Source of the DNA: Parasporobacterium sp.
GTDB lineage: Bacteria; Bacillota; Clostridia; Lachnospirales; Lachnospiraceae
Length of the DNA: 64,000 nucleotides
Direction of reading: 5' to 3'
Assembly: GCA_017459985.1 (NCBI GenBank)
Contig: JAFUBX010000001.1
Span: 62,001 to 126,000, forward strand
The position numbers and the translations under genes were made by a program. Shown here piece after piece: positions 1 to 64,000 of this stretch (its first letter is position 1; the number at the start of each line of letters is the position of its first letter). The notes beneath the pieces are model-generated. The model was not told the origin of the DNA, made no database searches, and saw only the letters and a program-made list of their open reading frames with translations.

Positions 1-1389
1 CGTATCATATTTGAAGACCATATTGTTATAGGCCCACATTCCGATCTGACCCACCTGCTCTTTATATTCCTGAGCCGTGGTCCCGGAGCCGAACCCGCTG
101 CGGACATAGTCCTCCAGGCTGTTATCCAGATCTTCCACGGTATACCGGATCCCCAGGTCCATCATAACCTTGTTGACGATCATGGCACTGGTAATATAAG
201 AAGAGGCTTCGGTCTGGATATAGGCATCTGCGGATTCATAGCCCATGGCAGCCGCATAGGAAGCGGCATCATAGCCGTAATATCCTGCTGTGCTGGACAG
301 GGTCATCGCCGCATAATTCAGGAGCATCTGGGCCACATCCCCGTTATAGCCGGTGATCGTGGTTCTCTCCGCCAGATAATTAAAGATTGCTGCATGAAGC
401 GCTGTCTTTTCCTGATACGCCCTGCAGTATTCCCGGAATTCACTGACGTTATTCAGTTTCTCCGGCAGATATTCTGCCGTAAATGTCTGCACCCACTCAT
501 CGGTTAATTCCGGTACCGTCACCACCGTCTTTGAGAGGATCTGTGTGGAAAAGCTGGCTGTTTTCCCGATCAGACGCTCTTCGCCGGAATAATCCTCCGG
601 GAAAGTGATCGTAACCTGTACTGTACTTCCGATTTCCTGACCGGTTAACTGTTGTTCAAAGTCTTCGATCAAAGCTCCGGATCCCAGCTGCAGCGTCAGG
701 GAGTCGGAGGTTCCTCCCTCAAAGGGTTCCTCTTCCCCTTCCAGGATTCCTTCAAAGGAGATCGTCACAATATCTCCTTCCTGCGTAACCCCCTCCGTGA
801 TCGTTTCGGAGGTCTGCTGTCCCTGCAGAATGGAGCGGATATAGCTTTCCACATATTCCTCACTGATCTCAACAGTGGCCGGATCAATCTCGATCACAGA
901 ATAATCCCCGATCCGGATATGATTCATATCTTCCAGTGCAAAGCTATAGAGCGCGGACGCTTCCCCTCCGGAATGAAGAATCAGAAGATCATCAACAAAT
1001 TCATAGTCGTATTCCTCTTCTTTGCCGCCGGCTGTGATCAGAAGCGAGGTTCCGTCATAAGAAAAGGTCCCCTCCCGGTATTCTCCCCGGTCATAAAGAA
1101 CTGCGGTTCCGTCTTCATTAAACCGATAGATCACAGTCTCCGCTTCCTCCGATGCCGCTGTCAGATCTGCCTCCGAGATGGTATTCAGCGATACCTTTTC
1201 GCCTGCTTCGGAATAATTGGCGATATAAAATCCCAGGATCTGCCGGGCGGCAGTCTCTTCCTGTGTGACAGTCTCCTCCTGGGCGGCGGCCTCTTCCTGT
1301 ACGGAAGTTTCTTCCTGGGCTAGAACCGTACCGCCTGCCAGCATCACAAGCATTCCCGCCAGCAGAACTGATAAAATTTTCTGTTTCAT
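1..1389 (-). CDS. Secreted trigger-factor-like peptidyl-prolyl isomerase (C-terminus outside window)
   Basis: The gene runs off the left edge; 463 codons are visible from an ATG at 1389. The first ~24 residues are a signal peptide (KK, hydrophobic stretch, then VLA before QEE) without a lipobox cysteine, so export without lipidation is expected. An acid-rich spacer and a small beta-rich region follow. A trigger-factor-type FKBP domain lies at about residues 195-285 (GDIVTISFEG, LGSGALIEDFEQQL, VTFPEDY), then an alpha-helical region like the trigger factor C-terminal domain. Cytosolic trigger factor has no signal peptide and begins with a ribosome-binding domain, which is absent here. The likely role is an extracytoplasmic folding helper. 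The family call is good; clients are unknown. Confidence 0.75.
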   Translation of the reverse strand, partial: MKQKILSVLLAGMLVMLAGGTVLAQEETSVQEEAAAQEETVTQEETAARQILGFYIANYSEAGEKVSLNTISEADLTAASEEAETVIYRFNEDGTAVLYDRGEYREGTFSYDGTSLLITAGGKEEEYDYEFVDDLLILHSGGEASALYSFALEDMNHIRIGDYSVIEIDPATVEISEEYVESYIRSILQGQQTSETITEGVTQEGDIVTISFEGILEGEEEPFEGGTSDSLTLQLGSGALIEDFEQQLTGQEIGSTVQVTITFPEDYSGEERLIGKTASFSTQILSKTVVTVPELTDEWVQTFTAEYLPEKLNNVSEFREYCRAYQEKTALHAAIFNYLAERTTITGYNGDVAQMLLNYAAMTLSSTAGYYGYDAASYAAAMGYESADAYIQTEASSYITSAMIVNKVMMDLGIRYTVEDLDNSLEDYVRSGFGSGTTAQEYKEQVGQIGMWAYNNMVFKYDT

Positions 1390-1456
1390 AAAAAGTCCCC
1401 TTCCCGGGCCGCTTTCTGCGGCTCCGTCTTCTATTTTAGGTATTCTGCCGCATTTT

Positions 1457-2023
1457 TCAATCTGTTTCTCTCTGCAGAAGAAGATAAACTTTGAGGATCG
1501 CAGCAATCGTTTTGCCGTCACTGATCCGGCCGCTCAGGACCAGATCCACAGCCTCCTGAAGCGGCATCTCAAATACTTCCAGGAACTCCTCCTCGTCCAG
1601 ATGCCTCTCTCCTCTGTGAAGCCCCCTGGCCAGAAACATGGTAACCCGTTCCTGGGTGTAGGCCGGTATGGAGATAAACTCCCCGATCTCAGTCCAGTGA
1701 TCTGCCGTGATCCCTGTCTCTTCTTTTAATTCCCTTTTAGCTGCCTCCAGCCGGTCTTCATCCGCACGGTCCAGCTTGCCCGCCGGAATTTCCGTGATGA
1801 CTCTTCCGATCGGGTACCGGTACTGCTTCTCCAGAATCACATTTCCCTCGTCTGTAAGCGCAACCATGCAGACAGCCCCGATATGCCGGATATATTCCCT
1901 TACGGCAGTTTTGCCGTCCGGCAGCCTTACTTCATCAGAAAATACATGCAGCAGCTTCCCGCGGTATTTCTCCGCCGAGGACAGCTGCCACTCCTTCAGA
2001 TTCTCCAGTTGCATCTCATCCAT
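1457..2023 (-). CDS. Nudix hydrolase, ADP-ribose pyrophosphatase-like
   Basis: This 188-residue protein carries a Nudix box at about residues 82-105 (GKLDRADED followed by RELKEETGI). The spacing between the first glycine and the first glutamate is one residue longer than the textbook pattern. The preceding motif ending EIPAG is typical of ADP-ribose pyrophosphatases, which split ADP-ribose to AMP and ribose 5-phosphate in the cytosol. The ATG at 2023 has GGAGAG five bases upstream. It is divergent from the DUF362 gene and downstream of nothing obvious, so it is probably monocistronic. Substrate specificity within the Nudix family cannot be fixed from sequence alone. Confidence 0.85.
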   Translation of the reverse strand: MDEMQLENLKEWQLSSAEKYRGKLLHVFSDEVRLPDGKTAVREYIRHIGAVCMVALTDEGNVILEKQYRYPIGRVITEIPAGKLDRADEDRLEAAKRELKEETGITADHWTEIGEFISIPAYTQERVTMFLARGLHRGERHLDEEEFLEVFEMPLQEAVDLVLSGRISDGKTIAAILKVYLLLQRETD

Positions 2024-2172
2024 AGTTTCTCTCCGATCCGTTTTGCTCTTCCGCTGATTATAGGAAAAACCCCGGTTTCTGGCAATATCTTTTCTCTGAA
2101 CCGCTGGCCCTTTCCGGCCGGAATATGATATGATGGTACCAGGAAAAACAGGATGCAGGAAAGGGGATCTCC

Positions 2173-3339
2173 TTGAAGCAAAATGAAATCATAACCATCA
2201 GCGGAACGGATTATGTCCGGATGACGATCCGGCTTCTCCGGACAGCGGATCTTGCCGAAAAGATCCGGCAGAAGACACAGGGGAAGGAAGCGCCTCTGAT
2301 CGGGATCAAACCGAATCTGGTAACCCCTTCTCCCGCGCAGTTCGGAGCAACGACCCACCCGGAGATCGTGGAGGGAATCCTTCTGTATCTGAAAGAACAG
2401 GGATTTCACAATCTCCTGATCCTGGAAGGCTCCTGGGTCGGGGATCAGACTGCGCAGGCCTTTGAATACTGCGGTTACCAAAGGCTGTCGGAACAATATG
2501 AAGTTCCTCTGTTCGACACTCAGAAGGATACCTCCTTTCCGGTTCGCTGTTCCGATTCCATGAAGGATCTGACGCTTCATCTGTGCAGCTGTGTCAGCCG
2601 GATCGATTTCCTGATCAATGTTCCGGTCCTGAAGGGACACTGTCAGACCCGGATGACCTGTGCGCTGAAGAACATGAAAGGCCTTATTCCCAATTCCGAA
2701 AAACGCAGATTTCATTCTCTCGGTCTGCACCGGCCCATCGCCGCTCTGAACAGCTGCATCCGGCAGGATTTTATTGTTGTTGACCATATCTGCGGAGATC
2801 CGGATTTCGAAGAAGGCGGCAATCCTCTGATCCGCAACCGGATCTTTGTTTCGGAAGACCCGGTGCTCACAGATGCCTATGCCTGCAGGGAACTGGAGAT
2901 TGTCCCCACAGAGGTGGAATATCTGATGCTCTCCCAGTCCCTCGGGATCGGAAGCTGCGATCTCAATGAGGCTTTGATCACTGCGCTGTCTGACCCGGCG
3001 GAAGAAGACAAGTCTCAAACACCCCTTCCGGCCCTAATGCATAAGTCTCTCCGGCTGAATTATGCGACGGAAGAGCTGGAATCCTGCAGCGCCTGCTACA
3101 GTTGTCTGACCCAGGCCCTGAACCGCCTTGATGAAGAAGGACTTCTCAGGATCCTGACCGATAAGATGCACTGCAGATTCTGTATCGGACAGGGATACCG
3201 CGGGCAGTCCTGCAAGGATCAGGCTTTTATCGGTATTGGAAACTGCACCCGTTCCTTCCAAAAAAATATCCCCGGATGTCCGCCATCCGAGGATGATATT
3301 TATAATTTCCTGAAATCCTTTATTTCAGCTTCCTGTTAA
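2173..3339 (+). CDS. DUF362 domain protein with cysteine-rich C-terminus
   Basis: This 388-residue protein starts at a TTG (2173) placed after AGGAAAGGGG; no better ATG is in frame nearby. The body matches DUF362 features: a GIKPNLV segment, HPEIVEGILLYL, VLKGHCQTRMTCALKNMKGLIP and a region like VDHICGDPDF. The C-terminal third has eight cysteines (for example CSACYSCL and CRFCIG) that could hold a metal or an iron-sulfur cluster, but they do not form a clean ferredoxin CxxCxxCxxxC pattern. DUF362 proteins often occur with Fe-S domains and their reactions are mostly unknown. Its 3' end overlaps the convergent membrane gene by 20 bp. Function unassigned. Confidence 0.75.
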   Translation: MKQNEIITISGTDYVRMTIRLLRTADLAEKIRQKTQGKEAPLIGIKPNLVTPSPAQFGATTHPEIVEGILLYLKEQGFHNLLILEGSWVGDQTAQAFEYCGYQRLSEQYEVPLFDTQKDTSFPVRCSDSMKDLTLHLCSCVSRIDFLINVPVLKGHCQTRMTCALKNMKGLIPNSEKRRFHSLGLHRPIAALNSCIRQDFIVVDHICGDPDFEEGGNPLIRNRIFVSEDPVLTDAYACRELEIVPTEVEYLMLSQSLGIGSCDLNEALITALSDPAEEDKSQTPLPALMHKSLRLNYATEELESCSACYSCLTQALNRLDEEGLLRILTDKMHCRFCIGQGYRGQSCKDQAFIGIGNCTRSFQKNIPGCPPSEDDIYNFLKSFISASC

Positions 3340-3679
3340 TGGAAATAGTATTCTGAACCAGCAAAACGAAGAGCAGGATCAGTTCATACAGCACACGGAG
3401 CACCAGAGGTCCTGCGATCAGAACCAGCAGTCCGACCCAGAAGGTCTTTCCGAATAACAGCAGGATACCGGTCCCGATACATCCAAACGTACAGAATACG
3501 TATAACAATTTACTGACGGACTCGATCAGCATTGTCTTAAAATTAAACACATCATGCAAAAATCTGAAAAATCCCGAAAGAGAGTTCTTTTTATTTTCAG
3601 GAATGAGAAACAGATAAGAACAGACCGTAGCCAAAAGCGCCAGGATCAGTCCGATAATCACCGCTGTCGTAACCGACAT
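3320..3679 (-). CDS. Small membrane protein, possibly DUF4282-like
   Basis: This 119-residue protein has three hydrophobic stretches: about 3-25, 58-78 and 83-110 counted from the ATG at 3679. That ATG lies nine bases after AAGGAGG and is better than the in-frame TTG six bases upstream. The order of a short amphipathic DVFNF segment, a TM pair and a charged tail resembles DUF4282 proteins, but the match is by eye only. It sits 14 bp downstream of the lgt-like gene and is probably co-transcribed with it. Its 3' end overlaps the convergent DUF362 gene. No function can be proposed beyond a membrane location. Confidence 0.6.
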   Translation of the reverse strand: MSVTTAVIIGLILALLATVCSYLFLIPENKKNSLSGFFRFLHDVFNFKTMLIESVSKLLYVFCTFGCIGTGILLLFGKTFWVGLLVLIAGPLVLRVLYELILLFVLLVQNTISINRKLK

Positions 3680-3693
3680 AATCAAAATCCTCC

Positions 3694-4488
3694 TTATTCA
3701 TTTGCTTTAATACTTCTGCCGCTTTTCTTATAAAAATGGTAAAGCAGACCGGCCAGCAACGCCCCTGCGATCAGGCCCAGACTCACCCACTGGGATGTGG
3801 ACAGGCCCCAGGCCATCCCCCGTATGGAATCATAGCGGAAAAATTCCAGGATAAACCGGGCGGTTCCGTATAAAATGCAGTACAGGATCGTGGTCAGGTA
3901 CCGGGAAACCGTTCGGGAAGATACCAGCATCAGAATCCCGAAGATCACCAGGTTTACGCCGCTTTCTATCAGCTGCAGCGGCAGCAGGCTGATTCCCGCA
4001 GGAGCCCCGCCCGCCGGATGGGTGTAAATGACCCCGAGGGGACTGTCCGTCGGATGTCCGTAACAGCACCCGGCGCAAAAGCATCCGATCCTTCCGATCG
4101 CATGTCCCAGGGGGATTACCGGCACCACAATGTCCAGATATTCCCTTAGATCATCTTTTGCGATCAGGCTTCCGATAAAAGCACCGATCGCGCCTCCGAT
4201 CAGGGCTCCGTAAAACACGATCCCGCCCCGGAGCAGAGGGTCCCAGCGGCCGGTCCGGATATATTGCCCGATCTGTTCCGGAGAATACGTCACCAGATCA
4301 AAGAACAGGATCCCGCCGATCAGGGCAAACAACAGAACCATTGCCGCAATAATGATCAGGTTCTCTCCAATCCTTCCCCGTTTTCTGGTCCGGAAAAAGG
4401 CGAGGACCGAACACAGCAGAAAGGCGACTGCCATCATCAGTCCATACATAGGGATATTCAGTCCGAATACAGAAAGATAAGGATACAT
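3694..4488 (-). CDS. Prolipoprotein diacylglyceryl transferase family protein (atypical signature)
   Basis: This 264-residue polytopic membrane protein has the Lgt layout: an N-terminal PMYGLMMAVAF helix, an RGGIVFYGALIGGAIGA motif and a central HAIGRIGCF motif. Canonical Lgt transfers diacylglycerol from phosphatidylglycerol to the lipobox cysteine and has GRxGNFxNxE at this place. Here the segment reads GRIGCFCAGCCYG, so the usual Asn and Glu are replaced by cysteine or alanine. This variant is recognisable in clostridial Lgt-like proteins. The protein may be a divergent Lgt or a paralogue with another lipid or thiol chemistry. The start is supported by GAGAGG six bases before the ATG. Confidence 0.7.
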   Translation of the reverse strand: MYPYLSVFGLNIPMYGLMMAVAFLLCSVLAFFRTRKRGRIGENLIIIAAMVLLFALIGGILFFDLVTYSPEQIGQYIRTGRWDPLLRGGIVFYGALIGGAIGAFIGSLIAKDDLREYLDIVVPVIPLGHAIGRIGCFCAGCCYGHPTDSPLGVIYTHPAGGAPAGISLLPLQLIESGVNLVIFGILMLVSSRTVSRYLTTILYCILYGTARFILEFFRYDSIRGMAWGLSTSQWVSLGLIAGALLAGLLYHFYKKSGRSIKANE

Positions 4489-4579
4489 CAGGGGCCTCTC
4501 TTCTCAAGCCATAAGCAGCTTTTGAACAATACCTGATTCTTTCCGGATTGTCAATCAATTGCCGCTTATAAAAAGGGAG

Positions 4580-4625
4580 CTTATAAAAAGACTTCTGCAT
4601 CCGTCTCCCGGCACAGAAGTCTTTT
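4580..4625 (-). terminator. Rho-independent terminator of the Ala/Asp-repeat gene
   Basis: Twelve-base arms (AAAAGACTTCTG at 4586-4597 and its complement at 4614-4625) are followed on the minus strand by TTTTTAT. It lies directly downstream of the 177-residue membrane protein gene. Confidence 0.8.
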
Positions 4626-4651
4626 CAGATAATTTTTTAATTCAGAATCTC

Positions 4652-5185
4652 TTAGTTGGCTGCGTCTGCGGCTGCATCGACCGCATCTGCGGCTGCGTCT
4701 GCGGCTGCATCAACGGCATCCTCTGCTGCATCAACAGCATCTGCGGCTGCATCGGCGGCTGTGTCAACAGCGTCAGCAGCTGCATTGGCTGCATCATTGA
4801 CAGCGGATTCGATCTCTGCAATTGCATCATCTACTGCAGACTGAACTTCTTCTCCGGCATCGCCTGCCAGATTGCTTGCCGCCTGCTCGATCTGCTCTGT
4901 GTTTCCGTTTACAACACCGTCAACAAGATCGCTGACATTCTGCTTCGCACCGCCGCATGCGATCAGCATAACAATGCTGACAACAACTGCGATGATTGCC
5001 AGTACAAGACCTGCCACAGCCTTGCCGTGGCCTGCGCCCTTCTTCATGCCGATGGCGGCAAGAACGATCGCGATCACACCCACGATCAGCGCAACAATGG
5101 TAATCGTATTGGAAAGCGGATTGGCTGCTCCGACAATGCTTCCGATAATACTGAGAATACCTAAAACTAATGCTGCTATACTCAT
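4652..5185 (-). CDS. DUF4190-like membrane protein with Ala/Asp-rich repeat tail
   Basis: This 177-residue protein starts at ATG 5185 after GGAGGACGATT. Residues 1-80 hold two to three hydrophobic segments in the style of DUF4190 (MSIAALVLGILSIIGSI, then GKAVAGLVLAIIAVVVSIVML). From about residue 108 to the end the chain is almost only Ala, Asp, Val, Glu and Asn in an AADAVDAA-type repeat. This should form a long, negatively charged amphipathic helix. A cysteine follows the last hydrophobic stretch (LIACGGAK), but it is too far from the N-terminus for a normal lipobox. The repetitive tail is encoded by GC-rich repeat DNA that may vary in length. Function unknown. Confidence 0.75.
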   Translation of the reverse strand: MSIAALVLGILSIIGSIVGAANPLSNTITIVALIVGVIAIVLAAIGMKKGAGHGKAVAGLVLAIIAVVVSIVMLIACGGAKQNVSDLVDGVVNGNTEQIEQAASNLAGDAGEEVQSAVDDAIAEIESAVNDAANAAADAVDTAADAAADAVDAAEDAVDAAADAAADAVDAAADAAN

Positions 5186-5290
5186 AATAATCGTCCTCCA
5201 TTTGTATGAAATGTTTCAATTGCTGTGTCAATCCTGTGAAGCTTGATATTTAATAACATCAAATCCACAGGATTTCCACATACAACGCGG

Positions 5291-5319
5291 ATTATATCCG
5301 CAATCTATATCAAAGTCAA
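5291..5319 (-). promoter_or_regulatory. Sigma-A type promoter of the Ala/Asp-repeat gene
   Basis: TTGACT (5314-5319), a 17-bp spacer and TATAAT (5291-5296) on the minus strand. The ~100-base leader that follows holds a hairpin at 5233-5271 (CCTGTG/CACAGG outer arms with an inner TTGAT/ATCAA pairing) upstream of the ribosome binding site. Confidence 0.75.
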
Positions 5320-5363
5320 GATAAATATATAATTAACAAGACTCCCGTGATCCGCCGCAGAAA

Positions 5364-6152
5364 TTAATCCGACAGCAGCATCCGGTCATTGTCCAGCTCT
5401 TCCCCGACCCGGGTTTTGAATTTATCCAGAAGGTCTTTCACCGTGAGTCCCGACCGCTCTTCTCCGCAGACATCGTAGATGATCTTTCCCTGATTCATCA
5501 TCAGGGTCCGGTTGCCGAGATCCAGAGCGTTCTGCATGTTGTGGGTAATCATCAGACAGGTCAGCTGATTCTCTCCGATCACATCCCGGGTGATCTTCAG
5601 GACCTTCTCAGCGGTTGCCGGATCCAGCGCCGCGGTGTGCTCATCCAGAAGCAGCAGTTTGGGGGGATGATAGGTGGCCATCAGCAATGTCAAAGCCTGT
5701 CTCTGACCGCCGGACAGAAGTCCCACCGGCTGGCTCATCCGCTCCTCCAGTCCCATACCAAGCACCGCCACCCGGTCCCGGAATTCCTTCTTTTCCCTGC
5801 CGGACAGGATCGACAGCCAGCCGCCTTTTCCTGCGGCCAATGCCATGTTCTCCATAATGCTGATGTCCGGAGCTGTCCCCAGCATCGGATCCTGAAACAG
5901 CCGTCCGATCATCCGGGCTCTTTTGTGTTCCTGCATCAGCGTAATATCCTGACCGTCCAGCTCGATGGTTCCCTCATCGGTAAAAAAAGATCCTCCGATG
6001 GCGTTGAACAGCGTGGATTTGCCGGCTCCGTTCGCTCCGATTATGGAAATGAAATCTCCCCTCCGGACATGAAGGGACAGCTGATCCAGCGCCTTTTTGG
6101 CGTTGATCGTCCCCGGATTGAAGGTCTTTGAGATGCGGTTAATCTTCAGCAT
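5364..6152 (-). CDS. ABC transporter ATP-binding protein of the tryptophan-type importer (TrpZ-like)
   Basis: This 262-residue ATPase starts at ATG 6152, seven bases inside the end of the permease gene, with GGGAGG ten bases upstream; translation is probably coupled. Walker A reads GANGAGKST, the ABC signature is LLSGGQRQALTLL and Walker B is LLLLDEHTAALDP. It would power uptake together with the upstream permease and binding protein. Placement in a Trp T-box-controlled operon after trpB2 points to tryptophan, indole or a precursor as substrate. This matches the TrpXYZ systems known in streptococci and clostridia. The open frame extends upstream of 6152, but that part overlaps the permease and is not real coding. 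Confidence 0.88.
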   Translation of the reverse strand: MLKINRISKTFNPGTINAKKALDQLSLHVRRGDFISIIGANGAGKSTLFNAIGGSFFTDEGTIELDGQDITLMQEHKRARMIGRLFQDPMLGTAPDISIMENMALAAGKGGWLSILSGREKKEFRDRVAVLGMGLEERMSQPVGLLSGGQRQALTLLMATYHPPKLLLLDEHTAALDPATAEKVLKITRDVIGENQLTCLMITHNMQNALDLGNRTLMMNQGKIIYDVCGEERSGLTVKDLLDKFKTRVGEELDNDRMLLSD

Positions 6153-7087
6153 GATTTTGCACCTCCCTTTCCGGAGGCGGATCGGATTCCCATCCGTCTT
6201 TTCAGCATCGGCATGCGGCTTCTTATATAAGGAAGAAAGATGGCAAGCACCACGATCACGGAGGATACCAGCTTCAGCATATAGGCAGGCATATTCAGCC
6301 GCAGAGCGATGGTATAGACCAAGCGGAAAATAAACGCGCCGATCACGGCTCCGACGATCTGCACCGGGATCTTCCTCTTTCCGAAAAAGGTCCGTCCGAT
6401 CAGCAGCGAAGCCAGGGCAATGGTCACCATGCCGGTTCCGATATTGATATCCACGGATTTCTGGGCCTGTGCCATCAGGCAGCCGGATAATCCGGTAAAT
6501 GCATTGGCCACGCACAATCCGATGATGGTGGTGAAAACCGGATTGATTGAGGAGGATTTTACCATGGCAGGATTATTTCCCGTTGCCCGGACCGCAAGTC
6601 CCAGTCTCGTTTTCAGGAACAGGATCAGGAAAACGCATACGAGCGCCACCGCGATCACGATCACGATCAGCTTGTACTGATCTTTCAGAAAGCTTTCTCT
6701 GACAAGATCCTTTACAATCGTGAACACCGTATCGGTTTTATTCATATTCAGGATCGAGGATCCGCTCATGATCGCAATATTGATCGAATAAAGGCCTGTA
6801 TTGACGATAATCCCCGCCAGCAGGCTGTCAACCCCCATTTTCGTCTGAATAAATGCGGTGATAAATCCGGACAGCACGCCCGCGCCCATGGCCGCCAGGA
6901 TCGAAAGCCAGGGATGTCCCGACAGAGCCACCACCGCTCCGACCGCCGCACCCAGGGTAAAACATCCGTCCGTGGAAAGATCACAGACATTCAGCATGGA
7001 ATAGCTCAGAAACAGCGCAAGGACTGTCAGTCCTCCTGTCAGTCCCAGTTCCAGCGCTGTCTGAATTAATGGTAAGATCATACTCAT
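6146..7087 (-). CDS. ABC transporter permease of the tryptophan-type importer (TrpY-like)
   Basis: This 313-residue permease has about eight to nine hydrophobic segments and the branched-chain/ribose-type permease fold. Recognisable stretches are STDGCFTLGAAVGAVVA near the N-terminus and LAVRATGNNPAMVKS, the EAA-like coupling loop, in the middle. It lies 33 bp after the solute-binding protein gene and overlaps the ATPase gene. It should form a homodimer in the membrane. Substrate assignment rests on the shared operon with trpB2 and on the Trp-specific T-box, not on residues in the permease itself. Confidence 0.87.
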   Translation of the reverse strand: MSMILPLIQTALELGLTGGLTVLALFLSYSMLNVCDLSTDGCFTLGAAVGAVVALSGHPWLSILAAMGAGVLSGFITAFIQTKMGVDSLLAGIIVNTGLYSINIAIMSGSSILNMNKTDTVFTIVKDLVRESFLKDQYKLIVIVIAVALVCVFLILFLKTRLGLAVRATGNNPAMVKSSSINPVFTTIIGLCVANAFTGLSGCLMAQAQKSVDINIGTGMVTIALASLLIGRTFFGKRKIPVQIVGAVIGAFIFRLVYTIALRLNMPAYMLKLVSSVIVVLAIFLPYIRSRMPMLKRRMGIRSASGKGGAKSC

Positions 7088-7120
7088 AATTCTGCCTTTA
7101 TGTTCTTTTTAATCTGAATG

Positions 7121-8167
7121 TTATTCCTGAACCTCGTCAAAACTTTCCGCAGTGACAATGGACTGGATCTTCAGGCAGTAGGGCTCAAATGCCGTCTCGA
7201 TCTGTTCATAATCAAATCCGATGATCTCACAGGTCTCGGAATTGATCGTAGCGGTTCCGTTATCGAAGGTCAGAACCGGTGTTTCCGCCGGGCTCTTCCC
7301 ATCAACCAGAATCTCCTTCACCATGTCGGCAGTCTCTTTTCCGAGTTCTGCATAATCCACGCCATAGCCCACGAAGGCACCGTTCAGCGCGAAGGAATCG
7401 GCTCCTGTATAGTGGGGGATTCCTGCTTCTGCCAGTTCTTCATAGATGGAAAGTTCTGCCGTCATGATCGTATTATCGGTTGGTGTAAATACGGCATCCA
7501 TGCCGTCTGCGATCAGGGACTGCACTGCCAGTTCCACTTCGGCGACCGTGGTGCCGGTGTATTCCTTGTAGCCGATCCCTTTTTCATCCAGATATTCCTT
7601 TGCGGCTGCGATCGGAGTTGCGCTGGCATCCTGTCCGATGTCATATAATAATCCGATGTTCTGAGCATCCGGATCTGCCGCGAAGATCAGGTTCATGACT
7701 GCGTTGGTATCCAGATAATCGGAAGAGCCCGTAATATTGGAGCCGGGTGCTTCCAGGGATTCCACCAGTTCCGTGGAGATCGGATCAGACACAGCGGCAA
7801 ATACCACCGGAATCTGATTGTCTTCGGTTGCTGCCTGCATTGCCATGGCGACAGGAGTTGCAACTCCGACCATCAGATCAACCTTGCTTGTGATGAAATC
7901 CGCAATGATCTGATTCATGATACTGGCATCCGCCTGGCTGTTCTGATATATAATCTCAAATGTGATCCCATTCTCTTCTCCCAGTTCTTCCAGGCGGGAC
8001 TGAATATTGTCCACGATCTGGTTCAGAGACGCATCATCCACATAATTGCAGATGCCGACTTTATACGTATCCTTTGTCTCCTGTGTTTCCTGGGCTGCTG
8101 CAGTCATGGTAAGAAGCAGGACTGCGGATAAGATTGCGATGAAGATCCTTCTTGCTGTTTTTTTCAT
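7121..8167 (-). CDS. ABC transporter substrate-binding protein (TrpX-like)
   Basis: This 348-residue protein begins with a signal peptide (KKTARR then a hydrophobic run ending MTAAA). No lipobox cysteine is present, which is unusual for a Gram-positive binding protein. The mature part follows the ABC_sub_bind (COG2984) pattern: VGICNYVDDASLNQIV, VDLMVGVATPVAMAMQ, IPVVFAAVSDPI, and IGLLYDIGQDAS later. These proteins bind aromatic amino acids or related molecules in the TrpXYZ systems. The gene lies between trpB2 and the permease on one transcript controlled by the Trp T-box, so tryptophan is the best guess. AGAGGA precedes the ATG. Confidence 0.87.
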   Translation of the reverse strand: MKKTARRIFIAILSAVLLLTMTAAAQETQETKDTYKVGICNYVDDASLNQIVDNIQSRLEELGEENGITFEIIYQNSQADASIMNQIIADFITSKVDLMVGVATPVAMAMQAATEDNQIPVVFAAVSDPISTELVESLEAPGSNITGSSDYLDTNAVMNLIFAADPDAQNIGLLYDIGQDASATPIAAAKEYLDEKGIGYKEYTGTTVAEVELAVQSLIADGMDAVFTPTDNTIMTAELSIYEELAEAGIPHYTGADSFALNGAFVGYGVDYAELGKETADMVKEILVDGKSPAETPVLTFDNGTATINSETCEIIGFDYEQIETAFEPYCLKIQSIVTAESFDEVQE

Positions 8168-8231
8168 TTTCTATTCCTCTTTTCTATGTAATTTCTCAGT
8201 TGTGATCTGTATCTGTCTTCTTTTTAATGGT

Positions 8232-9602
8232 TCAAACCTTCGGAAGCTTTTCCAGGGATTTTGCGATCTGCTCATCCGTCGGGATCTCATCCGTCATTTC
8301 GCCGTCGTGGTATTTCTGATAAGCCACCAGATCAAAGTATCCGGTTCCGGTCAGTCCGAAAAGAATGGTCTTCTCTTCCCCGGTCTCTCTGCATTTCAGG
8401 GCTTCATCAATGGCCACACGGATCGCATGGGAGCTTTCCGGTGCCGGAAGGATGCCTTCCACCCGGGCAAATTCTTCCGCGGCTTCAAAGACACTGGTCT
8501 GCTCCACGCTGGTGGCTTCCATGAATCCGTCATGATACAGCTGAGACAGGATCGTGCTCATTCCGTGGAACCGCAGACCGCCGGCGTGGTTGGGCGAAGG
8601 AATGAAGTCGCATCCCAGCGTATACATCTTTGCCAGCGGGCAGATCATTCCGGTATCGCAGAAATCATAAGCAAATGTGCCCCTGGTAAAACTCGGGCAG
8701 GAGGCCGGCTCAACGGCAACGATCCGATAATCCGCTTCTCCTCTTAACTTTTCACCCATGAATGGAGCGATCAGTCCGCCCAGGTTGGAACCGCCGCCGG
8801 CACATCCGATGATGATATCCGGTTTGATCCCGTATTTGTCCATGGCAATCTTGCTTTCCAGACCGATCACGGACTGATGCAGGAGCACCTGATTCAGCAC
8901 ACTGCCGAGTACATAACGGTATCCCGGATTGGAGGTTGCCACTTCAACGGCTTCTGAGATCGCGCATCCCAGGCTGCCGGTGGTTCCCGGATGCTCTGCC
9001 AGGATCTTTCTTCCGATCTGCGTCGTATCAGAGGGAGACGGAACCACGGAGGCTCCGTAGGTTCTCATCACTTCCCGCCGGAAGGGCTTTTGCTCATAAG
9101 ACACCTTTACCATGTAGACCTTGCAGTCCAGTCCGAAGTAGGAGCACGCCATGGAAAGTGCCGTTCCCCATTGTCCGGCTCCGGTTTCTGTGGTTACGCC
9201 TTTGAGGCCCTGTTTCTTTGCGTAATAGGCCTGGGCAATGGCGGAATTCAGTTTGTGGCTTCCGCTGGTATTGTTGCCTTCGAATTTATAATAGATCTTT
9301 GCCGGGGTTTTCAGCTTTTCTTCCAGGCAGTATGCCCTGACCAGCGGCGAGGGACGGTACATCTTATAGAAATTCCGGATCTCCTCCGGGATCTCGATGT
9401 ATGCGGTCTGGTCGTCCAGTTCCTGCTCCACGAGTTCCTTACAGAATACCGGTTCAAGTTCTTCGGCGCTCAGGGGCTGGCCGGTTCCCGGATTCAGCAG
9501 CGGAGCCGGTTTGTTTTCCATGTCAGCCCGGAGATTGTACCAGGTCTTCGGCATCTCGTCCTCATTCAGGTAAATTTTGTAAGGGATGTTTCTGTCGCTC
9601 AT
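8232..9602 (-). CDS. trpB: Tryptophan synthase beta-like, pyridoxal phosphate dependent (TrpB2 type)
   Basis: This 456-residue enzyme joins indole and serine to make tryptophan. The start is ATG 9602, eight bases after AAAGGAGG; the longer open frame upstream runs through the T-box leader and is not coding. The PLP lysine lies in GSHKLNSA, the TrpB hallmark. The phosphate-binding loop reads GCAGGGSNLGG. Length and the extended N-terminus with an RPSPLVRA motif fit the TrpB2 class, which often works without TrpA. No trpA, trpE or other Trp biosynthesis gene is nearby. The enzyme probably salvages indole while the linked ABC system imports tryptophan or indole. Confidence 0.92.
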   Translation of the reverse strand: MSDRNIPYKIYLNEDEMPKTWYNLRADMENKPAPLLNPGTGQPLSAEELEPVFCKELVEQELDDQTAYIEIPEEIRNFYKMYRPSPLVRAYCLEEKLKTPAKIYYKFEGNNTSGSHKLNSAIAQAYYAKKQGLKGVTTETGAGQWGTALSMACSYFGLDCKVYMVKVSYEQKPFRREVMRTYGASVVPSPSDTTQIGRKILAEHPGTTGSLGCAISEAVEVATSNPGYRYVLGSVLNQVLLHQSVIGLESKIAMDKYGIKPDIIIGCAGGGSNLGGLIAPFMGEKLRGEADYRIVAVEPASCPSFTRGTFAYDFCDTGMICPLAKMYTLGCDFIPSPNHAGGLRFHGMSTILSQLYHDGFMEATSVEQTSVFEAAEEFARVEGILPAPESSHAIRVAIDEALKCRETGEEKTILFGLTGTGYFDLVAYQKYHDGEMTDEIPTDEQIAKSLEKLPKV

Positions 9603-9653
9603 TTTGTTTCCTCCTTTTGAAGATGATTTCCGAACAGGTCCCTGACACATAAA

Positions 9654-9926
9654 AAGACCTGTCCCTACATACACTGCTGGGACAGGTCTGTTATAAACCT
9701 GCGGTGCCACCCGGCTTGATACAATACTGTATCCACTCATGCATACCATCATATGCTGACCCTTGGTCACGGGAGGCCAATTCCCGTCGCCCATACTCTG
9801 TCTGTCAGGACATTTCTGTTTGCCCTCGAAAGTCCATTCCTCCCTGTGTTATCTGCTGCAATCTCACCAGCTGCAGCTCTCTCATAGATAAGAGGCAGGG
9901 GCTACTACTCTTTCTCATCGGTTTAT
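9654..9926 (-). promoter_or_regulatory. Tryptophan-specific T-box riboswitch with terminator/antiterminator
   Basis: The minus-strand leader has the T-box sequence AAGCCGGGTGGCACCGCAGG (9698-9717). A stem I apical region of the AGAGAGCTGC...GGTGAGATTGCAGC type follows the start, and a specifier segment GGAATGGAC places TGG (Trp) at 9834-9836. The intrinsic terminator AGACCTGTCCC/GGGACAGGTCT with a T run lies at about 9650-9689. Uncharged tRNA-Trp should pair with the specifier and the T-box bulge and allow read-through into trpB and the importer genes. Confidence 0.93.
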
Positions 9927-9932
9927 TGCATT

Positions 9933-9961
9933 ACTCTATCAAAGTTTTTCTCACCTGTCAA
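9933..9961 (-). promoter_or_regulatory. Promoter of the T-box/trpB operon, overlapping the flippase stop codon
   Basis: TTGACA at 9956-9961, a 17-bp spacer, TAGAGT at 9933-9938. The -35 box includes the TGA stop of the upstream flippase gene, so the two units are fused end to end with no spacer. Confidence 0.75.
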
Positions 9962-11019
9962 CCATAATTTTTATTTTTTTCCGTTACCGGTCTGCGGCCT
10001 TTCCTCAGACGGTCCCGGATCTGGATCGCAGCTCCGAGGAAGATCCAGCTGTAATAGCACAGAGCTCTCCAGACCAGCATTCCCCAGAAAACAGCCCCGC
10101 CGGACAGGGTATCAAATACCATATAAAACGAGGCCTCCGCGGCTCCGGAATTGCCCGGAGTAAAGATAATCGTAATGGCCGCGTAAATATAAACCACTCT
10201 GCAGAAACATTCCACAAACCCCATGCTGGCGCCGAAGAACTTCAGAACAAAGAAGGGCATGCACATAAACGCCAGCTGATAGATCAGCGAAAGGCCGAAT
10301 ACAATGAATATCTGGCTGTTGCTTCTCCCGAAGGCCCGCAGAGCATCGGTATAGGACTGCAGGGAATGAATCGCCTTTTCGCTGGTGGCTTCCGGATCCT
10401 TGATAATATGGATCTTTCCGAGCATCCGGGTTCCCCATCCCACGATGGCCTCCAAAGGCTTAGGGGCAATAGCGAAGAAGATAATGCATGCAGGGATAAA
10501 TGCATAGAACACGAGCCCGATAATCGCCGTCACCCGGACTGCGACCAGCTGTTCCAGGAATCGTTCTCCGAAGATCATGGTAACGATTCCGATCAGGACA
10601 AAGGCGAACTGCAGGCCCAGAAATCCAATGATCGGAAGCCCTCCGGATGTCCCCGGATCACATCCGTGGGAACTGAGGTAGTACATCTGAAATCCCTGCC
10701 CGCCAGCTCCTGCCGGTGTCAGATTGTCATAATATTTCCCGATCACAGCAACAGAGAACCCCAAAGATCTCCGGTGTTTCGCAATCTTTCCCCGAAGGAG
10801 GTAGGAATATTTGAGGGTTTCGCATAGCAGAGCAAGAAGAAAGCAGCCGATGGCGCAGAAAAGGAAAAGGACATTAAAAGAACCTTTTTCAAGATGTCTG
10901 TCCTTCTCCCCTCCGAATTCCATTATTGCGATCACAGCTACGACGACCAGACTGAAAGCAAAAAATGCAGCGGTTACGATATTGCTTTTTTTTGATTTTT
11001 TCCCGCTTTCTTCCTTCAT
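9958..11019 (-). CDS. YbhN/MprF-type flippase-like integral membrane protein
   Basis: This 353-residue protein has seven to eight membrane segments after a lysine-rich N-terminus. The signatures ETLKYSYLLRG, IGKYYDNLTPAGAGGQGFQMYYL and FTPGNSGAAEASFYM are typical of the lysylphosphatidylglycerol synthase TM region (COG0392). That family is proposed to flip or bind lipids. The soluble aminoacyl-transfer domain of MprF is missing, so lipid aminoacylation is unlikely. The ATG at 11019 with GGAG five bases upstream is preferred over the GTG two codons earlier. The promoter region contains a 10-bp inverted repeat that may be an operator. The lipid substrate is unknown. Confidence 0.82.
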   Translation of the reverse strand: MKEESGKKSKKSNIVTAAFFAFSLVVVAVIAIMEFGGEKDRHLEKGSFNVLFLFCAIGCFLLALLCETLKYSYLLRGKIAKHRRSLGFSVAVIGKYYDNLTPAGAGGQGFQMYYLSSHGCDPGTSGGLPIIGFLGLQFAFVLIGIVTMIFGERFLEQLVAVRVTAIIGLVFYAFIPACIIFFAIAPKPLEAIVGWGTRMLGKIHIIKDPEATSEKAIHSLQSYTDALRAFGRSNSQIFIVFGLSLIYQLAFMCMPFFVLKFFGASMGFVECFCRVVYIYAAITIIFTPGNSGAAEASFYMVFDTLSGGAVFWGMLVWRALCYYSWIFLGAAIQIRDRLRKGRRPVTEKNKNYG

Positions 11020-11030
11020 TCGCACTCCAA

Positions 11031-11070
11031 CCGGAAACTAAAAGATATTATATTATATCATAGTTTCCGG
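11031..11070 (-). promoter_or_regulatory. Inverted repeat embracing the flippase promoter
   Basis: Perfect 10-bp arms CCGGAAACTA (11031-11040) and TAGTTTCCGG (11061-11070) are separated by 20 AT-rich bases that include TATAAT on the minus strand. A weak -35 (TTTACT, 16 bp upstream of that -10) lies beyond the right arm. The arrangement looks like an operator for an unidentified regulator. Confidence 0.55.
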
Positions 11071-11136
11071 TGCAGTAAATAACCCGTTCCGGGATAAACC
11101 GTTAAGAAATCATGAAGAATCCATGACAATTTTTTA

Positions 11137-11757
11137 TCAATTATCCAGAAGTTTGTCCAGCAGCCCGGAAAGAGTTTCCTTCTCTTCTTCTGTCAGCGCG
11201 GAAAACACATTCTGAAAGGCCTCCGCCCGCTCATCCTCGATCTCTGCCGCTCTTGCTGTGCCTTTTTCAGTAAGGAACAGCAGTGTGGCCCGTTTATCCG
11301 CCGGATCAACCTTTCGCTCAATATATCCCGTACTTTCCAGCTTATTGATCAGTTCTGATGCTGAGGACTGATTGATCCCCGCCTTTTGGGCGACTTCCTT
11401 CTGCCGGATCCCATCCGGCTGTTCTCCGATCAGACGCAGAAGAAACTCTCTGGACAGCGGCGGTCTTCTCATCATACCCGGGCCCCCACCTGCGGGCGGA
11501 AATCCCGGTCCCATTCCCGGACGCGGTCCCATCCCGGGTCCCGGTTCCATGCATGGCCCTGATCCCATACCCTGCTGTGGGAACTGGCCGGCGTCTCTTC
11601 CCGGATGAAAGCATCCATCTGTCCTGTGTCCGCCGGAATGGAGCCCCGGCTGCATCTGCGGATGGAATCCCGGTCCGTGTCCGGTCATCCTGCTCCGGGC
11701 CTTTCTCTGAAACAGCATCAGTTTTCTCATTAATTCCGCATCATTTATTTTTGACAT
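11137..11757 (-). CDS. MarR-family regulator with Pro/Gly/Met-rich insertion
   Basis: This 206-residue protein starts at ATG 11757, seven bases after AGGAGG; an ATG seven codons upstream overlaps that ribosome binding site and is rejected. Residues ~1-22 form a helix typical of MarR N-termini. They are followed by ~70 residues of low complexity rich in Pro, Gly, Met and His (repeated PGMGP), then a winged helix (GIRQKEVAQKAGINQSSASELINKLE, wing residues DPADKRATLLFLT) and a C-terminal dimer helix. The Met/His-rich insert could bind metal such as copper or just be a flexible spacer. Two identical palindromes at its promoter suggest autoregulation. Targets besides itself are unknown. Confidence 0.85.
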   Translation of the reverse strand: MSKINDAELMRKLMLFQRKARSRMTGHGPGFHPQMQPGLHSGGHRTDGCFHPGRDAGQFPQQGMGSGPCMEPGPGMGPRPGMGPGFPPAGGGPGMMRRPPLSREFLLRLIGEQPDGIRQKEVAQKAGINQSSASELINKLESTGYIERKVDPADKRATLLFLTEKGTARAAEIEDERAEAFQNVFSALTEEEKETLSGLLDKLLDN

Positions 11758-11783
11758 CTGTAATCCTCCTGTATTCATTTATT

Positions 11784-11842
11784 TCGGTACCGATGCATTT
11801 ATATCATAAACCGGCTTCTCTGTCAATATATATCGGTACCGA
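11784..11842 (-). promoter_or_regulatory. marR-type gene promoter flanked by two identical 10-bp palindromes
   Basis: The perfect palindrome TCGGTACCGA occurs at 11784-11793 and 11833-11842. Between them, on the minus strand, is TTGACA (11821-11826), a 17-bp spacer and TATAAA (11798-11803). One operator covers the start site and one lies just upstream of the -35. This is the layout expected for autorepression by the MarR protein encoded downstream. Confidence 0.8.
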
Positions 11843-11883
11843 ATCATCTATAGTTTATCAAAAGGCTGTTAGTTATATTTTAC

Positions 11884-11912
11884 TTGACGTTTCCTAACAA
11901 TGCTTATATAGT
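11884..11912 (+). promoter_or_regulatory. Plus-strand sigma-A type promoter
   Basis: TTGACG (11884-11889), 17-bp spacer, TATAGT (11907-11912). The predicted start is near 11919, where an ATG also begins. Confidence 0.65.
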
Positions 11913-11918
11913 GTTCTC

Positions 11919-11991
11919 ATGAGACAAATATTCCAAAAACTGATCGTAATTATTATGGCCGGAGGCACGAAAAAGTGCTCCGGCCTTTTTT
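11919..11991 (+). ncRNA. Candidate short transcript ending in an intrinsic terminator
   Basis: Seventy-odd bases run from the predicted start site to a GC-rich hairpin (GGCCGGA...GCAC at 11957-11968 with GTGCTCCGGCC at 11975-11985) followed by six T. The gene remnant behind it has its own ribosome binding site. The transcript could be a small RNA or an attenuated leader. A 33-codon frame begins exactly at 11919 but runs through the terminator stem, so coding is doubtful. Confidence 0.45.
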
Positions 11992-12050
11992 ATTGCTGTC
12001 ATACATATTACACGGCCTGACAGGTCTGGTTTTACAAGAAGGAGAATCGC

Positions 12051-12571
12051 ATGACAAGTATCCTGAATCTGAAGAACCGAAGTCTTTATCTGAAAAAAAG
12101 AATCAGAAAACCGGAACAGATCTTAGCAGTATCACCGCCTGGAAAACTTTATATCAAAAAGAATGGTCAATGCAGCCATATCGCCGGAATGAAAAATACC
12201 CCGAAGGGCTGAAATACTCTACGATTATCCCTGATCTGAAGGTTCGGAGCAAAGCAGAAGCTGATCTGGTCAGCAGGTATTGTCATTTCAATATTCCGTT
12301 CCGTTATGAAGAAGTGAATATCATAAACGGGGAAGCTTTGGCGATCGACTTCACATTGTTGAATATAGTCTCCGGAAGAAAACTGTATTGGGATCATCGG
12401 GGATTGTCGGATGATCCGGGATATCTTAAGAAAGTACATCATTGTGAAAAGCTATATCTGGAAGCCGGGATCATTCCCTGGGTCAACATGATCGTCACCA
12501 CAGAAACAAAAGATGCTCCGCTGGATCTTCAATGGGTTGATACACTGATTGAATTTTTTCTATTGTCCTGA
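12051..12571 (+). pseudogene. Frameshifted and shortened gene of a nuclease-like hypothetical family
   Basis: ATG 12051 follows AGAAGGAGAATCGC and opens a 53-codon frame (MTSILNLKNRSLYLKKRI, then PPGKLYIKKNGQ) that stops at 12210-12212. A second frame, shifted by one base, carries the rest to 12571 with YSTIIPDLKVRSKAEADLV, IPFRYEE, AIDFTLL and GRKLYWDHRG. Together they resemble a clostridial hypothetical family whose C-terminal part has a VRSK-E / PDF / YWEH pattern reminiscent of PD-(D/E)XK nucleases. Here the reading frame is broken around 12190-12210. The middle domain appears deleted, and the acidic residue of YWEH is Asp. The remnant is unlikely to be functional. Confidence 0.6.
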
Positions 12572-12616
12572 GCTGTTCTCATGTGGAATTCCTGCGAACA
12601 GGACTTCTTCTCATAT

Positions 12617-12807
12617 TTCGCACACCAGCCGGCTGCGATATTTCAGGTTATGCCCATTTCGCACTGTACAAGACTGCGAAATATAGTTGTCTGTTATCTT
12701 CGCACAAAGTCACGTCACGCGGGGTTGCGAAATATTATTTCCACCCCTCTTCGCACAAAACCACACCGAGCGGAGTTTCGAAATACGATTTCCAGCCCTC
12801 TTCGCAC
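12617..12807. repeat. Ladder of TTCGCAC...TGCGAA repeat units
   Basis: TTCGCAC occurs at 12617, 12658, 12699, 12750 and 12801, giving steps of 41, 41, 51 and 51 bp. Most units also contain a matching TGCGAA or TTCGAA about 10-25 bp downstream, so each unit can fold into a small hairpin. The last units share TTTCCA-CCC-TCTTCGCACAAAA. No coding function is evident. This fills most of the 320-bp gap between the gene remnant and tuf. Confidence 0.7.
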
Positions 12808-12844
12808 AAAACATGGGAAAGCACAGCACTCGCCTTCCGTGCAC

Positions 12845-12880
12845 ATAAAAACAGCCGTACTCCTATGAGTACGGCTGTTT
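12845..12880 (-). terminator. Terminator of the tuf transcript
   Basis: Fourteen-base arms AAACAGCCGTACTC (12849-12862) and complement (12867-12880), 4-base loop, with TTTTAT following on the minus strand, 15 bp past the tuf stop. Confidence 0.85.
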
Positions 12881-12894
12881 GTAATTTCATTGGA

Positions 12895-14085
12895 TCACTC
12901 AATAATAGTAGCGACCTTGCCGGAACCAACGGTACGTCCGCCTTCACGGATAGCGAAGCCTAAGCCCTGCTCCATAGCGATCGGGTGGATCAGTTCAACT
13001 GTGATTTCTACGTTGTCACCAGGCATGCACATCTCAACGCCTGCCGGCAGATTGCAGACACCGGTAACGTCGGTTGTTCTGAAATAGAACTGCGGTCTGT
13101 AGTTATTGAAGAACGGGGTATGACGTCCGCCTTCTTCTTTGGTCAGAACGTAAACCTGGCCTGTGAACTTGGTGTGGCAGGTAACTGTATTCGGCTTGCA
13201 GATAACCTGTCCACGCTCGATTTCTTTTCTGTCAATACCACGAAGCAGGCAGCCTACGTTATCACCGGCCTGGCCTTCATCAAGGAGCTTTCTGAACATC
13301 TCAATACCTGTGCAGACAGTGCTCATCTTCTCTTCCTTGATACCAACGATTTCTACCGGATCCTGAACATGGATCACACCACGCTCAATACGTCCTGTAG
13401 CAACAGTACCACGTCCTGTGATGGTGAAAACGTCCTCAACAGGCATCAGGAACGGCTTATCTGTATCACGTACCGGATCCGGGATGTAAGCATCAACTGC
13501 TTCCATCAGTTCGATAACCTTATCCTGCCATGCTGCATCGCCTTCCAGAGCCTTTAAAGCGGAGCCGCGGATGATCGGGGTGTCATCTCCCGGGAATCCG
13601 TACTCGTCAAGAAGCTCTCTGACGTCCATTTCAACCAGCTCTAACAGTTCTTCGTCATCAACCATATCGCACTTGTTCAGGAATACTACGATGTAAGGTA
13701 CACCGACCTGACGGGAAAGAAGAACGTGCTCCTTTGTCTGAGCCATAACACCGTCGGTAGCTGCAACAACCAGGATGGTTCCGTCCATCTGAGCAGCACC
13801 GGTGATCATGTTCTTAACGTAGTCAGCGTGTCCCGGGCAGTCAACGTGTGCATAGTGACGGTTCGGGGTCTCATACTCAACGTGTGCGGTGGAGATCGTT
13901 ATACCACGGGCTCTCTCTTCCGGAGCCTTGTCGATCTGATCGAATGCAACGAAATCGCCCAGTCCGTAACGCTCATGAAGAGTCTTTGTGATAGCAGCTG
14001 TTAATGTTGTTTTACCATGGTCAACGTGTCCGATGGTACCGATATTACAATGTGTCTTACCTCTTTCGAATTTAGCTTTTGCCAT
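12895..14085 (-). CDS. tuf: Translation elongation factor Tu
   Basis: This 396-residue GTPase brings aminoacyl-tRNA to the ribosomal A site. The start is ATG 14085 after GGAGGAAACAGGAAA; the upstream extension of the frame is not coding. The P-loop [10 protein letters not shown], the switch II motif DCPGHADY and the NKCD motif are intact. Domains 2 and 3 are full length, ending with [15 protein letters not shown]. It is the last gene of the str group and has its own promoter in the 139-bp gap behind fusA. A strong terminator follows. Confidence 0.99.
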
Positions 14086-14173
14086 TTTCCTGTTTCCTCC
14101 TTGAAAATTCATACCCTTACGGGCCATTGTTGGGACCCGCAATGGGTCAAATTCTTAAATAAGGCCGAATATC

Positions 14174-14202
14174 ATTATATTAAATATTCACGCTGTTTTC
14201 AA
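14174..14202 (-). promoter_or_regulatory. Internal promoter for tuf
   Basis: TTGAAA (14197-14202), 17-bp spacer, TATAAT (14174-14179) in the fusA-tuf gap. The ~80-base leader can form a small hairpin around GACCC-ATTGC-GGGTC before the ribosome binding site. Confidence 0.8.
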
Positions 14203-14224
14203 GCATTTACATCGGCCGATTGCA

Positions 14225-16339
14225 TTATTTTTTCACATTTATGATCTTGTCCTGAACAGATTTCGGGACTCTCTCATATCTTTCAAAGAACATGGAGTAA
14301 TTTCCACGTCCCTGGGTCTTGGAACGAAGGTCCGTTGCATAACCGAACATCTCGGACAGCGGAACAAATCCTTTGATCATCCGGCCTCCGCCGATATCCT
14401 CCATGCCTTCGATCCGGCCTCTCCGTCCATTGATGTCGCCGATGACATCGCCCATATACTCTTCCGGTGTATTGACTTCAACCTTCATGATCGGCTCCAG
14501 AAGAACGGACTCGCCCTTGGACATTGCATCCTTGAACGCAAGGGATCCCGCAATGTGGAACGCCATCTCCGAAGAGTCAACCTCGTGATAGGATCCGTCG
14601 AAAACGGTTGCCTTCACGCCCAGAACCGGGAATCCTGCCAGGATACCTGCCTTGGCAGCTTCTTCGATTCCTTCGCCGACTGCCGGGATATATTCCTTCG
14701 GAATCGCGCCGCCGACAATCTCCGAATTGAATTCAAAGGTCTTCTCGCCGTTGGGATCCATTGGCTCGAAACGAACCTTACAGTGACCATACTGTCCGCG
14801 TCCGCCGGACTGCTTGGCGTACTTGCTGTCCACTTCCACCGTCTTGGTAAAGGTCTCTTTGTAGGCAACCTGCGGGGCGCCGACATTGGCCTCCACCTTG
14901 AACTCACGGAGCAGCCGGTCTACGATAATCTCCAGATGGAGTTCGCCCATACCTGCAATGATCGTCTGGCCGGTATCGGTATTGGTATATACCTTGAAGG
15001 TCGGATCTTCTTCGCCCAGCTTCTGAAGAGCTTCGCCCATCTTCTGCTGGCCTGCCTTGGTCTTCGGCTCGATTGCGACCTCGATAACCGGCTCCGGAAA
15101 TTCCATGGACTCCAGAATTACCGGATGTGCTTCATCACAGATGGTATCACCTGTGGTGGTGTTCTTGAAACCTACGACTGCCGCAATATCACCGGAGTAA
15201 ACCTTTTCCAGTTCCGCACGCTTATTGGCATGCATCTGCAGGATACGGCCGGCACGTTCCTTCTTGCCCTTGGTGGCATTCAGGATGTAAGATCCGGAAT
15301 TCATGGTTCCGGAGTAAACTCTGACATAGGCCAGCTTTCCTACAAACGGGTCTGTCATAATCTTGAATGCGAGTGCGGAGAAGGGTTCCTCATCCGAAGA
15401 GTGACGGACGATCTCCCTGCCGTCCAGATCAACGCCCTGAATTGCCGGGACATCCACCGGTGACGGCATAAACTCGATGACTGCATCCAGGAGCTTCTGG
15501 ACGCCCTTATTGCGGTATGCGGTTCCGCAGCAGACGGGAACTGCTCTTCCTTCGCAGGTTCCTTTTCTCAGAGCGGCTTTCAGCTGCTCGGTTGTAATTT
15601 CTTCACCCTCAAGGTATGCCATCGTCAGATCATCATCCAGTTCACAGATCTTTTCGATCATGTCATCGTGGTAGATTTCCGACTGATCCTTCATCTCATC
15701 GGGGATCGGAACGATAGAAATGTTGTCGCCCTTCTCGTCGTTGTAAATATAAGCCTGCATCTCGAACAGATCCACGATTCCGACAAAGGTGTCCTCTGCT
15801 CCGATCGGAAGCTGGATCGGGATTGCGTTCTTGCCCAGACGGCTCTTGATCATGCTGACAGCATTATAGAAATTTGCGCCCATGATATCCATCTTATTGA
15901 TGAATGCCATTCTCGGGACATTGTACTTGTCAGCCTGTCTCCAGACGTTTTCCGACTGCGGTTCCACACCGCCCTTTGCGCAGAATACACCTACGGCTCC
16001 GTCAAGAACACGCAGGGAACGTTCCACTTCTACCGTGAAGTCAACATGGCCCGGAGTATCAATGATATTGATACGGTGCTCCAGCGCACCCGGTGCCGGT
16101 TTGGTTTCTTTTTCCAGAGTCCAATGGCATGTCGTTGCTGCAGAAGTAATGGTGATTCCACGCTCCTGTTCCTGCTCCATCCAATCCATGGTAGCAGTTC
16201 CTTCATGAGTGTCTCCGATCTTATAGTTTACGCCGGTATAATAAAGGATACGCTCGGTGAGGGTGGTCTTTCCGGCATCAATATGAGCCATGATACCGAT
16301 ATTTCTTGTTCTCTCCAGCGGATATTCTCTTCCTGCCAT
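14225..16339 (-). CDS. fusA: Translation elongation factor G
   Basis: This 704-residue translocase moves tRNA and mRNA on the ribosome after peptide bond formation. The N-terminal GTPase domain shows [24 protein letters not shown] and NKMD. The C-terminal part carries the domain IV segment [12 protein letters not shown] and the domain V segment [18 protein letters not shown]. Length matches the bacterial family. It lies 12 bp after rpsG, and AGGAGG precedes the ATG. The gene is expected to be co-transcribed with rpsL and rpsG. Confidence 0.99.
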
Positions 16340-16351
16340 CTTTCCTCCTGA

Positions 16352-16852
<501 letters not shown>

Positions 16853-16934
16853 TCATCGGTACTCACTTTTGGTGTCGGTGCCGGACATAATAGAAAGATA
16901 GGATCTATCTTAAGAACTGATCAATGTTCCGGAT

Positions 16935-16964
16935 CATATGCGCTCCCCGAAAGGAGTGCATATG
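16935..16964. repeat. Inverted repeat in the rpsL-rpsG spacer
   Basis: Twelve-base arms CATATGCGCTCC (16935-16946) and GGAGTGCATATG (16953-16964) around a 6-base loop, with a single non-Watson-Crick pair. No T tract follows on the minus strand, so it is not an ordinary terminator. It may be a regulatory RNA stem for S7 or a DNA site. Confidence 0.6.
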
Positions 16965-17043
16965 ACGGCAGAGCATCTTTTATAAAGAATAATATGTTCC
17001 AGCAACCAATGTTCAATTGTAAGTTTTGCGTGGTTTGTTATCG

Positions 17044-17460
17044 TTATTTCTTCTTCGGTCTCTTGGTACCGTATTTGCTGCGGGCCTGCATACGTCCCTG
17101 TACACCTGCGGTATCCAACGTACCCCTGATAACATGGTATCTGGTACCCGGAAGGTCTTTTACTCTTCCGCCACGAACCAGTACAACGCTATGCTCCTGA
17201 AGGTTGTGTCCTTCGCCCGGGATATAGCTTGTAACTTCAATACCATTTGACAGACGGACCCTTGCGATCTTTCTGAGAGCGGAATTCGGCTTCTTCGGTG
17301 TCGCGGTCTTGACAGCTGTGCATACGCCGCGCTTCTGCGGTGACGGGGAATCCATCGTCTTTCTGCGAAGAGAGTTGAAACTCTTCTGAAGAGCAGGAGC
17401 AGTGGATTTCTTAACAGCGGTCTGTCTGCCTTTTCTGACAAGCTGGTTAAATGTTGGCAT
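17044..17460 (-). CDS. rpsL: 30S ribosomal protein S12
   Basis: This 138-residue protein forms part of the decoding centre. The family motifs are present: [12 protein letters not shown] at the N-terminus, [38 protein letters not shown] and a basic KKK end. The KKPNSA lysine, the site of streptomycin resistance mutations, is the unaltered residue. It is the first gene of the str operon, and its promoter with a structured leader lies at 17499-17567. Confidence 0.99.
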
Positions 17461-17498
17461 ATTATTCTCCTTTCCTGAAGTTTCTATTCGTCGGCTTT

Positions 17499-17567
17499 GC
17501 GCACAAAAAAGCAGTGCGCTAAAGCGCGCGCCTCAATACTATACTTCATCCTGCGGATAATTGTCAA
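17499..17567 (-). promoter_or_regulatory. str operon promoter and structured leader
   Basis: TTGACA (17562-17567), 18-bp spacer, TATAGT (17538-17543). The early leader can form either GCGCT-TT-AGCGC (17516-17527) or GCGCAC...GTGCGC (17499-17519), whose loop contains six T. The two hairpins share bases and exclude each other, as in an attenuator, though no clean terminator is formed. Confidence 0.65.
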
Positions 17568-17591
17568 TGAAAAAATGCTGTTGTTTATTAA

Positions 17592-17894
17592 TTATTTCAG
17601 CATTTCCAGAATTTCTTCCTTCGGCCTGTAGCCGATGGAGGTTTCCACAGGCATTCCGTTCTTCATCAGGATCACGGTCGGAATACTTGCCACACGGAAC
17701 TGCTGGGCCAGTTCAATTTCTTCATCCACATTGATCTTGCCGACTTTCACCTTTCCGGCATATTCCTTTTCGATCTCTTCCATGATCGGAGCGAGCATCC
17801 TGCAGGGACCGCACCAGGATGCCCAGAAATCCAGAAGCACCGGGATGTCGGACTTTACAACTTCTGATTCAAAATTATTCTTTGTGATAACCAT
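17592..17894 (-). CDS. trxA: Thioredoxin
   Basis: This 100-residue protein has the active-site motif WASWCGPCRMLAP at about residue 28 and the cis-proline segment SIPTVILMKNG. It reduces protein disulfides in the cytosol using electrons from thioredoxin reductase, which is not encoded in the window. It starts at ATG 17894 after GGAG and is divergent from the ylmH-like gene. A promoter (TTGCAG at 17975-17980, 17 bp, TATGAT at 17952-17957) precedes it. Confidence 0.97.
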   Translation of the reverse strand: MVITKNNFESEVVKSDIPVLLDFWASWCGPCRMLAPIMEEIEKEYAGKVKVGKINVDEEIELAQQFRVASIPTVILMKNGMPVETSIGYRPKEEILEMLK

Positions 17895-18138
17895 CTGATT
17901 CTCCTTCTCTGTGATCTGCTGATCACTGCTTTGTTATGTCAGTGTTTCTTTATCATAGCCGCTGTTTATCCATTCTGCAAGAACGATTTCCCGCAATGCC
18001 GGAGTTTTCTGCAGACGCTGTCAAAAATACCGGGCACTGCGGCAGCCGGTATCTTTTCTGCCGGAAATCAGGTATACTGTCCGGAAGGAATTCTGTCCGG
18101 ATACTATAGAATTCCGGAAGGGAGCGAGCTGCGAAGAC

Positions 18139-18894
18139 ATGAATGAGAATCCGATCCCCGCAGGCCATTTCAGAGACCTGGCAGAGCGGTCTTTCCGACA
18201 GAACATCTATACATTTACCGAATTTCTGGGAGACGCGCAGATCGGCCTTCTGATGAACCTGGAAAAGGAACTCTCCTATGCCGGAATCACGCTGTTCGGC
18301 GGAACCGAACATGCCGGCAGGGTGATCGCCCGGTTTGGCAGAGCGGCGGATCTCGGATATGAGGCGGAATTTCCGATTGTCTGTCTCGAGATCACCCCTT
18401 TATCAGAGAAATTTTCCGAGGAGCTGAATCACAGAGATTATCTGGGGGCTCTTATGAATCTCGGAATCCGCAGAGAACTTCTGGGGGATATCCTGGTACA
18501 GGATAAGAAGGCTTATCTGTTCTGTCTGGATCATATCGCAGATTACATAAAAGGAAGCCTGACGCAGGTCCGGCATACCAGGGTCCGCGTCACCCGTCCC
18601 GATAAAATTCCGGAGGAAGCCGCTGTGAAGCTGGAGCCTCAGCCGGTGATCGTCTCCTCCGAACGGGCGGATGCGGTCATCTCAAAATTCTGTAATCTGT
18701 CCCGAAGCCAGAGCCAGAATCTGTTCCGGGAGGGGAAAATCCTGATCAACGGGCAGGAGTGCGGGGATGGCAGCCATCTGCTGAAAAAGGAGGATCGGGT
18801 TTCTGTCCGGGGGTTCGGAAAATTCCTGTATTCCGGAGCAGTCGGCACCACCGGGAAAGGACGGATCCGGGTCCTGCTCCAGAGATTTTGCTGA
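18139..18894 (+). CDS. S4-domain RNA-binding protein, YlmH-like
   Basis: This 251-residue protein has an N-terminal RRM-like region (FTEFLGDAQIGLLMNLE, LNHRDYLGALMNLGIRRELLGDI) and a C-terminal S4 domain (ERADAVISKFCNLSRSQSQNLFREGKILING). That is the architecture of YlmH. In Bacillus, YlmH binds 50S subunits and helps rescue stalled peptidyl-tRNA complexes. The usual ylm/divIVA cell-division neighbours are absent. The ribosome binding site is weak (GGGAG about 16 bases upstream of ATG). It is one of the few plus-strand genes here. Confidence 0.9.
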   Translation: MNENPIPAGHFRDLAERSFRQNIYTFTEFLGDAQIGLLMNLEKELSYAGITLFGGTEHAGRVIARFGRAADLGYEAEFPIVCLEITPLSEKFSEELNHRDYLGALMNLGIRRELLGDILVQDKKAYLFCLDHIADYIKGSLTQVRHTRVRVTRPDKIPEEAAVKLEPQPVIVSSERADAVISKFCNLSRSQSQNLFREGKILINGQECGDGSHLLKKEDRVSVRGFGKFLYSGAVGTTGKGRIRVLLQRFC

Positions 18895-18969
18895 ACCGGC
18901 AGCCGGGTGGCTGCGCCGGATGGGAGTCCCCCTGCAGGAGGAAGGATGCCGGCCACCGAGAGCCTCCCT

Positions 18970-19797
18970 TCAGCCGATACTGAAGGTCAGGAAATAAACC
19001 CTGCGGGCCCCCGCCATCCGGAGGATCCTGGCACACTCCGAAAGAGTTGCTCCGGATGTAAAGATATCATCGATCAGAAGAACCGTCTTCTGCGCATATT
19101 TATTCCCGGGTTCCCGATCGGAAACCGCAAAGGCATTCCGGACATTTTTCCATCTCTGATCTCTGCTCAGTTCCTTCTGGGCAGAAGTTTTCCGGATCCT
19201 GACCAGATAATCCGGATCCACCGGAATGCGGAGCTGATAAGCCTCCAGATTTTCTTTCAGCTTTACAGCCAGAAGATGCGCCTGATTATACCCTCTCTGC
19301 AGTTTCCGTTTCTTATGAAGAGGAACCGGGATGATCACATCCGGATTCCAGTCCTTAAGGACCTGGTGATAGACCTTAGCCGCTTCCCACGCCAGCATAT
19401 CCGCATGATCTCTTTTATTATGGTATTTCAGGTCATACAGAATCTTTCTTGCCGCATCATCATGAATCAGCAGCGCAGCCCCCTGATCGTAATATCTCTT
19501 CCGGCTTTGGCAGTCCGGACAATACGCCTTTGTTTCGTCAAACAACGGCCTGGAGCATTTCAAACACCTGGGTTCCTTCGGAAAAACCAGAGAGGCGTAA
19601 CAGACACTGCAGATAAACGGATTGTCTCTGCAATAAGAAGAGCCTGTTCCCCTCGCGCCCAGAATGGAGCCGCATAAGGGACAGACCCTTGGAAATAACA
19701 GTCTGACAGCCAGGGTCTTTGAAACCCTGAGTCTGTGTTTGATCATTTTCAGAAACTCATTCATACAACATTTTTGTATGCTCTCATCGCCGGACAT
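18970..19797 (-). CDS. comF: ComF-family phosphoribosyltransferase-like protein
   Basis: This 275-residue protein has an N-terminal zinc-ribbon region with paired cysteines (CPLCGS, CSVC, CLKC, CPDC). A PRTase-type domain follows with IIPVPLHKKRKLQRGYNQA and the PRPP-loop motif VLLIDDIFTSGATLSECA. ComF proteins take part in DNA uptake in competent bacteria, and many non-competent Firmicutes also keep one. Its ATG overlaps the recD2 stop by one base (TAATG), so both are translated from one message. The link to a DNA helicase supports a DNA-processing role. Confidence 0.9.
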   Translation of the reverse strand: MSGDESIQKCCMNEFLKMIKHRLRVSKTLAVRLLFPRVCPLCGSILGARGTGSSYCRDNPFICSVCYASLVFPKEPRCLKCSRPLFDETKAYCPDCQSRKRYYDQGAALLIHDDAARKILYDLKYHNKRDHADMLAWEAAKVYHQVLKDWNPDVIIPVPLHKKRKLQRGYNQAHLLAVKLKENLEAYQLRIPVDPDYLVRIRKTSAQKELSRDQRWKNVRNAFAVSDREPGNKYAQKTVLLIDDIFTSGATLSECARILRMAGARRVYFLTFSIG

Positions 19798-22064
19798 TAT
19801 GCCGGCACACTGTGCCGAATCTCCTCCAGCCGGTCCTTCAGACCGCTGTATCGTTCCTGTTCGCGGACATTTGCGATCATGCGGTTCACAGTCTCCTCCC
19901 GGCCCAGGATCACGACACAGCTTTTGGCCCGGGTCACGCCGGTATACAGGATATTCCGGCTCATCAGGATCTCCGGACCGTCCAGCAGAGGCATGATCAC
20001 TGCCGGATACTCGCTTCCCTGGGCTTTATGGATCGTAGTCGCATAGGCAAGGGTCAGCTCTTCCGCCTGTTCAAATTCATAGATCACATGCTTTCCGTCG
20101 TCAAAAATAACCTCCAGAAGGCGGGAATGCTCATTGATCTTTTCGATCATGCCGATATCCCCGTTAAATATGCCGGTTCCCCGGTCATAGGCAAATCCGG
20201 AGGGAGTCATCATGGTCCATTCCAGCTCATAATTATTTTTTATGTGCATGACCTTATCCCCTTCCCGGAAGATCATATCCCTGACCGGCATCTCTTTTTT
20301 GGCTGCGTCCGGCGGGTTCAGACATTCCTGGAAGAACCGGTTCAGTGACATTACGCCCAGCGGCCCCCGCTTCATCGGGGAAAGAACCTGGATCTCCCGG
20401 ATATCTGCGCCAACGTAGGAAGGCAGCTTATCCCGGAGCAGTGTCACGGCTGCATTGGCAATGGCCTGGGGAGATTCTCTTCGGATAAAGATAAAATCCC
20501 GGCTTCCGGGCCGGAGGGTGATCTTCTCTCCCCGGTTGATCTTATGGGCATTGACGACGATCTCGCTCTCTTCTGCCTGTCGGAAGATCTTGACCAGTTC
20601 CACCGTAGGAAATCTCCGGCTGCGGATCATATCCTTCAGGATATTGCCCGGACCGACGCTGGGAAGCTGATTGACATCCCCCACCAGGATCAGCCGGGTC
20701 CCCGGCTTCACCGCCCGCAGAAGCGCATTCATCAGAAAAATGTCGACCATGGAGACCTCATCCACGATCAGGACATCCGCATCCAGGGGATGCTCTTCAT
20801 TCCGGTTAAATCTTGCGCCTGCAGAAGAGTCCTCCAGTTCCGTCGACAGTTCCAGCATTCTGTGAATCGTTTTCGCTTCGCAGCCCGTTGCCTCCGTCAT
20901 CCGTTTGGCGGCTCTGCCGGTGGGCGCTGCCAGCAGGATCTCCCGGGTATCCGATTCAAAATACCGGATCAGCGCGTTGATCGTGGTCGTCTTCCCGGTC
21001 CCGGGTCCTCCTGTAATGATCAGAACTCCGGAGCCTGCTGCGCCCCGTACCGCATCTCTCTGTCTTTCATCCAAAACGATTCCGGACTGTTCCTCCACCA
21101 GATGAATGCGTCTTGCGGTCTCATCTTCGTCGATCTGCGCCTTCAGATTCAGATCGGTCAGCTTTCTGGCAATCGCCAGTTCGGTATAATAATTCTGGGA
21201 ATCATAAACCTGACGAATCTTCTCCTCTGTTCCCGGTTCCTGTTTGATAATCAGCCGGCTGTCCAGGACAAGATCCATCAGACACCGTTCCAGATCCGCC
21301 TCTTCGATCTCGCACAGGTCATCCACCGTCAGCGGTTTCAGCGTTTCCATCACTTTGCGCTTCAGCAGATGATCAGGAAGATAGACATGTCCCTGGTCCA
21401 ACGCTCTCTGCAGAACATAGATCATACAGGCTTTGATGCGGTAATCGCTTCCCGGATTGACTCCTGTCCTGCGGGCGATCTCGTCGGCCTTCCGGAATCC
21501 GATCCCCGAAACCTCATCCGCCAGCTGATAGGGATTGTCCCGGATGATCTTATAAATCTCCTGATCATAGATCCCGTACAGTTTCACCGCCAGCGCATTG
21601 GAAATTCCATAATCCCCGAGATATATGCATACATTCCGGAGATCCTTTTTCTCCTCCTGCGTGGCGGCGATTTCCTGAGCCTTTGCCCTTGAGATTCCTT
21701 TGATCTCCGCAAGTCGTTCCGGCTCCTCGTCCAGGATCCGCATGGTATCCTCACCAAAGGCTTCCACGATCCTCCGGGCAGTGACAGCTCCAATCCCCTT
21801 GATGGCTCCGCTCCCCAGATACCGTTCTACGGAGGCCAGATCCTCCGGAATCAGGATCCTGGCCTGGGAGGCCTTAAACTGCTGCCCGAATCTGGGATGA
21901 AATACATATTCGCCGGTAAATTCCATAAATTCACCGGCGTTAATATCATGCAGACATCCCACACATGTGGTACTGATCCCGTTGTCTTCCACCCGGATCA
22001 CAGTGTAATCATTCTGCGGATTTCGATATATGATTTTTTCGATATATCCTCTTAGCTTATCCAA
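19797..22064 (-). CDS. recD2: ATP-dependent RecD2-type DNA helicase
   Basis: This 755-residue SF1B helicase starts at TTG 22064, eight bases past the mreB stop. The N-terminal part has an OB-like region and helix-hairpin-helix segments (LGSGAIKGIGAVTARRIVEAFG). The motor has Walker A ITGGPGTGKTTTINALI, DEVSMVD, LVGDVNQLPSVGPG and the C-terminal TIHKAQGSEYP motif. Lack of a RecBC complex and the long N-terminus place it in the RecD2 class, which acts in replication-fork and mismatch-linked repair. The operon order is mreB, recD2, comF. Confidence 0.96.
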   Translation of the reverse strand: MDKLRGYIEKIIYRNPQNDYTVIRVEDNGISTTCVGCLHDINAGEFMEFTGEYVFHPRFGQQFKASQARILIPEDLASVERYLGSGAIKGIGAVTARRIVEAFGEDTMRILDEEPERLAEIKGISRAKAQEIAATQEEKKDLRNVCIYLGDYGISNALAVKLYGIYDQEIYKIIRDNPYQLADEVSGIGFRKADEIARRTGVNPGSDYRIKACMIYVLQRALDQGHVYLPDHLLKRKVMETLKPLTVDDLCEIEEADLERCLMDLVLDSRLIIKQEPGTEEKIRQVYDSQNYYTELAIARKLTDLNLKAQIDEDETARRIHLVEEQSGIVLDERQRDAVRGAAGSGVLIITGGPGTGKTTTINALIRYFESDTREILLAAPTGRAAKRMTEATGCEAKTIHRMLELSTELEDSSAGARFNRNEEHPLDADVLIVDEVSMVDIFLMNALLRAVKPGTRLILVGDVNQLPSVGPGNILKDMIRSRRFPTVELVKIFRQAEESEIVVNAHKINRGEKITLRPGSRDFIFIRRESPQAIANAAVTLLRDKLPSYVGADIREIQVLSPMKRGPLGVMSLNRFFQECLNPPDAAKKEMPVRDMIFREGDKVMHIKNNYELEWTMMTPSGFAYDRGTGIFNGDIGMIEKINEHSRLLEVIFDDGKHVIYEFEQAEELTLAYATTIHKAQGSEYPAVIMPLLDGPEILMSRNILYTGVTRAKSCVVILGREETVNRMIANVREQERYSGLKDRLEEIRHSVPA

Positions 22065-22072
22065 TCCCAGTC

Positions 22073-23068
22073 CTATGCCAGAGTCTTGTCCCCGCTGAGA
22101 TACTCAACAAACAGACCTGTTCCGATGGCAACGCAAAGCATCGGATCCTCCGCGGTGATCGCGTTGATCCCGATCTTATCTTCGATGATCTGCTCCAGAC
22201 CCCGCAGAAGGCATCCGCCCCCCGTCATCACAATGCCGCGGTCTGCGATATCTGCGGCAAGTTCCGGCGGGGTCTTCTCCAGAACTTCATGGATCGCTTC
22301 AATGATCTGGCTTACTGATTCCCTGAGAGCCTCTTCCGTTTCCGCGGAAGTTACGGTAACTCTTCTGGGCAGTCCGGATACCAGGTTCCGGCCCCGGACA
22401 TCCATACTCATTTCTTCCCCGTCGGGATAACAGGTTCCGATCTGGATCTTGATCTCCTCCGCGGTCCTCTCACCGATCAGAAGATTATGTTTCTTTCTCA
22501 TATAACGGACGATGGCCTCGTCAAAATCATCTCCCGCAATCTTGACAGATGTGCTGGCGACAATGCCGCCCAGAGAAATAACGGCGATATCCGTGGTTCC
22601 TCCGCCGATATCCACGATCATGTTTCCGCAGGGTTTGGTGATATCAACCCCCGCTCCGATGGCTGCCGCGATGGGCTCTTCAATCACCGCAACTTCCCGC
22701 GCGCCTGCCTGATAGGCAGCATCCTCGACGGCCTTTTTCTCCACTTCCGTGACACGGCTGGGAACACAGACACTGATCCTGGGCTTTTTGAAGGTTCTTT
22801 TTCCGATCGCCTTCTGGATAAAATGCTTTAACATTTTCTCCGTAACGGTATAATCGGAGATCACACCCTGCCGGAGGGGGCGGATCGCTACGATATTGCC
22901 GGGGGTCCTTCCGATCATGAGCCGTGCCTCTTCTCCGATCGCACGGATCTTCTTGGTATCCCGGTCAAATGCGACAACAGAGGGCTCCTTTAACACGACG
23001 CCCTTACCGGTAATATATACTAAAACACTGGCAGTTCCCAGATCCACTCCAATATCAGTGCTTGCCAT
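22073..23068 (-). CDS. mreB: Rod-shape determining protein, MreB/Mbl family
   Basis: This 331-residue actin-like ATPase forms membrane-bound filaments that guide lateral wall synthesis. The phosphate-1 motif IGVDLGTASVLVY, the DIGGGTTDIAVIS phosphate-2 motif and the MTGGGCLLRGLE adenosine motif are intact. The start at ATG 23068 has AAGGAG upstream. It is not linked to mreCD or min genes but to recD2, so it may be one of several MreB paralogues, and Mbl or MreBH are possible. Assignment to the family is certain, to a subtype not. Confidence 0.93.
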   Translation of the reverse strand: MASTDIGVDLGTASVLVYITGKGVVLKEPSVVAFDRDTKKIRAIGEEARLMIGRTPGNIVAIRPLRQGVISDYTVTEKMLKHFIQKAIGKRTFKKPRISVCVPSRVTEVEKKAVEDAAYQAGAREVAVIEEPIAAAIGAGVDITKPCGNMIVDIGGGTTDIAVISLGGIVASTSVKIAGDDFDEAIVRYMRKKHNLLIGERTAEEIKIQIGTCYPDGEEMSMDVRGRNLVSGLPRRVTVTSAETEEALRESVSQIIEAIHEVLEKTPPELAADIADRGIVMTGGGCLLRGLEQIIEDKIGINAITAEDPMLCVAIGTGLFVEYLSGDKTLA

Positions 23069-23179
23069 GTGTGACTCCTTTCTGCTCTGACGGTCCTGAT
23101 GATTTCAAGTCTTTTCTGATTTGACGGTAATTTATTATATACTGGGTATTTATTTTTTTCAACATCCCTTTCCGCAAAT

Positions 23180-23211
23180 ATAGAAGGAGCCGCCGCATCT
23201 GCGACAGCTCC
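23180..23211 (-). terminator. Probable terminator after hppA
   Basis: GGAGC...GCTCC arms at 23186-23196 and 23201-23211, extended by G-U pairs, followed on the minus strand by TTCTATATTT. The T tract is imperfect. Confidence 0.5.
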
Positions 23212-23252
23212 CGCAAAACGATCTTATGAAGTAAACTGTACCGTACCCCGGA

Positions 23253-25298
23253 TCAGAACAGCATGCTCAGAAGTCCTGCGCCCTCTGCCACGGCAAGGAA
23301 TGCCGGAACAAATACCAGAGAAACGATCGTCATTAACTTGATCAGAATGTTGATGGACGGGCCTGAAGTATCCTTGAAGGGATCACCCACCGTATCGCCT
23401 ACAACGGCTGCTGCATGGGCCGGAGAGCCCTTTCCGCCGTATTTGCCGCCCTCGATGTATTTCTTTGCATTATCCCATGCGCCGCCGGAGTTGCTCATAA
23501 AAATAGCCATCAGCACACCGGAGACCAGAGAACCGGCCAGAAGTCCGCCAAGCGCCTGCACGCCCAGGATAAAACCGACTGCAAGAGGAGCCAGGATCGC
23601 GATCACGGCCGGAACGATCATCTGTCTTAAGGCCGCATTGGTCGAGATCGATACACACTTGGTATAATCCGGTTTTGCCTTGCCTTCCAGAAGTCCCGGG
23701 ATCTCACGGAACTGACGGCGCACTTCCTCGATCATGTGGTTGGCTGCCTTGGAAACGCTGCTCATGGTAAGGGCAGAGAAAATGAAGGTCAGCATACCGC
23801 CGATCAGAAGACCGATTACGACATTGGCATTCAGAATATCGATGGTCAGGGTCGTGGTCGTTCCGGAATCCACCTTGTCTGCAAAGGAGGTAAACAGTGC
23901 CAGAGCGGTCAGAGCTGCAGAACCGATGGCAAATCCCTTGCCAATGGCTGCAGTCGTATTGCCGACGGAGTCCAGTTTGTCTGTGATCTCACGGACATCC
24001 TCCGGAAGTCCGCTCATCTCGGCGATACCGCCGGCGTTGTCAGCGATCGGGCCGTAAGCATCAACTGCAACCGTAATACCGGTCGTAGACAGCATACCGA
24101 CTGCTGCAAGGGCAATTCCGAATACGCCCAGCAGCATATAAGAAACGAAGATACCGATGCAGATCATGATGATCGGAAGCACCGTGGATTTCATACCAAC
24201 GGAAAGACCGCTGATGATCGTGGTTGCCGCACCGGTCTGGGATTGATTTGCGATCTCCTTGACACTGCCGTACTTATCGGAAGTGTAGATCTCAGTCAGA
24301 GTACCGATCAGAAGTCCGACGATGATACCGGCCACAACGGCAATGGCGGGTCTGACATTGCCAAGCCAGGCAATGCTCAGGATAAATGCCACAATGATAA
24401 CAACAGCTGCAGAGACATAAGTTCCGATATTCAGTGCCACCTGTGGGTTGGATCCTTCCTTGCCGCGGACGAACAGAGTACCAATGATGGAAGCGATCAG
24501 GCCGATCGCAGAGATCAGTACCGGAAACAGCACATAGGGACTGAATGCTGCATCGGTAACTCCCAGTGTCTTGGATGCATACACAACACCCAGTGTCAGA
24601 GCCGAAATCAGAGAACCGACATAGGACTCAAACAGGTCCGCTCCCATACCGGCAACGTCGCCTACATTGTCACCCACGTTATCAGCGATAACGGCCGGGT
24701 TCCGGGGATCATCCTCCGGGATACCTGCTTCGACTTTACCGACCAGGTCAGCTCCGACATCAGCAGCCTTGGTATAGATACCGCCGCCGACACGGGCGAA
24801 CAGGGCGATGGAAGATGCGCCCAGGGAAAATCCGAACATCACATCCACATCACCGGTAATAAAATAGATTACGCTGACACCCAGGCATCCGAGTCCGGCC
24901 ACGCACATACCCATAACGGCGCCGCCCTTAAATGCAATACCCAGAGCACCGTTCATTCCGGAAGTTCTGGCTGCGTTCGCAGTACGGACATTTGCCTTTG
25001 TGGCAACAGACATTCCGAAATATCCGGCAAGTACGGAGAATACTGCGCCTACCAGGAAGCAGACTGCAGTCACCCAGCTGATTGCCAGACCTAAGATTAC
25101 CCCCAACACAATAACAAACACGATCAGAATCTTGTATTCTGAAAACAGGAATGCTCTGGCACCGGAAGCGATTGCGTGTGCAATCTCTTTCATCCGATCC
25201 GTGCCTTCTTCCTTTCTGGAAACAGTGACTGCCAGGATGATCGCATAGATGATCGCGATGATTCCTGCACCGATCCCACACCACATTAATGCATTCAT
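23253..25298 (-). CDS. hppA: Membrane-bound, sodium/proton-pumping pyrophosphatase
   Basis: This 681-residue protein has about 16 membrane segments and couples pyrophosphate hydrolysis to ion export. Conserved pieces are [21 protein letters not shown] (substrate site, acidic), [18 protein letters not shown] and the C-terminal [17 protein letters not shown]. The subtype residue in [16 protein letters not shown] is alanine rather than lysine. By the family rule this means potassium-dependent, usually sodium-pumping. It would add to the ion gradient used with the V-type ATPase at the right end of the window. AAGGAGAAAAGAA precedes the ATG. Confidence 0.96.
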
Positions 25299-25336
25299 TT
25301 CTTTTCTCCTTCCAAGTTAACGTGCTGCGAAGAGAA

Positions 25337-25600
25337 TCATGCCATCTTATTGACGGCTTTTGCCAGTCTGGAGACCTTGCGGGAAGTCATATTCTTATGG
25401 TAAACGCCTTTGGTTTCCGCCTTGTCCAGTTCAACGGTCGCAAGTCTCAGAGCTTCCAGAGCGGCTGCCTTATCCCCGGCTTCAATGGCTGCATAAACTT
25501 TCTTTACAGCGGTTTTCGTCTTGGATCTGATTGCCTTGTTTCTTTCTGCTCTCTTCTGGTTTGTGATTACTCTTTTCTTTGCTGATTTAATGTTTGCCAA
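25337..25600 (-). CDS. rpsT: 30S ribosomal protein S20
   Basis: This 87-residue basic protein reads (M)ANIKSAKKRVITNQ, as expected for S20. The codon before ANIK is TTG, with GGAGG eight bases upstream, so it uses a TTG start. Low-efficiency starts are typical for S20 in other bacteria, where the protein represses its own translation. A leader of about 175 bases precedes it and could hold control structures. The promoter lies inside the hairpin region at 25781-25826. Confidence 0.97.
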   Translation of the reverse strand: MANIKSAKKRVITNQKRAERNKAIRSKTKTAVKKVYAAIEAGDKAAALEALRLATVELDKAETKGVYHKNMTSRKVSRLAKAVNKMA

Positions 25601-25780
25601 TTTTCTTTCCTCCACATTTTTAAGCCATTCAACAACAAAAGAAACCAGCATGTCTTCTTACATCCTGTGTTTTGAATGGGCTTTATGATATTATGCTCTG
25701 ATTCATCCGAGAGAGTGTTGGAATCCTCAGATCCATCCATCAGACCAGGCTGCGGACCTGCCCGGAATGATTCGCAGTTC

Positions 25781-25826
25781 ATTGTAAAGCACAGGGCCTC
25801 CATTGTCAAGAAAATGGAGGCCCTGT
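25781..25826 (-). promoter_or_regulatory. rpsT promoter merged with a perfect 14-bp hairpin
   Basis: Arms ACAGGGCCTCCATT (25791-25804) and its complement (25813-25826) surround an 8-base loop. On the minus strand TTGACA (25804-25809), a 17-bp spacer and TACAAT (25781-25786) lie in the same segment. The hairpin probably ends the ABC-importer transcript (followed by GCTTTAC) while its second half forms the spacer of the rpsT promoter. Confidence 0.65.
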
Positions 25827-25856
25827 TAAATCTTTAATTATCTGAATGATTCTCTC

Positions 25857-27446
25857 TTATGCAGCTCGCTTTTTCAGAAGATATATCACCGTTTTCATAA
25901 GCAGATTAACCAGCAGAATGATCAGGGATACAAACGCTGCGCACTCCAGCTGCATCTGGCCCTCAAACTGTGTAATCATCAGAGCCAGAGGTTTATTCGC
26001 TGCTGTCGCGAGAAATGATACAGCCGAAATCGTCATCATACAGTTTACGAAGAAATAACTCATCATCTCCAGGATCGTATCTTTCGACTGAGGCAGAACC
26101 ACATCCTTAATCATGTTCCATTTCCTGATTCCCATGGTGGATCCGACATATTCAAGATTCTCATTGATCTTCCCGAATGTATTGTAGATCATCAGATAAG
26201 GAGATGCGAAGAAATGCATGGAGTTTACCAGGAACAGCATCGCAAAGGTTCCGTATATCAGGCTCCCCTTAAAAAACATAATATAGGATAATCCAAGCAC
26301 CAGTCCCGGAACTGCCAGTGTGGTAATGGACATCAGATGCAGCACATAGGACAGTTTTGTTTTCCGGCGCCCTGTCAGATAAGCGTTCAGCACTGCAAGA
26401 AATGATCCGATAACAGAGACCGCAGCCGCAATAATCAGAGAATGAATCAGGTATTTCCCCGCTCCCATATTGATTGCCTGTCTTGCATTGGATAAGGAAA
26501 AGGACATATCCAGCGGATATTTCTCCACAAATCCAAGAACCGCAAAAGAACAAATCGGAAGAAAGATCAGCAAAATGACGAATCCGATCACAGCATAGGC
26601 TGCGCAGTCTCTTTTTCTGTTCTTTTTAATGTTATAGGGCTGTCCGACGAAGGCTCCGTTTCCTTTGTCCCGGTTCGTGATATCCAGAATACAGGCCACC
26701 AGTGCAGGGATCAGCAGAATCATACCGATCACACTGCCTTTTCCGAAATCCAGCATTCCTATGACATCCTGATACATCATCACCGGCAATGTTGTATATT
26801 TTCCGCCAATCATCAGAGGAACGCCATAATCTGTGATCACCATAGTGAATGTGGCAAACACAACGGATATCAGCGGCTTTCTTAAATATGGAAGCGTGAT
26901 TGCAAAAAAGCGGTCCATCGGTCTCAGTCCCATCACAGAAGCAGCTTCGTAGGGGGTTCCGTTCTCATAGCGCAGAACATCAAACAGCATCAGATAGGCA
27001 ACCGGAAAAGAATACATGACGGAACCCGCCACAATTCCCCAGAAGCCATAGATTCCGCTCTCCAGCCCCAGAAGTCTTGACAGCCAGCCATTAGAGCCCA
27101 GGATAATGATCAGTCCCATCCCATGGGAAATGGAAGGAATCAGCATGGGGATCGAAAGCAGGGTATGAAACACTGTCTTATGTTTCACGTTCGTCCGGGC
27201 AACACACCAGGACAAAAGCCCCGCAAGCCCGACGGAAATCATCGTTGCAGCCGAAGCAGCCGCGAGGGAATGTCCCAGCGCCCTGGAAAACTTTTTGGCT
27301 GTCAGCATCCCGATGACATCAACAGAAACCATTGTGGAAAGCATTCTGGCCAGGGGAAGAATGATCGTGATCAGCCAGAAAACACACAGCAGGATCTTCA
27401 TTGCCGTGGAGGGAGTCCATTTCCGGATTATGAAATTCCTTTTCAT
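25857..27446 (-). CDS. ABC importer permease, two-domain fused (iron/aminoethylphosphonate type)
   Basis: This 529-residue protein has about 12 membrane segments made of two homologous halves. Each half has a coupling-loop motif: YEAASVMGLRPMDRFFAITLP in the first and LEYVGSTMGIRKWNMIKDVVLP in the second. One polypeptide thus replaces a permease dimer, as in FbpB and PhnU/PhnV-like systems for ferric ion or 2-aminoethylphosphonate. Its ATG overlaps the end of the ATPase gene by 4 bp. Context with a LicC-like cytidylyltransferase favours a phosphorus-containing organic solute over iron, but this is inference. Confidence 0.87.
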   Translation of the reverse strand: MKRNFIIRKWTPSTAMKILLCVFWLITIILPLARMLSTMVSVDVIGMLTAKKFSRALGHSLAAASAATMISVGLAGLLSWCVARTNVKHKTVFHTLLSIPMLIPSISHGMGLIIILGSNGWLSRLLGLESGIYGFWGIVAGSVMYSFPVAYLMLFDVLRYENGTPYEAASVMGLRPMDRFFAITLPYLRKPLISVVFATFTMVITDYGVPLMIGGKYTTLPVMMYQDVIGMLDFGKGSVIGMILLIPALVACILDITNRDKGNGAFVGQPYNIKKNRKRDCAAYAVIGFVILLIFLPICSFAVLGFVEKYPLDMSFSLSNARQAINMGAGKYLIHSLIIAAAVSVIGSFLAVLNAYLTGRRKTKLSYVLHLMSITTLAVPGLVLGLSYIMFFKGSLIYGTFAMLFLVNSMHFFASPYLMIYNTFGKINENLEYVGSTMGIRKWNMIKDVVLPQSKDTILEMMSYFFVNCMMTISAVSFLATAANKPLALMITQFEGQMQLECAAFVSLIILLVNLLMKTVIYLLKKRAA

Positions 27447-28231
27447 TTACATATTCCCTCCGTCGGAACGGCAAACCGGATCAGGGAATGAATCTTGATC
27501 TCGATATTTTTAATAACAAAATTTCGGATATAATCATCTGCGGGATGATCAATGATATTTGCCGGTGTATCCAACTGATGGATTTCGCCTGCATCCATCA
27601 CCATGATCCTGTCAGACAGGGCAAATGCCTCCTCCTGATCATGGGTAATATAGATCATCGTCGTGCCGAACCTCTTCTGCAGTTCTTTCAGTTCACTTCG
27701 CAGAGACAGACGGGTATCCACATCCAACGCAGACATCGGCTCATCAAACAAAATCACATCCGGATTCAGTGCAAGCGTCCTGGCGATCGCCACCCTTTGC
27801 TGCTGACCGCCGGAAAGCTGCGCCAGTTTTTTCTCCAGATGTCCTGAGAGACCGACAAGTTCCAGCATCTCCCTTGCTTTCTGGTTTGCCTCTTCTTTAC
27901 TGAAGGTTCCTCTGAGTGTCTCGCTCTTCCTCAGGGCGTATGCCACGTTTTTCAGCACCGACATATTTTCAAACAGAGCATAGTTCTGAAACACAATCCC
28001 CATCTTTCTTTTTGAAGGAGAGAGCGATGTGATCTCTTCCCCGTCTTTAAAGATGCTCCCGCTGTCAGCCGTTTCCAGCCCGATAAGAATCCTCAGAATT
28101 GTGGTTTTTCCGCAGCCGGACGGCCCGAGAATGGATAAAAATTCTCCCTCCCGGACCGTGAAGCTGACATCATGCAATACACCTGTCTGCCCAAATGATT
28201 TCGTCAAATTGTTAATAACCAGTTTATCCAT
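27443..28231 (-). CDS. ABC importer ATP-binding protein (PotA/FbpC/PhnT-like)
   Basis: This 262-residue ATPase starts at ATG 28231 behind CAGGA, 10 bases after the binding-protein stop. Walker A is GPSGCGKTT, the signature is LSGGQQQRVAIART and Walker B is VILFDEPMSALD, with switch ITHDQEEAF. The family covers spermidine, ferric ion, sulfate and 2-aminoethylphosphonate importers. It lacks the extra C-terminal regulatory domain of PotA or MalK (about 350 residues), so no trans-inhibition domain is present. It works with the neighbouring permease and binding protein. Confidence 0.9.
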   Translation of the reverse strand: MDKLVINNLTKSFGQTGVLHDVSFTVREGEFLSILGPSGCGKTTILRILIGLETADSGSIFKDGEEITSLSPSKRKMGIVFQNYALFENMSVLKNVAYALRKSETLRGTFSKEEANQKAREMLELVGLSGHLEKKLAQLSGGQQQRVAIARTLALNPDVILFDEPMSALDVDTRLSLRSELKELQKRFGTTMIYITHDQEEAFALSDRIMVMDAGEIHQLDTPANIIDHPADDYIRNFVIKNIEIKIHSLIRFAVPTEGICK

Positions 28232-28241
28232 TGGTTCCTGA

Positions 28242-29231
28242 TTAAAACTCCCAGTTTTCCAGAAGACGCTGCTTTTCCTCTGTCGTATTGTCTGACATAT
28301 CCGCATATGGAATATCCGTCGGATAATTCTCTATTTCAAATGTAATATCTTTATAGATCTGTTCCGGATAGAACAGCTCCTTATCCTCTTTGACAAGGGT
28401 ATTGTAGAAGAAATCAAAGACTTCTTTGACAGCAGGGTTTTCCTGCTTTCCTTCCGGCATTGCATATCCATACAGGGAATACGGGGATCCCTCTTCAAAG
28501 AACAGAAGTTTCAGATCAGCCCCATCATTGATCTGGGTTACAGCCTGTGCCGTCATACCAAGACCAATCGCTGCCTCTCCCTGTACCAGGGCATTCACAG
28601 GGCCCGAGCCTGAGGACGTGAACTGAAGAATATTTTCTCCCAATTCAGAGAAATAATCAAATGCTTCCTCTTCTCCCCATGCATTGACAAGGCTCTTCAC
28701 GAACATGTATCCGGTTCCTGAAGACTTGGGATCCGGCATGGAAATCAGACCCTTATATTCCGGTTTCAGCAGGTCTTCATAACAAGTGGGTTCTTCCAGC
28801 CCTTTTTCCGTAAGAACTTCCGGATTAATAATAATGGCTCCGCCGTTTCTTGTCTCCGGAAGATATCTTCCGCTTGGTGCAATGGCGTCCTCCACAAAAA
28901 TCGTCTGATCATATTCAGACAGATCACATAAATACTCCTCTACCAACCCGGCATAGCTGTAGTCCAGATCATAGATGATGTCGATATCTGTATCGGTTCC
29001 TTCTGCGGCCAGTTTCGCAGCCAGATTTCCGGTCGGCATATATTCGATCGTGATGTCATACTGCGGAAACTCCTGGGTAAGTCTCTGAAGGAAATATTCA
29101 TTGCGGTATTCCTCCGCGCCGGAATAAATCACGACCCGATTATCCTGCGCTGCAGCTGCGGGTATCATACTTGCTGAAATCGTAACTGCCAGCATAGCGG
29201 CTGCAGTCAGACAAGTGAGCAGTCTTTTCAT
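28242..29231 (-). CDS. Family 1 extracellular solute-binding protein of the ABC importer
   Basis: This 329-residue protein has a signal peptide (MKRLLTCLTAAAMLAVTI, cleavage near AAAAQ) with no clear lipobox. The mature chain begins VVIYSGAEEYRNEYF and includes LAAEGTDTDIDIIYDLD and GYAMPEGKQENPAVKEVFDFF. This is the layout of binding proteins for ferric ion, thiamine, spermidine or 2-aminoethylphosphonate. The two or three tyrosines typical of ferric sites are not evident. The gene has its own promoter inside a 13-bp inverted repeat, and TAAGGAGG precedes the ATG. Ligand unknown; a phosphonate or phosphocholine-like compound is proposed from context. Confidence 0.85.
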   Translation of the reverse strand: MKRLLTCLTAAAMLAVTISASMIPAAAAQDNRVVIYSGAEEYRNEYFLQRLTQEFPQYDITIEYMPTGNLAAKLAAEGTDTDIDIIYDLDYSYAGLVEEYLCDLSEYDQTIFVEDAIAPSGRYLPETRNGGAIIINPEVLTEKGLEEPTCYEDLLKPEYKGLISMPDPKSSGTGYMFVKSLVNAWGEEEAFDYFSELGENILQFTSSGSGPVNALVQGEAAIGLGMTAQAVTQINDGADLKLLFFEEGSPYSLYGYAMPEGKQENPAVKEVFDFFYNTLVKEDKELFYPEQIYKDITFEIENYPTDIPYADMSDNTTEEKQRLLENWEF

Positions 29232-29253
29232 TTTTCAATCCTCCTTAAAAAGA

Positions 29254-29296
29254 AAATGTTCAATATCTAGTATATATAACCAAATATTGAACATTT
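29254..29296 (-). promoter_or_regulatory. Importer operon promoter inside a 13-bp inverted repeat (operator)
   Basis: Perfect arms AAATGTTCAATAT (29254-29266) and ATATTGAACATTT (29284-29296) are separated by 17 bases. On the minus strand a -35 TTGACA overlaps the right arm and a TATATA -10 lies between the arms, so bound protein would block RNA polymerase. A related sequence, AATGTTGAAAAAT, sits just upstream of the winged-helix/LicC gene. Confidence 0.8.
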
Positions 29297-29318
29297 GTCA
29301 AAGGAAAATGAACGTCTT

Positions 29319-30209
29319 TCAGATATCATAGGTTTTATCGATTGCTTTCAGTTCCCTGAAGGTGTCTATCTCCACGATATCCGCATCAAAGCATTCCCGT
29401 ACTTCTACTTTATAATGTTCTCTCTTATAAACCAGGGGAACCTGCTCCCAATATCGTTCCTTGCCGCCCGGAGAATGGTAGACATCCTCAATATCCTGTG
29501 AAAGACGATGTCCGTCCGGCTCCGTCCAGTAAGAAATCCCGACCATCTGCCAGCAGTCTGTCCCGCCGATCTTTTCATCGGTAATGATCCCGTCCCGGAC
29601 CTCGACACACCAGTCATCGGTCCGGTCTTTTTTGATCGCCAGAAAATCTGACCGGTAATGATACCGTTTCAGGATCTTCGGATTATACAGCAGGAGATCC
29701 GCTTCCAGCACATAGGCGTTAGACAGCATATACCGCGCAACCAGAGCGGAACTGATATTATTGGCTTCGTTATATGCCGGATTTTCGATAAAACGGATCA
29801 TCGGATATTTATACAGCAGCTGATCAAACTGCTCGGCCAGATACCCTCTGACGATATAGATCTCATTGATCCCGATCTGAAGACACGCATCAATCAGATG
29901 ATCAATGATCCGGGTACCGTGAACCCGGACCAGCGGTTTCGGCGTATTGAATGTAATCGGAACCATGCGGGATCCGAAACCGGCTGCAATGAAAATAGCC
30001 CGTTTTACCCGATAGGGTTCCAGCGCATTCAGTCCGCGTTCTGTAATTTTTCCGTCCTCCATCAATCCCTGTGCCAAAAGTTCCTTTACCGTTTTATTGA
30101 TCGTTCCGAGAGAGTGCCCTGTAACCTTCTCCAGATCCCTCTGGGTCAGAACCGTTTTTTCCTCTGCCAATGCAGCCAGGATATTAAATTGTTTTCTGGT
30201 CAGTTCCAT
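29319..30209 (-). CDS. Winged-helix domain fused to LicC-like CTP:phosphocholine/phosphonate cytidylyltransferase
   Basis: This 296-residue protein has a winged helix at residues ~1-66 (LTRKQFNILAALAEE, LTQRDLEKVTGHSLGTINKT). A nucleotidyltransferase domain from ~67 carries AAGFGSRMVPITFNTPKPLV, LEADLLLYNP, VGISYWT and YWEQVPLVY, all aligning by eye with LicC. LicC makes CDP-choline from phosphocholine; its relative PntC makes CMP-2-aminoethylphosphonate. No choline kinase or LicD gene is adjacent, so an already phosphorylated or phosphonate substrate may be imported. DNA-binding plus ligand-activating domains in one chain recall BirA. The operator upstream of the importer fits a repressor role. 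Domain calls are firm, the substrate is open. Confidence 0.85.
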   Translation of the reverse strand: MELTRKQFNILAALAEEKTVLTQRDLEKVTGHSLGTINKTVKELLAQGLMEDGKITERGLNALEPYRVKRAIFIAAGFGSRMVPITFNTPKPLVRVHGTRIIDHLIDACLQIGINEIYIVRGYLAEQFDQLLYKYPMIRFIENPAYNEANNISSALVARYMLSNAYVLEADLLLYNPKILKRYHYRSDFLAIKKDRTDDWCVEVRDGIITDEKIGGTDCWQMVGISYWTEPDGHRLSQDIEDVYHSPGGKERYWEQVPLVYKREHYKVEVRECFDADIVEIDTFRELKAIDKTYDI

Positions 30210-30241
30210 ATCTTTTTCCCTTTTTTATTTTTCAACATTCT

Positions 30242-32965
30242 TCATTCATCCAGTTTTTCCCAGGCACTCTTATCGTAAATATTGCCGTGGTTCACCCACC
30301 ACGCTCCGTCGGAAGTATCAAAGACATTTCCTCCGTTTTCAAAAATATTCCAGTTGTGGGAAGATGTAATCGGATAAGTATCCTTATGCAGTTCTTCTGT
30401 AATCGGCTGCCCGGTGTAGGGGTTGACCGGATCGTCAATCAGATCCTTCATGGCAAGATAAGGAACATCCGCCGTAGTCATAAACTCGTCGGAAACGGTA
30501 TACTCTGCTGCTTCAAAATCCTTTACCATCAGCAGGGCATTGATGTTCATGGCATCCCAGTCATCCGCGACCAGAAGATCTTCAAATTCTTCCAGTTCTT
30601 CTCCATGATCGGAAACCAGAATGATCCGGGTATTGTCATAAACCCCCATTTCCCGCATATAATCAAACCATTCTCCAAGCTTGAGAAAAGCTGCCATGTT
30701 CACATGATAATGTCCCATCCCCCAGGTTGATGTGATCAGGGCGGTTCTTCCGTTCAGGGTAAACCGCTCCATATGTTCAAAGGGATCACTGGTCACCGTT
30801 GCCGCCGGTTCATATTCCGGCGTCTGAAGGATGGAAGGCCCGTGAGTCGTATCGTTTTCCAGCAGAAGCAGCTGATCCTGGTTTCCTTCCTGGATCTTTG
30901 TAAGCTCCGGCAGCTTATACAAAACGGAATAGGAATACAGAAATTCATCCGAGCAGGAAAGCGTCCCCTGTTCTGCCGTCGAATAATAGTTTCCGTTATT
31001 ATAGACCGTATTCTGCAGGATCGTCGGAACAGAGCGCATCAGACTGTAGAAGAAAAAGTTTCTCTTCTGGGTCAGTTTGATTGCAGGGCTGAAGTTCTCC
31101 AGCAGTTCGTCGGCATAGGCTGCATAGGTATAATAGGTCGAGAGATGATCGATTCCGTCATAGATGGTGAAATCCGGCACATAGCTGGCATACCCGGCAT
31201 AGGGCGGATCCGAGATTGTGACATGATAGCCCTCCCCGGAGAAGATTGCCGGCATCACTTTCAATGCTTCATTGTTCTTATCTCCAAGCCATTCGTCCGC
31301 TCTTTCGTTCATTTTCATCGGGGTATATTCATATCCCCCGAAGATGGACGGAGCGCTGAAATTGGTATGCCCCCCAAAGCTGGTCATATTCGGATAATAT
31401 GTAAACCCTGCGAACTGCTCCTGAAGTTCCGGTTTTTCATTGAAAATATAGGGCACATAACTTCCGATGGCCCGATCCAGCATAAGAACGATCACATTGC
31501 GGCCTTCCCTGCTCAGCGTATAGATCTGTTCCAGATCTTCAATCACAGAACCGGAGTCTTTTTCCGTTCCGGACTGATTGTTCGCGGAATGGCGCAGTTT
31601 TTCCGCAGAATCCAACGTCTGTATCGTATTGAATATGCTGACTGCTGCCAGAACGATCACTCCGGCGATCAGAATAAAGTAAATAAAGTCCACGATCTTT
31701 CCCAGGTATTTCATGACCAGGATCAGTATGATCGCCAGCGCCGCCGCAGCCAGCAGATTGATCAGCTTCTCGGAGCCGGTGTAAAAGGGCATCTCATTAA
31801 ACACCAGAGAGGTGGACATGACGCCGAGGCTCTTGGAAAACAGAAGGAAATCCAGCAGAAATACTCCGGAAAGAACAAAAACCGCATAGGTCAGGATATT
31901 CCGGACCTTTGTCTTTGACATGTAATAATAGATCCCAAGCCAGATCAGAAAGAATCCGGCGCAGATGCATACATTGTTCAGAACCAGCGTGAAGGGAGTC
32001 GCCATCCTGGTGGAAAACTCCGTCGGGGATGAACTGATGACCGACATGGGGATCACAACGCCCAGAAGGATCGTGATCAGAACGGATCCCAGCAGGAAAG
32101 TACGCAGTTTCATCGGCTTCGGTTCCGGGCGTTCCGGATGCCGTTTCCGGAACAGAGTAATCAGGGAAGGCGCCTGGCAGATCAGACAGATGATCACCGC
32201 CAGCAAAGCTCTCTTCGGCGTGGATAAAATCCCGGAAGCGAATGCCGCGATCAGAATCAGTACTCCGACAACGGAAAAGAAGAGATTGATGGTTCTTCTG
32301 CTCTTCACCAGTTTCATAAAGACATTCTTCAGCACAGAGAAGATCTGATTCAGCGTCCAGTAAAAGACCAGTCCGGAAGGACTGTCATACAGAAGCACCA
32401 GAAAGATCACGGCGATTCCGTAGGTCTGGATCTTGTCCTTCAGCGGAAATCCCTTCAGATAAATGAATGCGGAGACCACATTGATGAGGGTCATGATGAC
32501 CGGCATGATATTGATGCTGAAGGAACCGAAAGAAAGCAGCTGATCCGGGGCTCCCAGATCCTTCAGAAACAGGAAGGAGACTCCGTTCAGAAGAGACAGA
32601 TGGGACAGATAATGATATGCCGCAATGAAAAACGGCACCTGCAGAAGCAGCGGAAAGGTGCTGCGCAGCGCATAAAACGGTTTGTAATTCTGCTGCCGGT
32701 AGTAGGTCGTCAGCATCATATACCGTTCGTCCCCTTTAAAGGTACTCTTGATCCGGCCGACCCGATAGGCCATGGAAGCGACCTTGTCCCGTTCCTGCTC
32801 CTGGATCGCATCCGCCCTCCGGTACAGCGGAAGGGCAAGAAAATTCATGACAATGCTGATCGCAAAGATCGCCAGCGCCGGATGTTCCTGCAGAAGGAAA
32901 AAGATCACCTCAAAGATCAGTTCCAGAGGCATTATAAATAAATTAAAGAAAAAATCACCTATCAT
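30242..32965 (-). CDS. YidC/Oxa1-like domain fused to a sulfatase/LTA-synthase-like catalytic domain
   Basis: This 907-residue protein has residues ~1-220 resembling YidC: a hairpin with LPLYRRADAIQEQERDK, then LRSTFPLLLQVPFFIAAYHYL and GLVFYWTLNQIFSVLKN. Residues ~225-450 add about six membrane segments. From ~490 an alkaline-phosphatase-superfamily domain follows: VIVLMLDRAIG (metal Asp), GGHTNFSAPSIFGG (likely nucleophile Thr or Ser), His 708 in THGP and LVSDHGEE near 786. That superfamily includes lipoteichoic acid synthase and phosphoethanolamine transferases. The start overlaps the TagF-like stop by one base (TAATG). I infer a surface-polymer transferase with its own membrane module; no such fusion is familiar to me. 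Confidence 0.8.
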   Translation of the reverse strand: MIGDFFFNLFIMPLELIFEVIFFLLQEHPALAIFAISIVMNFLALPLYRRADAIQEQERDKVASMAYRVGRIKSTFKGDERYMMLTTYYRQQNYKPFYALRSTFPLLLQVPFFIAAYHYLSHLSLLNGVSFLFLKDLGAPDQLLSFGSFSINIMPVIMTLINVVSAFIYLKGFPLKDKIQTYGIAVIFLVLLYDSPSGLVFYWTLNQIFSVLKNVFMKLVKSRRTINLFFSVVGVLILIAAFASGILSTPKRALLAVIICLICQAPSLITLFRKRHPERPEPKPMKLRTFLLGSVLITILLGVVIPMSVISSSPTEFSTRMATPFTLVLNNVCICAGFFLIWLGIYYYMSKTKVRNILTYAVFVLSGVFLLDFLLFSKSLGVMSTSLVFNEMPFYTGSEKLINLLAAAALAIILILVMKYLGKIVDFIYFILIAGVIVLAAVSIFNTIQTLDSAEKLRHSANNQSGTEKDSGSVIEDLEQIYTLSREGRNVIVLMLDRAIGSYVPYIFNEKPELQEQFAGFTYYPNMTSFGGHTNFSAPSIFGGYEYTPMKMNERADEWLGDKNNEALKVMPAIFSGEGYHVTISDPPYAGYASYVPDFTIYDGIDHLSTYYTYAAYADELLENFSPAIKLTQKRNFFFYSLMRSVPTILQNTVYNNGNYYSTAEQGTLSCSDEFLYSYSVLYKLPELTKIQEGNQDQLLLLENDTTHGPSILQTPEYEPAATVTSDPFEHMERFTLNGRTALITSTWGMGHYHVNMAAFLKLGEWFDYMREMGVYDNTRIILVSDHGEELEEFEDLLVADDWDAMNINALLMVKDFEAAEYTVSDEFMTTADVPYLAMKDLIDDPVNPYTGQPITEELHKDTYPITSSHNWNIFENGGNVFDTSDGAWWVNHGNIYDKSAWEKLDE

Positions 32966-34227
32966 TACTTTTCCTCACCGGATGAAGGATCGCTCAGTTC
33001 CTTTAGTTTCCGTTCCAGATAGTCTGCGGTCCTTACGGTTGCCTCGCCGACATTTCCCCATACCTCCGGCAGAGTTTCCTCCCAGCCCGTCTGGTACCGG
33101 CTGTCGCGGATCACTTCGTCGATCAGATGCTTCATGTTTGAGATATCCTCTTTTTTCAGCTGTCGCCCGATCTTTTCCAGAGTCGCCAGGATCCAGGGAG
33201 TTTCCTCCAGCCAGTCCGCATCATAGGGAGATTTGTCGAATTCCGTATCCGTGTAGATCACCGGTTTCTGAAACACATAACAGAAATCAAAAATCACACC
33301 GGAAAAATCCGAGATTAGAAGATCTGATTTTCGGAGCACCTCAAAATTATCATTGTCATAATTCCACTCCAAGTGGCTGCTGTCCGGAAACAGGGTCTGC
33401 AGCCTTTCCAGCAGCTCCGGATCCGAAGTCTTTGACTGGGGATGGGGGCGGATGATGATATGATACCCGGTATCCACAAGGCCCTGAATAAATGCCTCGC
33501 CGTATTTATTGAGGATGCTGCTGGCTCCCCAGGAGGGAGCGCACAGAATCGTCAGCGCTTCTGATTTCCCGGCATCGGTTTCGCTCTCTTCCTTCCGGAG
33601 TTTCATCCCGTCCAGATAAGTGGATCCGACAATCTCGATCTCCCTGGCCGGAAGTCCCCGCAGCTGTTCAAGCCGGCGGAGCTTTCCGATCTGAACCGGT
33701 CCGGTAGCCAGAACAGCGTCATAATAATCCAGGCCGAACTGCCGGTATAATGTCCCGTCATCCAGCCCATGGAATACATGCACATACCAGTCCACATCCT
33801 TGGACCGTTTCCACTGAAGAACATCCAGTCCCGGTGTAGTCGCCAGACAAATCCGGGCATTCATCACATTCAAACGGGCAAAGGCCTTATTGCCTTCGCC
33901 GATGAATCTGCAGCTGATGTTCTGAAAGGTACTCTGAAGGGCCGGATCATCCTCAGAGGCGGTCCAGTATTCACACCGGATTTTTCTTTTATCCAGTTCT
34001 TCACAGATCGGACGGAAAACATTCCAGTATCTCTTGCTGTCTGTAAAAATGACAATCGGAAGTTTGGAAGCGCCGCCCTTTGCCTTTCCTCCGTGAAGGG
34101 CGAATTTGAACTTGATCATAACCCCCCGGAGAACAAAAAACAGGGTCGTGGCAATCCCGATCACGATCGTGAACAGCATGGAACCGGTTCCGGGATCGAT
34201 ATAATTCAGATAATGAAATAACTGCAT
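32965..34227 (-). CDS. CDP-glycerol glycerophosphotransferase-like (TagF/TagB family) membrane protein
   Basis: This 420-residue protein has an N-terminal membrane helix with the motif YIDPGTGSMLFTIVIG. A GT-B-like catalytic region follows with VHVFHGLDDG, IIIRPHPQSKTSDPELLERL and LLISDFSGVIFDF, the residues typical of the Glyphos_transf family that builds poly(glycerol-phosphate) teichoic acids from CDP-glycerol. The HGL, RPHP and SD-S signature residues are all present. It is the first gene of the surface-polymer locus, has an extended -10 promoter, and overlaps the next gene by one base. A related CDP- or CMP-linked donor is possible, given the linked cytidylyltransferase. Confidence 0.87.
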   Translation of the reverse strand: MQLFHYLNYIDPGTGSMLFTIVIGIATTLFFVLRGVMIKFKFALHGGKAKGGASKLPIVIFTDSKRYWNVFRPICEELDKRKIRCEYWTASEDDPALQSTFQNISCRFIGEGNKAFARLNVMNARICLATTPGLDVLQWKRSKDVDWYVHVFHGLDDGTLYRQFGLDYYDAVLATGPVQIGKLRRLEQLRGLPAREIEIVGSTYLDGMKLRKEESETDAGKSEALTILCAPSWGASSILNKYGEAFIQGLVDTGYHIIIRPHPQSKTSDPELLERLQTLFPDSSHLEWNYDNDNFEVLRKSDLLISDFSGVIFDFCYVFQKPVIYTDTEFDKSPYDADWLEETPWILATLEKIGRQLKKEDISNMKHLIDEVIRDSRYQTGWEETLPEVWGNVGEATVRTADYLERKLKELSDPSSGEEK

Positions 34228-34261
34228 AGGAAAAAGTCCTCATCTATGATTGCTGGAAGGA

Positions 34262-34270
34262 ATTATAACA
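34262..34270 (-). promoter_or_regulatory. Extended -10 promoter for the TagF-like gene
   Basis: TGTTATAAT on the minus strand (TG one base before TATAAT) about 30 bp upstream of the start codon. The -35 region is poor, as often seen with extended -10 promoters. Confidence 0.6.
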
Positions 34271-34334
34271 TACCTGCATTTTTTGTTACATAAAAATATT
34301 GAAAAACACGGAAAATACCGATATTCTACAGAGT

Positions 34335-35072
34335 ATGGAAGAACTGCTGTATTCTGTCAGACCAATTGCCCATATCTATACGGATTTTCATGAAAAATTC
34401 GGAATTCCCAGACAGTCCGGACTTTCAGAGAAACTGGAAGGCCGGATCGTATTTGAGGAAGCATTCCGCGACCGGAACAGTATCCGGGGGATCGAAGCCT
34501 TCAGCCATCTGTGGCTGATCTGGGGATTTTCCGAAACCCGGATCGACATGACCGCCGATCCGGTCCGGTGGTCTGCTCTGGTGACCCCTCCCCGCCTGGG
34601 CGGAAAAGTAAAGACCGGTGTCTTTGCCACACGGTCTCCCTATCGTCCCAATTCCCTGGGACTTTCCTGCGTCAGACTGATCCGGGTGGAACGGAAGGGC
34701 CCAAAATCCCCGGTTCTGATCGTCGGCGGCGCGGATATCCTGAACGGCACACCGATCTATGACATCAAGCCCTATCTTCCTTATTCGGACAGCCATCCCG
34801 AAGCCTCGGAAGGATTTGCCATCAGCGAAAAGGAAACGCTGCAGCTTGATTTTCCGGATCCTCTTCTGAAGAAAATCCCCGAAGACAAGCGGGAAGCGCT
34901 CTGTGAGATCCTGGTCCAGGATCCGAGAGGCGCCTATGAAAAACAACCCGGATACCCCTACGGGATCCGGTTTGCTGATTTCGATATTCGGTTCATCGTG
35001 GAAAACGGCCGGCTGCGGGTTTTTGAAGTCCTCCGGGTGGATCCCGCAGACGGACAGCCAAAGATCAAATAA
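34335..35072 (+). CDS. trmO: TrmO/TsaA-family tRNA m6t6A37 methyltransferase-like protein
   Basis: This 245-residue protein is read from ATG 34335; a TTG at 34299 would add 12 residues, and neither has a good ribosome binding site. The UPF0066/TrmO core includes FGIPRQSGL, FSHLWLIWGF, LGGKVKTGVFATRSPYRPNSLGLS and YDIKPYLPYSDSHPEA. TrmO uses S-adenosylmethionine to methylate t6A37 of certain tRNAs. The C-terminal LCEILVQDPRGAYE extension is also typical. The gene is convergent with dnaK, whose stop lies 9 bp away. Two other tRNA-modification genes (mnmA, trmL) occur in this window. Confidence 0.9.
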   Translation: MEELLYSVRPIAHIYTDFHEKFGIPRQSGLSEKLEGRIVFEEAFRDRNSIRGIEAFSHLWLIWGFSETRIDMTADPVRWSALVTPPRLGGKVKTGVFATRSPYRPNSLGLSCVRLIRVERKGPKSPVLIVGGADILNGTPIYDIKPYLPYSDSHPEASEGFAISEKETLQLDFPDPLLKKIPEDKREALCEILVQDPRGAYEKQPGYPYGIRFADFDIRFIVENGRLRVFEVLRVDPADGQPKIK

Positions 35073-35080
35073 CCACCCGG

Positions 35081-36844
35081 TCAGATTCCCAGGATCCGGC
35101 TGCTGCTTTGTTTCAGATTGTCCAGCGCCCGCTGCACCTCTTCCACATTCGACGGAGTCGTTTTGGCCGGATTGTTGCGGGAGACTGCTTTCTGCAGCGC
35201 CGCGATGTCATTTTTCAGGAAATTCCGGTCTTCTTTTCCAAGGGATCTTTTCTGTTCCTGCATCAGGGACTGTACCTGATTCAGCAGCTGACCGGCCTGT
35301 GTATTCAGCTCTGCTGCCTGCCGCCTCATTCCGTCCTGTTCCGCATATTCCCGGGCATCCCGGATCGCCTGTTCGATCTCGGCGTCAGACATCCGCTCGT
35401 TGTCATCAATGGTAATCGACTGTGCCCTGCCCGTATCCAAATCCTTTGCGGAAACTCTCAGGATTCCGTTGACATCAATATCAAACGTCACTTCGATCTG
35501 CGGAACTCCTGCCGGAGCCGCCTTGATCCCGTTCAGACGGAACCTTCCGATGGACCGGTTGTCCCTGGCCATGGGCCGCTCCCCCTGCAGCACATTGATA
35601 TCCACACTCCGCTGAAAGGCGGCTGCCGTCGTAAAGACCTGGGAATAATGCACCGGAAGAGTGGAATTGCGCTCCACCAGCCTGGTGGCGACTCCGCCGA
35701 TGGTCTCGATGGACAGGCTTAACGGAGTTACATCCAGAAGCAGGATCCCGGATCCTCCGTTATAAAGCTGCAGGGTTCCTTCCGTCAGGATATCCCCCTG
35801 CATTGCGGCTCCCTGAGCCACACATTCATCCGGATTAATGCTGCGTTCCGGGTTCTTTCCGGTCAGTGCCCGCACCTTTTCCTGCACCGCAGGGATCCGG
35901 GTCGAGCCCCCCACCAGGATCACCCTGCCCAGCTCCGAAGCGGCAATCCCCGCATCATTCAGGGCGTTTCTGACAGGGCCCTCGGTTCTTGCCACCAGAT
36001 CCTTCGTCAGCTCATTAAATTCCGTTCTTGTCAGCGTATATTCGAAGTTGACAGGTTCTCCTTTATTCATGGAAAGATACGGCAGATAGATCCTGGCGCG
36101 TTCCATGGAGGACAGCTCCTTCTTGCACTGTTCGGCGGCCTCCCGGAGTCTCTGCATCGCAGCCACATCCCGTTTCAGATCAATACCGTTCTGTTTCCGG
36201 AGCACTCCCTGCAGATGCAGCACGATCCGCTCATCAAAGTCATCTCCGCCCAGATGGTTATCTCCGTTGGTCGCAAGGACTTCGATCACATCTCCGCCGA
36301 TCTCTATGACCGAGACATCGAAGGTTCCGCCTCCCAGGTCATAAACCAGAATCTTCTGGGCGGCACCGTTATTGAGTCCGTAAGCCAGGGCAGCGCTGGT
36401 GGGTTCATTGATGATCCGCTTCACATTCAGGCCCGCAATCCGGCCCGCATCCTTCGTTGCCTGTCTCTGGATATCGTTAAAATACGCAGGTACCGTGATC
36501 ACGGCGTCTGTGACCGGTTCTCCCAGATAGTTCTCCGCGTCTTTTTTCAGTTTCCGCAGGATTATGGAACTGATCTCCTGGGGAGAATACTTCTTCCCGT
36601 CGATATTGATGGACCAGTTCGTACCCATATGCCGTTTGATGGAGCTGATGGTCCGGTCTGAGTTGACCGCGGCCTGCCGAAGAGCGGCTTCTCCTGTCAG
36701 CTGTTCCCCGATCCGGGTAAACGCCACAACGCTCGGTGTGGTGCGGTTGCCCTTCTCGTTGGGGATGATCACCGGCTGTCCGTTTTCCACAACAGCCGCA
36801 CAGCTGTTTGTTGTTCCCAGATCGATTCCGATTGTCTTACCCAT
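35081..36844 (-). CDS. DnaK-family Hsp70 chaperone, stand-alone copy
   Basis: This 587-residue protein has a complete ATPase domain ([47 protein letters not shown]) and a substrate-binding domain ([17 protein letters not shown]). The C-terminal lid is short, ending [15 protein letters not shown] without the usual Gly-rich tail or EEVD-like end. The expected partners hrcA, grpE and dnaJ are absent, and no CIRCE inverted repeat precedes it. It is therefore probably a paralogue beside the main DnaK. It lies nine bases behind a Ctp protease gene, which suggests a joint role in protein quality control. Confidence 0.9.
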
Positions 36845-36853
36845 GGGTCCCTC

Positions 36854-38251
36854 TTATTCTTCCTGTTCTTCTTCCTGTGTCTCCGGGATCGCTTCCCCGG
36901 TTTCTTCCTGCTCCTGTGCCCGGCGCTCTGTCAGTTCTTCGACCGGCAGATCAAACCCCAGCAGTTCCGCAGCTTTCTGCAGCTGGATATCTTCTTCCAG
37001 GGAAATGACGCCGTCCTCGTAAACCTCCTCCGGGAATTCCACGACCACATCCGGAGCGATCCCCTCATCCTGGATCCAGTCTCCCTTCGGTCCGTAGTAC
37101 TTCTCCGTCGTGAATTTCAGTCCGGATCCGTCGATCAGACGGAACAGGCTCTGGACGATCCCTTTGCCGTAGGTCTGGGTTCCCACGATCTGGGCCATGC
37201 CATAATCATGAAGCGCCATGGTGAACAGTTCCGCTGCCGAAGCGGTATTTTCATTAACCAGCAATACGATCGGAATCTCCAGGCACCGGGCATCGGAATT
37301 CTCCGTCATGATCCCGCCCTGCTTATCTTCCACAGAAACGATCACGCCCTCGGGAAGCACCCGGTCGCACATGGCGACGACAGAATCATAGTCTCCGCCG
37401 GGATTATCTCTGAGATCCATAATCACCGCTTCCATCCCCTGCTCTTCCAGAGAATCCAGGGCATCTGTAAACTGCTGTACCGTAGTCAGATTGAATTCCG
37501 AGATCTGGATATATCCGACGGTGTCAGTCAGCATCTCGCTGTAGATACTTTCGGTCGTAATGTAACGGCGGGTGATCGTAAAAGGGATCTCTTCCTCCCC
37601 GCGCAGGACGACCACATCCACATCCGTTCCCTCCGGGCCTCTGACGATCGAAACCAGATCATCCAGGGTCTCAAAGTCCCGGACACCGTCTGCTTCCACG
37701 ATCAGATCCTTGATCCGGATGCCGGCCTCTTTGGCCGGGGAACCGTCAAAGACCTTATAGACCTCCACCTGGTTCTCGTCATTCATGACGATCTGGATCC
37801 CGATCCCGGCGTACTCCCCGTTCATCTCCTCCAGCATTTTGTCAAATTCTTCTTCGGTATAATATTCTGCATATTTATCCCCGATATTCTGAAGCAGTCC
37901 CCGGGCAAGAAGATCCCCGATCTCCTCTTCATTCAGATCATTCAGATAATAGGCGTCCAGATAGCTGAGGATCAGATCGATCTTCTCCTCGTAATCCAGG
38001 TGCAGATCCGCCGCTTCCGCCTTGCTGTTGCTGATGGAAGAGATTCCCAGGATCCCGGCGCAGATCAGAATGCCGGCCAGGACGCCGATCAGCAGCGCGG
38101 CGATGCTTCTGATCTTCCGGTCCCTGGATCTTCTGTCTTTCGTATTACGGTCATAATTTATGCCGGGGTCAGCATCGCTGACCATCCGGCCTGTTTCTTC
38201 CAGTTCGTCTGGATACTCTAGATATAAATGATCGAGTTCTCTGTTACTCAT
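36854..38251 (-). CDS. Carboxy-terminal processing protease (S41 family), membrane-anchored
   Basis: This 465-residue protein has a basic N-terminus and one membrane helix (~46-70), then an extracytoplasmic part. A PDZ domain (GIGIQIVMNDENQVEVYKVF, SPAKEAGIRIKDLI) is followed by the S41 core with RDNPGGDYDSVV, the catalytic serine in NENTASAAELF and the lysine in TQTYGKGIVQSL. The tail is rich in Glu and Gln. CtpA/B enzymes cut proteins from their C-termini at the cell surface and take part in sporulation signalling in Bacillus. It overlaps no gene and is followed by dnaK after 9 bp. Confidence 0.93.
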   Translation of the reverse strand: MSNRELDHLYLEYPDELEETGRMVSDADPGINYDRNTKDRRSRDRKIRSIAALLIGVLAGILICAGILGISSISNSKAEAADLHLDYEEKIDLILSYLDAYYLNDLNEEEIGDLLARGLLQNIGDKYAEYYTEEEFDKMLEEMNGEYAGIGIQIVMNDENQVEVYKVFDGSPAKEAGIRIKDLIVEADGVRDFETLDDLVSIVRGPEGTDVDVVVLRGEEEIPFTITRRYITTESIYSEMLTDTVGYIQISEFNLTTVQQFTDALDSLEEQGMEAVIMDLRDNPGGDYDSVVAMCDRVLPEGVIVSVEDKQGGIMTENSDARCLEIPIVLLVNENTASAAELFTMALHDYGMAQIVGTQTYGKGIVQSLFRLIDGSGLKFTTEKYYGPKGDWIQDEGIAPDVVVEFPEEVYEDGVISLEEDIQLQKAAELLGFDLPVEELTERRAQEQEETGEAIPETQEEEQEE

Positions 38252-38290
38252 CCGCCTTATTCTCCTGTCCTTCGGATCCTGCCGGACCGT

Positions 38291-39382
38291 TTATTTCTTC
38301 TCCAGGTTTTCTACATAGTTCATATATTTGGATACCATAAGGGCGATCTTGAATGTCACCGCGTCATCAAAAATCCGCAGATCCAGCCCGGTAATCTTCT
38401 GGATCTTATCCAGCCGGTACACCAGCGTATTTCTGTGGATATACAGCTGCCGGGATGTTTCGGACACATTCAGGGAATTCTCAAAGAATTTATTGATCGT
38501 TGTCAGAGTTTCCTCATCAAAATCATCGATGGAAAAATCTCCCAGGATCTCTTTCAGATACATATTGCACAAAGGGATCGGCAGCTGATAGATCAGTCTT
38601 CCGATTCCGAGGCTGGAATAGGAATTGATATGATTCTGCGGGAAGAAGATCCGGCTGACTTCCAGCGCCATATTGGCCTCCCGGTAGGATTTGGAAACAT
38701 CCTTCAGGTCCTTGATCACGGTACCATAGGAAATATAGGCTTCATCCTTGATATCGGACCGCAGGACATTATAAATACTGCGGGCCACCGCATCGAGGGT
38801 TTCCGGCGTATCCTTCTCGGTCACGCCCCGGATCACAACAATGGTACTCTTGCTCAGCGGGGTACAGAAGGTATCCTTGTCATTGATAAACAGATTCCGG
38901 ATGACGTCAATCGCATCGTCCTGATTTTTCTTCTGAAGCTGGATAATATAGACAATCCGCTGCTGCTCGATCTCAATGTGCAGCCTCTTGGAACGGTCAA
39001 AGATATCCAGAAGCATCAGGTTATCCATCAGAAGAGATTTGAAGAAATTGTCCTTGTCAAACTTCTCCTTGTAGGCGGCAACTATGGTCTCGATCTGATA
39101 CCTCGCCATGATTCCCACAAGAGTATCCGTCTCCTCCACGCCGGCAACCACCAGCACGTAAATATCCTGGCCGTCATCCCGGATCTTGAAGAAGGAATGA
39201 CTCTTATCCCGGCTCTGCTCCGCCGATGTGACGGCAAAGGCAGCGATCTTGTCAGAATCCGCCATAAATGATTCATCAGTTCTTGCCGCATACCGGCCAT
39301 CAAGATCCAGGATGGCCATATCTTTCCCCGTAATGTTTTTGATATCATCCAATGCTTTCTGCAACAGCTGACTGGAAATCAT
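38291..39382 (-). CDS. CdaR/PucR-type transcriptional regulator
   Basis: This 363-residue protein has an N-terminal sensor resembling the sugar-diacid recognition domain (residues ~1-130, QLLQKALDDIKNITGKDMAI). A middle region contains a degraded GGDEF-like fold typical of CdaR proteins. The C-terminal helix-turn-helix reads FFENSLNVSETSRQLYIHRNTLVYRLDKI. Such regulators control sugar-acid or nucleotide catabolism genes, but no such genes are adjacent. It may act on a distant operon. It sits between the ctp gene and a tRNA and appears to be transcribed alone. Confidence 0.82.
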   Translation of the reverse strand: MISSQLLQKALDDIKNITGKDMAILDLDGRYAARTDESFMADSDKIAAFAVTSAEQSRDKSHSFFKIRDDGQDIYVLVVAGVEETDTLVGIMARYQIETIVAAYKEKFDKDNFFKSLLMDNLMLLDIFDRSKRLHIEIEQQRIVYIIQLQKKNQDDAIDVIRNLFINDKDTFCTPLSKSTIVVIRGVTEKDTPETLDAVARSIYNVLRSDIKDEAYISYGTVIKDLKDVSKSYREANMALEVSRIFFPQNHINSYSSLGIGRLIYQLPIPLCNMYLKEILGDFSIDDFDEETLTTINKFFENSLNVSETSRQLYIHRNTLVYRLDKIQKITGLDLRIFDDAVTFKIALMVSKYMNYVENLEKK

Positions 39383-39544
39383 AAATTCACCTCAGTATTC
39401 TCTTCAGACGTAACATTTTTTTAACATTTCTTTTATTCTACCCTATAATTGTGCAAAATAAAAGAGATTTCTTCGTTTTTTTTGTGGCTTTTTTTAGTTT
39501 GTTCACAAAAATCTTCGTAAAAATTACCAATTGCAAAAAAAGAA

Positions 39545-39573
39545 TTGACATTTCAGATACCGCAGTCTATAAT
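39545..39573 (+). promoter_or_regulatory. Consensus promoter of tRNA-Gln
   Basis: TTGACA (39545-39550), 17-bp spacer, TATAAT (39568-39573): a full match to the sigma-A consensus. The start would be about six bases before the mature tRNA. Confidence 0.95.
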
Positions 39574-39585
39574 GGGCTGTGCTGA

Positions 39586-39657
39586 AGGGATATCGCCAAA
39601 TGGTAAGGCAACGGACTCTGACTCCGTCAGTTCCAGGTTCGAATCCTGGTATCCCTG
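39586..39657 (+). tRNA. tRNA-Gln (anticodon CUG)
   Basis: The cloverleaf folds by eye: acceptor AGGGATA with TATCCCT, D arm GCC...GGC, anticodon stem ACGGA/TCCGT with loop CTCTGAC giving CUG, and T arm CCAGGTTCGAATCCTGG with GTTCGAATC. The CCA end is not encoded. It reads CAG codons. It stands alone between a consensus promoter and a terminator, so it is a single-gene unit. Confidence 0.95.
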
Positions 39658-39660
39658 GGT

Positions 39661-39691
39661 AAGCCGGTGTTTGCACACCGGCTTTTCTTTT
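39661..39691 (+). terminator. Terminator of tRNA-Gln
   Basis: AAGCCGGTGT (39661-39670) and ACACCGGCTT (39675-39684) with a TTGC loop, followed by TTCTTTTGTTT. Confidence 0.9.
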
Positions 39692-39728
39692 GTTTATCGG
39701 TATCCCTCCCTGCCGGCAGAAACAAAGC

Positions 39729-39764
39729 TGTGGGTGACCACCGGTTTCCGGCAAATCACCCACA
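39729..39764 (-). terminator. Probable terminator of the sigma/SH3 gene
   Basis: TGTGGGTGA (39729-39737) and TCACCCACA (39756-39764) arms with an inner CCGG-TTT-CCGG pairing. On the minus strand it is followed by GCTTTGTTTCT, 80 bp after the stop codon. Confidence 0.6.
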
Positions 39765-39843
39765 ATCGGGAATCTCGTATCTCTTTATTCTAAAACCCGG
39801 GTGTTCTTACAGGCACGGCAATCCTGTACGGCAGTCTGCTTCA

Positions 39844-41790
39844 TCAATACTCTTCGTATCCGCCGTCATAGTAATACAAGAATACCCAGCCGTGATGTCC
39901 TTCATAGGAGGTATACGCCCAGACCGCATTGCTGTAGGAATCATAGTAGTAAGCTTCGATCTGAATCGCTGTCCCCTCCGGAATCGGTCCGAAGGTGCTG
40001 TAATAGGTTCCCGGACCAGTCCGCAGCTCATTGCCGAACTCGGTATAGCCGATGGTATATTCTTCCGGTACCTCCAGTAAAGTTTCCGGCTGTTCCACCA
40101 GCGCATTTCCCGCAACCTTTGTGTATTCCAGCCAGATCCAGCCATCCTGCCCGTCATAGGTCGTATGGCCCCAGCCGTTCCGGGTTTCATCAATATGGAC
40201 TTCCTCGTCCGCCGGAATGTAGAGCAGCCGCTCCGCATCATCTGTGGTATCGGATCTCATGGCCAGCGCATATCCGTCTGCATAGATCTGTACATTATAC
40301 TCTGGTCCCAGCACTTCTTCCGTTGTCGGTTCTTCCGTCGTGGTCTCCGGTTCCGGCGTTGTCGGCTCTTCCGTCGTAGTTTCCGTCTCCGGTTCCGGCG
40401 TTGTCGGCTCTTCCGTCGTGGTCTCCGGCTCCGGCTCCGTTGCCACTTCCGTGGTTCCGAACAGGTTCGTTCCCAGAATCTCATTTACCTTATCCCGGAA
40501 GAACAGCAGGGCCACCGCGATCAGGATCAGCAAAATGAGAATGATAAACAGTGTGATCAGAAGGCCGGTGTGTTTTTTCTTTCCGCCTTCTTCTGTCTGA
40601 ACCGCTTCCCCGGCTGCGGCTCCGCCTTCGGCCACAGCTGCGGCCGCTTCGGAAGTTCCTTCTTCGCTTGCTGTACCTTCCACTGTCTCTAAAGCGACAG
40701 TTTCTCCTTCCGCCAGTCCTGCGGCTGCGGCAGCGCTTTCTCCTGCGATCACGCCGGCAGCGTTCTCCTCTTCTTCTCCGGATGATTCCCGGTCAGCCTC
40801 TGCCCCGCTTTCCGGTGCCTGCTCTTCGCTCTTCAGAGTCTCCCGGAATTCTTCTTTATGGGGAGAAATAATATCCATGGCAGGAACCGTAAGCGGCTCC
40901 TCCGCCGGTTCTTCCTCTTTCTCCGGCCCGCCGGTAATGAAGTCTTCCAGATCCAGATCATCCGGATCAAACCCGACGGGAACGCTGTCATTTTCCTCCA
41001 CTCCGGTCACATGCTGTACTCTGTCATCCAGCGGTTCCGGTTCTTCCGTCTCGTAACCTCCCGAATACACGGAAGCTTCATCCGGCATCAGGGTCCGCAG
41101 AATATTGGAAAAACTGGAAGCGGATCCCGGCGCAGCTTCCTTGGGCTGATAGAACTGATAATAGCTGATCAGGAGCCAGAGAAAATAGGGGATCGGCTCC
41201 ATGCCGAACAGCGGAAGCCCGTTTGCGCTCAGCATATTGATGGAGTTCGTAATATTTCCCAGGGTATAGGCCAGAGTATAATTTACAGCCACCGGGCTGA
41301 TTCCCAGCTTCCGGGAGATGCTGTTGATCGGATAGCCCTCTCCCCACAGGACCGCGCAGGCTCTCTGATTATCCGGCAGACTGGAAAGAACGGCTTCCAG
41401 ACACTCCTGGATATAATCCGGTGACATATTCGCATTCATATTGATCTGCGGATCATAATCCGAAGCAGGAGAGATCTCTCCCAGATTGATCGCCTCGGCC
41501 GGAACTCTCTCGTTGAATACACCCGCCTCACTCAGCCTGGAAATACAGGTATTTTTACATACTTCATTTGCCCAAAGCAGGAATTTGGATGTGTCCTCCA
41601 GAGAATCCAGATGATCAAAAATAAAAACATAGGCATCCCGGATGGCCCGGTCCGCTTCGTTTTTATTGCGCATAAACGCATTCGCTTCTTTGTTGAACAG
41701 CTGGATCGTATTGTCATAGATAAACTGAATGGCACTCTGACTGCCCTGCTGTGCATCATAAATGCTGTCTGTAAAATCGATATTTGCCAT
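39844..41790 (-). CDS. Membrane-anchored ECF-sigma-like protein with two extracellular SH3 domains
   Basis: This 648-residue protein: residues ~18-88 resemble sigma region 2 (AIQFIYDNTIQLFNKEANAF, then DAYVFIFDHLDSL and WANEVCKNTCISRL). Residues ~124-187 resemble sigma region 4 (LEAVLSSLPDNQRACAVLW, helix-turn-helix INSISRKLGISPVAVNYTL). A long acidic, Ala-rich linker leads to KKK and one membrane helix (~408-430). Outside, a TTTEEPTTPEPE repeat links to two SH3-type domains (~497-560 and ~575-645, with GWIWLEY and GWVFLYY). This looks like a one-chain sensor joining wall binding to a promoter-selecting or decoy domain. It has its own promoter and no anti-sigma neighbour. Whether the sigma part is active is unknown. 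Confidence 0.82.
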   Translation of the reverse strand: MANIDFTDSIYDAQQGSQSAIQFIYDNTIQLFNKEANAFMRNKNEADRAIRDAYVFIFDHLDSLEDTSKFLLWANEVCKNTCISRLSEAGVFNERVPAEAINLGEISPASDYDPQINMNANMSPDYIQECLEAVLSSLPDNQRACAVLWGEGYPINSISRKLGISPVAVNYTLAYTLGNITNSINMLSANGLPLFGMEPIPYFLWLLISYYQFYQPKEAAPGSASSFSNILRTLMPDEASVYSGGYETEEPEPLDDRVQHVTGVEENDSVPVGFDPDDLDLEDFITGGPEKEEEPAEEPLTVPAMDIISPHKEEFRETLKSEEQAPESGAEADRESSGEEEENAAGVIAGESAAAAAGLAEGETVALETVEGTASEEGTSEAAAAVAEGGAAAGEAVQTEEGGKKKHTGLLITLFIILILLILIAVALLFFRDKVNEILGTNLFGTTEVATEPEPETTTEEPTTPEPETETTTEEPTTPEPETTTEEPTTEEVLGPEYNVQIYADGYALAMRSDTTDDAERLLYIPADEEVHIDETRNGWGHTTYDGQDGWIWLEYTKVAGNALVEQPETLLEVPEEYTIGYTEFGNELRTGPGTYYSTFGPIPEGTAIQIEAYYYDSYSNAVWAYTSYEGHHGWVFLYYYDGGYEEY

Positions 41791-41841
41791 TTGATTCCCC
41801 TTAATAACTAAAGATAAATAAGTTTCTGAATCTTAACTTCT

Positions 41842-41870
41842 ATTATATGTAAAACATCCGTAAAATTCAA
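41842..41870 (-). promoter_or_regulatory. Promoter of the sigma/SH3 gene
   Basis: TTGAAT (41865-41870), 17-bp spacer, TATAAT (41842-41847), about 45 bases upstream of the start codon. It matches the housekeeping consensus; no separate ECF-type repeat is obvious. Confidence 0.75.
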
Positions 41871-41884
41871 CCGTCATTCCAAAT

Positions 41885-41923
41885 GGCCGGATCACCAGCG
41901 GTAACGGCCGGATCACCAGCGGT
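41885..41923. repeat. Short tandem duplication at the trmL stop codon
   Basis: GGCCGGATCACCAGCGGT occurs at 41885-41902 and 41906-41923 with a 21-bp period. The second copy contains the trmL stop codon. It is likely a replication-slippage duplication without function. Confidence 0.7.
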
Positions 41924-42479
41924 GTTCATGAAGCTGACCCTCCAGGCACAGATCCGGAAACCCGTTCTGTCTGAGGGCCTCGTAAAGGATGACGGCAGCG
42001 GAATTGGCCAGGTTCAGACTTCTTTTTTCCGCTGCCATGGGAATCCGGATACAGCTTTCCCTGTTCTGCATCAGGAGCTCCTCCGGGATCCCGGCGCTTT
42101 CTTTTCCGAACAGAATATAATCCCCTTCCCGGAACGCCGCCTTATCATAGCACATCCGGGATTTGGTGGTTGCCATCCAGATCGCCGCTTTCTCCCGGTC
42201 AGACGTTTCCGGAAGCGAAGGACACCCGGCAGCTTCCAGTGTTTCCGGGGCAAAACGGATCTGATCCGCACGCTTTTGAACAAAGTCCCGCCAGCTGTCA
42301 TACCGGGTCACATCCAGTTCGGACCAGTAATCCATACCGGCCCGTTTCAGTTGTTTATCATTCAGAAGAAATCCCAGCGGCCCGATCAGATGAAGCCTGC
42401 AGCCCGCAGCCAGACAGGTTCTTCCGATATTTCCGGTATTGGAAGGGATCTCCGGTTCCAGTAATACAATATTGAACAT
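41913..42479 (-). CDS. trmL: tRNA (cytidine/uridine-34-2'-O)-methyltransferase TrmL
   Basis: This 188-residue SPOUT methyltransferase has the family motifs NIVLLEPEIPSNTGNIGRTC near the N-terminus, LFGKESAGIPEELL and IPMAAEKRSLNLANSAAVILYE at the C-terminal knot. TrmL methylates the ribose of the wobble base of leucine tRNAs, using S-adenosylmethionine. The middle (residues ~75-95, APETLEAAGCPSLPETSDRE) is longer than the classic ~155-residue form. Its ATG overlaps the mutS2 stop (TAATG). It is the last gene of the long mfd-trmL run. Confidence 0.93.
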   Translation of the reverse strand: MFNIVLLEPEIPSNTGNIGRTCLAAGCRLHLIGPLGFLLNDKQLKRAGMDYWSELDVTRYDSWRDFVQKRADQIRFAPETLEAAGCPSLPETSDREKAAIWMATTKSRMCYDKAAFREGDYILFGKESAGIPEELLMQNRESCIRIPMAAEKRSLNLANSAAVILYEALRQNGFPDLCLEGQLHEHRW

Positions 42480-44875
42480 TATTTTAATTCCGCATAGGTG
42501 ACTCCGGAATCGCCGTCACCATACTCTGCTTCGTAACTTTTCCTGACTCTTTTGTCCCGGTGGAGCTTCTGCCGGACCGCATTGCGCAGTACGCCGGTTC
42601 CTTTGCCGTGAACGATCCGCACCTTTTCCAGATGGGCCATACAGGCGTCGTCCAGATATTTGTCCAGTTCGATCAGCGCATCATCCACATTCATCCCCAG
42701 CAGTTTGATTTCCGTTGACACCCCCATGGCTTTGGAAAACTGGATCTGCCCGGCTCCCGTTCTGGCACCCCGGGCAAATTTCGGCATCTGCTCCTGTTCT
42801 GAAGACTTCTCCAGGATCTCCAGATCATCCAGCCGGACCTCCATATTCATGGATCCCAGCCGGACGCCGACCCGCTGTTTGCCGTCCGGCCCTGACGTGG
42901 CCACCCCTTCCATATTCATGGAAAGAACCCGGACCGGAGTTCCTGCGGTGATCTCTTCCGGCGCCGGTTTCTTTTTGACGGTCTTTTTCCCGCCGGGAAG
43001 ATCGCCGATTCCGTCCAGGGCTTCTTTGACCTGTCTTCCCAGTTCCGTCCGGGTCCTTTCGAGAGCGGCCAGATTGACATTGCCCGAGACCTTCCGGATA
43101 TCCCGGATCGTCAGATCCGCGTAATCCTTCGCCTGTTTCAGAACCTGCGCAGCCTCGCTTTTTGCTTCCCGCAGGATCTCATTTTTCTTTTTCTCCAGGG
43201 CGGCCTTTTCTTTTTCCAGATCTTCCTGCATTTTCCGGGCCTGTGTCAGATCGTTCAGAGCTTCCTCCCGCTCGATCCGGGCCTTCTTTTTATTGACCTC
43301 GATATCGGCCAGAATATCCTCAAAGGCAATATTGCTGCTGTCCAGCCGTTCCTTCGCGTCCTCGATCAGCCTCTCATCCAGCCCCAGTTTCTGGGAGATG
43401 GCAAAGGCATTGCTCTTCCCGGGCAGTCCGATCAGCAGACGATACGTGGGCCGCAGGGTCTGGACATCGAATTCGCAGCAGGCATTCTGAACGCCTTTGG
43501 TGGACATGGCAAAAACCTTCAGTTCCGCATAATGGGTCGTGGCCATGCAGCGGCTCCCGAACTGATTCAGCCGCGTCAGGATCGACTGGGCCAGGGCAGC
43601 CCCCTCTGTAGGGTCCGTCCCGGAACACAGTTCATCCAGAAGGACCAAGGAGTCCGCGTCCGCCCGTTCCAGAATGCGGATAATGTTTTTCATATGGGAG
43701 GAGAAGGTGGACAGATTCTGCTCGATAGACTGCTCATCCCCGATATCCGCGTAGATCTCTTCAAAGACACAAAGGCCCGATCCGTCCAGTGCCGGGATAT
43801 GCATCCCTGCCTGTCCCATAAGACAGAGCAGACCGGTGGTTTTCAGGGAAACGGTTTTCCCTCCGGTATTGGGGCCCGTCACAATCAGCATGGAGAACTC
43901 CCGGCCGAGCTCCAGATCGATGGGAACCGCGGTCTTTACCGGGATCAGCGGATGTCTGGCCTTCTTCAGCTCGATCCGCTTCTCTTCATGGAATACAGGG
44001 GCATTTCCCCGGATACTCTCGGAATAACGGGCTTTGGCAAGAATAAAATCCAGCTCCGTCAGCAGCCGGAAATCCAGTTTCAGCGCCTCTGACCGGCCGC
44101 CGGCCATGTTGGACAAATGGGACAAAATCACCTGGATCTCCTCTGCTTCCGCCAGAGACAGTTCCTTCAGGTCATTATTCAGTTTTACCACTGCCATGGG
44201 CTCCACAAAGATCGTCGAACCGGACCCGGACTGGTCATGGACCATCCCCGGGACATGGGCTCTGTGTTCCTGTTTTACAGGAATGCAGTACCGGCCGTTC
44301 CGCATGGTGACCACACTGTCCTGCAGATAGGTCTTCATGGAAGTGCTGGTTACCATCTGATTCAGTGTCCTCTGTATCTGCAGCTTGGTCTGGTTCTGTT
44401 TCCGGCGGATATCCTTCAGTTTCGGAGAAGCATCATCCGCGATCTCGTCAATTCCTAAGATACAGCGTCTGATCTCACTGTTCAGCAGTTCACAGGGATC
44501 CACACTGCTGTAAAAAACAGAAAGAGAATCCTCCGGATCCTCTTCATTTTCAGGTCTCAGAAATTTACGGACAGACTCTGCCGTATCCAGGGTGGAAGAA
44601 ATGGAAAGCAGATCCTCACAGCTTAAGATACTGCCGATCTCCAGTCTCATGACACAGGGCCGGATGTCCTTCAGCTGCGCGAAGGAAGGACCGGATTTTT
44701 TCCGGAGTCTGGTCACTGCGTCCGTGGTCTGGGTCTGGGCAGTCCGGATCGCCTCCAGATCCGTCATCGGCAGCAGCCTGAGGCACATCTGCGCCCCGGA
44801 CTGGGAGCCCGCGTGTTCCGCCAGGATCCGGACGATTTTATCATATTCCAGTGTATGCAGTACTTTCTCGTTCAT
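42479..44875 (-). CDS. mutS2: MutS2-family ATPase/endonuclease
   Basis: This 798-residue protein starts at ATG 44875 (MNEKVLHTLEYDKIV); upstream residues of the open frame are not coding. Walker A is VTGPNTGGKTVSLKT, followed by DELCSGTDPTEGAALA and the MutS-type ATHYAELK. A coiled-coil (~510-620, KKKARIEREEALNDL) leads to a C-terminal Smr domain with VRIVHGKGTGVLRNAV. MutS2 has no mismatch-binding domain. It suppresses homologous recombination, and in Bacillus it splits collided ribosomes. The latter fits its neighbours here, which include several translation-quality and RNA-decay genes. Confidence 0.97.
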   Translation of the reverse strand: MNEKVLHTLEYDKIVRILAEHAGSQSGAQMCLRLLPMTDLEAIRTAQTQTTDAVTRLRKKSGPSFAQLKDIRPCVMRLEIGSILSCEDLLSISSTLDTAESVRKFLRPENEEDPEDSLSVFYSSVDPCELLNSEIRRCILGIDEIADDASPKLKDIRRKQNQTKLQIQRTLNQMVTSTSMKTYLQDSVVTMRNGRYCIPVKQEHRAHVPGMVHDQSGSGSTIFVEPMAVVKLNNDLKELSLAEAEEIQVILSHLSNMAGGRSEALKLDFRLLTELDFILAKARYSESIRGNAPVFHEEKRIELKKARHPLIPVKTAVPIDLELGREFSMLIVTGPNTGGKTVSLKTTGLLCLMGQAGMHIPALDGSGLCVFEEIYADIGDEQSIEQNLSTFSSHMKNIIRILERADADSLVLLDELCSGTDPTEGAALAQSILTRLNQFGSRCMATTHYAELKVFAMSTKGVQNACCEFDVQTLRPTYRLLIGLPGKSNAFAISQKLGLDERLIEDAKERLDSSNIAFEDILADIEVNKKKARIEREEALNDLTQARKMQEDLEKEKAALEKKKNEILREAKSEAAQVLKQAKDYADLTIRDIRKVSGNVNLAALERTRTELGRQVKEALDGIGDLPGGKKTVKKKPAPEEITAGTPVRVLSMNMEGVATSGPDGKQRVGVRLGSMNMEVRLDDLEILEKSSEQEQMPKFARGARTGAGQIQFSKAMGVSTEIKLLGMNVDDALIELDKYLDDACMAHLEKVRIVHGKGTGVLRNAVRQKLHRDKRVRKSYEAEYGDGDSGVTYAELK

Positions 44876-44900
44876 AATTTCACAGGCTCTGGTCTTTTTG

Positions 44901-45854
44901 TCAGACCGTCGGCCGGATATTGCTGTCAAACAGTTTGTTGAATCCCAGCCATCCTGCACCATGGGACGGCGTGGAAACGGTATTATCCAGAATCTCTGTA
45001 AAGGCCTCCAGCTTCGCGTCCGTATTATCCGCAAAATTCAGGGCGACGGCCTCGATCAGGGCCGGTTTTTTCGGGGAGCCGAACTCAAACTCTCCATGAT
45101 GGGACAGGATCAGATGCTTCAGCTGGTTGGCCTTTGCAGCCGGGAATCCCCGGATCTGGGAGATCTTCTCATCAATCATCTCCACTCCGATCACAATGTG
45201 TCCCAGCAGCTGGCCCGCGTCTGTATAATCATTGGCGGGAAACTCGGACAGTTCCCTGACCTTCCCGATGTCATGGCACAGGGCGGCGCTGATCAGAAGA
45301 TCATGATCAAGCTTCGGATAGGCTTTGCAGTAGAAGGCGCACAGATCGCAAACCGCGACCGTATGCTGCAGAAGTCCTCCCATAAATCCGTGATGGATCG
45401 TTTTCGCGGCGGAATGGCTCTTAAAGGCTTTGATAAAGTCTTCATCCTCCACGAAGAACTTGTCCAGAAGCAGCCTCAGATAAGGGGTCTTTACAGAACT
45501 GATATGGGACAGGAGTTCTTTATACATGGAGTCGATGCTCCTGGAAGAAACCGGCAGATAATCCGACTGGTCAATGGTCTCGGGATTGGCTTTCCTGGCT
45601 CTGTCGATGGACATCTGCAGGGCCCCGTTAAACACACTGATCCTGCCGTGCACCTCTACAAAATCATTCGGTTCAAACTCTCCGATCCCCATGGAATTGG
45701 GGTCCCAGATCTTGCAGCTGATGGTTCCGGTCTTGTCTGCCAGGGTAACATTCTCATAATCCTTGCCATTCTTGGTCTGGGCCGTGTTTTTCTGTTTGCA
45801 CAGATAGATCCCGGTCACATTGTCCCCGTCATGCATCTCGTTGATGTATCTCAT
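44901..45854 (-). CDS. yhaM: 3'-5' exoribonuclease YhaM-like (OB-fold plus HD domain)
   Basis: This 317-residue protein has an N-terminal OB-fold (VTGIYLCKQKNTAQTKNGKDY, ADKTGTISCKIWD). An HD domain follows with HHGFMGGLLQHTVAV, LCHDIGKVREL and LILSHHGEFEFGSPKKP, giving the expected metal-binding His and Asp residues. YhaM/CBF1 enzymes shorten RNA and single-stranded DNA from the 3' end. The length equals that of Bacillus YhaM (about 315). It lies 10 bp after the aminotransferase gene and 25 bp before mutS2 in the same direction. Confidence 0.92.
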   Translation of the reverse strand: MRYINEMHDGDNVTGIYLCKQKNTAQTKNGKDYENVTLADKTGTISCKIWDPNSMGIGEFEPNDFVEVHGRISVFNGALQMSIDRARKANPETIDQSDYLPVSSRSIDSMYKELLSHISSVKTPYLRLLLDKFFVEDEDFIKAFKSHSAAKTIHHGFMGGLLQHTVAVCDLCAFYCKAYPKLDHDLLISAALCHDIGKVRELSEFPANDYTDAGQLLGHIVIGVEMIDEKISQIRGFPAAKANQLKHLILSHHGEFEFGSPKKPALIEAVALNFADNTDAKLEAFTEILDNTVSTPSHGAGWLGFNKLFDSNIRPTV

Positions 45855-45864
45855 AATGCTCCTT

Positions 45865-47031
45865 TTACCCTTGTCTGCGTCGTTCGATAAAATGTCTGAT
45901 CCTGGTAAGCGCTTCCTTCAGTTCCGCCAGAGAATAGGCATAGGAGATCCTGATAAATCCTTCTCCGCAGGATCCGAACGCCGTTCCCGGAACCACCGCC
46001 AGCTTCTCTTCCGCCAGAAGCTGTTCCGCAAATTCATCCGAACTCATCTGCAGGGACTGAATCGAAGGAAATACATAGAATGCCCCGAAGGGTTCGAAGC
46101 AGTGCAGTCCCATATCGTTCAGTTCATTTACCACATAACGGCGTCTCTGGTTATAGGACTCCCGCATGATCTCGATATCCTTATCCCCGAACCGCAGCGC
46201 TTCCAGACCGGCATACTGGGACGTGGTCGGAGCACACATAATGGCGAACTGGTGAAGCTTGACCATCTGAAGAAGGATCTCCTTCGGGCCTGCGGCAAAT
46301 CCCAGCCTCCAGCCCGTCATGGCGTAGGCTTTGGAAAACCCGTTGATAATCACAGTCCGTTCCCGCATTCCGGGGAGCTGGGCTATGGTAACATGTTCTC
46401 CGGAATAGGTCAGTTCCGCATAGATCTCGTCGGAAAGGACGTAAATATCCTTTTCCATGCAGATCTTCGCGATGGGTTCCAGATCCTCCCGGGTCATGAC
46501 AGCACCCGTCGGATTGTTCGGAAACGCCAGAACCAGCAGCTTGGTTTTCTCCGTGACGGCAGAGAGCAGTTCTTCCGCTGTCAGCTTAAACTCATTCTTT
46601 TCCTGAAGAGGAATGGTCACCACCTCGGCCCCGGTCATCCGGGCGCAGGGAACATAAGAAACATAACAGGGCTCCGGGATAATAATCTGATCTCCCGGAT
46701 CCAGCATGGCCCGCATGGCCATATCAATCGCTTCCGATCCGCCAACGGTAATAAAGGTCTCTGTCTTCGGGTCATACGTAAGGCCGTGTTTACGACGGTA
46801 ATAATTTGAAACTTCCTGTTTCAGTTCCGGAAGGCCTGCATTGGAGGTGTAGAAGGTTCTGCCCTGCTCCAGGGAATAGATTCCTGCTTCCCTGATATGC
46901 CAGGGGGTATCAAAATCAGGTTCTCCGACACCCAGTGAAATCGCGTCGGGCATCTCTGCCACAACATCAAAAAACTTTCTGATACCTGACGGCTGCATTG
47001 TTCGGGCAACCCTGGAAACCGGATCTTTCAT
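45865..47031 (-). CDS. Class I/II pyridoxal phosphate aminotransferase
   Basis: This 388-residue enzyme has LGVGEPDFDTPWHI at the N-terminus, FPNNPTGAVMT, SDEIYAEL, the PLP lysine in NGFSKAYAMTGWRLGF and the arginine in EGFIRISYA near the C-terminus. It belongs to the aspartate/aromatic family (PatA-like). Its ATG overlaps the stop of an Lrp-family regulator by 4 bp, so both are co-translated, and the regulator may sense the amino acid handled by the enzyme. The true substrate cannot be told from sequence. Confidence 0.92.
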   Translation of the reverse strand: MKDPVSRVARTMQPSGIRKFFDVVAEMPDAISLGVGEPDFDTPWHIREAGIYSLEQGRTFYTSNAGLPELKQEVSNYYRRKHGLTYDPKTETFITVGGSEAIDMAMRAMLDPGDQIIIPEPCYVSYVPCARMTGAEVVTIPLQEKNEFKLTAEELLSAVTEKTKLLVLAFPNNPTGAVMTREDLEPIAKICMEKDIYVLSDEIYAELTYSGEHVTIAQLPGMRERTVIINGFSKAYAMTGWRLGFAAGPKEILLQMVKLHQFAIMCAPTTSQYAGLEALRFGDKDIEIMRESYNQRRRYVVNELNDMGLHCFEPFGAFYVFPSIQSLQMSSDEFAEQLLAEEKLAVVPGTAFGSCGEGFIRISYAYSLAELKEALTRIRHFIERRRQG

Positions 47032-47513
47032 ATCGACATTTTCTCCCTGTTGTCTTTTTTCACTCTTCCGATTACGGTTCCGTAATCCTTATAACGTTTC
47101 ATAATAAAATGCGTTGCGGTTCCCGTCACATGCTCAATGGGGCTCAGTTTGCTGGATACAAAATTAGCCACCTGCCGCATGGTCTTCCCCTCCAGAAGCA
47201 GAAGGAAATCATATCTGCCGGAGATCAGATAGCAGGACTTCACCTCATCAAACATATAAAACCGCTCCGCGATCGTATCAAACCCGAGATCCCGGGATGT
47301 ATTCACATTAACCTCAATCAGGGCATCTACCATCTCTTCATCCGTATTGTCCCAGTTGATCAGGGTATAGTATCCGCAGATAATCCCCTCTTTTTCCAGA
47401 TCCGAGATCTCATTGGCAACCGTCGCTTCATCCGATCCCAGCATCACAGCCAGATCCTTCAGTTCGATCCGGCTGTTATTCCGGATCAGTCTCAGAAGTT
47501 CTTCTCTCAGCAT
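47028..47513 (-). CDS. Lrp/AsnC-family transcriptional regulator
   Basis: This 161-residue protein has an N-terminal helix-turn-helix (IELKDLAVMLGSDEATVANEISDLEK) and a C-terminal RAM ligand domain (VEVNVNTSRDLGFDTIAERF-like, with SGRYDFLLLLEGKTMRQ). Such proteins bind amino acids and form octamers. Adjacency to the aminotransferase, in the order regulator then enzyme, is a common amino-acid-sensing pair. It is embedded in a much longer run, so a promoter at this point is not excluded but none is clear. Confidence 0.93.
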   Translation of the reverse strand: MLREELLRLIRNNSRIELKDLAVMLGSDEATVANEISDLEKEGIICGYYTLINWDNTDEEMVDALIEVNVNTSRDLGFDTIAERFYMFDEVKSCYLISGRYDFLLLLEGKTMRQVANFVSSKLSPIEHVTGTATHFIMKRYKDYGTVIGRVKKDNREKMSI

Positions 47514-47516
47514 AGT

Positions 47517-48098
47517 TCATACCTCGTTCTTTCGATTCGCAATATCCTTGTTCTGTCTGGCAGGCGGGGTCAGATACCGGATCCCCCCGCTGCCGGACAG
47601 AATTCTTTTCTTGGAAAATGTTAATTTACCAATGATAGCAGATTGCCGGAGGATACTCAAGACCACTTCGCTCAGTTTCGGTTCCTGCTCCTCATCCCAG
47701 ACGATCAGCCTGGCTCCCGGGGAAGGAACTTCATAGGGATTCTCCCGGAACAGTTCGCAGATCTCCGTCACCTCCTGCCGAAGGGGGATCCGGTCCGGAT
47801 CGACCTCACAGCCGAAAGATCCGGTCATGTCCGGATCCTCTTCTGTCTCCTGTTCCTCACAGGCCCGCCACAACGCGCCGAAGATCCCGCCCTGTGAAAT
47901 GGCTGTCACATAAAATCCGCTGCCTGTCATCTGATCCAGCACCTTCCGTTCCTCTGCCGTCAGTCCATGGACAGGAAGGGCTGTGACCTCCTTTAGAAAG
48001 GCTCGGGAAAAATGCTGCTCCAGTTCCTTTCGGTGGATCTCAAGCAGTTCCAATGCTTTTTCACATCCCAGAAGACCGGCCACCGCAATCTTCCTCAC
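47517..48098 (-). CDS. AIR-synthase C-terminal-like protein (HypE/PurM fold half)
   Basis: This 193-residue protein is read from GTG 48098, seven bases after GGAGG and overlapping the nth stop (GTGA). A longer open frame upstream lies inside nth and is not used. The stretch GSGFYVTAISQGGIFGALWRA, then PLRQEVTEICELFRENPYEVPSPGARLIV, matches the C-terminal domain of AIR-synthase-related proteins such as HypE. The N-terminal ATP-binding half is absent. Whether this half-protein is an enzyme, a partner of another subunit or a remnant is unclear. It lies 3 bp before the Lrp gene. Confidence 0.65.
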   Translation of the reverse strand: MRKIAVAGLLGCEKALELLEIHRKELEQHFSRAFLKEVTALPVHGLTAEERKVLDQMTGSGFYVTAISQGGIFGALWRACEEQETEEDPDMTGSFGCEVDPDRIPLRQEVTEICELFRENPYEVPSPGARLIVWDEEQEPKLSEVVLSILRQSAIIGKLTFSKKRILSGSGGIRYLTPPARQNKDIANRKNEV

Positions 48099-48748
48099 CG
48101 ATACGCCTCCTTCTCTGTCCGGACGGCCGACGGGCACAGCTCCTTCAGGAAGCACCCCCCGCAGTCCGGCTTCCGGGCTGTGCAGATACTTCTTCCGTGA
48201 GCAATGATCTGAATATTCCACAGGATCCAGTGATCCTCCGGGAGCACCCGCTCCAGGTCATGCTCCACCTTCTCAGGATCCTCGCTGACCGTAAGCCCCA
48301 GTTTTCTGGAGATCCGACCCACATGCGTATCCACCACAATGGACGGAATGTCATAAATATTTCCCCGGATCACATTGGCTGTTTTTCTCCCGACTCCCGG
48401 AAGCGCCGTCAGGGCATCGATGTCGGAAGGAACCTGTCCCTGGTGCTCCTGAAGAAGCCTGTTCGCGCAGGCGATGATATTTTTGGCTTTGTTATGATAA
48501 AATCCTGTGGAATGGATATCCTGCTCCAGTTCCTTCAGGTCTGCGCAGGCGAAGGCCTGAAGGTCCGGATATTTGATGAACAGATCCCGGGTAACAAGAT
48601 TGACCCGTGCGTCGGTGCACTGGGCAGATAGGATCGTCGCGATCAGCAGCTGCCACGCGGCATCATATTCCAGCCAGCATTTTTTCTGCACACTGTAATG
48701 TTCATCCAGCAGTTCCAGTATTTTCCGGATTCTTGTTTTTTCATTCAT
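48095..48748 (-). CDS. nth: Endonuclease III (DNA glycosylase/AP lyase)
   Basis: This 217-residue enzyme removes oxidised pyrimidines from DNA. The start is ATG 48748 (MNEKTRIRK); upstream frame is shadow. The helix-hairpin-helix LPGVGRKTANVI with the catalytic lysine, the catalytic aspartate in VDTHVGRISRKLGL and the 4Fe-4S cysteine pattern C-x6-C-x2-C-x5-C near the C-terminus are all intact. It overlaps the end of mnmA by 8 bp. The DNA-repair theme continues with mfd upstream and mutS2 downstream. Confidence 0.97.
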   Translation of the reverse strand: MNEKTRIRKILELLDEHYSVQKKCWLEYDAAWQLLIATILSAQCTDARVNLVTRDLFIKYPDLQAFACADLKELEQDIHSTGFYHNKAKNIIACANRLLQEHQGQVPSDIDALTALPGVGRKTANVIRGNIYDIPSIVVDTHVGRISRKLGLTVSEDPEKVEHDLERVLPEDHWILWNIQIIAHGRSICTARKPDCGGCFLKELCPSAVRTEKEAYR

Positions 48749-49877
48749 GTTTTCCGCCTGTTCTCCGGATAATCCCGCCCGCGATGACCAGATCCTCCTG
48801 ATACAGCACAAGACTCTGTCCCGGCGAAGGCGCCTTTACCGGTTCATCGAACCGGACCTTCAGCGTGCCGTCCTCCTGTATGGATGCAGTGCCCGCCGTC
48901 TCGCGGGAAGAATAACGGATCCTGGCGCTGACCCGCATGGAATTTCCCGGTAATTCTCCGATGCTGACAAAATTCACCTGATCCGCCACCACCGTATCCG
49001 TAAAAAGATCCTTTTCCGTTCCCAGCACCACCTGATTGGTTTCCGGCCGTTTCTCACAAACGTACAGGGGAGCATCCGCGGAGATCCCCAGCCCCTTTCT
49101 CTGTCCGACGGTATAATGGATCAGGCCCTTATGCCGGCCGAGAAGATGCCCTTCCCGGTCTGTAAAATCCCCGGGAGCCAGTCCCGGAAGTGCCTGCAGG
49201 TCTCCGGTCTGTCCGCCCGATGTCAGCGTCTCTTCAATAAAACGGCCGTAATCGCCGTCCGGGATAAAGCAGATATCCTGACTGTCGGGAGCCTCCGCGT
49301 TCTTAAAGCCAGTATCCCTGGCCATCTGACGGATCTCTTCCTTGTTATAAAGTCCCAGAGGCGTCACCAGTCTGGCCAGCATCTCCTGGGGAAGGGAGTA
49401 CAGCATATAGCTCTGGTCTTTTTCCCTGTCCCTGCTTTTTTTCAGAGTGAACCGGCCGGTCTCCTCATTATAGCCGACGACCGCATAATGACCGGTCGCC
49501 ACCTTTTCGCATTCCAGTTGTTTCGCTGCCTGCAGCATCTGGGGGATCTTGACGTGACGGTTGCAGAAAATGCAGGGATTGGGGGTTTCGCCCTTCTGAT
49601 AACTGCGAATAAAGTATTGCTCCACCTCCCTGAATTCCGGGCGCACATCAATGATGGAAAAATCGATCCGCAGTTTTCTCGCCGCTTCCCTGGCATACCA
49701 GATACTCTGGGGAAGCTTCCCGTTCGTCAGGGCAGTCTGTGAGATTCCGGCATCATTCATTCTCAGGATCGCTCCCTTGACACTGTAGCCTGCATTCTTA
49801 AGAAGCAGGGCTGCAACTGTCGAATCGACGCCTCCGCTCATGGCGACCAGTACTTTTCCTGAATTGTAATCTGTCAT
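48741..49877 (-). CDS. mnmA: tRNA-specific 2-thiouridylase MnmA
   Basis: This 378-residue enzyme puts sulfur on U34 of Glu, Gln and Lys tRNAs. The PP-loop VAMSGGVDSTVAALLL, the catalytic cysteine in NPCIFCNRHVK and the second cysteine in DSQDICFIPDGDY are present, as are the GQRKGLG and C-terminal beta-barrel segments. Length is normal for the family. It overlaps mfd by 4 bp and nth by 8 bp. The tRNA-Gln in this window carries a C34, so it is not itself an MnmA substrate. Confidence 0.95.
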   Translation of the reverse strand: MTDYNSGKVLVAMSGGVDSTVAALLLKNAGYSVKGAILRMNDAGISQTALTNGKLPQSIWYAREAARKLRIDFSIIDVRPEFREVEQYFIRSYQKGETPNPCIFCNRHVKIPQMLQAAKQLECEKVATGHYAVVGYNEETGRFTLKKSRDREKDQSYMLYSLPQEMLARLVTPLGLYNKEEIRQMARDTGFKNAEAPDSQDICFIPDGDYGRFIEETLTSGGQTGDLQALPGLAPGDFTDREGHLLGRHKGLIHYTVGQRKGLGISADAPLYVCEKRPETNQVVLGTEKDLFTDTVVADQVNFVSIGELPGNSMRVSARIRYSSRETAGTASIQEDGTLKVRFDEPVKAPSPGQSLVLYQEDLVIAGGIIRRTGGKHE

Positions 49878-52800
49878 AAGATCTGCTCCTGTGATTCTCT
49901 GCTCTTATTTGTACATACTATCTGTGATAGTATATCAAAAAATTCCATTAAAGTCTTTCGGATTTCTTCCAGGCCGGAAAATGATCCGGCAGGAAAATAG
50001 GTAAAGCAGTTTTTACTCATATTATATTTCAGTTTATCTTCATTCCTCCGGATCACATCATAGATCTGATACCCTTCCGCCATTGGCGCCCGGTTGAACA
50101 GCGTGATTTTAAACTCTTTGCCGGTCTTGTTTTTGTTCTCTGCGATCTCCAGAACATACAGTTCATGGGCCCGGGCCTTGATCAGTGCAACCTCCAGCAG
50201 GTTCAAGGTGGCCCGGGGGATCTCACCAAACCGGTCAAACAGTTCCTGCCGGACGTCTTCCATATCCTCCAGGTCCGTGATCCCGGCGATCCGTTTGTAC
50301 ATGTTAAGTTTTTCCCATTCATCCGTAATATAGGAAGAAGGGATATACCCGTCCACATTCAGATCGACGGTGGTTTCAAAATCCTCCTGTACAGATTCCC
50401 CTTTCAAAGCGGCGACCGCCTCATTCAGCATCTTGCAGTACAGCTCATATCCAACAGCTTCCATATGTCCGGACTGCTCTGCTCCCAGGACATTTCCCGC
50501 ACCACGGATCTCCAGATCCCTCATGGCGATCCGGATCCCGCTTCCCAGGTCGGAAAACTCCCGGATCGCTTTGAGGCGTTTTTCGGCTACCTCCCGGATC
50601 AGCTTATCCTTCTTATACATCAGGAAGGCGTAGGAGGTGCGGTTAGACCTTCCGACCCTTCCCCGCAGCTGATACAGCTGGGACAGGCCGAAATGATCCG
50701 CGTCATGGATAATGATCGTATTCACATTGGGGATATCCAGTCCGGTTTCTATGATCGTTGTGGATACCAGCACATCGATCGTTCCGTCAATAAAATCGAA
50801 CATGATATTCTCCAGCTCCCTGCTCGCCATTTTCCCGTGGGCATAGGCAATATGAAGATTCGGAAGGAGCCGGCTTAAGTTGTCTGCCACCAGGTCGATA
50901 TTCGAAGTCCGGTTGTAAACATAATAAACCTGCCCTCCCCGGGCAGTCTCCCGGGTGATCGCCTCCCGGACCGCCTCTTCGGAATACTCCATCACATAGG
51001 TCTGGATCGGGAGCCTGTCGATGGGAGGCTCCGTCAGAAGCGACATATCCCGGATCCCGGTGAGACTCATATGCAGCGTCCTCGGGATCGGCGTCGCGCT
51101 CAGGGTGATCACATCCACATTCTGCCGCAGCTGTTTGATTTTCTCCTTATGGACCACGCCAAAACGCTGCTCTTCGTCGATCACCAGAAGGCCCAGATCA
51201 TGGAACCGGACATCTTTGGAAAGAAGTCTGTGGGTTCCGACCACGATATCCACCGTTCCGTCCGCCATGCCCTTCAGGATCTCCTTCTGCTCCCGGGCAG
51301 AGGCAAACCGGGACAGCATCCGGATACTGACCGGGTAATGCTCCAGCCTCCGGACCAGAGTATGATAATGCTGCTGGGCAAGAATCGTTGTCGGGGTCAG
51401 AAACGCCACCTGCCGGCTGTCCTGGACCGCCTTGAACGCAGCCCTTACCGCCACTTCCGTTTTCCCGAATCCCACATCTCCGCAGATCAGCCGGTCCATG
51501 ATCTTTCCGGACTCCATATCTGCCTTCACATCTTCTATGGCATGCAGCTGATCCTCAGTCTCTTCATACTCGAAGCTGTCCTCAAACTCCCTTTGCCAGA
51601 CCGTGTCCGCGCTGTAGCGGAATCCGTTCTGCATCTGCCGCTGCGCATACAGCTTTACCAGATCCCTGGCGATGTCCTGAACCGCACTGCGGACCTTCTC
51701 CTTCGTATTGACCCATTCTTTTCCGCCCAGACGGTTGAGCTTCGGCGCCGCACTGTCACTTCCCGCATATTTCTGGATCTTGTCGAACTGGGAAACCAGC
51801 ACATAAAGATTGGCGTTCTGGGCATATCCGATCTTCATATAATCCTTCTCGATCCCGTCGACCCGGATCCGCTCGATTCCGAGAAACACCCCGACGCCGT
51901 GCTGTTCATGCACCACATAGTCTCCCGGACTCAGGTCCGTAAACTCCCGGATCGGATCTCCGGTGTATTTTTTCTTCCGCCGTCGGTTCTTGCGAACGCC
52001 GAAAATATCCACCTCAGTGATCAGGGCAAACCGGATCTCCGGATATTCAAATCCGATCCGGGCCTGACCGGTCCGGACGCAGATCTCCGATTCCGGAATG
52101 TGATACCGGGGATTGGCTTCCACCTTGCCCGCAAGGATATCGCTGTCCATCAGATTCCGGATCATCCGGTCCTTCCGGATGTCACCGGCACATTCCAGGA
52201 TGACGGTGTATCCCTTTTCCCGGTATTTCTTCAGATCCTCCATCAGGTCATTAAACCGTCCGTTATAGGAGGGGATATTTCTGGCGTTCAGCCGGATCCG
52301 GCGGTATGCACGGATCTCCTCCAGCGTCTCCCCGAAGGAGGACAGGATCACGCTGGGCCCCGCCGTCAGCTCCTTCATGACAGACAGCGTGCTCCGGATG
52401 CGCTCTTCCGACAGATCCTCCGGAAGAACATCGTATTCTGTGTCCTGCGCGGAAAGAAGCGGATTCATCCCCATCAGATTCTTTATGATCCGGGCCGGCT
52501 CATTCAGTACAAACAAGGTCTTTCTGTCCAGGAAATAATCCCGGAAGGAGCCGGTATGCTCTTCATCCTCCTGCAGATTCTCTCCCGGGTAAATGACCAG
52601 CTCCTGCGCCAGTTCCACAGACCGCTGGCTCCCCGGATCAAAGATCCGGATCTCATCCACCTCGTCCCCGAAGAAATCGATCCGGAACGGGACCCTGGAT
52701 CCGAAGGGAAAAATATCCAGGATGCTCCCCCGGACGGAGAACTCCCCGTGGCCGGTCACCTGATTCTCATGCACATATCCCGTTTCCACCAGCTTCTCAC

Positions 52801-53236
52801 TGAGCACTTCCCGGTCAAAGGTCTGCTTCTTCCGGATGGTCAGGGTATCCCGGCGGATCTGTTCCATGGTGGCGATCCCTTCCTGAAACGCCTCCATGGT
52901 GGTCACGATGGTGCAAGGCTGCCCTTCCCGGATCTTCCGGATCACTTCCAGCCGCTGCTCCGACAGATAGCTGCCCTGGATATCCGCTTTATGAAACATG
53001 GGATCCAGTGCCGGATACAGCAGGACTTCCCGGTCAAATACCGCGATATTTCCCGTGATCTCCGAGGCATTCATTTCATCCCGCGCCACGATGACCAGGT
53101 ATTCAAATCCCTGCTTCAGTTCTGTTAAAAGCTCTTCCGTCTGAGAGGGGACGCACCCCTCCAGCTGAATGCACCGGCCTTCTCCGAGATCTTCCGCCAT
53201 GATATGAAATTGTGGAAGTTTCTGCGCAATTTCCAT
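49874..53236 (-). CDS. mfd: Transcription-repair coupling factor Mfd
   Basis: This 1120-residue protein removes stalled RNA polymerase and recruits UvrA. N-terminal UvrB-like domains are followed by the RNA-polymerase-interacting module (GDYVVHEQHGVGVFLGI), the translocase with Walker A ICGDVGFGKTEVAVRAA, VIDEEQRFG, and HGKMASRELE plus TTIIETGLDIPNVNT in the second motor domain. The C-terminal domain is present (ELFDRFGEIPRATLNLLEVA). AGTTACATG-type start context is weak. It begins 18 bp after pth and heads a run of tightly joined repair and tRNA genes. Confidence 0.98.
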   Translation of the reverse strand: MEIAQKLPQFHIMAEDLGEGRCIQLEGCVPSQTEELLTELKQGFEYLVIVARDEMNASEITGNIAVFDREVLLYPALDPMFHKADIQGSYLSEQRLEVIRKIREGQPCTIVTTMEAFQEGIATMEQIRRDTLTIRKKQTFDREVLSEKLVETGYVHENQVTGHGEFSVRGSILDIFPFGSRVPFRIDFFGDEVDEIRIFDPGSQRSVELAQELVIYPGENLQEDEEHTGSFRDYFLDRKTLFVLNEPARIIKNLMGMNPLLSAQDTEYDVLPEDLSEERIRSTLSVMKELTAGPSVILSSFGETLEEIRAYRRIRLNARNIPSYNGRFNDLMEDLKKYREKGYTVILECAGDIRKDRMIRNLMDSDILAGKVEANPRYHIPESEICVRTGQARIGFEYPEIRFALITEVDIFGVRKNRRRKKKYTGDPIREFTDLSPGDYVVHEQHGVGVFLGIERIRVDGIEKDYMKIGYAQNANLYVLVSQFDKIQKYAGSDSAAPKLNRLGGKEWVNTKEKVRSAVQDIARDLVKLYAQRQMQNGFRYSADTVWQREFEDSFEYEETEDQLHAIEDVKADMESGKIMDRLICGDVGFGKTEVAVRAAFKAVQDSRQVAFLTPTTILAQQHYHTLVRRLEHYPVSIRMLSRFASAREQKEILKGMADGTVDIVVGTHRLLSKDVRFHDLGLLVIDEEQRFGVVHKEKIKQLRQNVDVITLSATPIPRTLHMSLTGIRDMSLLTEPPIDRLPIQTYVMEYSEEAVREAITRETARGGQVYYVYNRTSNIDLVADNLSRLLPNLHIAYAHGKMASRELENIMFDFIDGTIDVLVSTTIIETGLDIPNVNTIIIHDADHFGLSQLYQLRGRVGRSNRTSYAFLMYKKDKLIREVAEKRLKAIREFSDLGSGIRIAMRDLEIRGAGNVLGAEQSGHMEAVGYELYCKMLNEAVAALKGESVQEDFETTVDLNVDGYIPSSYITDEWEKLNMYKRIAGITDLEDMEDVRQELFDRFGEIPRATLNLLEVALIKARAHELYVLEIAENKNKTGKEFKITLFNRAPMAEGYQIYDVIRRNEDKLKYNMSKNCFTYFPAGSFSGLEEIRKTLMEFFDILSQIVCTNKSRESQEQIL

Positions 53237-53254
53237 GTAACTGTCACTTTCCTG

Positions 53255-53815
53255 TTAATTGAACCGGTTCATTGCATGATCCGGACCGTTTTCAACGATA
53301 TCAATGGCTGCAGCGGCAGCCCTGGAAAAGGCGTCATCCAGGAGAGTTCGTTCCTCGCCGGACGGATGCCCCAGGACAAAATCCGCCATATCCATCTCTC
53401 CGGGACAATGCCCGATCCCGATCCGGATCCGGGTAAAATCCTGGGTCCCGGTCATCCGGATGATGTCCTTCATTCCGTTATGGCCCCCCGCGGATCCGCT
53501 CTTCCGGATCCGGAGCCTGCCGGTATCCAGATCGGAATCATCATAGATCACGATCAGATGATCCTTTTCGATCTTATAAAAATGCATCAGCGCCTGTACC
53601 GCCTGTCCGCTGAGGTTCATAAAGGTCCTGGGCTTGGCCAGGATCACTTTCTCTTTTCCGATCATCCCTTTCCCGTAATAGGATTTATGAAGCGACCGGT
53701 TGATCTTTACAGACAGTTCTGCGGCCAGCAGATCGATGCAGTCAAATCCCACATTATGCCTGGTATGGGCGTACTGTTCCGTCGGATTGCCCAATCCTAC
53801 AATCAGATACATCAT
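53255..53815 (-). CDS. pth: Peptidyl-tRNA hydrolase
   Basis: This 186-residue enzyme releases tRNA from peptidyl-tRNAs that dropped off the ribosome. The start is ATG 53815 or the next codon (two consecutive ATGs) behind CGGAG; the longer frame upstream is not coding. Motifs are IVGLGNPTEQYAHTRHNVGF with the catalytic His, PRTFMNLSG, and YDDSDLDTGRLRIRKSGSAG. pth followed by mfd is a widespread Firmicutes order. Promoter at 53843-53870; divergent from spoVG. Confidence 0.97.
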   Translation of the reverse strand: MMYLIVGLGNPTEQYAHTRHNVGFDCIDLLAAELSVKINRSLHKSYYGKGMIGKEKVILAKPRTFMNLSGQAVQALMHFYKIEKDHLIVIYDDSDLDTGRLRIRKSGSAGGHNGMKDIIRMTGTQDFTRIRIGIGHCPGEMDMADFVLGHPSGEERTLLDDAFSRAAAAAIDIVENGPDHAMNRFN

Positions 53816-53842
53816 TTTTCTCCGTTTTTCCGTAATGCTTTT

Positions 53843-53870
53843 ATTATAATTTTTCTGATACCTTTGTCCA
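53843..53870 (-). promoter_or_regulatory. Promoter of the pth-mfd run
   Basis: TGGACA (53865-53870), 16-bp spacer, TATAAT (53843-53848) on the minus strand. Confidence 0.65.
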
Positions 53871-53908
53871 TTCTTTTCTGATATTTTCTTCTTTTTCGGA
53901 TTATTGAA

Positions 53909-53937
53909 TTGTTTTTTATAAATACAAGTGATATACT
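53909..53937 (+). promoter_or_regulatory. Promoter of spoVG
   Basis: TTGTTT (53909-53914), 17-bp spacer, TATACT (53932-53937) on the plus strand. In Bacillus spoVG uses sigma-H, but no clear sigma-H boxes are visible here. Confidence 0.6.
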
Positions 53938-54012
53938 TTGGGTACAATAAAATTTAATAAGTGTTAATTGCTTTCTTACGGACTTTCTTTGAGAAACACT
54001 AAAGGAGTTTTC

Positions 54013-54285
54013 ATGAATATTACAGATGTAAATGTAAGGCTTATTAAGAAGGAAGGAAAAATGAAAGCGGTGGCTTCCATAACGATCGATGATGAGTTTG
54101 TTGTACACGACATCAAGATCATCGATGGGGAAAAAGGCTCATTTATTGCTATGCCCAGCCGTAAGGCTCAGGATGGCGAGTATCGTGATATCGTTCACCC
54201 GATCAATCAGGAGACCCGCTCATTTCTTCAGAACCTGATCCTGAACAAGTATGAAGAAGTAGTCAGAGAGGCTTCTGATTTCTAA
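54013..54285 (+). CDS. spoVG: SpoVG, RNA/DNA-binding regulator
   Basis: This 90-residue protein starts at ATG 54013, five bases after AAAGGAG; the longer frame upstream lacks a ribosome binding site. The sequence [32 protein letters not shown] and FIAMPSRK is characteristic of SpoVG. The protein binds nucleic acids and affects septation and sporulation in Bacillus and virulence genes elsewhere. It is divergent from pth and ends before a clear terminator, so it is monocistronic. Confidence 0.97.
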
Positions 54286-54313
54286 ATACAATCGTTATTA
54301 AGCCAAAAGCACG

Positions 54314-54347
54314 AAGGGGCTGCCCGGTTCACCGGCAGCCCCTTTTT
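54314..54347 (+). terminator. Terminator of spoVG
   Basis: GGGGCTGCC (54316-54324) pairs with GGCAGCCCC, followed by TTTTTC. It may also serve the convergent prs transcript from the other side (flanking AA on the left). Confidence 0.9.
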
Positions 54348-54365
54348 CTGTCCTTCAGATCCCTT

Positions 54366-55541
54366 TTATGCTCTTGCATTATAATTGCTGATCAGTTCCT
54401 TGATCTTGGAAGCCGGGCTCAGCAGATCTCCGATGGAAGCATCATGGTTCAGCGTATCGATCAGGTAGGAAATGTATTTGAACATATCCACACTGATATA
54501 ATATTCCCTGGTGAGAAGTTCCGGTGACTGATAGGTCAGATTGGTGGTAAGGATCTTATCAAAGATCCCCTTCTCGTAGGCTTTATCGAATTTCTCCATG
54601 CCATTGGTGAACAGTCCGAAGGTGGAAAAAATAAATACTCTTCTTGCGCCCCGTTCCTTCAGATCGCTGGCGGTATCGATCATGCTGCCGCCGGAGGAAA
54701 TCATGTCGTCCACAACGATCACGTCCTTGCCGTTGATATCCGCACCGAGGTATTCATGGGCGACGATCGGATTCATGCCGTCGACGATGGTGGAATAATC
54801 CCTTCTCTTATAGAACATTCCCATATTGATGCCCAGCACGCTGGCAAAGAACACGGAACGGTCAATCGCACCTTCATCCGGAGATACCATCATCAGATGA
54901 TCCGCATCAAAGATCACATCCCCGACATTTTTGCACAATCCCTTCAGGAACTGATAGGAGGCCCGGATCGTTTCAAATCCCTTCAGCGGGGAGCAGTTGA
55001 TGACCCTGGGATCGTGGGCATCGAAGGTGATCACGTTCTCAACGCCCATGGCATAAAGTTCCTGCAGCCCCATGGCGCAGTCCAGGGATTCCCGCGCGGT
55101 TCTTCTGTGCTGACGGCTTTCGTACAGGAACGGCATAATGACGGTGATCCGTTTGGCCTTGCCCGCGATGGCTGCGATAATCCTCTTGAGATCCTGGAAA
55201 TGATCATCGGGGGACATAAAATTGGTTTTGCCGCACAGGGAATAGGTAATGCTGTGGTTGCATACATCCACGAGGATGAAAATATCCTTTCCTCTGACGG
55301 ATTCGTAAATAATTCCCTTTGCCTCGCCGGTTCCGAACCGGGGGTTGGCGGCTTTGATCAGATAGGAGTCCTTCTTGTATCCGGCCAGAGCCAGACTGTC
55401 CTTATAATCGCTTTCCCGGTGCTTGCGCCAGGAAGAAATATAAGAATCCACCTGTCTGCCCATCTCGGAACAGCTTACCAGGGGAATGATCCCCAGTTCT
55501 CCCACCGGAACGGTATTGATCTGAATATCTTCTCGCAGCAT
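54366..55541 (-). CDS. prs: Ribose-phosphate pyrophosphokinase, long clostridial form
   Basis: This 391-residue protein carries PRPP-synthetase features: MPFLYESRQHRRT, ITFDAHDPRVINCSPL, and the PRPP-binding loop VIVVDDMISSGGSMIDTA. It is about 70 residues longer than the classic enzyme and has an unusual N-terminus (MLREDIQINTVPVGELG), a form I associate with Lachnospiraceae. It makes PRPP from ribose 5-phosphate and ATP. GGAGGGATAATC precedes the ATG, only 2 bp after the dnaI stop. This places nucleotide supply with the primosome genes on one message. Confidence 0.87.
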   Translation of the reverse strand: MLREDIQINTVPVGELGIIPLVSCSEMGRQVDSYISSWRKHRESDYKDSLALAGYKKDSYLIKAANPRFGTGEAKGIIYESVRGKDIFILVDVCNHSITYSLCGKTNFMSPDDHFQDLKRIIAAIAGKAKRITVIMPFLYESRQHRRTARESLDCAMGLQELYAMGVENVITFDAHDPRVINCSPLKGFETIRASYQFLKGLCKNVGDVIFDADHLMMVSPDEGAIDRSVFFASVLGINMGMFYKRRDYSTIVDGMNPIVAHEYLGADINGKDVIVVDDMISSGGSMIDTASDLKERGARRVFIFSTFGLFTNGMEKFDKAYEKGIFDKILTTNLTYQSPELLTREYYISVDMFKYISYLIDTLNHDASIGDLLSPASKIKELISNYNARA

Positions 55542-55543
55542 GA

Positions 55544-56524
55544 TTATCCCTCCAATTTTTTCATAATTCTGATATCTTTGCCAAACAATTTGATGAATGT
55601 GTACTTTTCCGCAATCCGGGAAAATACCCGCTCTGAGTAACTGTTTCTGATCTGTTCGATTGACAGGTTTGTGGAAATAATCGTATGTCTGTTCCTGAGA
55701 AGCCGTTCATTGATACAGTTAAAAAACGCGGACTGTATAAATGCATTGGTATATTCCGTACCTAAATCATCGATAATCAGCAGATCGCAGGAAAACAGAT
55801 CCTCCGCGATCCGCTCCTGATTTCTGCTGCCGAAGGTGTTGTCTGCCAGGATCCCGAACAGCTTGACCGCTGACAGATAGATGACCGGATGTCCCTGATC
55901 CAGGATCTCTTTGGCGATGCAGTTGCATAAGAAAGTTTTTCCGGTTCCGGTCTCACCGGTTATAAACAGATTATCAGAAGACTCTTCAAAAGACAACACA
56001 AAATCTTTTGCAGTTGAAACAGCTTTTTGCGCAATAAGGAACGGACTTTCCGAGGGTTTGCCTTCCAGAGGCTCCCGGGAATAGTACCGGAAGGAGAAGG
56101 TGCCGAAATTTTCCTTCTCCAGGATCTGCCTTAAATTGGACTGGTCATACAGTAAACTGATGATGGCGTTTTTAAAGCAGCTGCATTCCTTTCCGTCGAT
56201 AAACCCGGTATCCCCGCAAAGGCTGCACTCGTACCGGGGTTTCAGATCCTCCGGGGTATATCCGGCATTCCTAAGGAGCGCTTCCTTCCGTGCGGTCAGG
56301 GATTTCATCTCCCGGTCATAGGCTTGTCTGTCCGCACCCCTTCCTCTAATACGCATAACAGCCATATCGACAGATAGCTGTGCGATACGGCTGTTTATCA
56401 TGTTCAGTTCCGGTATCTCCCCCTCAATCCTGCGGGTTCGGTACCGGCATGCCTGAACTGCTTTCAACTGCTTCTCATCATATTCTCTTAATAACTGCTT
56501 ATAGGCAGACTCTGAAATATTCAA
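55544..56524 (-). CDS. DnaI/DnaC-like replicative helicase loader ATPase
   Basis: This 326-residue AAA+ protein starts at TTG 56524 with GGGAG six bases upstream. The N-terminal part has a zinc-binding cysteine cluster (CSLCGDTGFIDGKECSCF) like that of DnaI. The ATPase part shows FITGETGTGKTFLCNCIA (Walker A), LLIDDLGTEYTNAF (Walker B) and TNLSIEQI (sensor). It should load the DnaB-type helicase during replication initiation. It lies between dnaD and prs. Confidence 0.92.
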   Translation of the reverse strand: MNISESAYKQLLREYDEKQLKAVQACRYRTRRIEGEIPELNMINSRIAQLSVDMAVMRIRGRGADRQAYDREMKSLTARKEALLRNAGYTPEDLKPRYECSLCGDTGFIDGKECSCFKNAIISLLYDQSNLRQILEKENFGTFSFRYYSREPLEGKPSESPFLIAQKAVSTAKDFVLSFEESSDNLFITGETGTGKTFLCNCIAKEILDQGHPVIYLSAVKLFGILADNTFGSRNQERIAEDLFSCDLLIIDDLGTEYTNAFIQSAFFNCINERLLRNRHTIISTNLSIEQIRNSYSERVFSRIAEKYTFIKLFGKDIRIMKKLEG

Positions 56525-56536
56525 GCGATTCTCCCG

Positions 56537-57631
56537 TTATTGATTTCCGATCAGCTTCTGCTCCAGGGCGCTGTAGTCATAGCTTCTCTGGGCAAAATTG
56601 TTAAATCTGGTATTGACTGCGGTCTGCTTCTCCGGGATCTCTTTGTGTTCTTTCCGGCGGGAGGACTGTTCGAAGACTTCATCCAGTTTCCGGACGTCTT
56701 CCGCCGTTGTCACCCCCCGGCTCTTCCAGTTCTTCAGGATCGCATCCGTATATTCAAAGCTGGGCTGATGCAGCTGATCCATGGTCTTGCTGCAGGCGAG
56801 CAGCACGATCTGCAGAGGGAACCCGTAGGAGAGGGTCCACCGGGACACGAACTCCGCTTCATTCCTGGTGGGCTGGCGGTTGTTCAGTCCAAAGGCGGCC
56901 AGCACCTGATAGCAGCCGTCGGTATACATGGAAGACATTAATTTGGCCGCATGGACGGTGCGGACCCCGTTCTCCGCCCAGTTCAGGGCGGTCTTCTCGA
57001 TATAACGGATACTGCGGTGGTTTCTGGAGACACAGTATTCAAAGAGATATTCGATCAGATCTGCCGGGAACTTCAGGCCGTCCAGCAGATAAAGCACGGT
57101 ATTCGTATCCTGCCCGGACAGGGGTCTTCCGAGATATTTCTGAATAATATAAAACAGCTGGCTGATCTCCTCCTGATCGGAAAACGCAAGGATCTCCGTC
57201 TGGGAATACTCCCGCTTCTTCGGGAGCTCAGGACCCTCCTTCACCGTATCCCGGGGCTGTCCCGGTACAGGGGCTCCGGTCACATTCAGGGTCAGTTTCT
57301 CCTTTACAGGCGCCTCCCCACTCTCCGTAAGATCCGTCAGGGAGACGATGTTTAGGGAGGTCAGGGTATTCTCCTCATCGAAGGTCAGCCTGAGCAGGCC
57401 CTTGCGCTGCCAGTATTTCAGGGCCCGGACCACATCCTTCTCGGTATTGTTGAAGGCGTCCGCGATCCGGGAGATCGACAGCTCGGATTTATTCTCATTC
57501 ACACATTTCAGCAGGTAAATATAGATCTTTACGAACTCGCCGGCAGCATACGGCATAAACTGCTCGATAAAGCAGTTTGAAACCGTCGTATAACTGGCAA
57601 AGCCGTCCTGTTTCAGTGTGAAATTGCTCAT
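56537..57631 (-). CDS. dnaD: DnaD-domain primosome protein
   Basis: This 364-residue protein starts at ATG 57631, seven bases after AAAGGG; an ATG two codons upstream is too close to it. An N-terminal winged-helix-like segment (ISRIADAFNNTEKDVVRALKYWQRKGLL) is followed by two DnaD/DnaB-type domains. The first is FYIIQKYLGRPLSGQDTNT and the second has the signature YTDAILKNWKSRGVTTAEDV. DnaD family proteins remodel DNA and recruit the helicase loader at oriC. The linked DnaI-like loader and three DnaA boxes upstream strengthen this role. Confidence 0.92.
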   Translation of the reverse strand: MSNFTLKQDGFASYTTVSNCFIEQFMPYAAGEFVKIYIYLLKCVNENKSELSISRIADAFNNTEKDVVRALKYWQRKGLLRLTFDEENTLTSLNIVSLTDLTESGEAPVKEKLTLNVTGAPVPGQPRDTVKEGPELPKKREYSQTEILAFSDQEEISQLFYIIQKYLGRPLSGQDTNTVLYLLDGLKFPADLIEYLFEYCVSRNHRSIRYIEKTALNWAENGVRTVHAAKLMSSMYTDGCYQVLAAFGLNNRQPTRNEAEFVSRWTLSYGFPLQIVLLACSKTMDQLHQPSFEYTDAILKNWKSRGVTTAEDVRKLDEVFEQSSRRKEHKEIPEKQTAVNTRFNNFAQRSYDYSALEQKLIGNQ

Positions 57632-57697
57632 TCCCATTCCCTTTCAAGTCTCCGGAAAGCGCTGTAATACGTATGCTGTCTTCCCGGAGCATGGGTT

Positions 57698-57726
57698 ACT
57701 ATATCATAAGGTTCCCCGTTTGAAAA
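57698..57726 (-). promoter_or_regulatory. Promoter of the dnaD-dnaI-prs operon
   Basis: TTTTCA (57721-57726), 17-bp spacer, TATAGT (57698-57703), about 70 bases upstream of dnaD. DnaA boxes begin ~48 bp upstream of the -35. Confidence 0.55.
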
Positions 57727-57773
57727 GTCTCAAAAAACCGCCATTTTCCCCGGATTCCTGCCAAAGATTGATA

Positions 57774-57800
57774 TGTGGAAAATGTGTATAATGTGGATAA
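57774..57800 (-). promoter_or_regulatory. Three directly abutting DnaA boxes
   Basis: Read on the minus strand, 57800-57774 is TTATCCACA, TTATACACA and TTTTCCACA with no spacer. The first two match the TTATNCACA consensus exactly and the third differs by one base. A further partial match, TGTGGAAAG, is at 57891. They lie between murC and the dnaD operon. Confidence 0.75.
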
Positions 57801-57837
57801 AAAACCACTTGACAAAAAAGAACTTTTTTCCAAGTGG
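57798..57837 (-). terminator. Terminator of murC
   Basis: CCACTTG (57805-57811) and CAAGTGG (57831-57837) with an inner AAAAAAG/CTTTTTT stem, followed on the minus strand by TTTTTTA. Its T tract overlaps the first DnaA box. Confidence 0.85.
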
Positions 57838-57908
57838 CTTTCCCGTTTTTTTCGGTCCTGTCTGCCGGGCGGATCCCCGGTTCAAAATTTTGTGGAAAGA
57901 GTGGAAAA

Positions 57909-59291
57909 CTAGTTTCCGAGAATAAAATCGCCTATTAAAACAACATCCCCGGCTCCCATAGTTATAAACACATCTCCGCTGCTGCAATTTTCCAGCAAAA
58001 AATTTTCTATTTCATCGAATGTGGGGAAATAATAACATTCGGTTCCCAGACTGCGGATTTTCTCCATCAGTTCCCGGGAGGATGTCCCGTGGATATTCTT
58101 CTCCCTTGCCGCATAGATCTCCGCCAGGATCACCGCATCCGATCTGGAAAGCTGCTTTGCGAAATCATCCATAAAAGCTTCTGTCCGGCTGTAGGTGTGC
58201 GGCTGAAATACGACCCACAGCTTCCTGTGTGGGATCTTCAGCGCCGCATTCAATGTGGCTTCGATCTCATCCGGGTGATGGGCATAGTCATCGATCACCG
58301 TGATTCCCCGGATCTGTCCCTTATACTGGAATCTCCGGTCCACGCCGCTGAACCCGGATACACACTGCATCGCGGCTCTCACATCCAGTCCCATTCCGTA
58401 GGCGCTGGCGATCGCGGCGAGGGCATTATATACATTGTGCTCTCCCGGCACCTTCAGAGAGACTCTTCCGATCCGCTCTCCTTTCAGATACAGATCAAAC
58501 TGCGGGCATGCCTCCTGATTATACGTGATCTCCTGTGCCCGGACCTCACAGCCTTCGGATTCTCCGAAGGTGATGATCCGGCAGTTCAGGCCCCCGGTAA
58601 AATACTCCGGATCCTCGATCTCCCCGTTGATCACAAGGACGCCGTCATCCGGAAGCAGGTGGGCAAATTCCCGGAAGCTGTGCCGGATATCCGCAAGGTC
58701 TTTAAAGAAATCCATATGGTCTTCCTTAACATTCAGAATCACCGCCAGAGTCGGGAAGAAAGACAGAAAGCTGTTGGTGTATTCGCAGGCTTCCGTAATA
58801 AAATGGCCGGACGCGCCGATCCGGGTATTGCCGTGGATCGACGGCATGATGCCTCCCACCATGATGGTCGGATCGGTTCCGGCATCCAGCATGATCTCCG
58901 ACAGCATGGAGGTGGTGGTGGTCTTCCCATGGGTTCCCGCGACGCAGACAGAGGTCTCATAATTCTTCATCATCTGTCCCAGAAACTCCGCCCTGGTCAC
59001 ACAGGGGATTTCAAGTGCCCTTGCTTTCTTCAGTTCCGGATTTTCTTCGGAGATCGCCGCGGTGTAAACCACCATATCCGTATCCGGTGCGATATTGTCC
59101 CCGGACTGTCCGATAAAGACTGTGGCGCCTTCCTGCTGCAGCTGTGCGGTCAGTCCGGATGCCTTTGAATCAGAGCCGGTCACCTCAAATCCCCGGGAAA
59201 GCAGCACCTGGGCGATGGCGCTCATGCTGATCCCGCCGATCCCGATGAAATGTATTTTCTGTTTCCGGTTAAAATCAATGTTCTGTGCCAT
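57909..59291 (-). CDS. murC: UDP-N-acetylmuramate--L-alanine ligase
   Basis: This 460-residue enzyme adds L-alanine to UDP-MurNAc, the first peptide step of peptidoglycan synthesis. The N-terminal Rossmann motif IHFIGIGGISMSAIAQVL, the ATP loop VAGTHGKTTTTSML, the EACEYTNSFL segment and the C-terminal DDYAHHPDEIEATL are all typical. Length is normal. It starts at ATG 59291 behind GAGGAATAATAGAAT. It is not in a dcw cluster here but stands between xth and the dnaD operon. Confidence 0.98.
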   Translation of the reverse strand: MAQNIDFNRKQKIHFIGIGGISMSAIAQVLLSRGFEVTGSDSKASGLTAQLQQEGATVFIGQSGDNIAPDTDMVVYTAAISEENPELKKARALEIPCVTRAEFLGQMMKNYETSVCVAGTHGKTTTTSMLSEIMLDAGTDPTIMVGGIMPSIHGNTRIGASGHFITEACEYTNSFLSFFPTLAVILNVKEDHMDFFKDLADIRHSFREFAHLLPDDGVLVINGEIEDPEYFTGGLNCRIITFGESEGCEVRAQEITYNQEACPQFDLYLKGERIGRVSLKVPGEHNVYNALAAIASAYGMGLDVRAAMQCVSGFSGVDRRFQYKGQIRGITVIDDYAHHPDEIEATLNAALKIPHRKLWVVFQPHTYSRTEAFMDDFAKQLSRSDAVILAEIYAAREKNIHGTSSRELMEKIRSLGTECYYFPTFDEIENFLLENCSSGDVFITMGAGDVVLIGDFILGN

Positions 59292-59313
59292 ATTCTATTA
59301 TTCCTCTTATCTG

Positions 59314-60069
59314 TTATAGATCGATATCCAGCTCCACAGGGCAGTGATCCGACCCGTAGACCTCTGTCAGTATTTTACTGTCTGTCATAGCCCCTGTCAA
59401 AGACTCCGAGCAGATAAAATAGTCGATCCGCCATCCGGCGTTTTTCTCCCTTGCGTGAAAGCGGTAGGACCACCAGGAATATACCTGTTCCAGATCCGGA
59501 TAAAAATACCGGAAGGAATCCACAAACCCGGAAGAAAGCACCCGGTCCATCTTCTCCCGTTCCTGATCCGTAAAACCCGCATTCTGATGGTTGGTCTTCG
59601 GATTTTTCAGATCGATCTCCTTATGGGCCACATTCAGATCCCCGCAGAAGATCACCGGCTTATGCGCGTCCAGGCTCTTCACATACGTAAGGAATGCGTC
59701 CTCCCACTCCATTCTGTAATCGAGGCGCTTTAATCCCTCCTGGGAATTCGGGGTATAGACTGTCACCAGATAAAAGCGGTCATATTCCAGCGTGATCACC
59801 CGTCCCTCGTGATCAAACGCCTCCCTGCCGATTCCGTATGACACCCGGACCGGTTCCTGCTTTACAAAGACTGCGGTTCCCGAATAGCCCTTTTTCTCCG
59901 CGTAATTCCAGTACTGATGATAACCGGGAAGATCCAGAAGGATCTGTCCTTCCTGACATTTTGTCTCCTGCAGACAGAAAATATCCGCATCCGCTTCCCG
60001 GAAAAATTCTGAAAATCCCTTTCCGAGGCAGGCTCTGATCCCATTTACATTCCAGGATATGATTTTCAT
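59314..60069 (-). CDS. xth: Exodeoxyribonuclease III
   Basis: This 251-residue AP endonuclease/3' exonuclease has the family motifs MKIISWNVNGIRACL, FCLQETKCQEGQ, FCGDLNVAHKEIDLKNP, WWSYRFHAREKNAGWRIDYF and the final GSDHCPVELDI with the catalytic His. It repairs abasic sites. Its ATG overlaps the stop of the large unknown gene by 4 bp, so the two are co-expressed, which is an odd pair. It is followed by murC after 22 bp. Confidence 0.97.
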   Translation of the reverse strand: MKIISWNVNGIRACLGKGFSEFFREADADIFCLQETKCQEGQILLDLPGYHQYWNYAEKKGYSGTAVFVKQEPVRVSYGIGREAFDHEGRVITLEYDRFYLVTVYTPNSQEGLKRLDYRMEWEDAFLTYVKSLDAHKPVIFCGDLNVAHKEIDLKNPKTNHQNAGFTDQEREKMDRVLSSGFVDSFRYFYPDLEQVYSWWSYRFHAREKNAGWRIDYFICSESLTGAMTDSKILTEVYGSDHCPVELDIDL

Positions 60070-62558
60070 TCCGCTGTTCCCTCCTGCAGATCAATGAAAC
60101 ATCTTCCGCTCACATCGAAGATCTGATCCACGTCATCGTATGCCACAAGAAGATCCTCCTTTGTATCAATGTTGCGGAGCATCAGGTTGTCAAACAGGTC
60201 ATACCCGCAGATCACATAGGTTTCGTCCTCCCATTCCCAGACCACCGGAACCTTCCGTCCGGTATAATAAAGCGCCTGGTTCAGATAGATGCCCGTAATA
60301 TTGATCAGGGATTCCTGACGATATCCCTCGATGGCATGATTCACAGAAGAATTGGTCAGCTCCACCGTGGTCGGCCGGGAAGAACGCCTGTAAAAATACC
60401 CCTGATCCGTCACCACAACGCCTGTGGCATAATACGCCCTCATGATCGCCTCCGCCGGATTGGTCAGGATATCCACAATTTCGCCGGCGGCATAGACATA
60501 ATATTTGCCGTTGTCGGAGATCATATCCCCCACATCCGTTGTTTCCTCGCTGGACAAGGTGATCTTCATGGTGTCATTGATCACGGTCGGCCGGTTGGGC
60601 TCCATGGTATTGACCACTTCGATATAGTTGATCGTTCTGCGGTCTTCATCATATATATTATAGGTAGAAGCGGAAGGATAGCTTTTCAGTTCCGTGGAGA
60701 ACAGGGTAAACTCATCTCCCTTTTTGTATTCGCTTCCGACCCTTGCCACCCGGTTGATCACGACCCGGTTATACTCCACGACAGAGGTGACATAATATCC
60801 CCGGTTGGAGTGTTCGGAGGTCTGGATCACGTTATTGCCGTTTACGACATACAGATCGTCCATGAGCAGATACTCTTCTCCGTCCGCAGTCACATAGGTA
60901 TGGCCGGTATCGCCCTCCCCGTATACCAGGTCGTTGTCCAGGAATCCGAGGACCTTGATGTTCCGGCCTTCCGCCGCAGTCACAAAGTAGGAAGTCTCAT
61001 TTTCCAGATCCACCGTATTGATCCGGACCGCGGTATTGTTTTCTCCATTGTCCTGCCAGGCAATCATCCGTCCGTCGGCGGAGGCTTTGAAATTATTCTC
61101 GTTCAGTCCGCTGACAAACAAAGTTGCCTGATTGGCCTTGGAATCCAGGGCATAGACGAATTCATCCAGCATGATATACAGGATCCCGCTGTTGTTCAGA
61201 TAGCACAGGTTTCCTACGGAGTTCTTCAGCATCTGGAACGGCAGGTAGGAAGGAATGAAAATATCTTCCTTCACTTCATTTTTTTCCGCGGAATAGGTAT
61301 ACAGTCCGATCCCGGCCTGCCCTTCATGCATTCCCCGGTTCATATAACCATATACGATAAACTGAAAATCCCCCTCGTCGGTGATCTTCAGCAGCTTGAT
61401 ATCATGCTGATCGTTGTTCTGACGGACATCCGTCGGACTGGTCTCAAAGGAGAATACCTTCTGCAGCGTCTTGGTGGAGGTATCCATAAACCATACGGCC
61501 TTATCCGCCACAAACACATTCAGATTGCCGTTCATGCTGGTCATGGTCTGAATATCCAGATCCTGGGCGATCCCAATCAGGACGGACTTGTTGCCGACCT
61601 GGCTCTCATCCGGAACAAACAGCTGATTTACGGTCCGTTCGTAACTCAGAATGAACTGCCGGTCCTCATACATCCGGGTTCTGTAGTATTCGGAAACATT
61701 ATAATATTCCGTAATCCCTTCGTCATTGACCCTGCCGACCTGATATTTCAGGCGGAAGAAGGCAATGTCCCGGTCCACATCCACGATGCTGATGACCGGT
61801 TCCGTGATCACGCTGACGCCCATGGTGCCCCAGTACATGGAATTCAATGTGGAACTCAGGGAAATATCGCCGAAATTCGTACTGTCATTCACTGCCGAGT
61901 TCGGAGCCTGGAACTGCCGCAGATACTCGGTTTTGGACTTGTCGTACATGGCATTATGATGCTCCAGGGTCATCTGCATCATCTCCGGCACCGGCGAGGT
62001 GGTATTATACATGACTCTTGTATAATAATGGATCTCCCTCCCGCTGACATCCGTCAGAAGGATATCCACCGAATACTCCTGATCCGGTTCAATGATGTTA
62101 TCAATCCTGAGGACAGCCGACATCCGGTCATCCTCCGTAAAGCTGAAATCCGTCACCTGGGTCGTCTGGACCCGGCTGTCCGTGTCCATATCATATACGG
62201 TGAATTCCAGAGACCTGGGCGTATTCCCGTAAAGATCCGCCAGAAGCCGGAGATCATAACCGGAATCCAGAATATAAATCGTATCCCGGATATAGTGAAG
62301 ATCCATCGGTTCCGTATATCCGAACAGGCGGTTCACCTCCTGGTCATGATAGACCATTGACAGGGTAGGCAGGGTGCATTCCTCCAGTCCGCTGTAATAC
62401 ACGGTCTCCCGGCTGTTCTTCCTGTGAATCAGAAATGCGGACAGTCCCGCCAGGATCAGCGCAAGCACCAGGGCAAGAAAAAGAATCAGATGCTTTCTGC
62501 CTCTGATAAATTCCTTGCGTTTATATCGTTTATAGGATGAATGCTTCCTTCTGCTCAT
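60066..62558 (-). CDS. Large membrane-anchored extracellular protein of unknown function
   Basis: This protein is 830 residues from ATG 62558 (MSRRKHSSYKRYKRK). In-frame GTG/ATG codons further up overlap the -35 of the promoter and are not used. A basic N-terminus of ~25 residues is followed by one membrane helix (LILFLALVLALILAGLSAFLI-like). The rest, about 780 residues, is extracellular and beta-rich with many Tyr, Thr and Asp and blocks such as YVTADGEEYLLMDDLYVVNG, suggesting beta-propeller or repeated beta-sheet modules. No cysteine pattern or enzyme motif stands out. The start codon is within a few bases of the predicted transcription start. Confidence 0.75.
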   Translation of the reverse strand: MSRRKHSSYKRYKRKEFIRGRKHLILFLALVLALILAGLSAFLIHRKNSRETVYYSGLEECTLPTLSMVYHDQEVNRLFGYTEPMDLHYIRDTIYILDSGYDLRLLADLYGNTPRSLEFTVYDMDTDSRVQTTQVTDFSFTEDDRMSAVLRIDNIIEPDQEYSVDILLTDVSGREIHYYTRVMYNTTSPVPEMMQMTLEHHNAMYDKSKTEYLRQFQAPNSAVNDSTNFGDISLSSTLNSMYWGTMGVSVITEPVISIVDVDRDIAFFRLKYQVGRVNDEGITEYYNVSEYYRTRMYEDRQFILSYERTVNQLFVPDESQVGNKSVLIGIAQDLDIQTMTSMNGNLNVFVADKAVWFMDTSTKTLQKVFSFETSPTDVRQNNDQHDIKLLKITDEGDFQFIVYGYMNRGMHEGQAGIGLYTYSAEKNEVKEDIFIPSYLPFQMLKNSVGNLCYLNNSGILYIMLDEFVYALDSKANQATLFVSGLNENNFKASADGRMIAWQDNGENNTAVRINTVDLENETSYFVTAAEGRNIKVLGFLDNDLVYGEGDTGHTYVTADGEEYLLMDDLYVVNGNNVIQTSEHSNRGYYVTSVVEYNRVVINRVARVGSEYKKGDEFTLFSTELKSYPSASTYNIYDEDRRTINYIEVVNTMEPNRPTVINDTMKITLSSEETTDVGDMISDNGKYYVYAAGEIVDILTNPAEAIMRAYYATGVVVTDQGYFYRRSSRPTTVELTNSSVNHAIEGYRQESLINITGIYLNQALYYTGRKVPVVWEWEDETYVICGYDLFDNLMLRNIDTKEDLLVAYDDVDQIFDVSGRCFIDLQEGTAE

Positions 62559-62567
62559 AGCTTGAAG

Positions 62568-62596
62568 ATTATATAATTTTTTTGCTGTCATCACAA
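62568..62596 (-). promoter_or_regulatory. Promoter giving a nearly leaderless message
   Basis: TTGTGA (62591-62596), 17-bp spacer, TATAAT (62568-62573). The initiator ATG 62558 lies nine bases after the -10, so the expected leader is only about three bases, and no Shine-Dalgarno sequence is present. Confidence 0.6.
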
Positions 62597-62599
62597 CAA

Positions 62600-62637
62600 C
62601 AAAAACTGCAGAAATCTCCGGTTTCAGATTTCTGCAG
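62600..62637 (-). terminator. Terminator of the V-type ATPase operon
   Basis: CTGCAGAAATCT (62606-62617) and AGATTTCTGCAG (62626-62637) arms, perfect 12 bp, with TTTTTG following on the minus strand. It lies 25 bp after the subunit D stop. Confidence 0.9.
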
Positions 62638-62661
62638 CATGGACTTTGTCAGAGCGGCTGT

Positions 62662-63336
62662 TTAATTGGCCTGATCTCTTCTTTCCTTATAATGATGGGC
62701 TTCCTCCAGCATCATATCCTTGACCTTCATCAGCCGGATCTGGGTGGAACGCTCATTTTCATCCAGCTTCATCTGGATGTATTTAATATTCTCCTGGGCT
62801 TCGGGGATCATCACGTGCTCCAGGGCATTGACGCGCCTGCGGGTCTTCTCGATCTCAGACGCCATCAGCTGGCAGGATTTTTCCACCTCCGCCAGCTTCA
62901 GCATATCCTGCAGGACCCCGGACAGATTGCTCACGGCACCGTCCAGGTCTGCGGAAGTAAAGGCATAGCCGTAGGAATAGATATCGTTTTCATTTGCGGT
63001 CCTGGTCCGGAACCGGAACACCGGAACGTCCACACTCATGATATTTTTCGTGTCGGCTTCCAGCTGAACACTCTGTCTCGGCGCCATGAAGGCGGCATTG
63101 ACCACCTCATCATCCATACCGGCCCTGGCCAGAACAAAATCCTTATTGGCACTCTGGATCCCTGCTTCGACCCGTTCCCTCAGGGCACGGTTTTCCCGCA
63201 CCAGATCCAGGAACTGCCGCATCAGCTCGTCCCGTTTATCCTTCAGCAGCTTATGCCCTCTGATGGCAGTCGCCAGCTTTTTCTTCTGTTTGGTTAATTC
63301 CATCCGGGTTGGATTGACCTGTTTCTTTCCGGCCAT
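62662..63336 (-). CDS. atpD: V/A-type ATP synthase subunit D
   Basis: This 224-residue protein forms the central rotor shaft. It has the typical N-terminus VNPTRMELTKQKKKLATAIRGHKLLKDKRDEL and a C-terminal coiled coil (RRRVNALEHVMIPEAQENIKYI). It is the last gene of the visible V-type ATPase operon, 25 bp after subunit B, and a strong terminator follows. Together with the membrane pyrophosphatase it suggests ion-coupled energy exchange, perhaps with sodium. Confidence 0.96.
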   Translation of the reverse strand: MAGKKQVNPTRMELTKQKKKLATAIRGHKLLKDKRDELMRQFLDLVRENRALRERVEAGIQSANKDFVLARAGMDDEVVNAAFMAPRQSVQLEADTKNIMSVDVPVFRFRTRTANENDIYSYGYAFTSADLDGAVSNLSGVLQDMLKLAEVEKSCQLMASEIEKTRRRVNALEHVMIPEAQENIKYIQMKLDENERSTQIRLMKVKDMMLEEAHHYKERRDQAN

Positions 63337-63361
63337 AATCGAATCCTTTCTCCCTTACCAA

Positions 63362-64000
63362 TCAATAATACTGATCCAGCAGTTCATCCTTGATACGTTT
63401 CAGTTCCGACCTCGGAAGGATCCGCAGCAGCTCCCAGCCGAGATCCAGGGTTTCTTCCACGTCCCGGTTGGTATCAAATCCCTGGGAGACGTACTGTTTT
63501 TCAAATTCATCCGCGAATTTGGCATACAGCTTGTCCATATCCGTCAGCGCCGCTTCGCCGAGCACCACCATCAGTTCCTTGGCTTCCTTGCCGCGGGCGT
63601 AGGCGGAGAACAGCTGGTTCATGGTATTGGCATGGTCCTGTCTGGTCTTGCCTTCGCCGATTCCCTTATCCTTCAGACGGGACAGAGACGGCAGAACATC
63701 GATGGGGGGCATAATGCCCTGGCGGTAAAGTTCACGGCTCAGAATGATCTGTCCCTCCGTGATATATCCGGTAAGATCCGGGATCGGATGGGTCTTGTCA
63801 TCCTCCGGCATGGTCAGGATCGGGATCATCGTAATGGACCCTGTTTTGCCTTCCTGACGTCCGGCGCGCTCGTAGATCGTTGCCAGGTCTGTGTACATAT
63901 AGCCCGGATACCCGCGTCTTCCGGGAACCTCCTTCTTTGCTGCAGAGATCTCTCTCAGAGAATCCGCGTAGTTGGTAATATCTGTAAGGATGACCAGAAC
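63362..64000 (-). CDS. atpB: V/A-type ATP synthase subunit B (N-terminus outside window)
   Basis: The last 213 codons of subunit B are visible, and the gene continues past the right edge. Diagnostic parts are [44 protein letters not shown] and [32 protein letters not shown], all of the non-catalytic B subunit. The C-terminal helical region ends [14 protein letters not shown]. The order B then D is standard. The remaining subunits (A, C, E, F, I, K) should lie to the right. Confidence 0.97.

Follow-up and report, generated by a model that had tools for sequence, protein, structure and literature searches.

Our results indicate that a 296-residue protein of Parasporobacterium sp., in which a winged helix precedes a cytidylyltransferase domain, is probably a bifunctional enzyme-repressor (probability about 0.75, judged from sequence comparison). 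It would activate 2-aminoethylphosphonate (AEP) and repress the adjacent importer through its winged helices, with CMP-AEP (or AEP) as corepressor. The gene lies within the window, that is, the whole stretch of 64,000 nucleotides that was analysed. In the proposed mechanism, the C-terminal domain would produce CMP-AEP from AEP and CTP, as a donor for decorating a cell-surface polymer. Once demand is met, the active site would be filled by AEP or, most likely, by CMP-AEP, and the ligand-filled dimer would contact two TGTTCA half-sites, spaced by about three turns of the DNA helix, with one N-terminal winged helix at each. The importer promoter would thereby be covered and AEP uptake stopped. 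Where relatives synthesise AEP themselves, the same protein would act on the promoter of its own gene and of the PhnW-PepM-Ppd genes. The genes and domains concerned are:

25857..27446, minus strand: importer double permease, PhnU2-like (best NCBIfam model, below cut-off)
27443..28306, minus strand: importer ATPase, PhnT2-like (best NCBIfam model, below cut-off)
28242..29231, minus strand: importer substrate-binding protein, phnS2-like (best NCBIfam model, below cut-off)
29319..30209, minus strand: winged helix-cytidylyltransferase protein of the wHTH-PntC class, 296 aa (ORF call)
30012..30209, minus strand: its N-terminal winged helix, residues 1-66, with the third helix at 34-46 and the motif SLGTIN
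29322..30011, minus strand: its cytidylyltransferase domain, residues 67-296, with G77xG79SR81, K91, E169, D171, E255, E280 and D282
30242..32965, minus strand: YidC domain fused to a sulfatase-type domain (relatives in 15 of 80 related loci)
32965..34227, minus strand: CDP-glycerol glycerophosphotransferase-like protein (relatives in 14 of 80 related loci)

The initial annotation had placed a winged helix and a LicC-type nucleotidyltransferase in one protein, and the open reading frame, Pfam and the match to the LicC structure 1jyk bear this out. The N-terminus is a winged-helix DNA-binding domain of the MarR family (MarR_2, 37.4 bits, cut-off 27), and the NTP-transferase domain scores 42.7 with NTP_transf_3 (cut-off 27). 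At E 0.1, NTP_transf_3, NTP_transferase and winged-helix families pass their Pfam cut-offs on this protein, and no biotin ligase domain is found. The fold of the enzyme domain is that of the LicC/PntC nucleotidyltransferases, the nearest solved structure and sequence being LicC 1jyk (E 1e-29), whose 229 residues in the model match only the portion behind the winged helix; the predicted structure of the monomer has four helices and a wing ahead of the enzyme domain. The catalytic residues are intact. The motif GxG(T/S)Rx4-8PK, given for PntC in the available part of PMC6697681, is present at residues 77-91 as GFGSR-8-PK, and G77, R81 and K91 are kept in 97 of 97 aligned wHTH-PntC proteins. The genome carries one gene of this kind.

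Between the regulator gene and the importer lie the following elements:

29254..29296, no strand: full inverted repeat with perfect 13-bp arms (repeat search)
29257..29293, no strand: putative operator, half-sites TGTTCA/TGAACA (29257-29262 and 29288-29293) at spacing N25
29296..29301, minus strand: -35 hexamer TTGACA of the importer promoter, 6/6
29273..29278, minus strand: -10-like hexamer TATATA, 4/6 to TATAAT

The arms AAATGTTCAATAT (29254-29266) and ATATTGAACATTT (29284-29296) are complementary at 13 of 13 positions and stand 17 apart, and the repeat extends to 18 nt at 89%. The perfect repeat reported initially at the importer promoter is thus confirmed, being single in the window and found in 0 of 100 shuffles. 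The promoter had been described as enclosed by it; this holds for the -10-like box, which lies inside, but the -35 box is only abutted. On the minus strand, TTGACA (29301-29296) is followed after 17 bp by TATATA (29278-29273); the half-site 29293-29288 falls between the two boxes and the half-site 29262-29257 near the expected transcript start. The second hexamer lacks a final T, and for this reason a consensus promoter scan misses the promoter. On the minus strand the repeat is also rated as a weak, A+T-rich, terminator-like hairpin behind the regulator gene.

A similar sequence had also been claimed ahead of the regulator gene itself, but arm matches in the window (12-mer, up to 3 mismatches) are at chance level, 57 against 58.7 expected, and a second copy of the repeat at that position was rejected. 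Within positions 30195-30700, no sequence matches the two-half-site operator with fewer than three mismatches, and the window thus gives no support for autoregulation. One exact 12-mer copy of an arm (42469-42480) stands at the start of a coding sequence and was taken as chance.

The initial annotation had proposed to look for the repeat in front of orthologous operons, and it is the two-half-site core that recurs there. A first set of 81 loci (1,008,241 bases), from relatives found by protein similarity, contains 47 copies of TGTTCA-Nk-TGAACA with k of 24 (32 copies), 25 (11) or 26 (4), against 21 at the 78 remaining spacings of 0-80. A further 80 loci from named Clostridia, for which protein sequence (65-83% identity) was the sole criterion of choice, make up a second set; here the counts are 22, 5 and 2 at k=25, 26 and 27, against 13 at the 58 remaining spacings of 0-60. 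L227 in the second set and L031 in the first are one and the same stretch; when this and two other near-duplicate pairs (L122/L127 and L196/L198) are merged, 158 loci are left, with 76 sites at k=24-27 against 37 at the 77 remaining spacings of 0-80, although the loci are related by descent and the counts are therefore not independent events. Five control hexamers gave 0-3 exact matches in the named set, against 29 for the operator, and 3-12 against 84 when one mismatch was allowed. Small excesses were also seen at k=48 (6 matches in the 81 loci) and k=39 (5 matches in the 80 named loci), and are perhaps overlapping or double operators.

The sites precede the regulator gene, the importer or the operon. 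Nearly all of the 47 sites of the first set lie at or shortly before the regulator gene or a neighbouring transporter gene, and the importer promoters of genomes G001, G002 and G008 have the same arrangement as the window. The exact site is missing from 34 first-set loci, but in 16 of these a site with one mismatch stands in its place. In the named set, 25 of the 29 sites are upstream of an annotated gene for a family protein, an importer or PepM, at distances from -60 to 400 bp; the other four are found 17-89 bp before the family gene (L204, L212 and L229) or inside an ORF (L192). The spacers are little more alike than when shuffled (mean identity 0.472 against 0.418 for N24, 0.368 against 0.356 for N25 and 0.413 against 0.353 for N26), and it is therefore mainly the hexamers and their distance that are kept. 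By this comparison, what makes up the operator core is TGTTCA-N25-TGAACA and not the 13-bp arms in full. The half-site centres, 30-32 bp apart, are separated by about three turns, which would bring both winged helices onto one face of the DNA.

Promoter-like boxes are overlapped by 28 of 65 oriented exact sites, and no box was recognised at the other 37; the 65 are those of the 74 exact N24-26 sites that could be oriented, the other nine having no annotated gene downstream within range, and L107, at a contig start, was counted as lacking a promoter. A -10 box is fused to a half-site at 18 of the 65 and a -35 box is abutted at 9, while among all TGTTCA in those loci a -10 box is fused in 54 of 1482, the 18 operator sites included. 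Where boxes are seen, the overlap of operator and promoter fits a repressor.

Several other readings of these sites have to be weighed. The operator could be bound by another transcription factor, with a different role for the winged helix of the enzyme, and the tie between the two is correlative only. We nevertheless consider this improbable, since 111 of the 139 loci that encode a protein with the recognition-helix motif S.G..N have the operator (at most one mismatch) upstream, against 5 of the 19 whose protein lacks the motif (Fisher p 6e-6; 158 of 161 loci scored, three without a recognised family protein dropped, three near-duplicate pairs still included). In addition, the three loci L038, L093 and L097, in which every enzyme of this kind has fewer than 30 residues before the catalytic motif and hence no room for a winged helix, have no upstream operator at this threshold, and of eight places inspected in genomes that carry the family, seven lead to BCCT genes away from the regulator. 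The L086 copy with a truncated helix has no upstream operator either. Of the 28 loci with the motif but no operator at up to one mismatch, an exact site is in fact present in four (L090, L129, L134 and L212), where the choice of start codon or annotation had hidden it; others, such as L082, L158 and L165, have two-mismatch sites or none, indistinguishable from chance. Tandem paralogues occur at L033:6487-8340 and L085:6980-8817, where the helix motif is intact in one copy and degenerate in the other.

The same protein and operator might also give the opposite response, either because AEP or CMP-AEP releases the repressor or because the bound protein activates. Winged helices of the MarR type are often released by their ligands, and this reading is accordingly given some weight; it is still unlikely, as boxes fused to or abutting the sites fit occlusion better than activation, and where a biosynthetic operon follows the site, corepression by the end product is more plausible than induction. 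That the repeat works as an RNA hairpin, as a terminator of the regulator gene or an attenuator of the importer, is highly improbable. A scan does score it as terminator-like on the minus strand (18 pairs, 3 of them G-C, then a T-rich tail), but what relatives preserve is the pair of hexamers and the distance between them, with little information in flanks and spacer, and the importer transcript is expected to start downstream of one arm. Repression by the ligand-bound enzyme remains the preferred reading of the operator.

The substrate is most likely AEP, and here the description as LicC-type, which stands for the fold, appears not to extend to the chemistry. If the protein used phosphocholine, as LicC does, the importer would bring in a choline compound. 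The neighbourhood of the relatives argues otherwise: of the 80 named loci (up to 8 kb on each side), 34 have AEP synthesis genes but no transporter, 34 a transporter but no AEP synthesis genes, 3 have both, and 9, among them four stretches shorter than 7 kb, have neither. AEP synthesis genes are thus in the locus in 37 of the 80, and PepM itself in 37 of the 80. The next downstream partner is an AEP gene in 33 loci, an APC carrier in 21, an ABC importer in 14, something else in 3 and none in 9. At L086, the neighbours exceed curated cut-offs for the AEP aminotransferase PhnW (447/361), PEP mutase (410/320) and phosphonopyruvate decarboxylase (474/312).

The residues of the active site point in the same direction. 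According to the available part of PMC6697681, the amine of AEP is contacted in PntC by Glu104 and Glu196, where LicC has Asp105 and Asp192. The LicC aspartates correspond by alignment to E169 and E255 of the window protein, which thus has a Glu pair as in PntC and lacks the Asp pair of LicC, although the second position was aligned to PntC through LicC only. The alignment comprised 191 proteins, of which 97 were classed as wHTH-PntC (at least 53% identity and at least 55 residues before the motif), 59 were fusions to choline kinase, 29 LicC-only and 6 other. E169 is found in 96 of the 97 wHTH-PntC proteins, while in the free-standing LicC-only enzymes D predominates at this position, with 18 of 29 against 4 with E. 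At position 255, the 97 have E in 85, D in 11 (importer-linked relatives included) and T in 1; E is also present in 59 of 59 fusions, so this position alone says little. That source also warns that substrate choice may not depend on charge, given that the aromatic residues of LicC recur in one PntC.

In the case of the window genome (94.75% complete), no match was found to PEP mutase, or to choline kinase PF01633 at E 0.001, the latter being a further difference from LicC and a further argument against phosphocholine, which we regard as an improbable substrate. Its only LicD gene belongs to a polysaccharide-type cluster (L244:4044-8542, contig C125) with no exact operator. There, LicD adjoins a class-V aminotransferase and a gene that by eye resembles a cytidylyltransferase-oxidoreductase fusion; the PhnW-AepZ match is below cut-off (139.6/360.8), so no AEP pathway is claimed for it. 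Given these genes and a single winged helix-cytidylyltransferase gene, Parasporobacterium sp. is probably an AEP scavenger. In the solved PntC structures (6pd1/6pd2) the enzyme is joined to an AEP transaminase, in contrast to the winged helix of the window protein, whose genome has an importer rather than a PEP mutase match. With the Glu pair of PntC and neither PEP mutase nor choline kinase seen, the window protein is most likely a PntC-type enzyme that represses AEP supply, the logic of BirA realised with another enzyme.

The best NCBIfam models of the importer are those of the 2-AEP importer set phnS2/PhnT2/PhnU2, with 170/393, 321/458 and 369/593 bits, all below curated cut-offs; by eye, a later ATG at 28231 is the likelier start of the ATPase. 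Two unrelated kinds of transporter are associated with the family in the named set, an ABC importer (16 of 80 loci) and an amino-acid-permease-type carrier (22 of 80). The carrier takes the place of the ABC importer in these 22 and in L031, L082, L083, L084 and L087, the one in L031 being AA_permease_2, and is a candidate AEP transporter. APC-linked loci (n=21) have an exact operator in 1 case, one mismatch in 12, two in 7 and none in 1. On the other side of the regulator, the YidC-sulfatase fusion and the CDP-glycerol glycerophosphotransferase-like gene (30242-34227) adjoin it, and relatives of one or both occur in 16 of 80 loci; the two proteins may build or decorate the polymer that receives AEP.

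The comparison with BirA, put forward in the initial annotation, finds support in these data, in that the operator tracks the winged helix and precedes genes that would serve AEP uptake or synthesis. BirA has an N-terminal helix-turn-helix, an activated ligand as corepressor and an operator of two spaced half-sites, and controls biosynthesis and transport genes, as described in the available parts of PMC4016012 and PMC6391492. The window protein resembles this Group II BPL in its predicted N-terminal DNA-binding domain and two-half-site operator, with synthesis or transport genes downstream. Unlike BirA, it has a PF12804-type nucleotidyltransferase instead of a biotin ligase as catalytic domain, and is hence not a member of that family; its ligand would be AEP, its operator is TGTTCA-N25-TGAACA, and no protein-modifying second step is known for it. 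It also departs from the MarR family, in that its winged helix has only about 66 residues with the enzyme domain directly behind. MarR operators consist of one compact palindrome, whereas the half-sites of the window are 25 bp apart. NadR of enterobacteria is another helix-turn-helix protein with a nucleotidyltransferase (NMN adenylyltransferase), which controls a cofactor pathway and importer; the ligand is different.

A sister branch appears to serve choline. It consists of proteins of about 600 residues with the same winged helix, a LicC domain and a choline kinase domain (in L037, HTH_24, NTP_transf_3 and Choline_kinase all exceed Pfam cut-offs), often encoded near a free LicC and a BCCT transporter, and it shares the operator, mostly at N24. 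Where a further LicC-type gene lies within 6 kb, 23 of 26 fusions have lost an acid of the metal site, at the equivalent of E280 or of D282, the latter presumably a metal ligand; where there is no such gene, 1 of 32 has. The affected fusions, however, form one similarity group (52-64% identity to the L037 protein) and thus represent few events. In this count, 58 of the 59 fusions were scored (L117 is gapped), Asp-to-Glu was taken as kept, and lost means neither D nor E. The three fusions that keep their acids beside a second LicC-type gene adjoin a wHTH-LicC/PntC gene. E280 aligns with Glu216 of LicC, a metal ligand according to the available part of PMC6697681. Loss of a metal-site acid was seen at L037, L040, L041, L046, L048-L050, L098, L099, L102-L114 and L225. 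The pattern suggests that the cytidylyltransferase domain was kept as a sensor once catalysis had moved elsewhere, and that these proteins are likely sensor pseudoenzymes.

The operator is also found away from the regulator. TGTTCA-N24..26-TGAACA was counted in 397 genomes, 216 of which had a match; this count is noisy, with reversed control matches in many genomes and many G+C-rich spacers, and was used only to pick places. From among the matches listed, 16 stretches were taken, chosen for A+T-rich spacers with some others added; eight of them come from genomes with a family protein and eight from genomes without one. In the carriers, seven of the eight places among the matches listed are before or at the start of a BCCT gene remote from the regulator, and one (L148) is at ABC permease genes; in genomes without a family match, one is at a BCCT gene (L156, in G392, a congener of G032) and seven are elsewhere or inside other ORFs. 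The remote sites at BCCT genes, all TGTTCA-N24-TGAACA, are those of L142-L147, L149 and L156. At L148, twin operators (5786-5821 and 5863-5898, 77 bp apart, by eye) precede the ABC permease-like genes, a possible further member of the regulon. In the window genome, the window site is the only one counted at N24-26, and there are two N27 matches besides (L052 and L053).

Taken together, the data make it fairly probable that a so far undescribed Clostridia family of winged-helix cytidylyltransferases controls the supply of surface groups through one operator. It would comprise an AEP branch, in which wHTH-PntC is linked to import or de novo synthesis, and a choline branch, in which wHTH-LicC-choline kinase is linked to choline transporters, and part of the latter would have lost a metal-site acid and become a ligand sensor after a second LicC took over catalysis. 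Among 398 genomes across the phylum, four have a match at E 1e-60 or better, that of the window included, and two belong to families other than that of the window; the gene is therefore patchy and may travel. Many relatives come from gut and rumen genomes, according to their records. A literature search over titles and abstract openings, covering few subscription journals and preprints, found nothing on a winged helix fused to LicC/PntC or on a TGTTCA-N24..26-TGAACA operator. In the parts available, PMC6697681 lacks the words helix, regulat- and transporter, and PMC10434233 the words fusion, helix-turn-helix and transcription.

If this reading is correct, the family would be a second, unrelated realisation of the logic of BirA, and a control circuit for the decoration of Clostridia surfaces with phosphonate and phosphocholine. 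Regulator and operator together would help to predict AEP and choline transporters from DNA. The choline branch would show an enzyme caught in the act of turning into the sensing half of a transcription factor, and the pairs of proteins with intact and metal-site-damaged cytidylyltransferase domains would form a natural experiment on the conversion of a metabolic enzyme into a sensor.
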